The translations under genes were made by a program, and so were the position numbers. This document shows, in pieces, positions 1 through 64,000 of a stretch of DNA of 64,000 nucleotides. Under the pieces are notes generated by a model. It was not told where the DNA came from. It did not search any database and saw nothing but the letters and a program-made list of their open reading frames with translations. The DNA is taken from assembly GCA_021229015.1 (NCBI GenBank), contig CM037783.1, forward strand, positions 58,972,516 through 59,036,515. The letters run 5' to 3'. How positions within the stretch are numbered: position 1 is the stretch's first letter; each line of letters opens with the position of its first letter. Source of the stretch: Solen grandis. Taxonomy: Eukaryota; Mollusca; Bivalvia; Adapedonta; Solenidae.

Positions 1-226
1 AAAAGTCCAAGAGAACCAAAGTCAGAGGTGCTGGCCCTTAAGGATGTTCTCTGTCAAAAACCCGCACCACCATTATTGCGAACGGAAACAACAACAACCT
101 TAGTGTCCAAATTAAATGTATCCATGAACATAGCTTTATGTCTGGGACATGAAAAGAAAAGTGCAAAAAGGAGAATTTTCAATCCATTCCGTTTTTATAC
201 GCAACTATTTATTAGTGTTTTCTAAC

Positions 227-368
227 CTGTAGGTCATGGCCTCTATGAGCACAGGCCTGTTCTCATTGACTGCAATCTCCCTGGCTTTCTTGGTGGCGTT
301 GTACGTAGCAAACACATCATTGCCATCAACCCTTAGTGCCATCATTCCATAGCCTATACCTCGGGAGG
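227..368 (-). CDS. BCKDHA: BCKDHA exon 7 (last exon in window)
   Basis: Encodes [20 protein letters not shown], then [20 protein letters not shown] and AMTYR. The acceptor is ctgcgcag|cc and the donor is acctacag|gttaga. It ends in phase 2 at the Arg that precedes the phosphorylation loop in orthologues. No further exon is seen in bases 1-226. Confidence 0.93.
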
Positions 369-3300
369 CTGCGCAGTGAAAAACAAGATAACTATCAATG
401 TCAATACTCCATCTTAGTTTTTCAAAACATTTACTAGGGATTCCCTGGCACAAAAAATTGCCCATTTTGACCCTTAAATTGCATAAATGACCCCCAAATG
501 TTTCAAAATTTGTCACTTTGTCTATATATCAAGGGGTCCTTAATTGTCCCCCATCTGAAAATATCAAGGTAAAAACTATATCTACTACATTACTTCTCAA
601 ACATTATTTTCCCAATTTATTTTACACTTTAACAGTGCTTGATTATCTACAATGGATTTTTCTCCAGCAATTAAAAATTAGAGCTTCTGCATCTCTAACC
701 AAACTTTCCCTACTATCTCATATAAATCAATGGCAAAAATTCTGGGGGAAAAATCAGATGCTTTTTTCGCAAAAACCAAGGTTATTCTTATTTACCATTA
801 CCTGTGTTACTGGGATTTATTTATGATATGAAACAAAACTTAACCCTTTCCCTCATATAGACTCATTTTGACGCACTCAGTAGGTACCACATAAAGCCCG
901 AACTGCAGAAAACCACAGTTAAACCTTACCAAATTTAATTATAAAGTCCTCATTTCCAGACCACTGAGGAGCAGCGAACAGCATAAAACCTGATCAGCCT
1001 GCGAGTTACTCGCAGGCTGATCTGGTTTTATGCTGTTCGCATAGGTCTTTTCATGGTTTCTTCTAGGAGGGACAGGGTTAAAGGACAAAATACCAGCACC
1101 ATATCAAAACAAATCATGAATTATACAACAAACAGAAACTAGAACTATCACTAAATGTGATTAATACCCCCGCAATACTGCTTTAGAAATGATGAAGTTA
1201 TTAGGATTAAGAAGAAGAGTATGAAAAAGACATTTTTACATTAGTTTTTTTTCCAGATTTTTGGCCGGGTTACACAGGTTGTGCTTGACCATTGTATGAA
1301 ATTGTTTTGAATTCCAACCAGTAGTTTTAAAGTTAAGCTCCGGACAAGGAAAAGTAACAAAGGGCAATAACTCTGTAATTACAATAGATAGAGTTATGGT
1401 TCTTGTGCACTGCACTTACACAGGTTGTGGTTGACCAATTTTATGAAATTGTTTTGAATTCCAACCAGTTCTTTTCAAGTTATGCTATGGACAAGGAAAA
1501 GTAACAAAGGGAAATAACTCTGTAATTACTCTAGATAGAGTTATGGTTCTTGTGCACTGCACTTCCTCATATTGTGGTTGACCATTGTATGAAATTGTTT
1601 TGAAATCCAAACAGTAGTTTACAAGTTATACTCTGGACAAGGAAAAGTAACTAAGGGCAATAACTCTGTAATTCCTATAGATAGAGTTATGGTTCTTGTG
1701 CACTGCACTTCCTCATATTGTGCTTGACCATTGTATGAAATTGTTTTGAAATCCAATCAGTACTTTACAACTTATACTCCGGACAAGGTTACAAGTGATA
1801 CTCCGGACAAGGAAAAAAAATACAAAGGGCAATAACTCTGTAATAAGTCAAGATGGAGTTATGGTTCTTGTGCACTGCACTTCCTCTCCATGTGCTTGAT
1901 CATTGCATGAAGTTGTATTGAATTCCAATAACGCAACAGACCGATGGACCGACCGACCAACCGACCGACCACCGGGTGACTCCTATATACCCCCCCAAAC
2001 TTCGTTTCGGGGGTATAATGATCACCTCCCAATACTTCCAACAGCCCCAACTACAGTCAAAACTTGTTATCTTGACATTTAAGAAATCATCATTTTTATG
2101 TGGAGATATAATTATATTGACATATGAATTTACATTACCTGGAACTATGTTAACAATCATTCACAAAATGTATTTAATGCAATTAGTCGATAAAGGCCTC
2201 ATAAAACTCTTGTCTTATATTATATGTTATAGCCTAAAATGAGTTTTGTTGAAGTTGATGTTAGTTTCTTTTGGTATCGACGTTAGATCACCAGTTCACA
2301 CTTTATATGATTCAGTTAAGTGTGTATGATTGCATCTAGCATTAATCTGTTCATTTCCAAACATTACAGTTTGCAACATTTTAATGTTGTAATTGACACT
2401 AAGTGAAGTGTTTGGGGACCTAATCTACGAAAGTGTAAAAACTGACTGCGGCAATACTGAATATTCACACGTCCGTGAGCATGTCGGCACGTGTCGAGAT
2501 AAACACAGTTTTAGGTGAGAATTTACCCATCAGGACCAAAGATATAAGTCGACATATAAAAAATGTTGAGATACAAAATGTTGAGATAAGAATGGATTTT
2601 ATATATATTTTAATAGAGAAGTCGAGATCTTCAAAGTATATCGAGATATACTAAATGTCGAGATGCCCGATGTGGACATAAAGAGTCTCAACTGTACATG
2701 GTATATGTTTGTCAGAGTTGGAGAACAGACAAGTGGATGTATCCTGCCTGTTTGCCCTCTAAGGGTAAACCCATCATATGTCCTGTCTTCGATGGACATA
2801 TGAAAAATGAAATACTAACAAAACTGCTCATGCAATTCACAAAGACCAATTTTTCTTACAGTTTTACTACAACCAGAACTTTACAAAGAGACTGTTTAAC
2901 ATCATGAATTGTGAAGCTGCTGATCCCACAATCATCTGTAACCCTTTACCTCATGAATATTCATGTACAATTTTATGACTTCTTGATAATTATTTGACAG
3001 ATCTTTAAATGGTGTATCAAATGATGTATTTTTCTCTGCCACAGATGACTGTGTAGAAACTGAGCCACAATATAGCATGAGCATACAGAGAAGACCCTGA
3101 TCAAACAGCTCCACTGTGTAAACACCACAGGAGCTGTCTGATCTGGGTCTGCTCTGTTTGCCTATGCATCAAAATGAGTCTATATAAAGTAAAGGACTTG
3201 TACTTACCAATCCCGTCCCCTCTGTACTGCTGGTCTGTGGGTGTGGAGATAGCATACCCATTGTTCCGGCTACAAACAATAACAGAATGCAACTTAATGA

Positions 3301-6300
3301 GACTAATAAGTAAGAATGTCAAGAAGTGGAGACACTCCCAACAACAGTAGATTTAAACAATTTATTGAAACCAACTAGTTTCCATCAACATCACCAGGAA
3401 ATTATTTGATAATCAACTTTTCTCTTTGTACTATCAGCATTTATTTGTTTGCTTGTTGTGTTTTACATCCCACCAGAAGTATTTCAGTCATTCGGAGACT
3501 ATGTCTACTTGTGTGCTGCCACACTGCAGTATCGCGTTGTAGACAAATGGCATGATACCACACCAAGTCACACTGACACCATGCCAAACAGTCCTGAAAC
3601 TACCACTATATGCTGAGCGCCAGCAAGGGAACCATACCAGTAAGATTTATTACAGCTTTGGTATGTCATGGCCAGGGATTGAACCCACAATGGCACATCC
3701 TCCTGCTCCCAAGGCAGACGCTCTAACCACCTGGCCACCAGGGACGGTACAATCAGCATTCAATGACAAAAATGAATATCAAATATTGTCTGAAAATCAA
3801 CCCAGGGATAATACTTTTCTCATGACTTATCATACATTGTACCTTCCTATATATATGTATGTTTATCTTATATGAAGAATAAATGAGTGAGTGAGCTTTT
3901 TGTCCACTGCAGATCTCAAAAGTGCAATAGCAAGATGGGTCTAGATGGACATAAGATAATTAAATTTCTGCTTAAAATTAATTTGTTCCTAAAATGACAT
4001 AACATGACTTAATAGCAAGATAGTCTTTATTAACGGGTGGTCTTGAAATGAGATTTTACAGCAACAATGCAGAAAAATCTTCTTTCCCCGTACCTCTTAT
4101 GTTAGCGCAGCAGCAATTTGCAAATTTACATATCTATATCTATCACAGATATTGGTTTACATCCCATGAGTTTTACACATGTGAATTAGTATCACTAACT
4201 GCATCACTATCTTCATTGCATCATATTTTTTTTTAATTCATCATGATTTTCTCAAAAACATTATAACATCTTTTTTTTTTTTGGAACCATTCAGTTACCA
4301 ATCTGTGAATATAATAATTTTTCTTAACAAGATGGAAATGTCCATTAGCTGTATCTTACCAAAAGAAGATAATTGGACAGTTGAGGGTTGCTGCGAAGTT
4401 GAAGGCCGGGTGGGCATCGCCCTCAGAGGCTGCTCCCTCTCCGAAGTAACATATCACACAGTTGCCTTTGTTGGAAAGCTTCAGGGCATAGGCTGCACCC
4501 GTTGCTGAAAGAAGAGTTGAATTTATGTAAGATAATGATTATTTGAGTCTGTAATTAATATTTTTCAAAACTGTTTCATCTTTTTCATTCACTGATTTAT
4601 ACTGCCGGTAACTTAACAGGAGTACTCGCATGCTGATGCCAATGCTCTTCTGTTAAAAGTGTTTGAGTAATGGGCTACACTAAAGATTTTGCATGACGAC
4701 TACAAAGACGACAATGACAATGACGACTCAGCAACTGTAATAGCTTGACTTTTTCTTTAAAACAGACAAGCTTAAAATTATGGCTTGATGTAAAACTGTG
4801 GTAACTGTTTACAAATACAGAAACAAAATAGTTTTGCACCAAGCTCTGAAAAAGCTAATTAAAAACAAAAATATTTAAAACATAACAAGAGGGCTATGAT
4901 GGCCTTGGATCGCTCACCTGGTATCATTAGGCTATGTAAAAACAAGTGACCCCTGGGGCAGAGCCAATTTTGACCCCAGGGTCATGATTTGAATAAAATT
5001 GGTAGAGGTCTATTGGACAATGCTGCACACCAAATATCTAAACCCGAGGCTTTGTGGTTTCTGAGAAGAAGATTTTTCAGTTTTTTCTATATTGGCCTAT
5101 GTTTAATCAAGTGACCCCTATGGCGGGGCCAATTTAAACCAAAGGTCATGATTTGAACAAATTTGGTAAAGACCCACTAGACAATGCTACATACCAAATA
5201 TCTAAATTCCAGGCCTTGTGGTTTCTGAGAAGAAGATTTTTCATTTTTTTTCTATATTAGTCTATGTAAAATCAGGTGACCCCTATGGCGGGGCCAAATT
5301 TGACCCCAGGGCCATGCTTTGAACAAACATGGTAGAGATCCACTAGACAATGCTGCACACCAAATATCTAAACTCCAGGCCTTGTGGTTTCTGAGAAGAA
5401 GATTTTTCAGTTTTTTTCTATATTAGTCTTTGTAAATCAGGTGACCCCTTGGCGGGGCCAAATTTGACCCCAGGGCCATGATTTGAACAATCTTGGTAGT
5501 GATCTACTAGACAATGCTGCACACCAAATATCTAAACCCCAGGCCTTGTGGTTTCTGAGAAGAAGATTTTTCAAGTTTTTCCTATATTAGCCTATGTTAA
5601 ATCAAGTGACCCCTGGCGGGCCAATTTGACCCCAGGGTCATAATTTGAACAATCTTGGTAGAGAGTCATAAGATCATGCTACATACCAAAAATCAAAAGG
5701 CTAGGCCTTGTGGTTTCAGAAAAGAAGATTTTTAAATTTTTCATTTTTAAAATCTATTTTTAGCTCCTGTGACCTAGATTTTTGACCAATCAAAATAATT
5801 TTAACAACTTTGGTAAAGGGCCCCATAATGAACATTCCTGTGAAGTTTTATCAAAATCCAGTAAGTAGTTTAGAAGGAGATGTTGTTTGAATAAATTGTT
5901 GACTACTGACAACGGACGCACGGACGACGGACAAAAGGCGATCACAAAAGCTCACCATGAGCATGTTGTGCTCAGATGAGCTAAAAACTAGATAAAAGCA
6001 GAGCTTAAATTAATTTTCTGTGCATAAATGGAGAAGTCCATTGTGGTAACCCAACATATTTTGAAGTGAATGACTCACCTTGTGGCATCTGAGTGGCAAG
6101 TGTTGACGAAATGGTCACAAAGTTGAGTTCCTTAGAGCCGTAGTGGACAGGCATCTGTTTGCCATGTCCAACATCATCCTCATTACCATAGCACTGGTTC
6201 ATAAACTGGTCAAGAGTGAACCCGCGCCACATCAACACTCCTGAAACCATCAGAAAATCATATCTCTATATCAATCCTTTCCCTCATAGAGGACACCATG

Positions 6301-9300
6301 AAAAGACCTATGCGAACAGCATAAAACCAGATCAGCCTGCGAGTAACACGCAGGCTGATCAGGTTTTATGCTGTTCACTGCTCCTCAGTGGTCTGGAGAT
6401 GAGGATTTTGTAATTAAATTTGGTAAGGTTTAACTGTGGTTTTCTGCAGATCAGGCTTTATGTGATACCTATTGAGTGCGTCAAAATGAGTCTATATGAG
6501 TGAAAGGGTTAATGATAACTATTCTAAACCAGCTGTGTGATGATGAACCTTTGGCCTAATAGAGTTGACAAAACAATGTACCAAAAGGTATACCACAAAA
6601 GAAATCCAACCCAACTGTACCAATTAGTGTCTATAACATGAGAAAGAAATACAGTTATTAACTCATTACCAATAGTAGTACTTCCAGGAAATTATGGATA
6701 CTTGTGGAGGGACAGAGACTGAGGAAATGGAGTCAAAGGAAGGTTTCAATACTTCAACACACCAAAATACATGCATACAAAATGTTTGAATATCAAACAA
6801 CAAAGTTAAATGAACTTATTCAGATTGAAAACTGCTTTCACCTCCTTAGTTTAGCTTGACATAGTGCTAAATGATGTATTTGAGAGGTAGGGGGTTCCTA
6901 CACACAATAAAACAGTCTCTTGTTGTGTTAAGTCATGACATACATGTACTTACCGGTTTCCCTGTACTGTCCGAAGACCAGGTCAGCTGGGTCCATGGCC
7001 GCAGCAGAGCCGATGTGTGTCCCTTCCTCCCCAAAGTTGGTCATGTAGAAGGATATCCTGCCCTGGCGCTGGGCATCATACAGGATCTTGTCCATGGCAT
7101 TCAGAAGTGTCATGTCCTTGTACATTTTTACACACATCTCCTCACCCAGCTGACATGTAGGAAGAAACAATAAAATCAATAAATTGTCCAATCAGATCAA
7201 TCTCAATACAAAACAGAAACTGAGCTGTTGCAGACTTTTTATAAATCCACAATCTGTTGACATTTCTCTTTGGTTCTGTATTAAAGATACCTTTTGGTAA
7301 GAATTGTTGCAATATATTATGTTCATTGAATATCAGACCATGCAAACTGTGCTGGTATCATATTTTTGTACTGATTCACTTCTGTAATCAAATCATATTA
7401 GATTCTGTTTACCATGTTTCAGTACATACATAGGAGAACAAAAGGGTGTGTTTACAAAAAAAAAGATACAATCCCTTAGATATCACATTGTGGCTTAGGC
7501 ATATTCTTATGAGAAATGGCCCTATATACATGGCCAAATTATGTTTCTTTACTTGTTTGTTGGGTTTAATAGCTCATCAACAGTATTTCAGTTCTTTGGA
7601 GACTATGTCTACATTAAACAGATATAGTGCTGCCACACTGCAATATCACGCCATAGACATGTGTCATGATACCACATCCAGTCACATTATCCTAACACTG
7701 GGCCAACCAGTCCTGGAACTACATGTATCCTTATATGCTGAGGGCCAAGCATGGAAGCTATACCACTGCCATTTTTTACAACTTTGTTATTTCACGGCTG
7801 GGGATCAAACCCATGACCGCTAGATTCCAGGGCAGATGCTCTAACTTCATGGCCAATGGATCAAATATGCCAAATTATGTAGTTCTAGTGCCTGTATCCA
7901 AACTCTGCATAATGACTTTACATCACATGTTGTTGTACAACTACATACACTTACCTTTGGATCATCTTCCTCATTTACCACCTGCCCTTTTGTATCCATG
8001 ACTCTATACCTTGGAATATGTTCTTGTTCATCTGGGTTAATGAACTTCATATTGTATGTGAACTTTTTGTCTTCAGTTAGACTTGACAGCAGACCCTTCA
8101 TAAAGAATACATAAACAAATAAAAATAGGTCTGAAGTTAACAAATTATCATGTAGAACTTCATAAAATACAACACTAGGAAACAAGAGTTGTTGGAACGA
8201 CACATAAGCCCACCTCCCTCACTCCCATTGAGGTGACTGTGACCTTGATCTTTGACCAATCTACTATCATGACAATCACCATGAAGTTTGAGGAATGTGG
8301 GACAAGCATTCTCCAGTTATTGATCAGAAATGACTTTCACATTCAAGGTCACTTTGACCTTGACCTTTGACCAACTGACCCCAAAATCAATAGGGGTCAT
8401 CTACTAGTCATGACCAATCACCCTATGCAAGTTTGAGGAATATGGGCCTAATCATTCTCCAGTTATTGATTGGAAAGCGAAGTGGTCTACCGAAGGACCA
8501 ACCATCCGACAGACCGACCAACATTTGCAAAACAATATGCCCCCTCTTCTTCAAATGGGGGCATAATAATAATATAAACAAGTAACTGGTGTTGTATGCA
8601 ACACATAAAGTCCCCTACCGGCTCCACCTTGACTCAATATGGTAATCAATCCCATTTTTTGCCATATTTTCACTATTTCCGTTACCAAAGCAACCACAAT
8701 TTTAGTCGAAGAACAAAAATAAAATGACGTGCATAATCTACACATTGCCATCTAGTCATATACCAAGTTTCATCAAGTTAGCTTGCTAAGTTATCGCGGG
8801 ATCCCATTTTTTGCCATATTTTCACTATTTCCGTTACTTTAACAACCACAATTTTAGTCGAAGAACAAAAATAAAATGACGTGCATAATCTACACATTGC
8901 CATCTAGTCATATACCAAGTTTCATCAAGTTAGCTTGCTTAGTTATCGCGGGATCCCATTTTTTGCCATATTTTCACTATTTCCGTTACCATAGCAACCA
9001 CAATTTTAGTCAAAGAACAAAAATAAAATGACATGCATAATCAACACATTGCCATCTAGTCATATACCAAGTTTCATCAAGTTAGCTTACTTAGTTATCG
9101 CGGGATCCCATTTTTTGTCATATTTTCACTATTTCCGTTACCATAGCAACCACAATTTTAGTCAAAGAACAAAATAAAATGACGTGCATAATCTACACAT
9201 TGCCATCTAGTCATATACCAAGTTTCATCAAGTTAGCTTGCTTAGTTATTGCGGGATCCCATTTTTTGCCATATTTTCACTATTTCCGTTACCATAGCAA

Positions 9301-12300
9301 CCACAATTTTAGTGGAAGAACAAAAATAAAATGATGTGCTTAATCTACACATTGCCATCTAGTCATATACCAAGTTTCATCAAGTTAGCTTGCTTAGTTA
9401 TTGCGGGATCCTATTTTTTGCCATATTTTCACTATTTCCGTTACCATAGCAACCACAATTTTAGTTGAAGAACAAAAATAAAATGACATGCATAATCTAC
9501 ACATTGGCATCTAGTCATATACCAAGTTTCATCAAGTTAGCTTGCTTAGTTATTAAGTTATCACGGGATCCAGATTTGAGCGGACAGACGGACGGACAGA
9601 CAGATGGACGGATGGACAGATGGACGGACAGAAGGACCGAGGGCAAACCTATAGTCCCCTCTGGTGTGAACACCGGTAGGGGACTAATAACAAGACCTGA
9701 TGGTATTACGCACTAGTTTTTTCAGGCTTTTTTATCAAAGTTATGTCAAAGGTTAAGGTCAACTGCATAATGAAGAGGTCCATCCACTTAAGCAGCTGTC
9801 CAAATAATCATGCAATCCAGTGACACATGGAAGTTATAGCAGATTAACCAAAAGGTAAACCTGTCCAGACGCCGGTTTTTTTCATCAAAAGTAGGTCAAA
9901 GGTCAAGGTCACAGGGTCAACTGCATGATGTAAAGATCCCTCCACTTAAGCAACTGTCCAATATTGAAACAATCCAATGAAGGACACAGAAGTTGAAGCG
10001 GACGCCTGTCGATGCCCAACACCTTCCCGGACATCATCAATTAAAGGACAGAATTTTTCGTTGAAAAACCTGTCCAATAAATACAACTATGGGGCTCAGG
10101 TTGTGCTACAGAACAAGGTTGATCACAATTCATGAGATTACTGCATCGACTAGTCAGGGTTTTTTCCCTCTCCAATTTCAATGGTAACTCATTGAAAATG
10201 TCATACAGATGCATACACAAACTAGAATTATCACTAAAGGTGATACCACCTTGTTTTCATGTAGGCAACCCTCTATTAAACAATAACATGCAGACGGTTG
10301 TATTCAAGCAGAAGAATGTGAATAGTCTCAACACTGTTAAATGCTTGAATGTAGAAAATTTCATTTCAGATGATGTTATTCATAGTTCCGTTTGCCAAGC
10401 ATAACACAGTACAAAATAATTGGACAAATCAACTTCTTTACTATAAAACAGGTACAATGTCTGGTAGATTATAAATTGTTAAATCAGTCAGTAGTGGCTT
10501 TATTTTGAATTATAGCAAATTTGTCATCATAGTATTATTTTATGCTAAAATGAACCATGTTTTTATTTTCAAAAATCAGACTTAAATTCAGAAATCACAT
10601 AGTGTTAGTAAGGCTAAATAATCCAACAACACATTTGAAGATTTTTTTAAATATATACTAAATTTGTCAAAAGAAAGAAATCTTAACAACTGAATAATTA
10701 TGTAGATTACATGAACACCAACATTCATGTTCCTTCATTCTGAATCATTTCCCAAAAATAATTTCAAAATAAATACTTCTTCTTTCCGTCCTGCTATAAA
10801 GACTTGAAAATACCAACTTTCTTTTTCAAGCATCTGTTCAACTTCATATAACTGGCACCAGTTTCCTATGACCACTGTCACAGCCCAGTATCAGGACAGC
10901 TTAAAAACCAGCTTGACTTTCAGGGTTTGAAATTAAGCTAGCATACTCACTAAATGCGAGTGGACATTTTGAAATGCAAGTGCAGTTACAAGATGGCGGT
11001 TTTCTGGAAAGACAGAATAGACCCACCACTCTGTCATATGGGGCCAGAAACTAAAATTACATGCTCAGCTTGTTGTCACTGCATGCTATGGTTCTAACTT
11101 CATAGTTTTGCACTGTGTTGTTAAAATTGACACCTGACTCTTTACAAATAAAGAATTTGAAACTTTAAAATTGCGAGCTGATTTTTCATTTAGAAAGTAA
11201 AAATATTTACTACTTGCTAAAAATAGCAAGTGCAAAATCTGGCAAAATTCAAACCCTGGCTTCTCTGTGTCTCACTGTTTTCCTGGTTTAATCTTGCTTG
11301 TATGTTTGTTTCCTTTTACCATTCTTTAACAACTTTGATGCATGTTGCAATTTGGGATAGAACCTACAATCTCTTGTTAACTGGGCAGATACACCTGGTC
11401 ATAAGCAGTGGACACTAATGGTGTCTTGGGATCCTAACTTAAGGACATAACTGCTAGGTGTCCTGTCTGGATTCTTTCTTTTCCATTTTAAAAGTAAAGT
11501 GAGCAGCCACGTTTATTGCAAACGAATATAATCATCTTCAAAAAACATTCTTCATAGTAACCATCTTTGATAAATGGCAATTTTTCAATCCATGGTTGTG
11601 CGAATAAAGCTGTCATAAATCCAAATGGTACAATAGGAAATCCTTCTTTTCAGAGGGAACTTCTGTATTTCAAACTCTGGCCATCAATACTTGGTTTTAA
11701 TCCTGCACATCTTTAAATCATCATGATATTTAAAATGAATGTCAGTGATTTCAAATTGAGCCCAGGCGTGTGTTAAGTATGGTTGACTAACCAGTTTTCG
11801 GGGTATAACAAGTTTTCAGGGTATTTTACTTTTACACCGTTTGCGCGTGAGAACGTGATATGACGAGTTGTTTTCGCTGTCCCATATGATCAAAACAAAT
11901 GTCAACCATGCTCTAATATTCAAATTAAGACATCATGTGACTTCTTGTGTAAATTCTGGACAATGTTTAAGATGCACGTCCATTTCATTAAAATCTTGAA
12001 CTCGTATTTGATTAGCTATTTTGTAGATCAAACTCATCTGAATTATTTAAATTGACATATTTTCAAACAAAAATCCATTTATATTTTTTATTTAAGTTAA
12101 TACAACTTACAGGTTTTTTTCAGGAAACTAAATGTTTCAATTACCCATAATAAGTCACATGATGGCTTAATTGAAAAAAAAAAGGTTTTTTTATTTATGT
12201 TTTTAGTCAAATATATAATTTATTAAGGGGTTGGAAAATAGCTTGTGCGAGAAGCTTTTTAAGATGTGTAAAGTATATGTTTTGTGATGAATATGTGTAA

Positions 12301-13397
12301 AAATGTTTTAATCATCCATATGTGTCATCAATGGTAACTGTCATTAAGTTTAAAATGAAAAAAATGATCGTCGAAGGGGGTGGGTGTAAGGTCAGCAGTT
12401 TTCCCAAATAAAGTTGCAAATTTTTCCAACCGTGGATGCTAATAAAAAAAAAAAATAACCACATCAGCATCTCAGACGAAATAAAGGCTCTATAAATATT
12501 AAATAATAACAGCATTAATTCCCTGAAGTGGAATTTTGATGCATATTTAACTAACAGAGTATATTGAGCTTAATTTGAAAATACCCCGAAAACTTGTTAG
12601 TAAATTTTTATGTCATCAACGTTGACCTACATTGGAATGAACGCTGCTCTGTTTTGATCGAGATGAATTTAAGATCGCAAATGTGTACAGGGAGTGACAA
12701 AATTTATTGTTGCACCCCTTTATTCTAATTAAATGAAAATTTTAATGATATTTCATATGCAAATATGGATCGATCTCGTTAAACTTGTTAGACCATCATA
12801 TACTGCAGTGTAAGCAACCGTACATTTAAAGTCAGCTACGAAGCTGTCTCAGTGTCATAAACCATGATGTTCACAAATATAACATAGCATATGGTCCTAA
12901 TACAACTTTATAGCTGACTGTAAGTGACCGGTTGCACACGGTTTGGCATACGCCTAAACTAAATGTTTACAGATGTGATGATGCTTTCTTAGATTTCATT
13001 GCATAATGGCAATTGTATTAAATGTTTTGTTGTTTTTTGTTGTTTTTTATTAATATCAAGGTGAAGCCTAAAAACTGTCATCAACTGCAAATGATCAAAA
13101 TACATAAATCAGTTAATCTTTTACTGACAAATGATACTTGTAGAATATATCTACATGTATTTTATTTATAATACACCCCATATAAATAAGAATTTCAGTT
13201 CCTGACCTTCACTGCATTATAATGGTTTTGAAGCCTTATTTTTCTGAATAAAAGCGGGTGGCAACAGGCAAATGAATATTAAGTTGGTGCCAAAATAAAC
13301 CTACCGCTGTTCTATGTAACTTCCGACATGTCTGCAACTGACTTTGACACAAATATTTAATTTTATTTGAGATAGCAAACAGATTTCTTGCAGACAT
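227..13397 (-). CDS. BCKDHA: BCKDHA, branched-chain 2-oxoacid dehydrogenase E1 alpha subunit (seven exons, C-terminus off window)
   Basis: Mitochondrial matrix E1-alpha subunit. With E1-beta it uses thiamine diphosphate to decarboxylate the 2-oxoacids of Leu, Ile and Val. The joined exons (13305-13397, 7955-8095, 6954-7149, 6079-6240, 4360-4504, 3208-3269, 227-368) all have GT-AG junctions with matching phases and give about 314 residues. Visible family blocks in order are a basic presequence, [52 protein letters not shown], the diphosphate-binding block [11 protein letters not shown] followed by [20 protein letters not shown] and [17 protein letters not shown]. The reading ends at EAMTYR. 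The regulatory phosphoserine loop that follows in animal orthologues, and about 110 further residues, must lie left of the window. No frameshift is seen. The gene is transcribed away from DESI2; the two start codons are about 3.45 kb apart. Homology is recognised from memory of the human protein, and identity is very likely. Confidence 0.95.
840..1081 (+). mobile_element. TTAA-flanked MITE, copy 1
   Basis: A 242-bp element starts TTAACCCTTTCCCTCATA and ends with the inverse (agggttaa), with TTAA at both ends. Inside is a long near-perfect hairpin: gcgaacagcataaaacc at one arm and ggttttatgctgttcgc at the other, with tgcgagttactcgca at the apex. A TTAA target and a CCC tip are piggyBac-like features. 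No coding capacity. Confidence 0.85.
1250..2030. repeat. Interspersed element made of five ~147-bp tandem units
   Basis: Units share attgttttgaattccaacc, caaggaaaagtaacaaaggg, caataactctgtaatt and ttatggttcttgtgcactgc, with anchors near 1301, 1448, 1594, 1740 and 1912. The right end has a gaccgacc stretch followed by a C/G hairpin around 1990-2013 (ccccccaaac...gtttcgggggt). This layout is common for non-autonomous bivalve repeats. Short ORFs inside it are not genes. Confidence 0.8.
2937..3195 (+). mobile_element. Second MITE-like family, copy 1
   Basis: Starts aaccctttacctcatgaat and ends gagtctatataaagtaaagg, with a central inverted repeat (aacagctcc...ggagctgt). The ends resemble the TTAA MITE but the body differs. 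Related copies lie at 18676-18885 and 24406-24612, and a partial reversed copy near 51190-51290. Confidence 0.55.
3208..3269 (-). CDS. BCKDHA: BCKDHA exon 6
   Basis: A 62-base exon encoding [20 protein letters not shown], an E1-alpha signature. The acceptor is gtttgtag|c and the donor is attg|gtaagta. The donor lies about 13 bp from the end of a MITE-like repeat (2937-3195). Confidence 0.93.
3441..3750 (-). mobile_element. tRNA-headed SINE (inverted)
   Basis: Read on the minus strand, the head is gtggccaggtggttagagcg and the B-box-like tract is gtgggttcaatccctggcc. The tail has gtctccgaatgactgaaata. It is the same family as 7545-7862, 18015-18260, 19990-20200 and 20775-20885. Confidence 0.75.
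4360..4504 (-). CDS. BCKDHA: BCKDHA exon 5 (thiamine diphosphate-binding motif)
   Basis: Encodes [31 protein letters not shown], then [14 protein letters not shown]. The GEGAxxEGDAH...FNFA block is the E1-alpha thiamine-diphosphate/Mg motif. The acceptor is ctttcag|ca and the donor is ttttg|gtaagatac, phase 2. Confidence 0.95.
4885..5990. repeat. Interspersed element with five ~164-bp tandem units
   Basis: Begins aacaagagggctatgatggc and ends gctcagatgagctaaaaac. Units share gaccccagggtcatgatttg, ccaaatatctaaac and gtggtttctgagaagaagat, with anchors at 5061, 5225, 5391, 5555 and 5717. A cggacgacggac stretch precedes the right end. A reversed relative lies at 57610-58375. Confidence 0.85.
6079..6240 (-). 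CDS. BCKDHA: BCKDHA exon 4
   Basis: Encodes [20 protein letters not shown], then [19 protein letters not shown] and LATQMPQ. The acceptor is gtttcag|ga and the donor is caag|gtgagtca. A TTAA-flanked MITE begins about 30 bp upstream of the acceptor (6271-6512), so the branch point is probably inside or right at the edge of that element. Confidence 0.95.
6271..6512 (-). mobile_element. TTAA-flanked MITE, copy 2 (inverted)
   Basis: Same family and length as the element at 840-1081, in reverse orientation. The hairpin is intact. One end keeps TTAA (6509-6512) and the other has changed to TCAA. It lies close to the acceptor of BCKDHA exon 4. Confidence 0.85.
6954..7149 (-). CDS. BCKDHA: BCKDHA exon 3
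   Basis: Encodes [20 protein letters not shown], then [20 protein letters not shown] and [13 protein letters not shown], the most conserved E1-alpha block. The acceptor is atgtcag|ctg and the donor is accg|gtaagt, so the exon ends in phase 1. Confidence 0.95.
7545..7862 (-). mobile_element. tRNA-headed SINE (inverted)
   Basis: The minus-strand head contains agttagagcatctgccctgg and gtcatgggtttgatccccag (A- and B-box-like). The tail contains gtctccaaagaactgaaata. It lies in BCKDHA intron 2, so short ORFs there are not genes. Confidence 0.75.
7955..8095 (-). CDS. BCKDHA: BCKDHA exon 2
   Basis: Encodes the start of the mature protein (SSLTEDKKF, then [19 protein letters not shown]). The acceptor is tttatgaag|ggt and the donor is aag|gtaagtg. 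It is phase 0 at both ends and aligns with the human segment containing YRVMD. Confidence 0.9.
8190..8577. repeat. Interspersed repeat ending in a hairpin (copy A)
   Basis: Begins aacaagagttgttggaacga, has two half-units with gaagtttgaggaatgtggg and ccttgacctttgaccaa, then accgacc steps and a terminal hairpin tgccccctcttc...aatgggggca. A second copy in the same orientation lies at 34483-35110. Confidence 0.8.
8578..9690. repeat. Element with six ~152-bp tandem units and 12-bp inverted ends
   Basis: Near-identical units share atcccattttttgccatatt, ttcactatttccgttaccat and tctagtcatataccaagttt, with anchors at 8801, 8953, 9105, 9256 and 9408 plus a first unit from about 8646. The element starts with gtcccctaccgg (8611-8622) and ends with its exact inverse ccggtaggggac (about 9672-9683), after gacggacggacagacagatg-type steps. 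An ORF over the right end is not a gene. Confidence 0.85.
9718..10060. repeat. Diverged two-unit repeat
   Basis: Two related units of about 155 bp share gtcaaaggttaaggtcaac / gtcaaaggtcaaggtcacag and cacttaagcaactgtccaa. Probably a decayed tail of a similar interspersed family. Confidence 0.55.
10060..11782. other. BCKDHA intron 1, no feature recognised
   Basis: AT-rich sequence without convincing exons or repeats. An open frame at 10132-10404 has no recognisable motif or splice support. Confidence 0.4.
11783..12604. mobile_element. Candidate TIR element in BCKDHA intron 1
   Basis: The left end ttgactaaccagttttcggg matches the inverse of the right end, tttactaacaagttttcggg (12581-12604). 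The left end also has a tandem second copy, aacaagttttcagggtattt. About 820 bp. No transposase reading frame is seen. Confidence 0.55.
13305..13397 (-). CDS. BCKDHA: BCKDHA exon 1 (candidate mitochondrial presequence)
   Basis: An ATG at 13397 opens [16 protein letters not shown] and continues through a basic, Ser/Arg/Gln-rich stretch with no acidic residue, as expected for a matrix-targeting peptide. A donor (gcg|gtaggt) after 31 codons leaves phase 0, which is exactly the phase needed by the exon at 7955-8095. The frame stays open past this donor and ends in ATRFYSEK then TAA, so a later unseen donor is possible. An in-frame ATG 14 codons upstream exists but lies outside the basic helix. RNA evidence would decide. 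Confidence 0.6.
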
Positions 13398-14279
13398 TTT
13401 GGCCGCTTGCGTCGTTTGTGTATTGTGGTTTAATCTCAAAGGATAGTATAAATATTTAAAGAAGGCTCCAATTATTTAGATCTATCCTTTCATTATATAT
13501 GTCATATTTTAAGGATATATCAATATTATTAACAAATGATATCGGCATAATTCGAGTCATATAACGTTTTGCTTGGAAATATGATGAAAAATGCAATGAG
13601 GTTAATTACACTATTCTTTCATTCAACTAAACATTTCGGTACTATCCTTTGAAAAGCACATTTAGGCATGACGTTTTATACACTTCCTGTTTCGCCTTTC
13701 ACACAAAGTAGACTCATTTTGTCAAAATTCTTATTTTTCTCATAAGGATTCAGTATTTATTCTTGGTAAGCATCTAACGAATATTTTCAAGATAAAAAGT
13801 GTTGTTTATCTTAATAACTTTAATATTGACAAACGTTTCCGTCAGATGGTTTATTATTTTGTTGATTAATTTTTGTTTTTTATTTCACACATTGTCGCGA
13901 TGAGTCATGAAGTTAATTGAGTGCTTGTGTCAAAACACTCAGATCGATAATGACCTATTCTCCAAATGACATGTGATCAATACCTAAACAGATTTTGTCC
14001 AATTACATTTTTTTTTTTTTTTTTTAAAAAGTGTATACGTTGGTTTTAAGGGGCTAAATTTTAAGCAGACCATATCAACCCTACCAGAGTCATTTCAGTT
14101 CAAACTTATTGTCATAATCTAGTATAACAACAATGGTATGTCAAACACTATACCTATATCAGCTCAGATATCACAATTTCACAGATAAAGATATAGCAGT
14201 TTTTAATATTTTAAATTAAGCTGAATTATATTTAAATATAAACAGATATCACATTATCAAATTCAGACATCTGAGAGGG

Positions 14280-15120
14280 TACAGTGGAATTACGGATGAT
14301 GTGAACCACTATCTGCTCGTACACTGGAAGATGTTAACCGTTGTTTAGAATGATGTGAACCATTTCGGATGGTTTATTTAAGTTCATTTTCTTTCTTCTT
14401 TTTTGTGTAATGTTAAATTGGAAGTTATCATGACAAAGTTTGCTAAATTAACAAGGCTTTCTCAGGAAAAGTTATTATCATGTTTGTTCATTTACATTAT
14501 TTATTTACCATATGTATTCAGGCTATAAACAAGTTGTACTTTTAATGCTAAATATACAGATCAATGTTTAAAGTTTATAATTTTATGTGGCCTTCAGCTT
14601 CAAGTAAGCTGTTATAAATTAAAATTGATTTACACAGGCGGGCTACATGTAGTAAAATAGGTGTCAACATCAATCAACACAGTAGAACATACTGTACACA
14701 CATAGTGGCCCAGATAGCAATCAATTAAAGCAAAACTAATCATCACCCAAATATAAAATATGTGTGCTAATTATGTTTATTTTGTTAAAGAGATGACACT
14801 TAGTTTGTTTATAACGATTACTCAATTGAAGACCTGTGTTACTTATGATTAATTCAGTACTAGACTTGCCGCTTATTTTGTTGGGTGGGTTAAATATCAT
14901 GAAGTTAAATAAGTGTTGAAATCAATCAATGTACCAATTAATTGATTTAAATACTTATGGTAATTTTGGTTCAACCAACTCTTTTACTCTTATTATTATC
15001 TTATATAAAATTAATATAGTGTTCACATTGTCTCTCCAAAAACAGTTTACATCGTCTAGGTAACAGGTTCACATCGTCCCGGTTCACATCATCCGTGGTT
15101 CACATGGTCCGTCACCTGTA
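14280..15120. mobile_element. Candidate TIR element between BCKDHA and DESI2
   Basis: The left end tacagtggaattacggatga, continuing into tgtgaaccac, matches the inverse of the right end, tacaggtgacggaccatgtg then aaccac. About 840 bp, ends TA. Extra gttcacatc/gatgtgaac repeats occur near both ends. Non-autonomous. It lies in the divergent intergenic region. Confidence 0.65.
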
Positions 15121-16752
15121 CATTGGTTGCTCATCCAGATGTGGGGTATTCTTGGTCCTCCGGTTCCCTCCCTCATTAATGACCACTTATGCCACCACCA
15201 GAGCCATTGAGAGTGATAAATATAAGTTGAGAGAACTTGTTTTGTAATCACTGTAAAAATTACTAAAATAAATAAATCATAAACTTGAAACATCTCATTA
15301 TGGCAATATTTGTATCACAATTTAAACATCACAGTATCATAGTCAAATTTTATTTTATAAATTTAATAAGATTTTTGAAATTATAAAGAGCTTTTTATAT
15401 AATAAATGAAACATTATTTTAAAAAAAAATAAAGATATAATCTAAGTTATCAACAGAGATAAAATCTAGTGATCTCAAGATATATATAACAAATAAAAGT
15501 CTGACAAATGATTTCCAAAGAATGGGGTCATAATAGTTCCTATAACAAAAATGGTTTAATTAGATCTGATGTAAGTGACATGTCAAGTTGGCCATTTAAG
15601 TGGGCTAGGCATACTGCATTAAGCATATAATTTAAAAAGCCAAGATTCATGCTGTTGGGCATCAAGTGCGACAGTGGTTTGGACAAATTATAAGTGCTTT
15701 CAGTTTCTTGAATTTGGCACTTTCCCATGTTGCATGATTTTTAATTTTGTAAATTACCTAACTTGGGTCCTAAGCAGTCAGTCTGGTGATCAGTTTGCTC
15801 ATGCGAGATTTGAGAGGTTTGAGATATGCTGCACCGAAAAATTGATAAGCAATCTACAACATGTCCTTCACTTGTGTATTTCGCAATTATGGCAGTTTTG
15901 AAAGCTGAGTCTGCTGACACTTCATGAAGGATACTGCCAAGAATGACAGTTGTTTAATGCCAGAAGAATCAAAAGGCAATCATTAGTTCAGTTGAACCTG
16001 TAGAAGTGGCCATTAAATGACCATCCTGCATTTAGTGGTCAGTTATAATCTTGCTAAACTAGCATTTTGTTATATGTTTGACTTTCATCTAGGGTCCACC
16101 TCTGTTAAGCTGTTGCTTTCTCTTATTACCTTGACAGACTGCTTAACACAGGTTTGGCTGTATATTTGTTTTGTGACGTCTTTGTTACATCTCACTGTTT
16201 TATTTGGCAGTTGGGAAATGGGTCTACTGGGCATTCAGAACGGATTTATTTACTAGACCCATTCAAAGAAAGAAAAACATTGCTGATAATTATGTACAAT
16301 AATAATTGATTTACTATTATATAGCTTATGGTGTCATAGATATTTCCAAAGACACAAGTTACTAAAAGAAAGAAGAAGAAAGATCATCAAGTGCAATTTC
16401 TTCTTAAAGAGCTGAACATAAAAAAAATCAATTTTTAAGGCCCATGATAAAAGTAAACAGTCAGGCATGCTTGGTCCTAGACTAAAAGTTGTAGCTCAAC
16501 ACAATCATCCTCAACTGATTGCTCATTGAAGATATGAACATGTATATAATTTATACATGTATTTTTATAAGACTATTTGCTTTTCAGATAAATGAATACT
16601 CCTAGAGATGTATAAGTCAGTGTAAAAGAGTTTTCTTTCTTACTTGACTTTTATTATTATGAAAGAAATGCAGTTTAACTGCTCCTTTGCAATCATAAAT
16701 AGAATTGAATTAGATTTTTTTTTTTTTGCACTCTATACTATTTTTGTTGCAG
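15121..16752. other. Divergent BCKDHA/DESI2 intergenic sequence, no gene
   Basis: AT-rich, no CpG-rich block and no clear core promoter. It presumably contains the DESI2 promoter. Open frames here (for example 15674-15901 and 16017-16256) lack support. Confidence 0.4.
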
Positions 16753-16849
16753 TTTGAGAAAATGGCATCACCATGAAGAACAAAAGTTCAAAGAGGTTTT
16801 GAATTTATCACAGTTTTTTAAGAGTACAGACACATTTTGAGCACACAAG
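16753..16849 (+). promoter_or_regulatory. Probable DESI2 5'-UTR exon with a short upstream ORF
   Basis: A T-rich tract ending ttgttgcag (AG at 16751-16752) looks like a 3' splice site, so a 5'-UTR exon may begin at 16753 and run into the coding ATG. It contains an upstream ATG at 16762 that gives MASP and a stop (16762-16776). This could reduce translation of DESI2. Not proven without transcript data. Confidence 0.35.
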
Positions 16850-16888
16850 ATGGCAAGAGAACCGGTTGTGTTAAATGTATATGATATG
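16850..16888 (+). CDS. DESI2: DESI2 exon 1
   Basis: Encodes [13 protein letters not shown] in 13 codons, phase 0 at the donor atg|gtaaga. The last 21 coding bases plus 11 intron bases form the first unit of the tandem repeat at 16868-17062. Confidence 0.9.
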
Positions 16889-19800
16889 GTAAGAATATTG
16901 TGTTAAATATACATGACATGGTAAGACTATCATGTTAAATGTACATGATATGGTATGACTATTATGTTAAATATATATGATACAGTAAGAATATTATGTT
17001 AAATATATATGTATATGATATGGTAAGAATATTGTGTTAAATATATATGATGTGGTTATAATGCTGTCAAGGACATTGAGATGAATATATAACAGACCAT
17101 TTAGGGATTCTGATATCATATTTTTGGGAAAATATCACCTTATTTTCATCGGCGAAAGAAGAAAAATCCTGGAGTAAAGTGCAAATTTGGGGAAAAAACT
17201 GCATGAAATAAGGGGAAGACACCTATGAACAGCCTGATAAAGAAGGGAAAAAAGCCCTGTTAGTGTGTAATATTACAATAATGTATTAGCATGACTCTGT
17301 TAGGCACTATAAGGCACAGCCAAATTAAGTAATTTGAAGTTTGGGAAAGAAAAATCCTGGAGAAAAGTGCAAATTTAGGGAAAAAAACTGCATGAATTAA
17401 GGGGAAGACACCTATGATCAGCCTGATAAAGAAGGGAAAAAAGTCCTGTTAGTTTGTAATGTTACAATAAGGTATGTGCATGACTCGGTTAGGCACTATA
17501 AGGCTCAGCCAAATTAAGTAATTTGAAGTTTGAATGAATTTGGCATTTGGAGTTGAAGTAATGTTTATTAATTAATAATCACCCATGAATGGTGATGAAA
17601 CAACTTGAAACAGGTCATTCATTATATTATCAGAATCTGAATTTTAAAGTTTAAATAAACTGAAATCAAATACTGGTACTCAATGCATTGTTTTATTTTG
17701 CCCTAGATAATTCCAAGTGCTTAGTACTGGTCCAACCCAGGAAATGTAGAAAGGGATTAGTATAAATTTGTAAGAACTTTTCTCTTAATTACGGTAACAT
17801 AAAATAAATAAGTAATTAGTAAGCAATGCTCTCCACTGGATTATTTATATTTCAGTATTGGATCAATGAGTACACTTCCCTGGTAGGTGTTGGAGTATAT
17901 CATTCTGGAGTGAGTGTGTATGGAACAGGTGAGTCAAAGTTTACAGTTACGACTTACGTAGCTCACAATATCATATTTTGTTGATTTCTTATTTCAAAGG
18001 CATGGATGTGTAGCAAACTGTGAGGTCTGGCCCTGATGGTCAAGTGCTATGAATGCCCACTGTGTTATGGGGGAAGCTGTGGGTTCAATCCTAAGTTGTG
18101 TCATACCAAAGTCATTAAAAATGATACTTGTGCCTAGTGTAGTGGCACCAGGATAATACCAGGACTGCTTGGCCTAGTTTCAAGATAAAGCATGATATTG
18201 CTCTGAGTGTGAGGCAGCGTTATATGTCTGTCTCAAGTAGACAAAAGTCCTAAAGTGATTAAAAAACTGATGGCATACTTAACACCCCCACCCCACCCCC
18301 CCACCCCCCCCCAAAAAAAAACAACAAAAAACATTTTAAAATTATCAGCTGGTAAGAATTGTCTGATTTTATTCCATCATTGATATTGTGTGTCATTCTT
18401 CCAATAGTTTCCTGCAGTCAGAACATGTGTAGTTTTGAACACACACACACAAAATCAAGACTGATAGAGACCAAGTGGTTGTAGAGTGAGGGTAATCCCA
18501 AGTGGCAACATAGAGAAGTCTGTAAAATATTAGTCTGGGTGTTGCATTATGCCTCATGTCAACAGCAATTCAGTGCATTGGGGCATTATTATATCAGTCT
18601 CCTGCACACAATGTCTACAAATAACTGGAGGATTGTTTGAGTTATAAACCAAGAATATAAAAAAGGATATTAAGTCTTTACCTCATGAATGTTCATGTAC
18701 AAATTTATGACTTGATGAATACTGAGTTACTGAGTATATAATATGTATGAATATAAAACAAAGGATTTTTCTTTGCTGTGCAGACTGTATAGAATCTGAG
18801 CTACAATATTGTATCAAGCAAACTGAGAAGACTCTGCTCTGAGTGCCAGTGCGTCAAATTGAGTCTATATGAAGTAAAGGGTTACATTTTCATAACTAGG
18901 GCAGCTTCTCACAAATAAAAACAAGATGCCTTGTTTGTTTTTTATCTTAACTAAGTCATAGAAATCTAGTGTAGCTATTGGACAATCTGATGATTTGATT
19001 TGAATATATCTGGATAGTAAATATTAGGATGGTTTCTTCCTATGTTAACTGATACAGTACTTACAGTTCTTTGATTCTCATGACCAGAATATGCATACGG
19101 AGGCCACCCACTGCCTATGTCAGGTGTGTTCGAGATAATACCCAGGGATGCCGATGATCTTGGAGAGCAGTTTAAATTCAAGTATGGACTCTGCAATGTT
19201 TCTTGCTTATTCTTAAATGTCTCTTGTTTTTTTCTGGCTTTTTCTGTTTCTTCTTGTACATTAATCTTCTACAAGTATTTGCTCAAGGTACCTATGTTTA
19301 TACTTGTTAGCATCCATTAGTATTTCATTACCGTCAAATTTTCATTATGAATGGCAGTCACGTTCATGATTTGATAAATATCAAATGTATTTTATATCTA
19401 AAGATTCTGATTTCTGAATTTTCTTGTTTGTGTCAGGGTAGGGGTGTGTTAGATACGCATGGAAAATCATATACTGAACTTTATCTAAAATGGATGCTTG
19501 TTTGATTTTGACACTTAGTATGACCCAATAAGTACATTTAATGATGAGTATCAAACAGTATAAAACTTGATCAGGCTTCAGATCAAAGTCTGTTGTTATA
19601 AAACTGTTTATTTCTGTTGAAAAAGTAATTTCAGTACACACTTTTGATTGGTAATGTGAAGTTAGCATTCCCATTTCCCCATACTCCCAAAATTTTCCTT
19701 GTTCCCTTAATTTTGAAGTGACTGCAAATGGTGGGGACGCTAAACATTTGAATGACAAGTGAATGATATTACTGGTATCTATTTCTCAGAGAATCCATCA

Positions 19801-20902
19801 CCCTTGGCACTACAGACTTCACGATGGACGAGGTACAGAAGATAGTGGATGAACTGGGCAAACAGTTCAAGGGTGACCAGTATCATCTGCTGAACAAAAA
19901 CTGCAACCATTTTACAGCTTCTCTTACAAAGGTACTTCCTGGTTTTATATTCAAATTACTTTAACCTGTTTAAGTCCTATAAAATGGTACTGGTTTAGCT
20001 CCCTTGCTTGGCGCTCAGCATGTAAGGGTAGTTTTAGGACTGGTTGGCCCAGTGTCAGCTTAATATGACTGGTTGTGGTTTCATGCCACAAGTCTACGGA
20101 ATGATACTGCAGTGTGGCATTACTATATCTGTCTCAAGTAGACATAGTCTCCAAATGACTGAAATACTGTTGGTAGGATGTTAAACCCAACAAACATTGA
20201 TCTGTTTTAATAATACCCCTGTTTTACTATGTGAAGTGGTGGGTGTATAGGTACTACACACATTGTCCCCTCATACTGAGTCAAAAGCAGTGTAGAGGGA
20301 ACTGAAGTTTATTATGTTATATATTATGCAGGCTTACACTCATATCACGTTGACTGTCAAAAAATAAAGGATATTTGTTTGCTTTGGGTGAATATGGAAT
20401 TCATCTCATTGAGAAATGATACAATTAGAATATTTTCACGAGCGTGTAGCGTGAGTGAAAATTGTACCAGTTCGAGTTGAGATATATCCCATATTTACTC
20501 AAAACAATTAAATTTATGTTGCTTTCTATAGTTTTTGCAATAGACTACTCAGACATTACCAAGCACGGCATCAGGTCACATTGAAATCTTAATCTGTTTT
20601 ATGTTCTTTGCTATATATTTTAATGTACAGATCAGGAACCAAAACTATTTCTCACTCAGTTTCAACTGTCTGATATGAATCATATCTCCCTGATATATTT
20701 AAGTGTCACAAAATCATAAGATTTAAGTATATTATCACAGTTACATGGACATTGTTAATGGTATCACACCTCTTTGGTTTTGTCACTGATACGATACTGC
20801 AGCATAGTAGCACCATATTATCTGTCTCCTATAGACATTGTCTCCAAATGACTGAAATACTGTTGTGGGGACATAAAAACCAGAAACCAAACCAGCCTGG
20901 CA

Positions 20903-20973
<71 letters not shown>

Positions 20974-21278
20974 TTCAGATCCTCTGTGGAAAGGAGCCCC
21001 CATCCTGGGTGAACCGACTGGCCTATGTTAGTTCCTGCATCCCTTTTCTAGAGCGGGCCCTGCCCAAGGAATGGCTCACCCCAGTAGCATTACAGACTGT
21101 GATAGACCCTGCAGGGGTAGCTGACAACCCACACACCCACCTGCTGCACAGCTCACAGCGCCCTAGTTCGGCCTCTTCCTACTCCTCCACACACGTGTTT
21201 ACCGACACTAACTCCTTCTCAAGGCCTTCTGACTCGGGCTCCTTCGGCAGGGATTCGGACTATCCGAGACGGCATTAA
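16850..21278 (+). CDS. DESI2: DESI2 (PPPDE1) desumoylating isopeptidase / deubiquitinase, complete in five exons
   Basis: A cytosolic cysteine peptidase of the PPPDE/DeSI family, which removes SUMO or ubiquitin from substrates. Exons 16850-16888, 17856-17928, 19088-19181, 19790-19931 and 20979-21278 have GT-AG junctions and compatible phases. They give 215 residues against about 194 in human. Visible: VVLNVYDM (residues 6-13), YHSGVSVYG with the presumed catalytic His29, YGGHP (41-45), and [11 protein letters not shown] with the catalytic Cys107. The conserved C-terminal half is [25 protein letters not shown] and LPKEWLTP. The tail after about residue 165 is Ser-rich and unlike the human tail. 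Exon 1 ends inside a minisatellite, and intron 4 ends in a TG/AT microsatellite. The His/Cys dyad assignment is family knowledge. Confidence 0.95.
16868..17062 (+). repeat. 32-bp minisatellite spanning the DESI2 exon 1 donor site
   Basis: Six head-to-tail units start at 16868, 16900, 16932, 16964, 16996 and 17034. The unit is gtgttaaatgtatatgatat followed by a g and the donor gtaagaatatt. Unit 1 straddles the real exon 1 / intron 1 boundary. Units 2-5 repeat the coding tail and keep a GT donor-like site, while unit 6 has degenerated to gttata. Confidence 0.9.
17157..17535. repeat. 188-bp tandem duplication in DESI2 intron 1
   Basis: Two near-identical units start at about 17157 and 17345, sharing gaaaaatcctggag, ggggaagacacctatga, cagcctgataaagaagggaa and caaattaagtaatttgaagt. 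Sequence differences are few, so the duplication is fairly recent. Confidence 0.85.
17856..17928 (+). CDS. DESI2: DESI2 exon 2
   Basis: Encodes [20 protein letters not shown] and VYGT, including the presumed catalytic His. The acceptor is atttcag|tat and the donor is acag|gtgagt, phase 1. Confidence 0.95.
18015..18260 (+). mobile_element. tRNA-headed SINE
   Basis: Head ggccctgatggtcaagtgct with the B-box-like gtgggttcaatcctaag. The tail has tatgtctgtctcaagtagac. It lies in DESI2 intron 2. Confidence 0.7.
18676..18885 (+). mobile_element. Second MITE-like family, copy 2
   Basis: Shares tttacctcatgaatgttcat, a central cagactgtatagaatctgag block and a gagtctatatgaagtaaagg end with 2937-3195. 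The central hairpin is deleted. It lies in DESI2 intron 2. Confidence 0.5.
19088..19181 (+). CDS. DESI2: DESI2 exon 3
   Basis: Encodes [20 protein letters not shown] and [11 protein letters not shown]. The acceptor is gaccag|aa and the donor is ttcaa|gtatgg, phase 2. Confidence 0.93.
19790..19931 (+). CDS. DESI2: DESI2 exon 4 (catalytic Cys)
   Basis: Encodes [20 protein letters not shown], then [17 protein letters not shown] with the nucleophile Cys. The acceptor is tttctcag|a and the donor is aaag|gtactt, phase 0. Confidence 0.95.
19990..20200 (+). mobile_element. SINE body and tail, head missing
   Basis: Body ctgcagtgtggcattactat and tail agtctccaaatgactgaaat are shared with the other SINEs here. 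The tRNA-like head is not recognisable. It lies in DESI2 intron 4. Confidence 0.65.
20775..20885 (+). mobile_element. SINE tail fragment
   Basis: Contains gatacgatactgcagcatag and gtctccaaatgactgaaata, matching the 3' part of 19990-20200. It directly precedes the TG/AT microsatellite, which may have grown from the SINE tail. Confidence 0.65.
20903..20970. repeat. (TG)n(AT)n microsatellite next to the DESI2 exon 5 acceptor
   Basis: About nine TG/GT steps are followed by about 25 AT steps, then gttttcag and exon 5. It occupies the place where the polypyrimidine tract normally lies. Confidence 0.95.
20979..21278 (+). CDS. DESI2: DESI2 exon 5 and stop codon
   Basis: Encodes [20 protein letters not shown] onward, ending DYPRRH and TAA. 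The acceptor gttttcag directly follows about 68 bp of (TG)n(AT)n. Confidence 0.95.
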
Positions 21279-22984
21279 TGCTTTATGTTCTCATAGGGCT
21301 CCAAACATTCATATTTCTTAGGTTGGCGCTTAGTTTAAAAAGTTTTGTTGTGAGACCAGATGATTTAAAACAGCTAAAATTGAAACAGTTGAAATCTTTT
21401 GAAGTTTAGCTTCCATTCAAAGTGCTAAGATAGATTTGTTTTCACATTTTTTTTTTCCTTTTGATCAATATTGATTTTGTCTGAAAGCATCGATACCATC
21501 AATGTATACTTGTTACTCAGAAAGACATGATAGGTGAAAATCTTAATTTTGTCTCTCAACATTGTTTTTCACAACAAAACAAGGAAATTTAAGAATGAAG
21601 GAAGAAAATCCAGAATTAAAAACTTTGATAGAGTTTTTGTTAAATTAATATGGAGTAAGGGAAGGTGCTGAAGGAAAGCCTCAGAATGATCTTTGACATA
21701 GTATAGATACTGATAAACAATATTTTATCAAATGAGAAGCACTCGAGTTGGTTTATGTTCTTAGACGATTTTCCTTACAGAAGCTAAATCGTCATTTATT
21801 TACAAGATGAATACACGAGATGTACAAAAATAATGATATATTTTCATGTTTTTCAACATTACTAATTAATTATTTACATCAATATTCATGTTAATGTAAT
21901 CATGGATATTCGTAGTAATTAACCAGAGTCTCTTAGTGCAATATCTGTATTATATAATGTTGTGAACAGTTAATAGTTGAGACAGTTTTAAATAAAGTAA
22001 TGTTTCGTGTTTTCAAGCTCGACTATTCGAAGGATAAAGAAAGGTACTCTTCTCACCCTAGTGATGGCATTAGTTTTTGTTGCAGTTTTTTTTGACAAGC
22101 TTTATTAGATATCCAGTCTTAAATTTCATATAGAGATAGTATGTCATATAAGGAGGCTGTATATGAGAATTAAACCTGATACCCCAAGGTCAACATGAGG
22201 AAATGCTTAAGCTGCAGCATGGTTTAAAGTTTGTTAAAAAGTAGGTTTGTACTTTTGTTGGGATACATATTAATAGGATTACCGTAATTTGAGGCAGTCC
22301 AATAATTTACTCTTTTTTTTTCAATTTCTTGCAAGTTATTGACATTTATTTAATTTTGAAAGTTTGGTTAAAGTTTCCCATATAATCTATCTCAGTTGCC
22401 GCTGTTGGAATTAGTTTGAAACTATCATTTTCGTCAGGGAATCAAGGTTTCAAGATTGACTAGGTAGTCTTCATATGATTTTCAAATAAGAGCTGTTGTC
22501 GACTCGGATAGTTTTGACATAATGCTTTTGAATTTGTCTCAAATTGTGGTCTTTTACTTCAGACCTTGGAGATAAAATTATTGATTTTAGAATCACACTT
22601 GTATGAACGTATCTTCGAATAGTCGAGTAAACTGACCTATGGGCGGCTGTTGTTAGATTGTTGTTTTGGCCGTGTAACGTTCATTTAGAATGTTTAGAAA
22701 AATGGATTGAACATTGTGCATATATTCTGTGAATGTTTTGTTGATATTTGTAAGTTGTTGTATGGGTATTTTTTTTCTCTGTTTTAAATACATTAATTCT
22801 TCCTTTATGAAAAAAAGGTGGTTGAATGACTTGTCAGTTTCAGTTTCTGTGAACTGTTATATTCTTGTTAAAGTGGAAAGTAGTTCATTATTTTGTGAAC
22901 CTGATGTCAGTTTTTCATAAACCCACATTTACATCATTTGTGTTTTATAATAGCATGCAATTCAAATATTCAATTGTAAATAAA
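21279..22984 (+). other. DESI2 3'-UTR region with candidate poly(A) signals
   Basis: Downstream of the stop codon no gene is seen. AATAAA hexamers occur at 21991-21996 and 22979-22984, with others near 24353 and 24399. A pair of perfect 15-base inverted repeats (22018-22032 and 22613-22627) sits inside this interval. Confidence 0.4.
22018..22627. mobile_element. Candidate small TIR element in the DESI2 3' region
   Basis: Perfect 15-base inverted repeats ctcgactattcgaag (22018-22032) and cttcgaatagtcgag (22613-22627) enclose about 580 bp of non-coding sequence. Confidence 0.5.
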
Positions 22985-25349
22985 TCTATATTTCTATTCA
23001 AACATTAAATTTCATTATCAGACAGCATTTCTCATTCAAAGATTTTTTTAAATTTGTTTTCATTGACCTAGTCTTAAATGAAAATTCTTAAAACAGCAAG
23101 TAAATCTTTAATGTTCACCACAAAAAAAAAAAGTATAGAATGAATTAAGGGAAATGTCCATTACATTTGTCAAAGACTGAAATTATAAAACTCAGTATTT
23201 CTTTTGGTGCATTTTCACAAAAAAAGAAGTATTTATTTTCAGAGTATTTATTACTGCATTAACTTAAGTAAGTTAAGAACTAAAAAACTTCTTAAAAATT
23301 CTGAATGTAATCTTAACCATAATGTTAATGGTAACCCACCCTGAAGTTCATACATTTACCCCACCCCAGTATCAGAAATACTGGCCTTTATTTTCATCTG
23401 TTTGATATATTTTGATTACGGTATTAAAACTTAGCTGCTGAATATAGTCACGGTCACCCAATGGGTTGCGGAAAGATTTATTTATCAAATGTTGAACATT
23501 AAGTGGTTATTATGACATGGCCGTTTTCATAATATTTTCTCATTTTTTCCATACAACTCTACCACACATAAAGAATTTGTGTAAATGCTCATCTTTTTTC
23601 TTCTTTCATAACATTATTTTTGTACATAGAAAAACTCATTGTTTGTATAAAAGAATCAGAAAGCTACTAATCAAGAAGACAGTATCTTATAAATCCATTA
23701 TGGCAGACAGCATTTGTCTGTGGGAGGAAAAAAACTCTTGTCATGTAAACATTGGTGCTCTCCCCTTTACATTTGTTAGCATGGTCATTCCTGTATATAT
23801 GATCTGACTGCAATCCTGTCAAGGAGGTTTATATCATTTGCGCCTTAAGATTTGATTTAACTTTCATCTGTTTTTTGCTTTGATAAAAGTTTCTAATTTT
23901 GAGAAACTTAGCCTTTGTTGATTATGTATCTTTTCCTCACCTGATATTATATTTTGTTTTTATGCATCATAAGTTGGTTCTTAATTGAATGTTGATTTTG
24001 TCTTTGTTAAAATATGTGAGCACTGTAGCATTATTTTGAATAATGTGAAAAATGGTGTTTTTGTTTGAGCTAAACTTTCGGTCACTCGGTGATACAAAGT
24101 ATTCTGTACAGAAAACGGGGGGATTGCAATGAATATTTTCAACTGTTATTCAGGATACACATCTTGTATAGAAACTGTATGCTGATTTATCTACCGGTAC
24201 TCAGTTTTGTAATGATTGAGAACTTACTCCAGATACAAAATATAAAGAGTTCTCTGTTTATGACAGTAAAATACAGACTATACATAAAAAGAAAAAAAGT
24301 TTGTTAGTTAAATTTTGATAAGAAACAGTGTTTGATAAACAGCTTTCTATGAAATAAATCACCCAAGTTATGGAAAACTTTTCTTGGATCATATACTAAT
24401 AAAGTTTTAACTCATTACCTCATGAATAGTCCTGTACAAATTTATGTCTTAATGAAGATTGATTTTCTATTGATGATTTATGAAATGATATTTACATTGT
24501 GTAGAATCTGAGCTAACATATTGTATGAGGAAACAGAATAGACCGTGATCAGATCTTTTACCTGGGTCTGCTCTGTTTGCCAAGGCATCAAAATATGTCT
24601 GTTTGAGGTAAAAAAAAAAAGATATTTGTTATGTATGGAGGACTAGCCATTAATCTGGAAAGTAAGATGGTAGATAAACGCAATGCATCCATTTCTTTCC
24701 TTTTTTTTAGGATCTAGCTGTTGGTGACGTCATTTCCTGTTTATGTTTACGTTACGCCATATTGTTTTTAGTCAAAATGCAATAATGTACTGCCCTTGTA
24801 CTTCTTCATGATTTTTGATAAAGCCCTGTCGGCAAAAATTAAAAAAAGAGTTTATCTGTGATTTTTTTTTTGCTTGAATTCTTGATTATTATTTGTGCAC
24901 TATACATACTTGCCATATTTAGACTCATTTTTCTCAATTGTGTTACATGATTGAATACATACACATCACTTGGAGCATATAGTCCATTTTTACCTTAACT
25001 GTTTTTAAAAGAAAACAAGTCTAGGTTTTGTCATCACTCTGGTGTCATCACTTGTGTCATTTTTGTGAAAAACTTTAACCTTAGTCATAACTTTTAAACT
25101 GTCATGTTATCAAACTTAATATACTTGTTTACTTTCACAAGGGCCTTATTCTCTTCAAAGGCCACAACTCTTAAGTCCATTTTGACCTTATTTATCTCCC
25201 CTTTAAAAAAAAACAAAAACAGACGAGCATTGGCATCCTCCTGTTTATGTTATAGGTTTTGTTTGTTTGTATGTTTGTTTTTTATTATGTGGATTTGTTT
25301 CACTATGTTTTGTTTTTTATTTATTTATTTTTTATTTCATAACAGAATG
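22985..25349. other. DESI2 downstream sequence to the first gap, no gene
   Basis: AT-rich with several AATAAA hexamers and one MITE-like repeat (24406-24612). No coding region recognised. Confidence 0.4.
24406..24612 (+). mobile_element. Second MITE-like family, copy 3
   Basis: Shares attacctcatgaatagtcct, gtagaatctgagctaacata and ctgggtctgctctgtttgcc with 2937-3195. Diverged right end. Confidence 0.5.
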
Positions 25350-25449
25350 NNNNNNNNNNNNNNNNNNNNNNNNNNNNNNNNNNNNNNNNNNNNNNNNNNN
25401 NNNNNNNNNNNNNNNNNNNNNNNNNNNNNNNNNNNNNNNNNNNNNNNNN
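25350..25449. other. Assembly gap (100 N)
   Basis: Exactly 100 N, the usual placeholder for a scaffold join of unknown size. The real distance across it is unknown. Confidence 0.98.
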
Positions 25450-27830
25450 GTAAAAACTTAAGGAAATGGTGGACACGGCGAAGATTGAAAAAGGCCATAA
25501 AATTTCCTTGTCTCAGAAAAAAAGATCAGACTTTATAAAATTAAGGAAAACAAAACCCAGGAAAGCTTTGTTTCACAATCGTTTCACAATCTCTCGTATT
25601 TGAATAGCACATATGTTCAATATTACAGTTGCATGTGCCCCTGATTATTTTTACAAAATTTTTTGCATCTGCAATGGAACATGTTGTTCTGCCTCATGCA
25701 TAAAAAATAAGGACATGGAATATACCACCCAAATGTATCACCCTGAATTTGGCTTTCACCCTTCAAAAATTGGCATAAACAAAAGGGAGACATACAAGTA
25801 CCATTTTTTTTTAGGGTATGCGGGCTGGGGTTTTAATTGTGCCATCCTTTCCCGGAAGCGCTAAAATTTGGCAACCGGGTAGGTTATTTAAATCGAATAA
25901 AAATTTAAAAGTTCTGAAAAATTATAAAAGAAAGAAAAATTTTGTTTGTTTGTTTGTTTGTTTATTCACAAATAAAAACAAAAAAAAGTTTTGTCCCGGG
26001 GAATTTAAGTGGGGATCTGTGTCTAACCTGAATATTTTTTATCATGTTTAATAGTTGAAGAATTTTTCAAAATCCTTAAATTTAGGGAAGTTTGAAAAAT
26101 TCCGTGAACACTTTTTCCCAAATTTAAACCCCAAAAATTTACCGCCTTAAGCTACGGCCTTTTGGTCTTGTGCTTGAAAAGTCAAAATGCTAAAAATGTG
26201 AAATTAATTCAAAAATTCATCCATACAATTTATGGTCATAAAAAAAGAAAGTCAACTTTCCACCCTAGAATCGCCAAGAATAATCAAATTTTCTTTGGAA
26301 AACCAATTAAAAATTGTTGTTGACCATTAGACGTAAATCATTAAATTTTTAAAAAGGCATTAAAATATTTGAAGAAAGGGTTTCAAAAAATCACTGGTGT
26401 GTTAATTCGTCTGTCAAAATTTTCATAAAACATGTGAAAAAATACCCCTAGACAAGGCCAAGTTCCATGACTATCTGCCTGTGGGGTTTTACCAGGACAC
26501 TGGGGCCCATTAATTTTGACCTTCCAAAGTGATGGGGCATGGTAAAAACCAAGAGGGGTATTACGGCTCTTTCCATTTTTTGAAACACAAAAAATTTTTT
26601 TAAATTTATAATTACCTTAGGAAATTACCTGTAGTAAAAACCCTTTTCCAAGAAGCCACTTTTTTAAGTCATTAAACTATGATGGCAAAAGTTTTTTAAT
26701 TGGTATTTTCAGACAAATTTCTGCGGAATTGATTTTACCAAGATAAACAAAAAAACGTCAAAAATTTTAAATTTAAAATACTTGTTTAATAATTTTATTT
26801 CAAATTAAAAAATTTTTGGGTTTATTTTTTTTAAGGGAACCATTCATCATAAAATTTGGGTCTGGCCTCAAGTGATTGGGGAATTTCATATAAATGTAAG
26901 CGTTTGTAGACTCGAGCAATAAGCTTACCCCTAAGTAATTTAAAGGAACTCATGAAGATTTTTTTTAAACATTTAAAGACCATGATTATAAAAAAATGGG
27001 AAAAAATTTCCTTAAAAATTTCAAAAGATTCTGGCTTGTGGTCCCCGTGGCAGGAACGACAGGATAAAATGTTGGTTTAAAAATGCTGGGGCAAATTTTT
27101 TCAGCCTCCAAGTTATTGGGGAGATTGCATTACAAGCAGTGTAGGCTCCCCAAAAGCAATAAAACCTAGACAACACACCCCCCCACATTTTCCTACCGGT
27201 CCAACCCCTTTTGGGGAAATTCTTTATATGCGGGAAAGGAAGGGTTTACCACCCCCCATGTACCAATTTTTATGATTTTTGGGATGTTGGGGTTGGGGAT
27301 CAAACCCCGCCCCTTTCCCATTAAAGGGTGGACTCTAACCCCCAGCCCCTGGCGGTACCAATATTTTTTCTTTCTTTTTAAAAATTTTCAAATTGAATTA
27401 ATTTTTTATTGTGTTAAAACCTTTTTTTTAAATGAATCAAAAAAAAATTATTTTATAATTACAATTTTTTGTAAAAAGCTCCACACAATTCCTTTTTCCC
27501 AAAATCCCCCCCCGGGGGGCCCGTTGGAAATGGACTTTTATGTATAACTTTGTCCCATTAAATTTTTGATTTATATAAAAAATTACAATGTAAATTAAAA
27601 AATAAGCTGATTAAATAAAAATCCCCCCTTCTTAAACCATGTTCAAAACATAAAAATCTCTGTCCATGTCAGTTCATTGATTCCTTTTACTTTCACTAAC
27701 ATTTTTTTAAATTAAAACAAACAATACACCGTATACAAAGGTATACAAAAGGAAACCCCAAAACCTTTTTAAAGGAACCCTTTTAAAAAAATTTAAATTT
27801 AAAACATGGTTCTTGCAAACTAACTCAAGT
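25450..27830. other. Low-quality contig end, no gene called
   Basis: Homopolymers are abnormally long or short, with runs of A, T, C and G throughout and a C-run/G-run cluster near 27510-27520. A recognisable but corrupted inverted SINE head occurs at about 27240-27365 (ggttggggatcaaac). ORFs here are not trustworthy. Confidence 0.7.
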
Positions 27831-27839
27831 TATCCTTAC

Positions 27840-29070
27840 AGGTGACATATACCCCCACACAGTGCTTGGAAGAAGTAAGATATAGTAGGTAAAAGATAGC
27901 CCATAGTCAATGTTGTATACAAAATCATTTCATGCAAACTTGTAGATAATGTATAAGCCTAAAGGTATTAATCTACGAAACCTCACAATTAGGGTTTTAG
28001 CTATCCAGGGCTAATACTCAGTCTATGGATGTGACCAATGTACAATGTCTTTCATTTACTTGTGTTAATCTGGCCACAGGCTCTATTTAATGCCCAAGGG
28101 ATTATGACTCATTGTTAGGACACTCAATGACCTTTGATATAGACCATGTAGAGGTCAAGTAAAACTCATCAATGAGAAAACATTGATTAAAAATGTCAAA
28201 TGAGTTTAACATCCAGCCAACAGTATTTTTGTCATTAACTGCATGCAAAAATATCAATATTTCTACAAAATCAGTATACAAATCAAATTTTGAACAAACA
28301 AACATTCATAACAAAATTTACAGATAATTCAACAAAGGTATACCACTAAACAACTTGATAAATATATGTACATGCATATCTACACCAGCCCAGTTTTCAA
28401 CTGTATCTCACTGGGTACACTGTTCAGTATGATTAGGTTATACATGGTCAGACTGTTGCCATGGAGATTTTGATCATAAGTAAACAGTATAAATCCTAAT
28501 CAGAGAGCAAATCACTTGGACTGGTGTTTTTTTTTCCGTTATCACTTTTAAAGACATATTTATAAATTCCATACACATTTAATTATTATCAATGCATAAT
28601 ACTACTTTCTACATAAATCATAATTCAATTTACTGAAAACAATCAATGATTATCAGAGAAATTTGGTGATTGGGATGAATGATTTTCCACTGAAATATAG
28701 ACCTATAAATACACCGGCTTTTGATGACATATTGCAATATTACAATATTAAACAATTCTCTAATTCTCCAGTATACATAATTGTTTATTCATTTTTTAAG
28801 GAAAATAATGTCAATATTCTGAAAATGCAAGTTTCAATATCACAAATTATTTCTAATTTCCATATAGTTTGAAAATATTTGTTAACTTAAAAAAAAAAAA
28901 AAATGAAAAAAAGAGTAAAATGTAAACTATGAAAAAAATACTATTATTAGGGAGACTGTTACCCTTAAATCACATCTCCACATTCATACATAAGAGAGAT
29001 ATACAAGTGGTTGAAAAGATGTCTGCCAGATAAAATGTCTCCTCTGTGTGGACCTCCTGTCTTGGGATAT
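27840..29070. other. 3' flank of the NACHT-LRR relic, no other gene
   Basis: AT-rich unique sequence. Read on the minus strand, an AATAAA hexamer lies at about 28786-28791, roughly 280 bp past the NLR stop, and could be its poly(A) signal. Nothing else is recognised. Confidence 0.4.
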
Positions 29071-31735
29071 TCAGCGGGCTGCTGGCTGGCTGTGGAAGTG
29101 TAGCATGTCAAAGAGTTTGAATCTCACCACAAACCTGGAGGTGATGTGTGTCTTAACTGCTTCATTAAGTTTACCACTAATAAAACAGTCCACCTTATGG
29201 TTAACAGTGAGAATAGAGTCAAGAAACTTGATCATTGCCCTGTCTGTCATAGTAACCCTACCTAACCACACTGTTTCCAGATGTGTTGCCCCGGGAAACA
29301 AATTGACATCTCCATTACCATCACCAAAGTCTAAATACTCCAGCTTCAGGCATGATAACTGAGTCAGGTGGGGTAGGAATTTAACAAACTCATTCAGATA
29401 ATGTGGATCTCTTATCTTGCTTAATCTCAGTGTCAGTTTCATGGTCTCAACATGTGGGTGTGAAACAAAGTATACAGGTGTACCACTGACATTACAATCT
29501 GTGAGTGATGTTGTGTTGATTGTAACCTTAGTAATATCACAGTTCTCTAGAGAGAATTTCTGCAGATGTGAACAGTGAGAAAGGTCCAGGTGACGTGAGG
29601 CCTCCTCTCCATCACTAATAAACTTAAGATAGTTGCATGATAACTGAGTCAGGAGGGATAGGAATTTGACAAACTCATTCAGATAATGTGGATCACTTAT
29701 CTCCACTGATGTCAGTGTCAGTTTCATGGTCTCAACATGTGGGTGTGAAACAAAGTACATGTATACAGGTGTACCACTGACATTACAATCTGTGAGTGAT
29801 GTTGTGTTGATTGTAACCTTAGTAATATCACAGTTCTCTAGAGTGAATTTCTGCAGATGTGAACAATGAGAAAGGTCCAGATGACGGGAAGACTCCTTCT
29901 CCTCATCACTAATGAACTTAAGATTTTTGCATGATAACTGAGTCAGGTGGGGTAGGATTTTGACAATCTCATTCAGATTATGTGGTTCTCTTATCTTAAC
30001 TGATCCCAGTTTGTCCAGCCAGGTCATCCTGGTATAGTTTGAACTCTCTCCTAATTTAAGACTCACAGGTACTGACTGACACTCTGACACAAGACCCAGG
30101 CAGGTTAGGAGGTCCTTGGGTATTTCTTTAACATCTACATCTACATATACATTCTGTATACAGGACATGTTGGTTCTAATTAGATGTTGTAGATTCTTAA
30201 AATCCCCATATCTAATAACAACTGTCTTCAGAAGTAAGTATGGCAGTGGCTGTCCACTTCTCTTACTCTCCTCTACACACTCACACAGCAGGTTTTGTAT
30301 TGGTTCTAACAGATACGGATTTAGATGATTTTTGTATTGCTTCCATATCTTACCATTCTCCAGGATATTCTGTACTTGATGTGATAACGGTGTCATGACT
30401 TTGGAGTCCAGGCCACTCACAAAAATAAACAGAGAACGCATGTAAAGAGTTTTATAGACGGTGTTGCATGTTTGGGGTAGTTGTGCAGACTCAGGATTCA
30501 TGACCAGGAAAACAGCTGCCAGGAAGTCTTGAAAAGATTTGTGGAGGAATGAAAGTTTTTTCTTCTCTTCATCAAGAGCACTTGCATAAATTTCTTGGCA
30601 CAATAAACCTGCTGTTAAGCAAGAATTTATGTCACCTTCAGTCAAATTCTGAAGTTCTGCTTCCACATGATCAAAAACTAAATGCCCTTTAAATGCTGAT
30701 GTAAAGGCAAGTTTTGCCAGTGAAAGAAGTAGACTCTTATGGATCTTGCAGTACTGTTTTTCTTTTAGACATAAGGGAAGTTCTGACTCTTGGGTATTTC
30801 CTGCTGATAATGGCTTCTTTTTGTTTCTTTCCCATGCATCCTTCAGCAGATGGTTTATCATAGTACTGTATACATGAACTTGTGATCTTCCCGTAAGTTC
30901 TTCTTCTTATGATGCCACAACATTATCAACTGTTTCAGTAGGATGGGTATGTTCAGGAAGTGTAAAAGACATTTATCCGTAAGCTGTTGTTTGAAGTCTT
31001 TACTGTTCTTTCTGACATTTTTCTTTTATTTAGCAGATCTACCATATTCTCTATATATCTATCTGATGCCCACCAACCAATACCTTGAAGCTGGACTTGC
31101 TATCCATCTCCCTTGGCCCCAGCCTCAGTATCTCCAGCTTCCATGGCGGGTGGTGGTGAGGACAGTAAACCTCTCAAAATGGCGTAAGTCTGGCAGACCA
31201 GGAGTTGTATGCATGGGAGTTTCGTAGTCATCAGGAGGAAGCCACTCATCTAGACCATCCAATATGACTAGACATGAGCTTTTGTCACACTCATTTTCAA
31301 AAAAAATGTTTAGAAAGTCTGAAGCACTAAAATATTGCTTTTTGATAATGTCACTAATAATCCAGCTCTTCCTAATATTTCTTAAAGTGATGTAGAACAA
31401 ACAAGTCAAACTTCTTCATTACTCTCAAGAAATCTTTGGGTATATATTCACTGATCTTATCACCAGAATGTTCCTGACACCAGGCCAAAACCAGCATTTT
31501 ACACAGTGCAGTTTTCCCATGTCCTGCATCTCCTGAGATGTAGATCCGAGTAAACTGTGTCTCATCTTGAAAGAAAAACATTGTTCATGCTGTCTGTATC
31601 AGTGTTGCCTTACCGCCCCTGTGTCATCTGTCACCAGTTTCATACTGGGCCGTACATACAATCTGTCAACTGCTGGTAGTGTGGCTGGCTGTAACTGAGC
31701 TATATAGGTCTCTATCAGACGGCCCCTTTAGTTCT
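29071..31735 (-). pseudogene. NACHT-LRR (NLR-like) gene, frame-broken
   Basis: A STAND-type innate-immunity ATPase of the kind expanded in molluscs. In transcription order: a segment with LIETYIAQLQPATLPAVDRL (about 31720-31600); Walker A GDAGHGKT (31510-31533); Walker B CLVILDGLDEW (31242-31274); a TTTR motif near 31150 where family members read TTxRPWKL; a winged-helix/HETHS-like stretch with KLSFLHKSFQDFLAAVF (about 30560-30500); then leucine-rich repeats to the stop at 29071. The last 596 codons (30861-29071) are open. Upstream, the frame breaks at about 31725, 31565, 31395, 31145 and several times in 31070-30870. Most breaks are one-base shifts at homopolymers, so consensus error and true decay are both possible. 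No N-terminal Death, CARD or TIR domain is seen before the acceptor near 31735. The domain call is firm and functional status unknown. Confidence 0.85.
29351..29990 (-). repeat. Long LRR module repeats inside the NLR relic
   Basis: Three copies of a module start at plus-strand anchors 29351, 29636 and 29930 (catgataactgagtcagg), so spacings are 285 and 294 bp. The two inner modules are almost identical (HLDLSHCSHLQKF, LENCDITKVTINTTSLTDCN, YFVSHPHVETMKLTL). They differ by a Met-Tyr insertion and a few substitutions. The spacings are multiples of three, keeping the frame. Confidence 0.9.
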
Positions 31736-31739
31736 GAAA

Positions 31740-34480
31740 ATAGATGTGAAGTGATCAAATGAAGCAATACTGTTTACTGTCTCGAAGTATGATACAAAAT
31801 CTATTAGTTATCATGTGCTACCTTCACATTCGAAGACTGCATGTAATTTCAGTATTATATCATTTTTTCTAATAAAACAGAAACAAACAAAAAAGTAATT
31901 TATAATATGTTAAACGTATAAACAATTACATTATCACAAACAGAAAATTGTTTAAGTTTGTTCTTTTAGATTTTGAATGCATTAAGTTTATTTTAAAAAC
32001 TTATAATAAAGATCTCCTAAAGATTTCCATCAATTTTTGTCCAGCTATTTCAGAGATTTCATTTAAATATAAATTATTTTTGAAGGTCAATGCATGATGG
32101 ATAACTGAAAAAATCAGGTTAGCTTATAACTATAAGACTTGTAAAATTGAGACCAGCCTGAGAGTGTTTTGTTGATTGCATCAATTTATGGAAAATTAAC
32201 TTTTTCCAAGTATGGGTGAGCGATACTTATGGTCTTCTAGGGTAATTATAGTATATTAGACACCTTGAATTGCACTCAGGACATATAGAACAACTTTGCA
32301 AATGCATTGGACAAATACATTGCAATAACCAATTTTCATTATCTATTCCATTATAAATATGTATACACGGTATTCAATTTTGTTTCATAATTATCCTCTT
32401 CAGGAGATCTGGTCTGTGTTAAGGAAACAGTAAAATACATGAATTTCTTTTTTTTATGTACTAATCAGTTTTTACTATTAATGACACATAATTTTATGCT
32501 TCCAGTTTTGGACATTTTCAGGGGTCAGGGGTAATAACTTTAGCAATATCTTGATGAATCAAAATAAAAACCCCGGTGCACAACTACATATCATGATGAA
32601 TATGCCTGTGAAGTTTTGTTCATATATATTAAATAATTTTTAAGTCATGTGTGCCACAAAATCCAGGGTCAGTAGGGTAGAGCTTATTAAGGTGACACAC
32701 CTGTGAAGTTTGGATGTAATGAATGGAAGCACGATTATAATGTAGCCAAGGTTAATATTTGCTATTTTGGGGTCATGGTGACCTTGACTTTGACCTGTGA
32801 TCTTTAAGTGGGTCTGGTGGGTAGAGCTCATCAAAGGGGCATGCACCCTGTAAAGTTTGGAGGCTATAGGTGGAAGGACCTCTGAGTTATTGTCAAAGTT
32901 AAAGTTTTGTGACAATCAAACTGACAGACGGACCAAAAACAATATACCTGCTATCTATCGATGCGGGGGATAAAATATGATATATCTGTGTTATATAAAC
33001 AAGAGCAATAAATATGTACCCAAGTTTAGCTTTTGCGTCAGTGAAAAAATACAGTGGTGTGCAAATTTCTAGAAAAAAAAGGGGCATAATTTAGTCAAAA
33101 TCCATGACAGAGTTATGTAGTCTTGCCTAAAGATGAGGGTTGATGGTCATTAACAAGTATTCCAAGTGATTTCAGTGAAAAAGTGAGGTGGTATGGAAAA
33201 CTTGACCGAGATTCTTATTTGAACAATGAACGCCATGTCCCAGCGGGAAAATAGCCGACCCCCTATGGTCACATTTTTTTAGGGATCCTTTTTTTTTTTT
33301 TTTTTAGAAATGATGGTAAAAGGCTATTATCTGAACATTTGTGCCTAATGAAATTCTGACCAGTAGTTTCATAGACAATTTTGAACTTTTTTATACACAT
33401 TCCAGTCACATTGGAATGAAGTAGCAACTAACTATGTTAATACTTTGTTCCATCGCATTTTTGTTCCATTGCATCTTTTATTAATAAACACAATGATCCT
33501 ATGTTACATCCATTTAAGACCATGTATACGCCATATTTATATATAAAAGCCTACGGTACTACGTTATGGGTTTTGAGTGTATAAAGAATAAAAGAATTAG
33601 TTTATATTTCGTATAAAGTGTACGTGTATTTGCATAAAATTAAGATTATAAAGCAAACATGCACTTTACTTGGAATGCTGTGAACAAATTATAAGACACT
33701 TTATCTTTTAATTTTTTGTTCTAATGTACCACGTTTGTGTACTGAAATGTAATGCCAAAAGAGAGATGACTTAATATCTTTTATGCTGTTGATTATGTAT
33801 TGACAAGTAATCACTCAAGTTAACCGATGCTACAAACAAATGTGCTTGTTTTATTCATGCCATACTGTCACAAACACCATACTGATCAGCTAATTACATC
33901 AAAATGGCAGACAGGCCAAAGCGACGTGTGTCTCTGGTAGGTTTGAAAAGTGACTGAAAAGTGTTTAAGCGCATCATTAATCAAATGTTTATTGGTCTTG
34001 GGGTATTCTTAGTTTTTTCGAATCAGTGCATCTTTCATTCCATCTAAACTTTGTTCCATCGCATATTTTTTTACATTGAATAAAGAACAAATTCTGCCTG
34101 GACCTTAGACTTACTTGGTATTCCACCGTTATTTCGTTCTTTTTGTGTCAAATGAAATTAAATTCTGACCATTAGTTTCAGAGAAGAATATTTTCAAAGT
34201 TTTTTAAAATTAAAACTATATGTTCTGCATGGATCTAATCTATTTTAGCAACTTTTGTGAAGGGCCGGCCATCAAAGAATCATTCATCACAAATTACTTT
34301 TCACAGAAAGTAAAGCATAGGCCATATCACTAAAGAGTCCCTACATGCAATCTTAAGATAATCTGGAAATAAAGGGAGATAATAAAATCATGTGGAGACA
34401 TGGTTCTTGTACAAGGCACTTTAAATACTTGCTACCTGTCTATATTTAAAGTGTCAATTAAATCCCTTCATGATCACTAA
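31740..34480. other. No gene recognised; one decayed interspersed repeat
   Basis: AT-rich. A repeat at about 32500-32990 carries ggtcatggtgaccttgactt, aagtttggaggctataggtg and an acagacggacc stretch. Related motifs (gttccatcgcat) occur at about 33440-33475 and 34050. At 33904 a short ATG frame MADRPKRRVSL ends at a donor-like gtaggt, but nothing continues it. Confidence 0.45.
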
Positions 34481-34482
34481 AT

Positions 34483-35110
34483 GAACAAGAGTTGTCGGAG
34501 CGACACATATGCCCCCTACACACTCCCCACCTCCAAACTGTAGTCAGACAGGAAGATGCATTGATAATGCATATAACTGTACACTGAAAATATAAGCCAG
34601 AATCAAAGGATACTGTTTGAACTAATCTGGGTTTAACTTTGGCCGAATGCCCCCAAAAATTTATAGGGATCATAGGAATTATCTACTTTTTAAGACAGTT
34701 TTCCAAGTAAGTTGTAGAATATGGGATCAGGCCAAGCACTGTGAAGAAAATTTTCAAGATTCAAGGTCATTGTGACCATGACCTTTCATAGTGAATGCTC
34801 ACATTCATAGTATCAATAGGGGTCATCTACTAGTCATGACCAATCACCCCATAAAGTTTGAGGAATGTGGGTCCAAGCGTTCTCCGGTTATTGATCAGAA
34901 ACCATTTTTACATTCAAGGTCAATTTGACCTTGACCTTTGACCAAGTCACCCCAACATCAAGAGGGGTCATCTACTAGTCATGATCAATCACCCTATGAA
35001 GTTTGAGGAATGTGGGCCTAAGCGTTCTCCAGTTATTGATCGGAAACGAAGTGATCTACCGACGTACTAACCGACCAACAGACCGACCATCCGGCCACAT
35101 TTGCAAAACA
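34483..35110. repeat. Interspersed repeat (copy B of the 8190-8577 family)
   Basis: Begins aacaagagttgtcggagcga and shares gaggaatgtgggtccaagcg, ggggtcatctactagtcatg and ttgaccttgacctttgacca with 8190-8577. It is longer because of an extra half-unit, and the terminal hairpin is lost. It lies shortly before the first telomeric array. Confidence 0.8.
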
Positions 35111-35315
35111 ATATAACAAAATGCCATAACTCTGTAATAATACATTCCATTGAAATATTCTGATTATTAAGGGGTTTGGAGATTTTGTCAAAAATACAAA
35201 GGGCCATAACTCTAATAATTCATCCAACCAAAATGTGCCAAAGATATGCACGACTAGACATTATAATATTTTGTAAAGATTACATAGGGCGATAAATCTT
35301 GATACTGATCAATCC

Positions 35316-35429
35316 TGGGTTAGGGTTAGGGTTAGGGTTAGGGTTAGGGGTTAGGGTTAGGGTTAGGGTTAGGGTTAGGGTTAGGGTTGGGTTAGGGTTA
35401 GGGTTAGGGCTAGGGGGGTTGGGTTAGGG
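35316..35429 (+). repeat. Interstitial telomeric array A, (TTAGGG)n
   Basis: About 18 repeats of TTAGGG with a few variants (ggggttaggg, gggttggg, gggctagggg). The G-rich strand runs left to right, so the telomere-distal side is to the right. It joins cassette copy 1 at 35430 without any intervening base. Confidence 0.97.
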
Positions 35430-35464
35430 TATAGGCTTGAAACGAATGTTGACCCGTCAACAGA

Positions 35465-35580
35465 TGACGCAACACGTGACCCAAAACAATATGGCTGACA
35501 GTCACGTGCTCTTTTTCCCTGCAATGATTGGTTGTTACGGCATATGTCTCTTACTATCTGACTTCACTATACATTTTTCC
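35465..35580 (+). promoter_or_regulatory. Conserved promoter block of the cassette
   Basis: All three copies keep aacacgtgac (or aaaagtgac in copy 3), a YY1-like aatatggctgacag / aaaatggctgacag, a second E-box gtcacgtg, and an inverted CCAAT box (gattggttg) before the UTR exon. Equivalent blocks lie at about 38523-38640 and 43283-43395. Promoter function is inferred from motif content and position. Confidence 0.5.
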
Positions 35581-35672
35581 TCGCTTTTGTCAGTTACGCT
35601 TTGCAAGTTTATGTGAAAGGATGTGATAGTGATTTATATTTCTGGATTTTTGTGCTACCTACTTTTTTGAAG

Positions 35673-36508
35673 GTTAGTTGATCTTTTGCATTTCATTATT
35701 TTCTTTCTTTTCCTTTGAATTGATATCATAACGTGGTGATTTTGAGTAAATGGATTTATTTTAATTTATAGTTAAAGTAGTTATTATTTCGTCAGAATTA
35801 TAATCAAACAAGTATTGGTTGTTATTTATATATTCCACTTCTCTTTCACGATTCATTTTTTTGAACAAATAAGTAGCATTGTGTCATAGTTTTTCTTTTT
35901 TGAATATATATTGTGGAGTTATTAAATTTAGACCTTAATATATCATAATTAAAACTGTGTTTGTTAATAGAAGTAAAAATATATGATTAGAAGCTTATTT
36001 TTTTATAGGACATAACTTTAAATTTTTAACTATTTTATCGAGATTATCATATCCTCAATCTGCAAGTAAATTTACCTCTAGTTTACTCCAGCCCTAACCC
36101 AATACCCTAACTCTAACCCTCCGTCATCTCAGTACCGATTTAAATTTTAAACATTTATCGAGATTTTTTAATTTCTGCATCATGCATTTGGAGTAAACTC
36201 TTTTGCGACTAGTTTACTCCAACCCTTACCCCTAACCTAACCTTAACTGTAAAACCTGTTTTGTCAGTCACTATTCATGTTTTATGACTTTTTCTTGAGA
36301 TTAAGTTCATTCCTCGTTTGGAGTAAACTCTAGTTACAGTTAGTTTACTCTTACCAAACCCTTAACCTTAACCATAACTCAAAAACCCGTGAGACCCTAA
36401 CCGGATTCACTTAAGGGGTTAACTGAAACTGTGATTTGGAGTTAATTAATCAATATGAATTCAATTACCAAAATTCCTATTTAATTAATAGTATTTTATC
36501 CATTTCAG
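35673..36508 (+). other. 5'-UTR intron of the cassette with CCCTAA motifs and hairpins
   Basis: Donor gaag|gttagt here (gaag|gtaagt in copies 2 and 3) and acceptor catttcag directly before the ATG. The sense strand holds C-rich telomere-like motifs (ccctaaccc at 36092-36100, ctaactctaaccct at 36107-36120, more near 36221-36245 and 36356-36375). It also holds perfect inverted repeats: ggagtaaact / agtttactcc at 36190-36199 and 36211-36220, and ggagtaaact / agtttactc at 36320-36350. Confidence 0.6.
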
Positions 36509-38441
36509 ATGGCCGATTCCGAGGACGATGAGGTGGAAAATCTACATCTGCTAGACACAGCGTTAGAGAATGGTTTGAGTTTTGCTGAATGCTTTAGGAA
36601 GTATGAAAGTGTTGAACAGTTTTTGCTACGTGATAAATACATATCTGTCCGAGGAACTAACATAACATCTGAAGCAGATCTGGAAGAACTTGATTTCAAG
36701 TCTGATATTGATGGAGTAACCATAGTCTGGAAAAAGCATTGCGGATGGTTTTCTGTCGAAATTCAGACACCTAGATTTACTGCCAGTAGGTATTTTTGGA
36801 TTGAAAAAACTGTTCCCGTTCTAAAGAAGCATTTGAAATTGTCAATGTATAGTGAAAACAGTTAAGAGTGTTGAAAGAAGCAGTCGGGACACAGCTTATA
36901 TATGACGGACAGTGGGAGACCTGGCTTGGAATTCTTCCTGACTTCAAGGAAGCTTCATCTTATCCACACGACTTGCAAAAAAAGCTTGTTGTTCAGTTTA
37001 TGGAGAGACTGAGATTTAATTTTCAGTTAGAATTGAAGAAAATGTGGATTCGTGGTGAGGCATTACAAACATTAGCAAAGAATAACTTGAACGCTGCTAA
37101 GAGGGTTTTTGTCTTACCAGGAGATGAAGCTAGGATCCTCCAAAGTTTTAAAAACGCCTTGCGAAATACAGAACTGACCGAACTTCCAAATTTCAGAAAA
37201 ATTGTGTTTAGTTTCCGTTTTGGAGATAAATGGAGCGGATTAGTACCACTGCCAATTGTAGATGAGAGAGCGGTGGAAGAGATGTGTGTTCACGTAGGTC
37301 ATGCCATATCTTCCGGAACAATGGATCTCTTTTGGAGCCGGCAAGGCATTAAAGAAGTGATGGTCCTCGCTGCCAAGTTATATCTGCCTTTTCCTTTGGA
37401 CAATGTGCAAACTTTCAAACGTCTTTGGATGGTAGGGATCTCAGTATTTCTGCCTTGCTTAGAGACGTTTGTCCCGAAGACATCAGATTTGCTCAGATGT
37501 ACAGTGATTTACCACACCGTTATCCAACGACGGGTTCATCCTATTTCTGCATCAATACTGATTGTAAAAGGTATTCAAAGTACACCATCTGAGAGAAGTC
37601 TCTACAAAGATGCATCGAAATATCTTTCTGAAATTGAAAGCAATTTTTCCAATGTCGCGACGGGGTATGCAGATTAGAGTTCGTGGTAAGCTTGAAACAT
37701 ATCAGAAAAGAATTGACGCAGCAAACCTAATACGACAGGACAAACTCGAACAACTACTAGCTACCCATTCCATGATTGTACCATTCATGAAAGGTTTCAA
37801 CATTATATACAGGTTGCGAAATGTTGGTCTTCATTTGCATCGAGAATTATTTGAAGCCTTTGAGACCAAGAAGGGGACCGGTGATATAGACAGTGTTTGG
37901 AAACATTTCAGTGTGAATTGGCTGTGGAAAAACTTCTCTGGGGACATCCAATGGCTGGCACTTCAAGAATTTATTCCATAACCTAGGTCCAGGTTTAGAG
38001 TACCATCTCGTAGCCGCACAGACCGAATGGGATTTCTGTCTTTGGAAAACTGTTTTGCTTGTTGTATAGATGGAACTACATTGCCTCCATTGCGTCTGTA
38101 CACAAAAAACATAACAGCGCAACGTCGGATTGAGAGCGCAAGTGGTTTCGTAAATTTGGTTGGATGTAGTGAAACTGTCATAGGCAAAAAACTTTTGATG
38201 ACTTTACTAAAAGAATTTCATTCAATTGGCAATTTGTTTCTGACACTCGATCATTTCACAATGCTGTTGAAAGCTTCACACGGAATGCTAATAAGAAAAT
38301 AGTCGGTGGAATCACAATCGCTGAACTCATACAAAGGTTGATGTCAGTTAAGAAGGGAAAATGGCCGATGGTATTTGTCGTATTAAGGACCTTTCTTCAG
38401 AATCTAAAGGTCAAAGTTGAGTCATCTATTGAAAAAGGTAT
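36509..38441 (+). pseudogene. Cassette coding region, copy 1 (unrecognised protein, frame-broken)
   Basis: The ATG follows the acceptor directly. The N-terminus is acidic (MADSEDDEVENLHLLD), then comes a mostly alpha-helical-looking, Lys/Leu/Glu-rich protein. A one-base loss gives a stop at 36863-36865. The next frame runs to 37677, and later pieces are in other frames (37610-37981, 38027-38302). Compared with copy 2 most breaks are single-base indels. Conserved-looking pieces include IDGTTLPPLRLYTKNI and FMKGFNIIYRLRNVGLHLHR. I recognise no domain in this part. The protein is cut off by array B. Confidence 0.55.
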
Positions 38442-38487
38442 AGGGTTAGGGTTAGGGTTAGGGTTAGGGTTAGGGTTAGGGTTAGGG
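38442..38487 (+). repeat. Interstitial telomeric array B
   Basis: Nearly perfect TTAGGG repeats. They follow the cut 3' side of cassette copy 1 and join cassette copy 2 at 38488. Confidence 0.97.
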
Positions 38488-41400
38488 TATAGGCTTGAAA
38501 CGAATGTTGACCCATCAACAGATGACCCAACACGTGACCCAAAACAAAATGGCTGACAGTCACGTGATCTTTTTCCGTGCAATGATTGGTTGTTACGGCA
38601 TATGTCTCTTACTATCTGACTTCACTATACATTTTTCCTCGCTTTTGTCAGTTACGCTTTGCAAGTTTATGTGAAAAGATGTGATAGTGATTTATATTTC
38701 TGGATTTTTGTGCTACCTACTTTTTTGAAGGTAAGTTGATCTTTTGCATTTCATTATTTTTTTTCTTTTCCTTTGAATTGATATCATAACGTGGTGATTT
38801 TGAGGAAAAGATTTATTTTAATTTATAGTTAAAGTAGTTATTATTTCGTCAGAATTATAATCAAACAAGTATTGGTTGTTATTGATATATTCCACTTCTC
38901 TTTCACGATTCATTTTTTTGAACAAATAAGTAGCATTGTGTCATAGTTTTTCTTTTTTGAATATATATTGTGGAGTTATCAATTTTAGACCTTAATATAT
39001 CATAATTAAAACTGTGTTTGTTAATAGAAGTAAAAATATATGATTAGAAGCTTATTTTTTTATAGGACATAACTTTTAATTTTTAACTATTTTATCGAGA
39101 TTATCATATCCTCAATCTGCAAGTAAATTTACCTCTAGTTTACTCCAGCCCTAACCCAATACCCTAACTCTAACCTAACCTAACCTTAACTGTAAAACCT
39201 GTTTTGTCAGTCACTATTCATGTTTTATTACTTTTTCTTGAGATTAAGTTCATTCCTCATTTGGAGTAAACTCTAGTTACAGTTAGTTTACTCTTACCAA
39301 ACCCTTAACCTTAACCATAACTCAAAAACCCGTGAGACCCTAACCGATTCACTTAAGGGGTTAACTGAAACTGTGATTTGGAGTTAATTAATCAATATGA
39401 ATTCAATTACCAAAATTCCTATTTAATTAATTGTATTTTATCCATTTCAGATGGTCGATTCCGAGGACGATGAGGTGGAAATCTACATCTGCTAGACACA
39501 GCGTTAGAGAATGGTTTGAGTTTTGCTGAATGCTTTAGGAAGTATGAAAGTGTTGAACAGTTTTTGCTACGTGATAAATACATATCTGTCCGAGGAACTA
39601 ACATAACATCTGAAGCAGATCTGGAAGAACTTGATTTCAAGTCTGATATTGATGGAGTAACCATAGTCTGGAAAGCATTGCGGATGGTTTTCTGTCGAAA
39701 TTCAGACACCTAGATTTATTGCCAGTAGGTATTTTTGGATTGAAAAAACTGTTCCCCGTTCTAAAGAAGCATTTGAAATTGTCAATGTATAGTGAAAACA
39801 GTCTAAGAGTGTTGAAAGAAGCAGTCGGGACACAGCTTATATATGACGGACAGTGGGAGACTGGCTTGGAATTCTTCCTGACTTCAAGGAAGCTTCATCT
39901 TATCCACACGACTTGCAAAAAAAGCTTGTTGTTCAGTTTATGGAGAGACTGAGATTTAATTTTCAGTTAGAATTGAAGAAAATGTGGATTCGTGGCGAGG
40001 CATTACAAACATTAGCAAAGAATAACTTGAACGCTGCTAAGAGGGTTTTTGTCTTACCGGGAGATGAAGCTAGGATCCTCCAAAGTTTTAAAAACGCTTT
40101 GCGAAATACAGAACTGACCGAACTTCCAAATTTCAGAAAAATTGTGTTTAGTTTCCGTTTTGGAGATAAATGGAGGGATTAGTAAAAACCTCAGTATTTC
40201 CTTTTGGAGCCGGCAAGGCATTAAAGAAGTGACTGGTCCTCACTGCCAAGTTATATCTGCCTTTTCCTTTGGACAATGTGCAAACTTTCAAACGTCTTTG
40301 GATGGTAGGGATCTCAGTATTTCTGCCTTGCTTAGAGACGTTTGTCCCGAAGACATCAGATTTGCTCAGATGTACAGTGATTTACCACACCGTTATCCAA
40401 CGACACGGGTTCATCCTATTTCTGCATCAATACTGATTGTAAAAGGTATTCAAAGTACACCATGTGAGAGAAGTCTCTACAAAGATGCATCGAAATATCT
40501 TTCTGAAATTGAAAGCAACTTTTTCCAATGTCGCGACGGGGTATGCAGATTAGAGTTCGTGGTAAGCTTGAAACATATCAGAAAAGAAATTGACGCAGCA
40601 AACCTAATACGACAGGACAAACTCGAACAACTACTAGCTACCCATTCCATGATTGTACCATTCATGAAAGGTTTCAACATTATATACAGGTTGCGAAGTG
40701 TTGGTCTTCATTTGCATCGAGAATTATTTGAAGCCTTTGAGACCCAAGAAGGGGACCGGTGATATAGACAATGTTTGGAAAACATTTCAGTGTGAATTGG
40801 CTGTGGAAAAACTTCTCTGGGGACATCCAATGGCTGGCACTTCAAGAATTTATTCCATAAACCTAGGTCCAGGTTTAGAGTACCCATCTCGTAGCCGCAC
40901 AGACCGAATGGGATTTCTGTCTTTGGAAAACTGTTTTGCTTGTTGTATAGATGGAACTACATTGCCTCCATTGCGTCTGTACACAAAGAACATAACAGCG
41001 CAACGTCGGATTGAGAGCGCAAGTGGTTTCGTAAATTTGGTTGGATGTAGTGAAACTGTCATAGGCAAAAAACTTTTGATGACTTTACTAAAGAATTTCA
41101 TTCAATTGGCAATTTGTTTCTGACACTCGATCATTTCACAATGCTGTTGAAAGCTTCACACGGAAATGCTAATAAGAAAATAGTCGGTGGAATCACAATC
41201 GCTGACTCATACAAAGGTTGATGTCAGTTAAGAAGGGAAATGGCCCATGGTATTTGTCGTATTAAGGACCTTTTTTCAGAATCTAAAGGTCAAAGTTGAG
41301 TCATCTATTGAAAAGGTATATAAACAGTTTATCTCTTGGTTACTTTCCTGCGTTTAGGTCACATGACGAGAGTCGAAATGCAGTTATGTGCTGGGAGTTA

Positions 41401-42300
41401 AGTATGGTTATTGGTCCATTGTTGACATATCAGGAAGGGACAACGGAAGTATTGACGTGGATAGGGTGCATGCAGTTGTTGTTTCAAGCATGGAGAAATG
41501 AAACTTTGCCATAGTTCATTGTACAGAGAAAACCCATTTCCTTGGATAAAGCCTGTTTGGGAGAAACTTGCCGAACAGCAATTGAAAGAAGTTGACCTGA
41601 TTAAGGTGCTAGTCTTTGTCTCTTGTTTGCATTGATTCAACTTGGAAGGTACGTCGACTATCGAAAGCTAGGTTCTGTTGAGAGACAGCTTCCTGTCAGT
41701 CAATCGTCCCTCAGGATCCTTCAAATTCAGTGCAAATTTCAAGTCCCATTTGTGAATACAGTAAAGTTGTACCGCCTTCATCCCTCAATCCCGATAAAAT
41801 TGGGACAAAAAAGGTCTATAGAGGACACCTCAAACATAAGAGAAAAAACACAAGTGGTAGAAGAAAATGTACCAAAGAGTGACGACAACGTTGATCAACC
41901 CTACCGAATAGGGGATTATGAACTTAGCATAAGAACAACAACAGAGTCAGAGGAAGCTCAGATCAAACACAAACCAAGCAGTCGCTGTAACAGCGTATGG
42001 ACGTCAGTTGAATTGGGTCTTCTTAATGAAGTGATTCAACAAATCCACAGTGGACATTGTTTAAGAAATGGCAGTACTATCAAGAACGTTGTCGGGAAAT
42101 GCAAATACCAGATAGATCCCTGAAGCATTTAAAGTAAAACTGAAGCGAATAAAAAAGAAAACAAATGAAAATCTTGAGCTCGGGCTTATTGAATTTATTG
42201 CCAACTATTGTGTATTTTTGTCAGGACTATTAATTACTTCCTTACACAAACCGTCAGCCTTAGAGTAAGCCGCATTGAAACTCAATACCTATATAGGTAT
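38488..42300 (+). mobile_element. Telomere-embedded gene cassette, copy 2 (longest)
   Basis: Starts with the same bases as copy 1 after array B. It carries the same promoter, a UTR exon to 38730, a shortened intron (38731-39450) and a coding relic from 39451 to about 42123-42250. It lacks about 105 bp of the intron between two taacc motifs and about 70 bp of coding sequence near 40172-40205. The 3' boundary is undefined, since the sequence runs to array C at 43119 with a SINE at 42650-42840. Confidence 0.6.
39451..42123 (+). pseudogene. Cassette coding region, copy 2 (extends to the probable C-terminus)
   Basis: The start is MVDSEDDEVE, then a one-base loss. Further frames cover the same protein as copy 1 and continue past copy 1's break. 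The 3' part contains NPFPWIKPVWEKLAEQQLKE (about 41533-41592) and a last open stretch 41623-42123. This stretch has a polar, Glu/Ser/Thr-rich linker (residues about 64-125) followed by VWTSVELGLLNEVIQQ and KNVVGKCKYQ. The WTxxExxLLxxxI pattern resembles the first helix of Myb/SANT domains, but the rest of that fold is not evident. Status and function are unknown. Confidence 0.5.
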
Positions 42301-42309
42301 GTATATATG

Positions 42310-43118
42310 AATGCATGTATGTCAAAAATAATGAAAATAGATTTTAAATTAATTGTGTAAATGGCAAAATTTATGGTTAAATATAGGGTAAGGTTTGGAG
42401 TAATGGGTTCGGGTTAGAGTTAACACCCCTTTTTCAGTATAAAGAGTATACCTTATAAACTTTATCAGGTAAGGGGTTATGGGTATGAATGTTTATATTT
42501 GATTTTTTAAACCATATTTTCACTAGTGAATATATTTCAAATGTCTTGTATGATATGATAATATGCATTCTAATAAATGTTAATGTGATTTAATTGATTA
42601 AACGTTTTGTTTTTCTATTGACCTGAAATACTATCTCCGTCAGATGTAACTCGGTGCGACAATATTTCGGTCATATAGCGACGTTCAGCTAATTACTGGT
42701 GGAGGAAACCCCGAATGCAGAGGCACCCGGGTAAACCCCCGACCTTCCGCAAGCCAGCTGGAAAGCTTCCTCACTTAAAATCCGAGACCCTGCCGGGAAT
42801 CAAACCCCACAGCGGTGAGGGGCTAAGTGATTGTTAAAGGAAATCCAGTTCTGTTTAAATTGATCTAAAAATTAGAAAGTGTAGTATATTCATCATTGGA
42901 AATAACTGCGATGCAGTATAAACCATGGACAAGACGTAATATTACATTTATTTAATATAATTGCTTTATAATTTAAAGTTTTAAAAAATCAATTAAAAAA
43001 AGAAATCATGTGAAAGAAATGAAAATAATCAGCACACTTGAAAACAAACATTGATGTGTAAGAAAATGATTAGTTTCTATAAATTTCAAATATATGAACA
43101 AAAATTGAACCACAGTTG
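42310..43118. other. Tail of copy 2 region, no gene
   Basis: AT-rich, with a telomere-like degenerate stretch at about 42385-42480 (atagggtaaggtttggag, ggtaaggggttatgggt), and an inverted SINE before array C. Confidence 0.5.
42650..42840 (-). mobile_element. tRNA-headed SINE with conserved core (inverted)
   Basis: The minus-strand head is cacttagcccctcaccgct with B-box-like gtggggtttgattcccgg. The core has ccagctggcttgcggaaggt and ctgaacgtcgctatatgac. The core matches 53440-53570. It lies just before telomeric array C. Confidence 0.7.
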
Positions 43119-43248
43119 TAGGGTTAGGGTTAGGGTTAGGGTTAGGGTTAGGGTTAGGGTTGGGTTAGGGTTAGGGTTAGGGTTAGGGTTAGGGTTAGGG
43201 TTAGGGTTAGGGTTAGGGGTTAGGGTTGGTTGGGGTTAGGGGTTAGGG
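43119..43248 (+). repeat. Interstitial telomeric array C
   Basis: About 21 TTAGGG repeats with variants toward the right end. It joins cassette copy 3 at 43249. Confidence 0.97.
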
Positions 43249-45416
43249 TATAGGCTTGAAACGAATGTTGACCCGTCAACAGATGACCCCAAAAGTGACC
43301 AAAACAAAATGGCTCACAGTCACGTGATCTTTTTCCCTGCAATGATTGGTGTTACGGCATATGTCTCTTACTATCTGACTTCACTATACATTTTTCCTCG
43401 CTTTTGTCAGTTACGCTTTGCAAGTTTATGTGAAAAGATGTGATAGTGATTTTTTATTTCTGGATTTTTGTGCTACCTACTTTTTTGAAGGTAAGTTGAT
43501 CCTTTGCATTTCATTATTTTCTTTCTTTTCCTTTGAATTGATATCATAACGTGGTGATTTTGAGTAAATGGATTTATTTTAATTTATAGTTAAAGTAGTT
43601 ATTATTTCGTCAGAATTATAATCAAACAAGTATTGGTTGTTATTTTATATATTCCATTCTCTTTCACGATTCATTTTTTTGAACAAATAAGTAGCATTGT
43701 GTCATAGTTTTTCTTTTTTGAATATATATTGTGGAGTTATTAAATTTAGACCTTAATATATCATAATTAAAACTGTGTTTGTTAATAGAAGTAAAAATAT
43801 ATGATTAGAAGCTTATTTTTTTATAGGACTTAACTTTAAATTTTTAACTATTTTATCGAGATTATCATATTCCTCAATCTGCAAGTAAATTTACCTCTAG
43901 TTTACTCCAGCCCTAACCAATACCCTAACTCTAACCCTCCGTCATCTCAGTACCGATTTAAATTTTAAACATTTATCGAGATTTTTTAATTTCTGCTCAT
44001 GCATTTGGAGTAAACTCTTTTGCGATAGTTTACTCCAACCCTTACCCCTAACCTAACCTTAACTGTAAAACGTTTTGTCAGTCACTATTCATGTTTTATG
44101 ACTTTTTCTTGAGATTAAGTTCATTCCTCGTTTGGAGTAAACTCTAGTTACAGTTAGTTTACTCTTACCAAACCCTTAACCTTAACCATAAATCAAAACC
44201 CGTGAGACCCTAAACGGATTCACTTAAGGGGTTAACTGAAACTTGATTTGGAGTTAATTAATCAATTGAATTCAATTACCAAATTCTATTTAATTAATAG
44301 TATTTTACCCATTTCAGATGGCCGATTCCGAGGACGATGAGGTGGAAAATCTAATCTGCTAGACACAGCGTTAGAGAATGGTTTGAGTTTTGTGAATGCT
44401 TTAGGAAGTATGAAAGTGTTGAACAGTTTTTGTACGTGTTTAAATACATATCTGCCCGAGGAACTAACATAACATCTGAAGCAGATCTGGAAGAACTTGA
44501 TTTCAAGTTGATATTGATTGGAGTAACCATGTTGGAAAAGATTGCGGATGGTTTTCTGTCAAAATTTCGGGGACACCTAGATTTACTGCGTAGGTATTTT
44601 TGGATTGAAAAAAACTGTTCCCCTTTTCTAAAGAAGCATTTGAAATTGTCAATGTATAGTGAAAAAGTTAAAGGTGTTAAAAAGAAGCAGTCGGGACACA
44701 GTTATATATGACGGACAGTGGGAGACCTGGCTTGGAATTTTTCCCTGACTTCAAGGAGCTTCTTTCTTATCACACGACTTGCAAAAAAAGTTGTTGTTCA
44801 GTTTATGGAGAGACTGAGATTTAATTTTCATTTTAGAATTGAAGAAAATGTGGATTGTGGTGAGGCTTTACAAACATTAGCAAAAAATAACTTGAACGCT
44901 GTAAGAGGGTTTTTGTCTTACCAGGAGATGAAGCTAGGATCCTCCAAAGTTTTAAAAAAAGCCTTGCGAAATACAGACTGACCGAACTTCCCAAAATTTT
45001 AGAAAAATTGTGTTTTAGTTTCCGTTTTGGAGATAATGGAGCGGATTAGTACCACTCCAATTGTAGATGAGAGAGCGGGAAGAGATGTGTGTTCACGTAG
45101 GTTTATGCCATATCTTCCCGGGAAAAATGGACTCTTTTGGAGCCCGGGAAGGCATTTAAAGAAGTGACTGGTCCTCGTGCCCAAATTTATCTGCCTTTTC
45201 CCTTTTGGGCAATGTGCAAACTTTCAAACGTCTTTGGATGGTAGGGATTCGTATTTCTGCCTTGCTTAGAGAGTTTGTCCGAAGACATCAGATTTGCTCA
45301 GATGTACAGTGATTACCACACCGTTATCCAACGACACGGGTTCATCCTATTTCTGCATCAATACTGATTTTTAAAAGGTATTCAAAGTACACCATCTGAG
45401 AGAAGTCTTTACAAAG
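43249..45416 (+). mobile_element. Telomere-embedded gene cassette, copy 3 (distal side truncated)
   Basis: Same start after array C, a UTR exon to 43490, an intron 43491-44317 and a coding relic from 44318. It is cut after acaaagag and passes into array D. Single-base indels become frequent from about 44280 on, toward the contig end. Confidence 0.6.
44318..45416 (+). pseudogene. Cassette coding region, copy 3 (5' part only, many indels)
   Basis: Starts MADSEDDEVENL like copy 1, then one-base gains and losses every 20-40 bases break all frames. It ends at array D in the part corresponding to about 37605 in copy 1. Confidence 0.5.
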
Positions 45417-45495
45417 AGGGTTTGGGTTAGGGTTAAGGTTAGGGGTTTAGGGGTTAGGGTTTTGGGTTAGGGTTTGGTTAGGGTTTAGGGTTGGG
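45417..45495 (+). repeat. Interstitial telomeric array D (degenerate)
   Basis: TTAGGG-like repeats with many length errors (tttggg, ttaaggttagggg). It begins where cassette copy 3 is cut off. The errors suit the poor quality of this contig end. Confidence 0.9.
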
Positions 45496-45875
45496 CCAGG
45501 GGCATCTCATACAAGGCTCCCATACAAAGGCCTTTTTTCCATTGTAAAGGCCTTTTGGTTGACTCCATGTGAAGGCCTTTTTCTCAGTAATGGCCCGTGT
45601 TGACTGCTATATGAAGGCCCGATGCTATTTTGAAGGGGGCCTTTTTTTTTCTCATGTGAAGGCCGGGCCTTTACAGACCCCCGCACTGTTATTAAAGGGC
45701 CTTGTTCTGTCAAAGTAGTCAAGAACCGTAACTCTGCATGAGTAGTATTGACATGGTTATCCCATATACAGGGGTATGTTCCATAAAAGGCCTTTTTTTG
45801 GGGAAAAAAAAAACCCCCAAAAAAAAAAAATTTTGTATTTTTTGGGTTTTGGGGGGAAAAATATGTAAAAAGTTC
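45496..45875. repeat. Irregular repeats of an AAGGCCTTTT motif at a contig end
   Basis: The motif aaggcctttt or close variants recurs about every 30-45 bases (about 45528, 45546, 45572, 45615, 45643, 45658, 45787). Homopolymer runs next to the gap suggest low base quality. Confidence 0.5.
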
Positions 45876-45975
45876 NNNNNNNNNNNNNNNNNNNNNNNNN
45901 NNNNNNNNNNNNNNNNNNNNNNNNNNNNNNNNNNNNNNNNNNNNNNNNNNNNNNNNNNNNNNNNNNNNNNNNNNN
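45876..45975. other. Assembly gap (100 N)
   Basis: Exactly 100 N. With the gap at 25350-25449 it isolates a 20.4-kb contig, so the order and orientation of that contig relative to DESI2 and PC are not proven. Confidence 0.98.
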
Positions 45976-46707
45976 GGTTCTGATCATATCCCGGTGGGGC
46001 ATTAGTGTATCAGAGACACATTTTATTGTTTTTATCAAGTTGTTGTCCATTCACATCACTCATGCTAAGGAATCATGCATCATCAGTCATTGTTTCTGTT
46101 TACATCACCAGTTTGACCTGTTTTATAAATAAGTTTTATGCCTAAGTTTTATAGTTTGTTGTAACATTTACCCATGGCAAACAGTTTGGATGTATTCAGA
46201 AATCATGCACCATGTCCATCTATATGTTAATCCCATGGTTGTGTTGAGGTTTGTCAGTTTGGCCAACTTATATATGTCTTCCCAACTCCTAAGCTTTTCT
46301 TATATATATATATAGGATTTCTCACTAGCCCAATATATCAATCATTGACTCCATGCAAAGTGATGTATGGTAAACTTGAAGGTGTCTGTCTATAATAATA
46401 TCACCTGTACATCTTCATCTTTATTGATGATGATATTTCAGCAACACACATGTTTTTTTAGTATTTATAAATACATGCAAAACTTGTCTCAACATAATCA
46501 TGTTCTGTAATTATACAGTGCTGTATGAAATGCACTCAAACCATTTATTAATGTGTGTATCACAGATTTGCAACATATAATTTCCTCACTGGCATTAAAT
46601 GCACATACTCTTTGTTTATGTACATTTCTTTCCTGTTACAATGTAGATGTTGAAAATCCAGTTTAGTCAGTTATCATTCTTTGACAGTAATGACCTTGTG
46701 AATGACC

Positions 46708-46949
46708 TTAACCCTTTCCCTCATATATACTCCTTTTGACGCCCTCTATAGGTATCACATAAAGCCTGATCTGCAGAAAACCACAGTTAAACCTTACCAA
46801 ATTTAATTACAAAATCCTCATTTCCAGACCACTGAGGAGCAGCGAACAGCATAAAACCTGATCAGCCTGCGAGTTACTCGCAGGCTGATCTGGTTTTATG
46901 CTGTTCGCATAGGTCTTTTCATGGTTTCCTCTATGGGGGAAAGGGTTAA
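46708..46949 (+). mobile_element. TTAA-flanked MITE, copy 3
   Basis: Full-length copy (242 bp) with TTAA on both sides and the intact internal hairpin. Confidence 0.85.
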
Positions 46950-49353
46950 GGAATTGGAGACTGTTCTGAGTCTATGACATAGTTATAGGATATATTTCAT
47001 AATCATAGGACAAAGGTGTATATTTATCATTATCAAGGATATATGCTTAAAGTATTCTGTGGAACTATTGCTATTGATTGAACAACAGGTTTGTTTCCTC
47101 TGACAGTAGGACGGATGTAACAATTCATTCATCAGCCGGCAGACCATGAAATCAATATTAAACCGGTCTGTTGACTGAAGTTGTAGTATCGTCTAAACTA
47201 TTGACCTTGAAAAGGTTGTGCAGTTCGTTTTTTTCTACTCAGTTCTTAAAATGAAAATCTCATCTTGAAATATTTGTATTATACTCTGTATTATGTATTG
47301 ATTTTTTTAAAGCTGCACCCAAATTCATCGTTGAATTTTCTTTGTTGAAAAACAGAAGGTTATGTATTATAGATTGTGTTGGGATTTTAACACTTGTAGA
47401 GTCTAAGCAGTAAACACCCCTGTACCATTGCCTGTGTTGTGAGAGAATGTAGCTTGCCTCATTTAATACTACACATCAAGGAGTTTTATGTGCTTTTCAT
47501 TTACTGTATATATTTGCTGCTTTATTGGGTGATGTGAGGTCTAAGTTGTAAGTATAGGTAAGTGGATGACTGTAGATATTGAGTTTGTAGATATTGGCAA
47601 CGTGAGGTTTAGTAGAAGCCCTCAAGATCATCACTGTTTGAGAAGGTCAAATGATACTACATGTAGTGTGTGATCACGCATGGGAAACAATGTATTGGTA
47701 CTGTGTTATATTTATATGATGGTTGGATAATACCTCTTTGGTGCAGAATGTTTAACCTTTTAGCACATAGATATGCAGTTTTACACCATGGTTTGTCATA
47801 TATAAACCAGATCAGGTTGAAAACAGTTTTCTCTGTGAATGGTCTTCATCTCAAGATATTGAGTAAAAGGATATATAGTGAATTGTTTAAAGAATTGGAG
47901 GTTTCAGCTTGTTATATGGCTTTTTATTTACATTCACACTCTATTACAATTATTATTAATTTACAGTTATTTTTTTCTTCTGTGGGACAAAAATTGTTCC
48001 AAAAGATAGGGGGTTATGCTTATGCACAGTGTTTTAAACTTAATCAGTCTGATGGTTATTTTGGAAGTGTTATATTGATATTAACTGCAATCGATAATTC
48101 TAGATACCATCATACATTTGCAAGTTAAACCTTGAGGAAAAGGCAAAAATATGTTCAATAACTTCTCCCTAAATGAATTAGTAATTACTGGTCTGCTCTT
48201 ATAAGCTGCATATCATTACCATGAATCGGGCTTTAGATCATGTTTATAAATTTCTTTACAAAAATCAGTAGGTTTCAAGACAAAAAATTAAACTGAACTA
48301 AGGATAACAACATTATTTTACTGTTTTAAGCTTGATTTCAAAAATTGATCAGCATTTGAAAGGTCTCCCAAAGCACTAAAATTATACACAACCATAGTCT
48401 TTCAATAGAATTCTTGTTTAAGAGATATAAAATGTCTTTAAAAAAGATTTTCCTGAAACTGAACAAGCAATGCACGGTGGGATGCTAACGCTTCACCTTC
48501 AGTGAAAATTTTATGCAGATCAGTAGGAAAATTCATGACTGTGAAGTTGCTAATTTTTAATATATACTCAAAGGAAAAAGAAATACAGGGTAACTAAAAT
48601 CTGTAGTAGCCAGACTCAAGATTTTACCTCCTAACCTTGCAATAAACCTCATATTGATAGACCCCATGTCATTCTAAAGCATTTATTTTGTTTGAAAAAA
48701 ATCTTTATTAAAATAATATGACTGTAATTCCAATGAATACTTCCTATTTAAAATTGACACAAAAGTTTACCTTGCATTTCTTTTTTCTTGAGTGTACGAA
48801 ATTGCTTAAAATGGCATGACATCATATGACGTCAAACATCACAAAATATTAAGTAGACCTTTGGGCTTATATGCTGTCCAATTTTCATGCTTTCAATTTA
48901 TCAGGAGCCTTTTTTTTTAGAGCCAAAGTTTGAATCTGGATTTTTTCCATAAAATCTTGTCCTTTTTGACTGCACATCTACATTATGAATTACACATTGG
49001 CATGCATGTGAACATTTCAAGACAGTCCAACCAGAATTGATGGCAACAATTTCTTTTCAACTGGTTTCATGCCCTCACACTCAATGGTAATCATCAGACT
49101 CATTTTTCCACAGATATCTGATACTTTGTTTTTAGAATTCATTCATTTATTTAGATGTGTGAAAAAATCTCAAATGTTCACCCAATTTTAATTGAATTTT
49201 CTACATTTTTAACCAAATTAAACTTTGTACTTGTGATAATGGAAAATTTGAAAGTTGTTATTCAGTACAAGCTAGAAGGTTATTTGACGATATCTGGTGA
49301 TATGCAAAGAATAAAATAACGCCTTAAGGCCTTTACTTTGTACCTTTAACTTT

Positions 49354-49580
49354 ATAACCCTTTCCCTCATAGAGGAATCCATGAAAAGACCTATGCGAAC
49401 AACATAAAACCAGATCTGCAGGCTGATCAGGTTTTATGCTGTTTGCTGCTCCTCAGTGGTCTGGAAATGAGGACTTTATAATTAAATTTGGTAAGGTTTA
49501 ACTGTGGTTTTCTGCAGATCAGGCTTTATGTGGTACCTATTGAGGGCGTCAAAATGAGTATATATGAGGGAAAGGGATAA
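49354..49580 (-). mobile_element. MITE, copy 4 (inverted, hairpin shortened)
   Basis: Same termini but flanked by ATAA on both sides. About 15 bases of the hairpin apex are missing (ccagatctgcaggctgatc), as expected from slippage at a cruciform. Confidence 0.8.
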
Positions 49581-52534
49581 ACAACTGATGGAGATCTTTA
49601 TTTTGCTGTAAATCAATAAGATTTGCATGTACACAGATAGCCCTGGGAGGTATCATTTAGCAAGTCAGACTATTTTGTTTGAAAAGCAGTTCATAAGGCA
49701 AAATTTGTTTTGATTTGAATTCTTCACAAGTGGACAGTGTGATTGCTATTTAGAATGGTTCAAAGTCCAGTGGTGTGTTATCTATGAAGATGTGCTGTTT
49801 ATGTAACGCAGAGCAGCTACTGTTCCTTTATTCATAACTGAGACACACATTTGAATTCATGTACTGTGAAGGTGAGCATTATTATGTTTTAGTTCTCTTG
49901 TAATATTTAACAGCCCATCAACAAGTTTGGTACACTTTGTGGCTTTATTTTGCCTTATTGAGGTAGATTCATTACAGTAGTGTCATACTGCACATTCACA
50001 GCTAAATGCTAGTTCAGTCGTTACTTTTTTCTCTATTTTTTTTATGCATGTTTTGATTCTTTGCCATGTTTACTATCAGACATGGATTTAAGGTCTTTGA
50101 AATAATTGCTGTGACAGTTAAAACACTTTGTGCAATGTTTTTGTTGTGGCTTTGTTCCAGTATCAGAAAACAGTTATATCATCGGATCATGTTTTTGGAA
50201 GTGCTCATTGTCAATAGGTACAAACATGTACCAAGCACTGTATTGCATTTCTCATGACATTTTGTGTGTTTCAAGTTCATGGTCAAGGTTCTGGCATGTT
50301 GCTGCATGTTGTTTATGAATGATCACAGCCATGCTTGTGAATGACTGGTCTAGGGCAAGCTCCTGTTCACATGGATAAATTAATTCTGTCTGAACAGGAT
50401 CATGGTTTGGTCAAAAACATCATTTGTCCTTGGCCAGTCAGGGATTTAAATCCTATGTATGGTTGGATAACATTTTTACAAGAGATTTTCCTCTCCTATA
50501 TCAGATTTCTGTGAGATTTTCAGCAAAAACTTAAGCAAATCTCTTAAAATCTTACCCAGTATAAACCCTTTATTCATATAAATAAAAAAAGCTGCCATAA
50601 TGAAAATAAAACGAAAACCTATTGATATACCCAGTACTGTATGGTTGTTCTTATGTTGCTATGATCATGGGCTCCCTTGGTTACCATTTTCTGATTGCAA
50701 CTAAAAAAGTATAATAACAGATGAACATTTTTCTCTTCTGATGACTCTCAAGTTAAACAGGTAATTATGTGCAGACGCCAGATTTCATTCATAAATGCTT
50801 TGTAGCTTTGTTATTGTGTTGACACAGGCTTTTGTAAATATTTTGAAATTTCAGTCTGATTCTTCAAAGTACACATATTTTCTCCTTTCTTCAACCAAAT
50901 TGTGTTTGAAATTTGTCAGTTTGAAGTAATTTTGTCTGTTATAACTGACATACTGTCAAAGTTTGAGGAAACACTTGAATGCTTTTACTGTACTAAGGGA
51001 GATCCAGAACAATTGCATTATGTTATTTAGACGTTTTCATTCTGCCCTGCCTGAATAGTTGCATTTTTTTTTTCTACACCTTAAATGATATAGATGTATT
51101 TTGAGTGGCATATGATGAGTCTCTCCTCAGGTTCATCTAACCAATTTTTTAGCTCAGATTCTACAAACTTCACAGCCAAGAAAAAGCCATTGTTACATGT
51201 ATATTCCATTTAAAGTTCTGTAAATTAATATTCACCAAGTCATAAAAACATGTACATGAAAATTCATGAGATAAAGATTTGATATACCCTTGCTTCATCA
51301 AAGAGAAGTATAAGTAGAGACTTTACAGAAATCACTTGAATTTCTCAGTCCCTTTGCATCCTGTCACATACAATCTTTTCTTTATAAGGTTGAGTCAAGG
51401 CAGTATATAGCAGCTGCATGCATGGTTATTCATTACCTGCAGTGATACCTCAAGTTATTTACATCACTTTTTTCAACCTGTCCATGCACTGAGTTGATCT
51501 TAACATTAATTGTATTGAATCCTCATTAGTGCTGTCTCTATCAACTTCGCTGTCTTTGTTTGAGGGTTAAAACACTTGTTTGTCCAGTTGAGAGGTTACT
51601 GACAGGTAAAACTGGGGAAGAAACTAACTGGGGGAACAACTTGATTGTTACACTGGTACCTTTTAGTGAATTATACTGAAACAGAAGATGTTTGAAACAA
51701 GTTACAGTTTCCAGAAGGTGAGTCTGTGTTGCAGGACAAGAAAATAATGCTAGTGCCATATGACCTTATTTCTGTATATTTGTACAAATGAGTACCAGAA
51801 CAGGATATTTTTGCACTTTATCTGAAAAGTAGGACAGGATTGTTTTCAAAATAACACAAGTTCATGTATAGGAGTTCAGTGGTCTGAAATAATAAGGTCA
51901 TCCAGCAGTGTAGTCCAGATCTTAGATAAGTGATCTTCAGGGGATCTCATTAAGTTTTTAGGAAGATTGACCGGTTGAATAGGATAAGTTCTGTTTCCAG
52001 TATACTGTGGTATGTGTTAAAAATAACCCTGCAGCACTAAAAGTAGATACCATTTAACAGCTATTGAAGTTAGGGTTATGAGTGTGAACAAGTTCGAATC
52101 TTTATACACATGTAATTGTGGAATATAAAATTGCAAATGGCCAGTTTTATATGAAAGGCTGAAAGGATTTTGAGAGCTTGGTGCAAAACTAGATTTAACC
52201 AAAAAAAAATAAAAAAAATTAAAGATACTTTCATCTTGGGGGCTTATGCTAGTTTTGACCCATGATTTAAACCATAAGAAAGTCAGATGACTGGTTTTCA
52301 GTATCATTTGGTTTTTCAGTGCTCATCTTAAAATTGATGAGTTACAAATGGTATAAAACTTGAACAGACTGTGTGATGCGTGCAGCCTGATCTAGTTTGA
52401 TACTGGTCACATCTATAGGTCATTTCCTTAGTATCTTATATAATTTATGTGGAAAAAAAGTTTAATATTTGAAGTATTTTAGTTGTAATCAATGATCAAT
52501 GAATGACATTTTTATGCTATCAAAAGGGTGAACA

Positions 52535-53150
52535 TATAGTTGCCTCTTTGTCCATCCAGTGTCCATCTCGTCAGTCCATCAGTCCAGCCGTCACACTTTT
52601 TATCTGGAGCATAACTCAAAAAGTATAAAAGCTATTAACTTGAAACTTCACAGGTGGATAAATCTAATGAAAAAGAAGTGCAGTGCAGAAGAGCCATAAC
52701 TTTGCACATTTTTGGGGTTATTGCCCTTTGTTAAATTTCATACCTAATTTTGGCTGGAGCATTACTCATGCACTATGAGACGTATAACCTTGAAACTTCA
52801 TAGGTGGATAGACCTCATGAAGGAGAATTGCAGTGCACAAGAACATTAACTCTGACATCATATTTTGAGTTAGTTCCCTTTGTTAAATTTCATACTAAAT
52901 TTTTGTCTGGAGCATAAATCATGCACTTTGAGACATATAACCTTGAAACTTCATAGGTGGATAGACCTCATGGAGGGAATGCTGCACACAAGACCCTTAA
53001 ATCTGCACATCATATTTTTGGAGTAAGTGCCCTTTGTTTAATTTCATGCTTAAGTTTTGCCCAGAACATAACTCATGCACTTTGAGACATATAACCTTGA
53101 AACTTCATAGGTGGATAGACCTCATGGAGGAGGATAGTAGCGTACAAGAA
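52535..53150. repeat. Four ~152-bp tandem units
   Basis: Units share ttgaaacttcataggtggat, agacctcatg and ccctttgttaaatttcatac, with anchors at 52640, 52790, 52943 and 53097. The left end has a gtccatctcgtcagtccatc-type stretch. It is a bivalve-type interspersed element. Confidence 0.8.
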
Positions 53151-53439
53151 CCACAATATTGTCTTATAATTTGCAATATATTGTGATTATTTTGAATATT
53201 AAAAAATACTGTATAGGAAAATCATATCGCAATATTGTATTGTCAGCAAACATATTGCAATAACAGTTCTACTGTGATATATGGCCTGCCCCAAGTGTTA
53301 ATAGGTTAAAAATGAAAAATGGATGGATAAAAATTGCGATATTATATTGTCAGCAAACATAGCAATGACCGATCTACTGCGAAACATTGTGTTAATCCTG
53401 TGAGAAAGCGTAGACTTGACTATTTGAGTTTACCGTCCC

Positions 53440-53570
53440 TTCAACAGTATTTCAGTCATATAGCGACGTCCAGCTAAGTACAGGTGGAGGAAGACCCAGA
53501 ATGCACAGAAGCATCCGGGTAGAACCACAAATCTACCGCAAGCCAGCTGGAAGGGAGAAAGTGTAGTTCT
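53440..53570 (-). mobile_element. SINE core fragment (inverted)
   Basis: Shares tcatatagcgacgtccagct and ccgcaagccagctggaa with 42650-42840. Confidence 0.7.
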
Positions 53571-53662
53571 GGAAACATAATCAGTTTCCAAGGGCTTCTT
53601 TTTTTTTATTTTGAAAATATAAGGTTTTGGCAGTGTTTTCAAGTGTCCCAATTATTTAGATA

Positions 53663-54598
53663 TACAGTTGAACCCCGGTTACTCCACCACCTCTCATTCA
53701 AATACCGGCGTCATTGAAAATACTTTGTTGGTCCGATCACTCTCCTTCTTCTATATAAAAATATCTGAGTCATTCAAATTGTGCCATTCAAATACCTGGC
53801 CTCATCCAAAAAGATTTTTTTGGCCCGTGCCAATCAATTTGTATGATTTTCGCACCTCCTTATCCGAAGTCACTGACGAGCATTAATTATCGGGGACATT
53901 TTGTAAACAAACAATGTAAAGGTGCGAACATCAATTCATTACTGAAATGGGTGGAGACAGCCGCTTACAGTTTAAATAAATTGTTAATTAATTGAGTTGT
54001 TGTGCAGTTCAGTCATAAAGGTGATGATTGTGGTATTTCGGATACTTTAAAGGAATTTAGGAAAATTTAAACAAGTGTATCAAGCAGACCACGATGACAT
54101 TGTTATTCAAGACGACGTTGATGTAACGTTGATACATGTAGTTACTTGTGGTTAAGTCAGACATGATGAATGCTCATATATGCAGAAAAAATGAATGTTG
54201 GTAAGTTAAATATTAATTATCCATTTGCTGTTTTCAAGACAGCGTTTATATTGGGCACATGTGGTCGCTTGTGATTTAGTAAGACCTGATAAATATACAT
54301 GTATGTATGTATCTTTGTTACTGACATATGCATTGATTATCTTTATATCGAAATCATTTATGTATAAAAAGATGAACGATGTGAAATAAAAATTGATTAT
54401 CTATAGTCGATTTCATTTACATTACTTAATCATAACATATTTTAAAAAAGTGTACATATACGTTCACTGCATGAAAAAAGTGGGTGGGATGGGCTTTTGT
54501 CTCAACTATTGACGTGATATGGGTTATTCGAATATATGCCTTACTCGAAATAAAACGCTGATCCCCGGGATTTCGAATAGCAGGGGTTCGACTGTATT
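53663..54598. mobile_element. Pogo/Tc1-like TIR element (non-autonomous)
   Basis: The left end tacagttgaaccccggttac is the inverse of the right end, gcaggggttcgactgta. A TA flank at both sides suits a Tc1/mariner-pogo target. The interior repeats cattcaaatacc motifs. No transposase is seen. Confidence 0.7.
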
Positions 54599-55039
54599 TA
54601 GTGTTATTAAAGGGGATATTACCCTGTACCATTTTTTTTACATATTAAAAATGTATGTTGCTGAGTATTTAACAGATTTTCCACACATCAAATATACAGA
54701 AAAAAAAAGTCAAGCAATTAATGATGGAATGGTAAAAATAAAGACAAATGATGAAATTTATGTTTATGTACTCCAGTTAGAAATACATGTATAAGTTTCA
54801 AATAATAATACAACAATAGTTTTCACAAATGATAGAAAATGCTAAGGTAAACATTGTAAACAAACGATGAAATGCTAATTAACCCATTGACACAAAGATT
54901 CATCACAGTTATGAGCATGTGGTGTAGCTTTAAAAAGGTGCAGAACAGGATCCAAGTTATTTATCTCAACAAAGGCCCCTAAGAGAGAATATAAGAATAT
55001 ATGTGTATTTTATGGTATTTTAACTCTTGTATGTAAATC

Positions 55040-56035
55040 ATTTTTAGCTCACCTGACCACCTAGATTGTTAAAATAATTTTGATCCATAAAAAACATGGC
55101 CGCCTGGGGCAGGGCTTATTTGCCTTATATGTATATAGTGAAAAGTTTAAATGACATCTTATCTGTAACCGATGGACAGAATTTGATTAAACTTGGCAGG
55201 GATGATCTTTGGGTGAACCTCCACAAAAGTTGCTAAAATAAACATGATCCATGTAGAACTCTGGTTGCTATGGCAATGGAAAGAAAAAAATATGATAACT
55301 TTAAAAATCATCTCCTTCAAAACTACTGGCCAGATTTCAAAATGTTTTAGTACAAATGTTCCTTGGGTAACAGTCTACCAAAGTTGCTAAAACTGTTCCG
55401 ATCCGCAAAAAACATGCTGGCCATGGGTGAGGCTAATTTGCATTATATGTATATAGTGAAAACTTTGACATCTCCTGAAACCGCTGGACAGAATTTGATT
55501 TAACTTGGCAGGCTTAATCCTTGGGTGAACCTCCCCAAAAGTTGCTAAAATAAACTTGATCCATGTAGAACTCTGGTTGCTATGGCAACAGATTTTTTTT
55601 TTTTTAAAAATCATCTCCTTCAAAACTACTGGCCAGATTTCAAAATGTTTTAGCACAGATGTTCCTTGGGTAACCTCTTCCAAGATTGCTAAAATTATTT
55701 GGATCCGTAAGAAAACCTGGCTGTCAGGGGCGGGGCCAATTTGCCTTATATGTATATAATGAAAACTTAGAGCGACACCTCTTCTGAAACATTTGGACAG
55801 TATTTGATTAAATTTGGCAGGGATGATGCTTAGGTGAACCTTCACAAAAGTTGCGAAAATAAACTTGATCCGTGTAGAACTGTGGTTGCAATGGCAATGG
55901 AAAGAAATGAATTACGAAAACCTTTAAAATTATCTCCCTCAGTATTACTGGCCAGATTTCAAAATGTTTTAATACATATGTTCCTTGGGTAACCCTTTAC
56001 TCAGGTGAGTGATTCAGGGTCTCTATGGCCCTTTT
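55040..56035. repeat. Interspersed element with ~303-bp tandem units
   Basis: Starts ttttagctcacctgaccacc and ends actcaggtgagtgattcagg then ctatggcccttttg. Three units share ggacagaatttgatt, gaactctggttgctatggca and gccagatttcaaaatgtttt. The minus-strand open frame at 55387-55845 is repeat sequence, not a gene. Confidence 0.8.
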
Positions 56036-57156
56036 GTTTTTTTATATTGTTAGTTAATGAACTTAGATCTTATTTCACAAATAAATATATTTAAACAAAG
56101 TTTTAAAAAGATGAATATACATAGTTGACTGAATTAATGGAAGGAATTAATGTCTCTAAGGATGAAAAAAAAAAGAAGAAAAAAAAAGACAAGCGGCACA
56201 AACGAGGCACAGATTATTTGAAGGATAAAAGTCACTGATGTCTAGTTAATCAATAGTTAAGGTCTATTTATAGCATAAAAAGGGAGCCAAAAAATCAAAG
56301 TGTAAAACTTCCCACGATTTATATTAAATTTTAATACAACTCGCAACTTTCAAGAAGAAAATTAACAACAAAATACAGGTGATAGCGCGTGTGCACACAC
56401 TTAGGTTGATTACGTCTCAAAATGACATAATTTACAATAAAGTGAAATAGCTGAAATGCCACTTGATGTTCATTTTGCAAGTTATAGTGGGTAGGAAGAG
56501 ATATAAATTTAAAAAGAGAGCTTAAGAGAACTAAAAAAATAAGTAAAGAATGCAATCAACACATATGAAATTATTGTGTCTTTCTTTATTATCGTCATTA
56601 GTTTATTTAGATATAACCGAATATATATAAGTTATTTGGCTTGTAGGTTCCACGTTTCAAGAGAATTGTATGGATGAAAAATGAGGGTTGACTCAGACTG
56701 GAATCAAAATAATCAACATTGATTTGTGTTTTGTTTTGTATTTAACCACAGATTTTTAACTCCAGATTTGGTTTATGCGCATTAGATTTGATCTTGTTAC
56801 TGCTGAATGTTCATCCACCAAAGTTGATAGTGTACTGTGATGTAAAGGACTGAGGGAGGTTGCCTTTGTTTCCTTTCAAGTTGAGAATATGCGTGTAGAG
56901 TTACTTAAACTGCTTTATTGATCTGTCTGTTCAAAAACTTGAATTAAAGCCAAAACAGACTGTAATTGCTTGGATACCTGTACTGAAGGTTCAAGTCTTG
57001 TTTGTTTATGTGCTGGAATACAGAGTTTTCTTGGTAACTGTTTTTTCTAAAGTCTCTTTCTTTTTCATAGGAAAAGAAAAGTCAATCACTCTTTTATACT
57101 ATCATTCTGGTAGGTGTGAAAAAGAGGTAACCATTGTATATTGAAAGCTATGAAAG

Positions 57157-57157
<1 letters not shown>

Positions 57158-57249
<92 letters not shown>
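57158..57249. repeat. (AT)n microsatellite
   Basis: About 90 bp of AT dinucleotides with one phase break near 57179. Confidence 0.97.
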
Positions 57250-57252
<3 letters not shown>

Positions 57253-57609
57253 GGTTATTTTCCATAAATCATTGTTTTTCAAACAAAATGTAATATTTTC
57301 CTAATGAAGATATGAAGGCAATTTCTCAAGTAATTAAAAATCTGTCATATTGTTCAGTTATTCATTAGAAATGATAATCCAACTATTGAACTTTTCCTTA
57401 TTCAGAACATGAATGAAAGAACATTAAAGCACTAGTTCTGGCAGCATTGCCATAAAAGTTATGGTAGTGTTGCTGATGATAGCATTTTGACATTTGTATT
57501 CTGTATAAAGCTTTACAATGGGAAATAAATAATAATAGCAGGTGGAAAATATTCATGTTGTTAATGCATCATTTCATCAGGATTACATAATTATAAGATG
57601 TGTTTTGTT

Positions 57610-58375
57610 GTTGTTTTTTGCCCAGCTGAGCATGTAGTGCTCATTGAGCTTTTAGATCAATGGCTTCCTTGTTTGTCCGTTGTCCAAAATTGTTTCAAAC
57701 GGCATATTTTTTGAAACCACTGGGTCAAATTTGATAAAACTTGCCTGTGATGTTCCTTGTATGAAGCTCTACCAAAGTTACTCAAATGGTTACAGTCTAT
57801 TGCATATCTGGGTCACAGGAGCTAAAAATTGATTTTAAAAAAACATCTTCTCTGAAACTACAAGGCCTAAAGCTTAGATATTTGGATTGTGGCATTGTAT
57901 AGTGGACCTCTACTGAGTTCAAATCATGACCCTGGGGTCAAAATTGGCCCAGCCCCAGGGGTCATTTGAATTTACAAAAACTTATATAGGAAAAACTTGA
58001 AAAATCTTCTTGTCAGTAACCACAAGGCCTGGAGGTCAGATATTTAGTGTGTAACATGGCCTAGTGGACCTCTACCAAATATGTTGAAATTGTGGCCTTT
58101 GGGTCAAAATTGGCCTGCCCTAGTGGTCACTTGATTTTACATAGACTTATATAGGAAAGAATTTTCTAGCACATGGGGTCAGGAGTCACTTGATATTAAA
58201 TAGACTTATTTGAGCTATGACCTTCAAAATTTGGATGGCAGGTACAGTTTTTGTGTGGAATTTAGATACTTCTGCATGGTTTATGTAATCAGTATGACCC
58301 ATAATACTATAGGCAATGAAGGCAATATTTCTCAGGTGAGCGATTCAAGGCCATCTTGGCCTTCTTCTTTGTAAA
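57610..58375. repeat. Reverse-orientation relative of the 4885-5990 element
   Basis: Begins gctgagcatgtagtgctcat and ends ggtgagcgattcaaggccat, the inverse of the ends seen at 4885-5990. Internal units contain accacaaggcctggaggtca and cctggggtcaaaattggccc. Confidence 0.8.
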
Positions 58376-58942
58376 CCAGTTCAGTCATCATATTTCTTGC
58401 CATAAATCGTTCACTGATTCATTAATTAAAGGCATTTCTTTTACATGTTGTATAGAGATATTAATGCAAAGTGTGGGTTATGTGCTTGAAAATAGTTATA
58501 ACTGACAAATTTCATATGGAATTCAAAACATTTTAATGATCATAAATTATTTAAACTGACCATACTCCAAAAACAAAACTACCCATACCAGGCATCCAGT
58601 TTCACCTAAGTATACATCTGATACCTTAACTTTTAAGTCATTCATAATATTTTCCACAATGCACAGAATCACAGAATCTGTAGGTTGTGGACCTACAAGG
58701 ATCTCTAACATGTCTACTTGATCTAATTGATGTTGAGCCTTTCCATACTGACTTGCTTTTATGCTTTCAGATATCTTTGATTTATGTTTTGATTTGTCAG
58801 TCAACTGATTACTTCAGATACAAAACTTATATAATTATACAGCCAATTATGAATATTCCACTGTCTTTATCATTCCAGGAAACTGTTGATTGCTGGGAAA
58901 TCTAAATCTTAACTCTACTGGTCTTGCCTTGACAATCTCAGA

Positions 58943-59150
58943 ATGCTGCGTCTGCAGAGCAGGGCAGCACAACTTCGCCATGTTGCTGGTTCCCAGCTAC
59001 TGGAGGGTGTTGCAGGGCTGAAGCCCAGGCCTGGGTACCGCCTTCCAGCGGGGCTGTCTTGTGCATCTGCCCAAACAACGAAACAGTCGTCAACATCGCC
59101 ATCATCTGCCAGTATACAGCCCATACAGAAATTGATGGTAGCTAACAGAG
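58943..59150 (+). CDS. PC: PC exon 1 (coding part; presequence and first biotin-carboxylase residues)
   Basis: 69 codons plus one base, donor agag|gtgagt. A strong acceptor (atcattccag at 58869-58878) suggests this exon begins at 58879 with 64 bases of 5'-UTR, so an upstream non-coding exon is expected. Confidence 0.9.
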
Positions 59151-62100
59151 GTGAGTGACATGCTTAGTTTTAAGTGTTAATCATGTCATTGTAACCCAGC
59201 ACCAAATTCACTCATTTCCAAGCAAGGCTCTTATACTTCGTAAATGATAAAAAGATGAAGTGATATATGAAGGAACATTATGAAAAAAATGTATTATTTC
59301 TTGAAGACTCTCATATGTTGTATACTTTATCCATTTGCCTTCATACAAAGATGCATTACAATGGAAGATGCAATATAACTTTAGTCATGGTCCTTTCTTT
59401 TTTTCGTAGCTTTTAGGATGAATTGTGGTCTGCCATGAAAAGTTTTTCTTAATTCTAGGTCAATTTGGAAATACCTAATTAGATGCCATTACTGGTAAAT
59501 AGAATAAATAAGGATGCCAAAATCTGTAGATGTCATGCACTTCATATAAAAGAAATATTTTTCTAAGTGCAAACATTAATGATTTGTAATATTCATCATT
59601 ATTTACAGGAGAGATTGCTATCCGTGTGTTTCGAGCATGTACGGAAATGAACATTCAGACGGTGGCCATCTACTCAGAACAAGACAAAATGCACATGCAT
59701 CGACAGAAGGCAGATGAATCATACCTGATAGGTAGGGGGCTGCCTCCTGTTGCAGCCTACCTCAACATACCAGAGATCATCCATATAGCTAAGGTGGGAG
59801 CAGTCATTGTTTACTGATATTAAACCCTGACCCTTGACTGTCACATGCAGTCAAACCTGTCGTATGCATCCACTGTTATGTAAAAAAGAGTGACTACTTA
59901 GAACAGGTAAATGCTTAACCCTTTCCCTCATATAGACTCATTTTGATGCACTCAGTAGGTACCACATAAAGCCTGATCTGCAGAAAACCACAATTAAACC
60001 TTACCAAATTTAATTACAAAATCCTCATTTCCAGACCACTAAGGAGCAGCGAACAGCATAAAACCTGATCAGCCTGTGAGTTACTCGCAGGCTGATCTGG
60101 TTTTATGCTGTTGGCATAGGTCTTTTCATGGTGTCCTCTATGAGGGAAAGGGTTAAATCAGTACAGGTAGTTACTTGATAGAGGCAAAATGCATTTATCC
60201 TCTTATTGGCTCCAGTCTGATTCATTGTGTATGTACTTCACTCTTCACTTCCTGCAAATAAAAATAATTTAAAAAAACAAAACAAAGAAACAATGATACA
60301 GTGTTTTGTGTCCAGATGAGTTAATGTAAAATACAGAATTTATAACCACATAAGGAAACGGTGATAGATTTTTCTTTTCCTTATACACAAAACCATATTG
60401 ATTTAAACATTTGGCTCTGGGGAAACCATTCTGACGGAGTGGGTATGGTAGTATGTTCACCTAATCAGATGTCAATATTTGTTTAGTATCTAATATTTGA
60501 CAATGATTGTGATCCCATATCAAGGTATCAAGAGCTGTTTGTAAATCTCTTACATTCCCATTACTGACACTGATTAGATGACTGATGTGTTAAGGGGCTG
60601 CTTTGGTTAAGTGGTATTAGTCACATTGCCCCTCACCACCATAAGGGTTTGAGTCCCAGGTGAGTCACTCAGACTTTTGTGTCACCAGCTGTAAGCTGTC
60701 ATTTTTTCTGTTGTCTGTCTGTCTGTCACACTTTTTCCGTCATGCTTGAGCAGGTGACACATGTGTTCCAAAGAACACTGTGAGGAAGCCGTCCAGCTTG
60801 CTTGCAAGAGACCTAGGTGCCTTTGTATATAATGGTATTCCTTCATCTGTATATCACCATAGGACTTAAATACTGTTGCAGAAACGATAAATTCATAAAC
60901 AATAAAAAACTGATATGTTTACTTTGAACATTTACAGGAGAATGATGTAGATGCTATACATCCAGGGTACGGATTTCTGTCCGAGAGGGCTGACTTTGCC
61001 CAGGCAGTGTTGGATGCAGGGATCAAATTTGTGGGTCCCTCCCCTGAAGTTGTGAGACGGATGGGGGACAAAGTGGAGGCCCGTGAGGCAGCCATTGAAG
61101 CAGGTATGCATCATCCCTCTCTACCTGTAACACAGTTTGTGATGCGTGTGGTGGAGAGCTTATTGATTTGTCATTTATAGCTCTAGATATGATGTGATTA
61201 CAGTCGACATTGTATTAAGAGACCACTCAAGGGACTGCCAAAAAGTGGTCGCTTAATGAAATGGTCTCTTAATAGATTTTGTTTGGAAATCCAGGCAAAC
61301 AAGTCATAAATATACAAACTGTAAGCTAAATTGTATCATAACGTTAGATTATATTACAACATAAATACGATGTAAACTACACAATGTTTTGTTATTTTAT
61401 ACCAATAAAAATCATCATGTTTATTTTTGTCATATCTTCAATTTTTTAGCTGTTATGTTGGAATAATACCTTGGATCATTGGCTGAGGTTTGCATTTGGT
61501 ATTCAGTGGAAAAACACAACATTTGACATCATATATTGATTCGGACAATTTCAAGAAAAATATTATTTAGGCATTGAGCTTTCTTTATGTCTCTGTCTAA
61601 CATAAATCCAGAAACCCCCGATAAATTTATTTCAACCGTGCGCCCTCGTCGAGTATCATAAAACGCAAAGTATATACTTATAGTTACGAATTATTGATGG
61701 TACGCATTGCATCCGGAAGTATTAATTTACCTTATTCCCAAATTTTCTTTTACCAAAATCCGAAGCATTCGGCATTTGGAGGGATGGTTTCACCTATGTT
61801 ATGCATAGTAACTTTTGAAACGGGAACCAGGAACTATATTTAGAATTTAGTTGCACATGGTGCAGTCATGCGTGGTGAAAACAAATTGGTTCAGGTGAGC
61901 AATTATGATCGGGATAATTGTTTGTTTGTTTGGATGTGTTAAAGATGAATATGTACACATGCTCCAGTGTACACGATAATTAGCAACGGAATCAAACACG
62001 GTCGCTCAATAAAGTTGATTTTGTGCATAATCTTACGTGCTGGGACTTGGTTTATGTGGTCGCTGGTCGCATAATAAAAAAGTCGTTTAATGGGATAAAT

Positions 62101-63641
62101 TGATATAGTAAAAACGTTCGGGCGGGATTTATAACGGTCGTTTAATAAAAAAGTCGTTTAATACAGGTGGTCGCATGTACGATGTTGACTGTACCTGATT
62201 AAAGATGACTTTGAAGTTAACATCATAATGCAATCCAAAGGAAGAATCCAATAAGTTCTAATAATGATCTTGTTTTTCACCAACCCTATACACATTGGAG
62301 TGTTTTCCTGTATACAACTGTACAAGAATGTTAATATTTCTACCCTTTACCTGATGTTTTATGTTCTAGCCCCAGTGGTTGATTAGAGCATCCACCGTAA
62401 TGGGTTCAGTCCCTGCCTGTGATGTTCCACAGTTGTGGGTACTGGTATATCTCCCTTTTTTGGCTCTCTGTATATAAAGTAGCCCCAGGGCTGAGCCAGT
62501 GTCATGATATTATGACTGGGTTTAGTATCGTATCCCTTGACTAAGGCATGACATAGTAGTGAGATATCCCTATATCAATCTCTTGTAGACAAAAGTTTTA
62601 AATGACTGAATTACTCTAAAACAACCCATCAAATTAAGGTTGTATGTGACCATGTGACTGTATACCCCAGGTGTCCAGGTAGTGCCAGGTACCCCAGGCC
62701 CTGTGGAGAGTGCAGAACATGCTCTGGAGTTTTGTGAGACATACGGGCTTCCTGTCATCTTCAAGGCTGCCTATGGTGGTGGAGGACGCGGGATGAGGGT
62801 CGTCAAAGATATGTCGGTAAGGTGGTCGATATGTTGGTAAGGTGGTCGATATGTCGGTAATGTGGTCGATATGTCGGTAAGGTGGTCCACTGTTATGTCA
62901 TTCATTTCTCTATTTTTTACGACGTTGTGAATAAAATAATTCAGGAGGATGGTTTGAGCCTTACTTGGAATTGATACTTAAGAACAAGCAGTATTTGTGG
63001 ATGGTAATTCTTACATCTTGTGGTTGGAAAAAAATTATGGGGTAGTAAATCAAACAAAAATATACCAAATCAGGATACTTTAAAATATCATATTAGGCCT
63101 GTATTTTGATTTCAGCATCATTGAGAAATTTTTTAAGACATTTCTTTTCACATCAGTCAGCAAACAAATTCTTGCAACTTTCGAAGGTTCCTGGGTTGGA
63201 CCAGTACTTTGCATCCTGAAAGGTCTTGAAAGATTCTTGCCCTGAATTGAGTTTGAACCCACAACCATCTGATCCATAGTCAGGTATGGTACCACTGGAC
63301 CACAGTGACCCCAAGTGAGCCAAATATAAGGTAGTATGATATTGTAATTAACCCACCTTAGGTTTCAAATGTTGCCATTAAGAAAAATGTGCAGGTGGAC
63401 TTGAATCTGAGACCCTTAGTTAGCTGAGTAAGTGGTCTGCTGACAGAGCTACATGACCACTTGCACAAATCTCTGATGTTAACTATTGGAGTTTGCTAAC
63501 TGCTGCATCAAATTTCCTTCACAGGAAATTAAGGAGAATTTCTACAGGGCTACATCTGAAGCCCAGGCTGCATTTGGTAATGGTGCTCTCTTTCTGGAGA
63601 AGTTATTGAGCGACCCCGCCACATAGAGGTCCAAATCATTG
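58943..63641 (+). CDS. PC: Pyruvate carboxylase, first five coding exons (rest off window)
   Basis: Mitochondrial biotin enzyme that carboxylates pyruvate to oxaloacetate. The window holds the N-terminal biotin-carboxylase part only, about 274 of roughly 1,180 residues. Exons: 58943-59150, 59609-59793, 60938-61103, 62671-62816, 63525-63641. The start is an Arg-rich presequence ([20 protein letters not shown]). Family blocks follow: [103 protein letters not shown] (glycine-rich ATP loop), then [15 protein letters not shown]. In exon 5 the frame breaks at about 63602, where one base is missing before the codons for [11 protein letters not shown]. All junctions are GT-AG with matching phases up to exon 5. 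Recognised by similarity to human PC. Confidence 0.95.
59609..59793 (+). CDS. PC: PC exon 2
   Basis: Encodes [20 protein letters not shown] to EIIHIAK. Acceptor atttacag|ga, donor aag|gtggga, phase 0 at the 3' end. Confidence 0.95.
59915..60156 (+). mobile_element. TTAA-flanked MITE, copy 5, in PC intron 2
   Basis: Full-length copy with TTAA at both ends, between PC exons 2 and 3. Confidence 0.85.
60590..60910 (+). mobile_element. tRNA-headed SINE in PC intron 2
   Basis: Head ggggctgctttggttaagtg with B-box-like agggtttgagtcccaggtg. The body has ccgtccagcttgcttgcaag, echoing the core of 42650-42840. It ends at the acceptor region of PC exon 3. Confidence 0.65.
60938..61103 (+). CDS. PC: PC exon 3
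   Basis: Encodes [20 protein letters not shown] to [10 protein letters not shown]. Acceptor tttacag|gag, donor gcag|gtatgc, phase 1. Confidence 0.95.
61199..62193. mobile_element. TIR element (pogo/Tc1-like) in PC intron 3
   Basis: The left end tacagtcgacattgtattaa reads inward to gagaccac. The right end, inverted, is tacagtcaacatcgtacatg then cgaccac. TA flanks. The interior repeats aaaaagtcgtttaat and agtggtcgcttaatg. About 1 kb, no transposase. Confidence 0.65.
62375..62640 (+). mobile_element. tRNA-headed SINE in PC intron 3
   Basis: Head ccagtggttgattagagcat with B-box-like gggttcagtccctgcc. The tail has ctcttgtagacaaaagtttt and aatgactgaattactct. Confidence 0.7.
62671..62816 (+). CDS. 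PC: PC exon 4 (ATP-grasp glycine-rich loop)
   Basis: Encodes [20 protein letters not shown] to [14 protein letters not shown]. Acceptor taccccag|gt, donor tcg|gtaagg, phase 0. The donor lies in the first unit of a 20-bp minisatellite. Confidence 0.95.
62808..62887 (+). repeat. 20-bp minisatellite spanning the PC exon 4 donor site
   Basis: Four units of gatatgtcggtaaggtggtc start at 62808, 62828, 62848 and 62868. The first nine bases of unit 1 are coding (Asp-Met-Ser) and the next eleven are intron. Unit 2 has gatatgttg and unit 3 has gtaatg in place of gtaagg. All four keep a GT. Confidence 0.95.
63215..63305 (-). mobile_element. tRNA-like SINE head fragment
   Basis: The minus-strand reading gives ggtccagtggtaccatacct and a B-box-like gtgggttcaaactcaat. 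A second weak tRNA-like stretch follows at about 63395-63470. Both lie in PC intron 4. Confidence 0.45.
63525..63641 (+). CDS. PC: PC exon 5 (contains a one-base deletion)
   Basis: Acceptor cttcacag|gaa, donor attg|gtatgt. It is 117 bases long where the phases of the neighbouring family blocks require 118. The frame reads FLEK and then shifts to a TAG at 63623-63625. Confidence 0.85.
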
Positions 63642-64000
63642 GTATGTAGTTTTTATGTCATTGGAGAAACATATTCTTTAATACAACAAATGCTGGTTAG
63701 GTGTTAGAAATAGCATACTGCTCAGTTTTTGGAGACAGTGCGAGGAAAAAATGCATTTCTTTTTTACCAATAATGTTTATTTCAGAATTTTGTAATTCTC
63801 AAATGCAGGGAAGGTAATGAAAGAATCAGAATGAAAAAAAAGCATCCAAATGGAAGGTCTAAAACCCTCATTTTCATATTGCCAGTTAGCATTTTGTAAA
63901 TGTCACGTCAGCCATTTTTGTGAAAATAGATGTTTTCCATTCTGTCAGGATTAGTTACTAAGTTTATCATTTGGTAACAGCTATTTTGAAAATCAGTTTA

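Follow-up and report, generated by a model that had tools for sequence, protein, structure and literature searches.

A probable Y'-like, gene-carrying element family embedded in TTAGGG repeats of the bivalve Solen grandis

The analysed stretch of Solen grandis DNA (64,000 nucleotides of contig CM037783.1, called the window below) contains three cassettes of one family, here termed family A, which follow one another on the + strand and are separated by TTAGGG-type repeats. Direct reading confirmed the claim of the initial annotation that all three start at the same base, TATAGGCTTGAAACG, immediately 3' of such repeats (positions 35430, 38488 and 43249). The row opens with a proximal TTAGGG tract, some repeats of which are degenerate (35317..35429). 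Copy 1 (35430..38442) is cut at GGTATA/GGG, the slash marking the junction, with 2 nt common to the cassette and the repeat, and it carries a gene 1 fragment with an interrupted reading frame and no 3' part (36509..38442). Behind a second tract (38443..38487) lies copy 2 (38488..43120), cut at GTTGTA/GGG and devoid of gene 2 and of the satellite present in longer units; its gene 1 (39451..42168) extends to the stop codon region, with an interrupted frame and internal deletions. A third tract (43121..43248) leads to copy 3 (43249..45417), a low-quality sequence cut at ACAAAGA/GGG and holding another gene 1 fragment with an interrupted frame (44318..45417). The fourth, distal tract is degenerate (45418..45495), and beyond it family B, a second telomere-abutting sequence starting with CCAGGGGCATC (45496..45875), runs to an assembly gap of 100 N that begins at 45876. 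All these features are on the + strand.

On its distal side, each cassette passes directly into fresh TTAGGG-type repeats of the same strand. This had been noted for copies 1 and 3 only and is true of both; however, copy 2 does the same, and it is also truncated, as longer units at other loci extend past its end. The window contains 30 occurrences of the motif TTAGGGTTAGGG, which are confined to the + strand and to tracts one to three of the four; 100 shuffles contained none. Copies 1 and 2 are 98% identical across their aligned parts. Copy 3 looks like a low-quality consensus, since its identity to copy 1 is 94.8% with 60 gap openings and the 100-N gap lies nearby. The GGTATA/GGG cut of copy 1 was found twice on scaffold C16 (loci L044 and L046). 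Family B sequence also stands 3' of TTAGGG at C6:22.99 Mb and on C12 (L029). Family B, a 170-bp satellite and two more C4 sequences are embedded in telomeric repeats in the same manner as the cassettes, and none of them has known genes.

In the 1.32-Gb assembly, the start motif has 50 exact occurrences, in 22 clusters on 12 scaffolds, which bears out the earlier expectation of many copies. Strand is uniform within every cluster (22/22), and 14 clusters contain two to five starts. Telomeric repeats precede 48 of the 50 starts, and in at least 42 of 50 the preceding sequence is exactly TTAGGGTTAGGG; the fixed proximal start with same-strand TTAGGG on either side holds genome-wide. Copies without adjacent TTAGGG, named in the initial annotation as evidence against its proposal, are represented by the remaining two starts, which have a 99% identical upstream stretch in common. 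Units lie in tandem with interstitial telomeric tracts between them and same-orientation telomeric repeats on both sides, and their spacing (~3-10 kb) changes with truncation and with the length of the satellite. Several of the proximal flanks consist of satellites that different loci have in common.

Location at chromosome ends, which had likewise been predicted, is suggested for one scaffold, C17, which terminates within an outward-pointing unit. The last unit there follows unrelated sequence and starts only at unit position 1274, and the final 9.7 kb are free of TTAGGG. However, this is the only one of the 22 clusters to lie at a scaffold end, and another, located 130 kb from an end, is oriented inward. 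The 15 kb read at C6:22.99 Mb showed no gap, and 8.8 kb of other sequence follow the distal tract; an internal site is therefore likely there. An assembly gap is present inside the array, or at most ~1.2 kb from it, in seven of the nine clusters read at length.

Distal ends were expected to vary, and ten distinct cuts were found, every one of them into TTAGGG-type repeats. Constancy, which would speak against the original proposal, was nevertheless seen in part: the CCATTA/GGG cut is repeated through arrays on two scaffolds (C7 and C6), and many units terminate in the 170-bp satellite, which itself contains TTAGGG. The overlap between cut and repeat averages 1.8 nt in the ten cuts versus 0.66 nt by chance (P ~0.0013); P is 0.010 when the C4 cut is omitted, and 0.038 with a strict script for the first six junctions only. 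Such an excess would be expected if telomere were added to eroded ends, and the proposed erosion followed by telomere addition is consistent with it. The telomerase RNA-binding domain (PF12009) was not matched here, but nor was it in control genomes, which makes this search uninformative.

Successive attachment of single cassettes, as originally envisaged, is not supported in that form. The window block, in which the GGTATA cut is followed by a tract of length 47 and the GTTGTA cut by one of 130, recurs at C16:41.5 Mb, where copies alternate between cuts at GGTATA (tracts 53 and 47), GTTGTA (121) and CCCCA (126); copies of the two blocks are 95.7-99.3% identical near their ends. Judged from these sequences, units are transferred as whole blocks and not cassette by cassette. 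Spread by recombination, which had been offered as an alternative, gains most from these data, because a second scaffold repeats the same cuts with tracts of nearly equal length.

The longest unit read (L029) has ~6.7 kb plus an array of the 170-bp satellite, or ~9.2 kb with the satellite. Longer units contain two convergent genes, gene 1 beginning ~1 kb distal of the fixed start and gene 2 starting near the distal end. Gene 1 comprises 931 aa and is full length without stops in 10 of 64 matches, and gene 2 comprises 281 aa when putative exons are joined. One search returned 31 relatives of gene 1 from other sources, including the clam Mactra antiquata. The variable codons of six gene 1 copies (6 synonymous, 10 nonsynonymous) represent too few differences to show selection. 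Among 22 gene 1 members, Pfam gave no convincing match (six families with one member each, best E 0.0053, no helicase or reverse transcriptase); the main part of gene 2 gave one match below the cut-off, not to a helicase, and no reverse transcriptase domain. Gene 1 likewise had no convincing PDB sequence match; the PDB sequence searches gave two chance hits, none, and three at E 0.56 or worse, and Foldseek with the whole gene 1 model listed 82 matches, none at E 0.001. In the VIA structure comparison, which covered mainly the C terminus of gene 1, the last part of the predicted model is a three-helix, DNA-binding-like domain. The palindrome GAGTTAACTC is found within the satellite, and variants of it lie close to the proximal end; these may be binding sites. 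RNA folding at the unit start was not better than that of shuffles (z -0.11 and 0.01).

Gene 1 and gene 2 might conceivably direct insertion or replication of the unit specifically to TTAGGG, thereby fixing the proximal junction and leaving the distal cuts to later erosion or incomplete copying. A mobile element with such targeting of its own appears unlikely, as the 22 gene 1 members lack a transposase, recombinase or polymerase domain in Pfam, the whole gene 1 model is without a fold match at E 0.001, no terminal inverted repeats were seen by eye, and blocks are copied whole. A DNA transposon with terminal inverted repeats found no support in known Pfam transposase domains, the repeats being judged by eye only. 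A viral origin was rejected: none of the 21 stretches fitting a peptide pattern was a relative, and no viral fold matched at E 0.001. The start motif joined to TTAGGG had no exact match in viral contigs.

HeT-A and TART of Drosophila, with which the cassettes had been compared, are non-LTR retrotransposons that replace telomerase repeats and form head-to-tail telomere arrays eroded on the exposed side. This comparison presumes a retroelement, and the longest unit read yielded no reverse transcriptase. A reverse transcriptase and a fixed 3' end characterise telomeric non-LTR retrotransposons (MoTeR, TRAS/SART, HeT-A); neither was found in family A. MoTeR elements of Magnaporthe oryzae, according to the available part of their description (PMC7367193), resemble family A in TTAGGG-separated arrays, in truncated copies on which new telomere forms the cap, in array growth induced by breaks and in internal relics; however, they are retrotransposons truncated at their 5' ends, whereas in family A it is the end 5' of gene 1 that is fixed. 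The Terminon/Athena elements of rotifers, as far as the available text describes them (PMC6431247), are also telomere-flanked, with a fixed attached end, a truncated far end, head-to-tail arrays and several ORFs, and their far-side truncation by telomeric repeats is matched here by the ten distinct cuts. They differ in having a reverse transcriptase gene and, beside the telomeric complement at the attached end, a hammerhead; neither was found at L029. Family A could be such an element read backwards, in which case the RNA would be the C strand, its 3' end, ...CCTATA(CCCTAA)n, would mark the proximal junction, and ordinary 5' truncations would account for the distal cuts. This would fit the fixed-proximal, variable-distal pattern, Terminons being mostly 5'-truncated by telomeric repeats and arranged head to tail with varied extra ORFs (PMC6431247, same portion). 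We regard it as highly improbable: the longest unit read (~9.2 kb with satellite) has no reverse transcriptase frame among frames of at least 100 aa, Rfam detects no hammerhead there at E up to 5, and the 931-aa gene would be antisense to such RNA. A retroelement of the Terminon, MoTeR or HeT-A kind was thus rejected for lack of a reverse transcriptase and a hammerhead.

A relative of gene 1 lies inside or flanks seven of nine (TTAGGG)10 clusters, diverged copies included, and its sense strand is the G strand in 7/7 of these; two diverged copies, one at C16:2.23 Mb and one at C6:15.14 Mb, are enclosed by (TTAGGG)10 tracts. This constant orientation, together with retention of the TTAGGG junction at 48/50 starts, argues against a mosaic of satellites and an ordinary subtelomeric family of host genes that moves passively from one chromosome end to another and has no selfish role. 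The similar embedding of family B, the 170-bp satellite and the C4 sequences, and the satellites shared by proximal flanks, would agree with such shuffling, which on balance seems very unlikely.

Gene-bearing, recombining telomere elements, the Y' elements, are known in yeast. The best explanation of our data, and in our view a probable one, is that family A is a telomere-resident, gene-carrying element family which works like Y' elements, spread by recombination, eroded distally and healed. As here, Y' elements of S. cerevisiae form tandem units (5-7 kb) with interstitial telomeric tracts between them. They encode a putative helicase, whereas gene 1 has neither a helicase nor another convincing Pfam domain; proximal telomeric repeats adjoin 48/50 starts here compared with half of the Y' elements; units here, unlike Y', are often truncated distally; and the host is an animal.

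We infer that recombination is the motor, that telomerase heals the cuts and that units reside at chromosome ends. A TTAGGG end or broken tract would pair with the TTAGGG tract that borders a unit of another chromosome on its proximal side, followed by outward copying through break-induced replication or unequal exchange; the proximal junction would be kept because pairing occurs in that tract and copying runs outward from it. Copying may halt, or the new end may erode, at any point, distal sequence being lost first, and gene 1 would survive since it is located next to the fixed end. Telomerase would extend the cut with TTAGGG, preferring sites where a few bases fit. More rounds would append units into head-to-tail arrays, and entire blocks could travel between chromosomes. 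Gene 1 presumably aids its own spread or retention.

Similar blocks occur in worms, in telomerase-deleted survivors: in C. elegans ALT survivors, TALT1 is a block between same-orientation interstitial telomeric repeats copied to chromosome ends, and TALT2 is copied there tandemly (available part of PMC4595603). However, TALTs arise by amplification of unique host fragments in such survivors, whereas the unit described here carries a protein family with 31 relatives elsewhere. Judged from the accessible portions of the sources, a coral satellite with a telomeric motif (PMC10236652) and yeast assemblies (PMC10412453) offer no closer parallel. No mollusc element of this kind was found in the open-licence literature searched, and a term search of a bivalve transposon survey (PMC10294476) gave no occurrence of 'telomer'.

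A bolder proposal, which we put forward only tentatively, is that family A belongs to an old, bivalve-wide lineage of telomere-specific mobile elements, with TTAGGG as the target and a protein that has no known fold match and carries a C-terminal DNA-binding domain. If so, part of the chromosome ends of these animals would consist of gene arrays, and the element would belong neither to the retrotransposons nor to any known kind of transposon. With respect to the preferred, Y'-like reading, our results suggest an animal counterpart of yeast Y' elements built around a protein family without a convincing Pfam or PDB match. A naturally occurring element of this kind in an animal, with a conserved protein, would demonstrate that selfish genes can reside in telomeric repeats. 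Family A would then offer a means of studying how telomeres recombine and heal, and gene 1 would represent a protein family with no known fold match, the relatives of which could be tested for telomere binding.

The arrangement of family A, a telomere-embedded, gene-carrying unit with a fixed proximal start and a variable distal cut, is real and recurs beyond the window. Direct reading of the window placed the shared first bases of its three cassettes, TATAGGCTTGAAACG, at 35430, 38488 and 43249, each immediately preceded by TTAGGG-type repeats, exactly as the initial annotation had it; the new same-strand repeats that it described distal to copies 1 and 3 follow copy 2 as well. Within the window, TTAGGGTTAGGG is present 30 times, only on the + strand and only in the first three of four tracts, and is absent from the shuffled window sequence. 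Copy 1 resembles copy 2 at about 98% and copy 3 at 94.8%, the latter alignment having 60 gap openings, and a gap of 100 N follows the cassettes at 45876. Two tandem satellites were also seen in the window, at 8649-9554 (~152 bp) and 1279-1788 (~146 bp).

When the whole assembly (1.32 Gb, 811 contigs) was searched for the start motif, 50 starts were found in 22 clusters on 12 scaffolds (scaffolds are designated C1 to C19 here); strand was uniform within every cluster, and 14 clusters held two to five starts. Inspection upstream of all 50 revealed telomeric repeats at 48, with exact TTAGGGTTAGGG immediately before at least 42, a lower bound since the pattern used would miss a few variants. Thus, the expectation of many copies holds, and that of an invariable TTAGGG junction fails at two starts, C12:43.16 and C12:44.40 Mb, which share a tract-free upstream stretch (99% identical). 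The arrays at C7:17.04, C16:0.13 and C17:47.85 Mb begin after the same tandem satellite, with one common junction to TTAGGG; those at C6:22.99, C12:16.83 and C19:4.68 Mb likewise start after a tandem satellite that they have in common.

Ten different distal cut points were identified, and at each of them TTAGGG-type repeats continue on the G strand. Three lie in the window and one at C6:22.99 Mb, C7:8.57 and C6:69.08 Mb have one in common, C4 has one of irregular register, and there are two each at C13:36.9 Mb (one keeping only about 18 unit bases) and on C16. The distal ends are therefore variable, as proposed, but three cuts, named by the last unit bases, recur: GGTATA is shared by the window and two copies on C16, GTTGTA by the window and C16, and CCATTA by C7 and C6. 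Moreover, in at least 11 of 30 upstream stretches of one inspected set the preceding unit ends inside the 170-bp satellite instead. Overlap between cut and repeat, set by eye for the ten cuts, averaged 1.8 nt, whereas cuts placed at random give 0.66 (P about 0.0013, or 0.010 when the C4 cut is omitted); a stricter script applied to the first six junctions gave P 0.038.

It had been proposed that cassettes were added one by one. Instead, a whole two-copy block of the window, consisting of cut GGTATA with a tract of 47 and then cut GTTGTA with a tract of 130, is found again at C16:41.5 Mb. There the copies alternate, one kind having tracts of 53 and 47 and the other tracts of 121 and 126 (the copy with tract 126 has cut CCCCA), and identity near the ends is 95.7-99.3%. 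Because of this recurrence, the arrays are taken to move and grow as blocks, and recombination, originally offered as the alternative, fits the sequences better than separate insertions.

In the longest unit read (L029, on C12), a body of about 6.7 kb gives way to an array of a 170-bp satellite, within which TTAGGG itself occurs. Gene 1 lies in a single open frame (931 aa) that starts, after a putative leader intron, roughly 1 kb from the fixed start; on the opposite strand, gene 2 encodes 281 aa with its putative exons joined, introns of both genes being predicted from splice-site-like sequence. Of 169 candidates elsewhere in the assembly, 49 were scored, and 10 of the 64 resulting matches carry gene 1 at full length without stops. 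The window cassettes retain gene 1 only, with the frame interrupted in all three; as these copies are of poor sequence quality, the interruptions may partly be assembly errors. A dispersed repeat, possibly SINE-like by eye, occupies 42659-42765, within the gene 1-gene 2 interval; it is 84% identical to 53444-53552, and similar pieces are present in stretches from C5, C7 and C9. The palindrome GAGTTAACTC has nine exact sites in the satellite array (L029:6895-8918), and GAGTAAACTC occurs twice near the proximal end (L029:818-957). One-mismatch palindrome sites number four in the L029 body, versus 0.3 expected.

Diverged copies were sought with P0023, a relative 36% identical to family A. In this search, C16:2.23-2.25 Mb yielded two frames that are intact and match P0023 at 38%, and C6:15.14 Mb an open stretch of 703 aa matching it at 39%; further copies lie on C5 and C19, one C5 copy being 37% identical to family A. 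Perfect (TTAGGG)10 forms nine clusters in the assembly when tracts within about 10 kb are merged. A gene 1 relative lies inside or flanks seven (three on C6, one on C12, three on C16), its sense strand being the G strand at all seven; at C1:110.15 and C19:32.5 Mb none was found among the matches listed for the candidates scored. Diverged gene 2 relatives at C3:9.76-9.78, C8:11.98, C13:40.99-41.00 and C5:69.94 Mb, those on C3 and C13 at spaced, repeated positions, suggest further element families.

Other sequences are embedded in telomeric repeats, too. Family B (CCAGGGGCATC...) begins immediately after TTAGGG at three places: at 45496-45875 of the window, at L029:9271-9792 on C12, with TTAGGG again on its far side, and past the distal tract at C6:22.99 Mb. 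Between two units on C4 (stretches L009-L011), TATAGGCATTTTG... (about 23 bases) is flanked on both sides by TTAGGG-type repeats, and AATAGACCATTTTACG... (about 1.4 kb) likewise begins and ends at them.

A separate problem is the chromosomal position of the arrays. C17 (47,876,210 bases) terminates within an outward-pointing unit, with TTAGGG absent from its last 9.7 kb. The last match there starts at unit position 1274 and is preceded by at least about 4 kb of unrelated sequence (L080:1-4003), perhaps another element inserted into the unit; most simply, the unit whose start is at 47,862,830 would have been split by such an insertion. The remaining 21 of 22 start clusters are internal in scaffolds, and none of the nine (TTAGGG)10 clusters is at a scaffold end, the C1 tract lying 525 kb from it. 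Since at seven of nine clusters read at length a gap lies inside the array or no more than about 1.2 kb away (the C8 stretch read stops within its array), misplacement of clusters by scaffolding is possible. No gap was seen at C6:22.99 Mb, where the distal tract is followed by 8.8 kb of other sequence.

The favoured mechanism would involve copying primed from a telomeric tract, which would preserve the proximal junction and drop distal sequence, after which telomerase healing would cap the cut end. The same logic has been described for Y' and MoTeR arrays (for MoTeR, in PMC7367193); family A would work like Y' elements, yet it lies outside the Y' family, nor does it belong to any of the retroelement families against which it was tested. 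The gene order suits the mechanism, as gene 1, at the protected side, outlasts the loss of gene 2, for example at C16:48.95 Mb, where three full-length gene 1 frames are present, the one cut read falls before gene 2, and gene 2 is absent among the matches listed. In life, family A is a candidate for a chromosome-end location, and gene 1, which may itself take part in the process, is a candidate driver.
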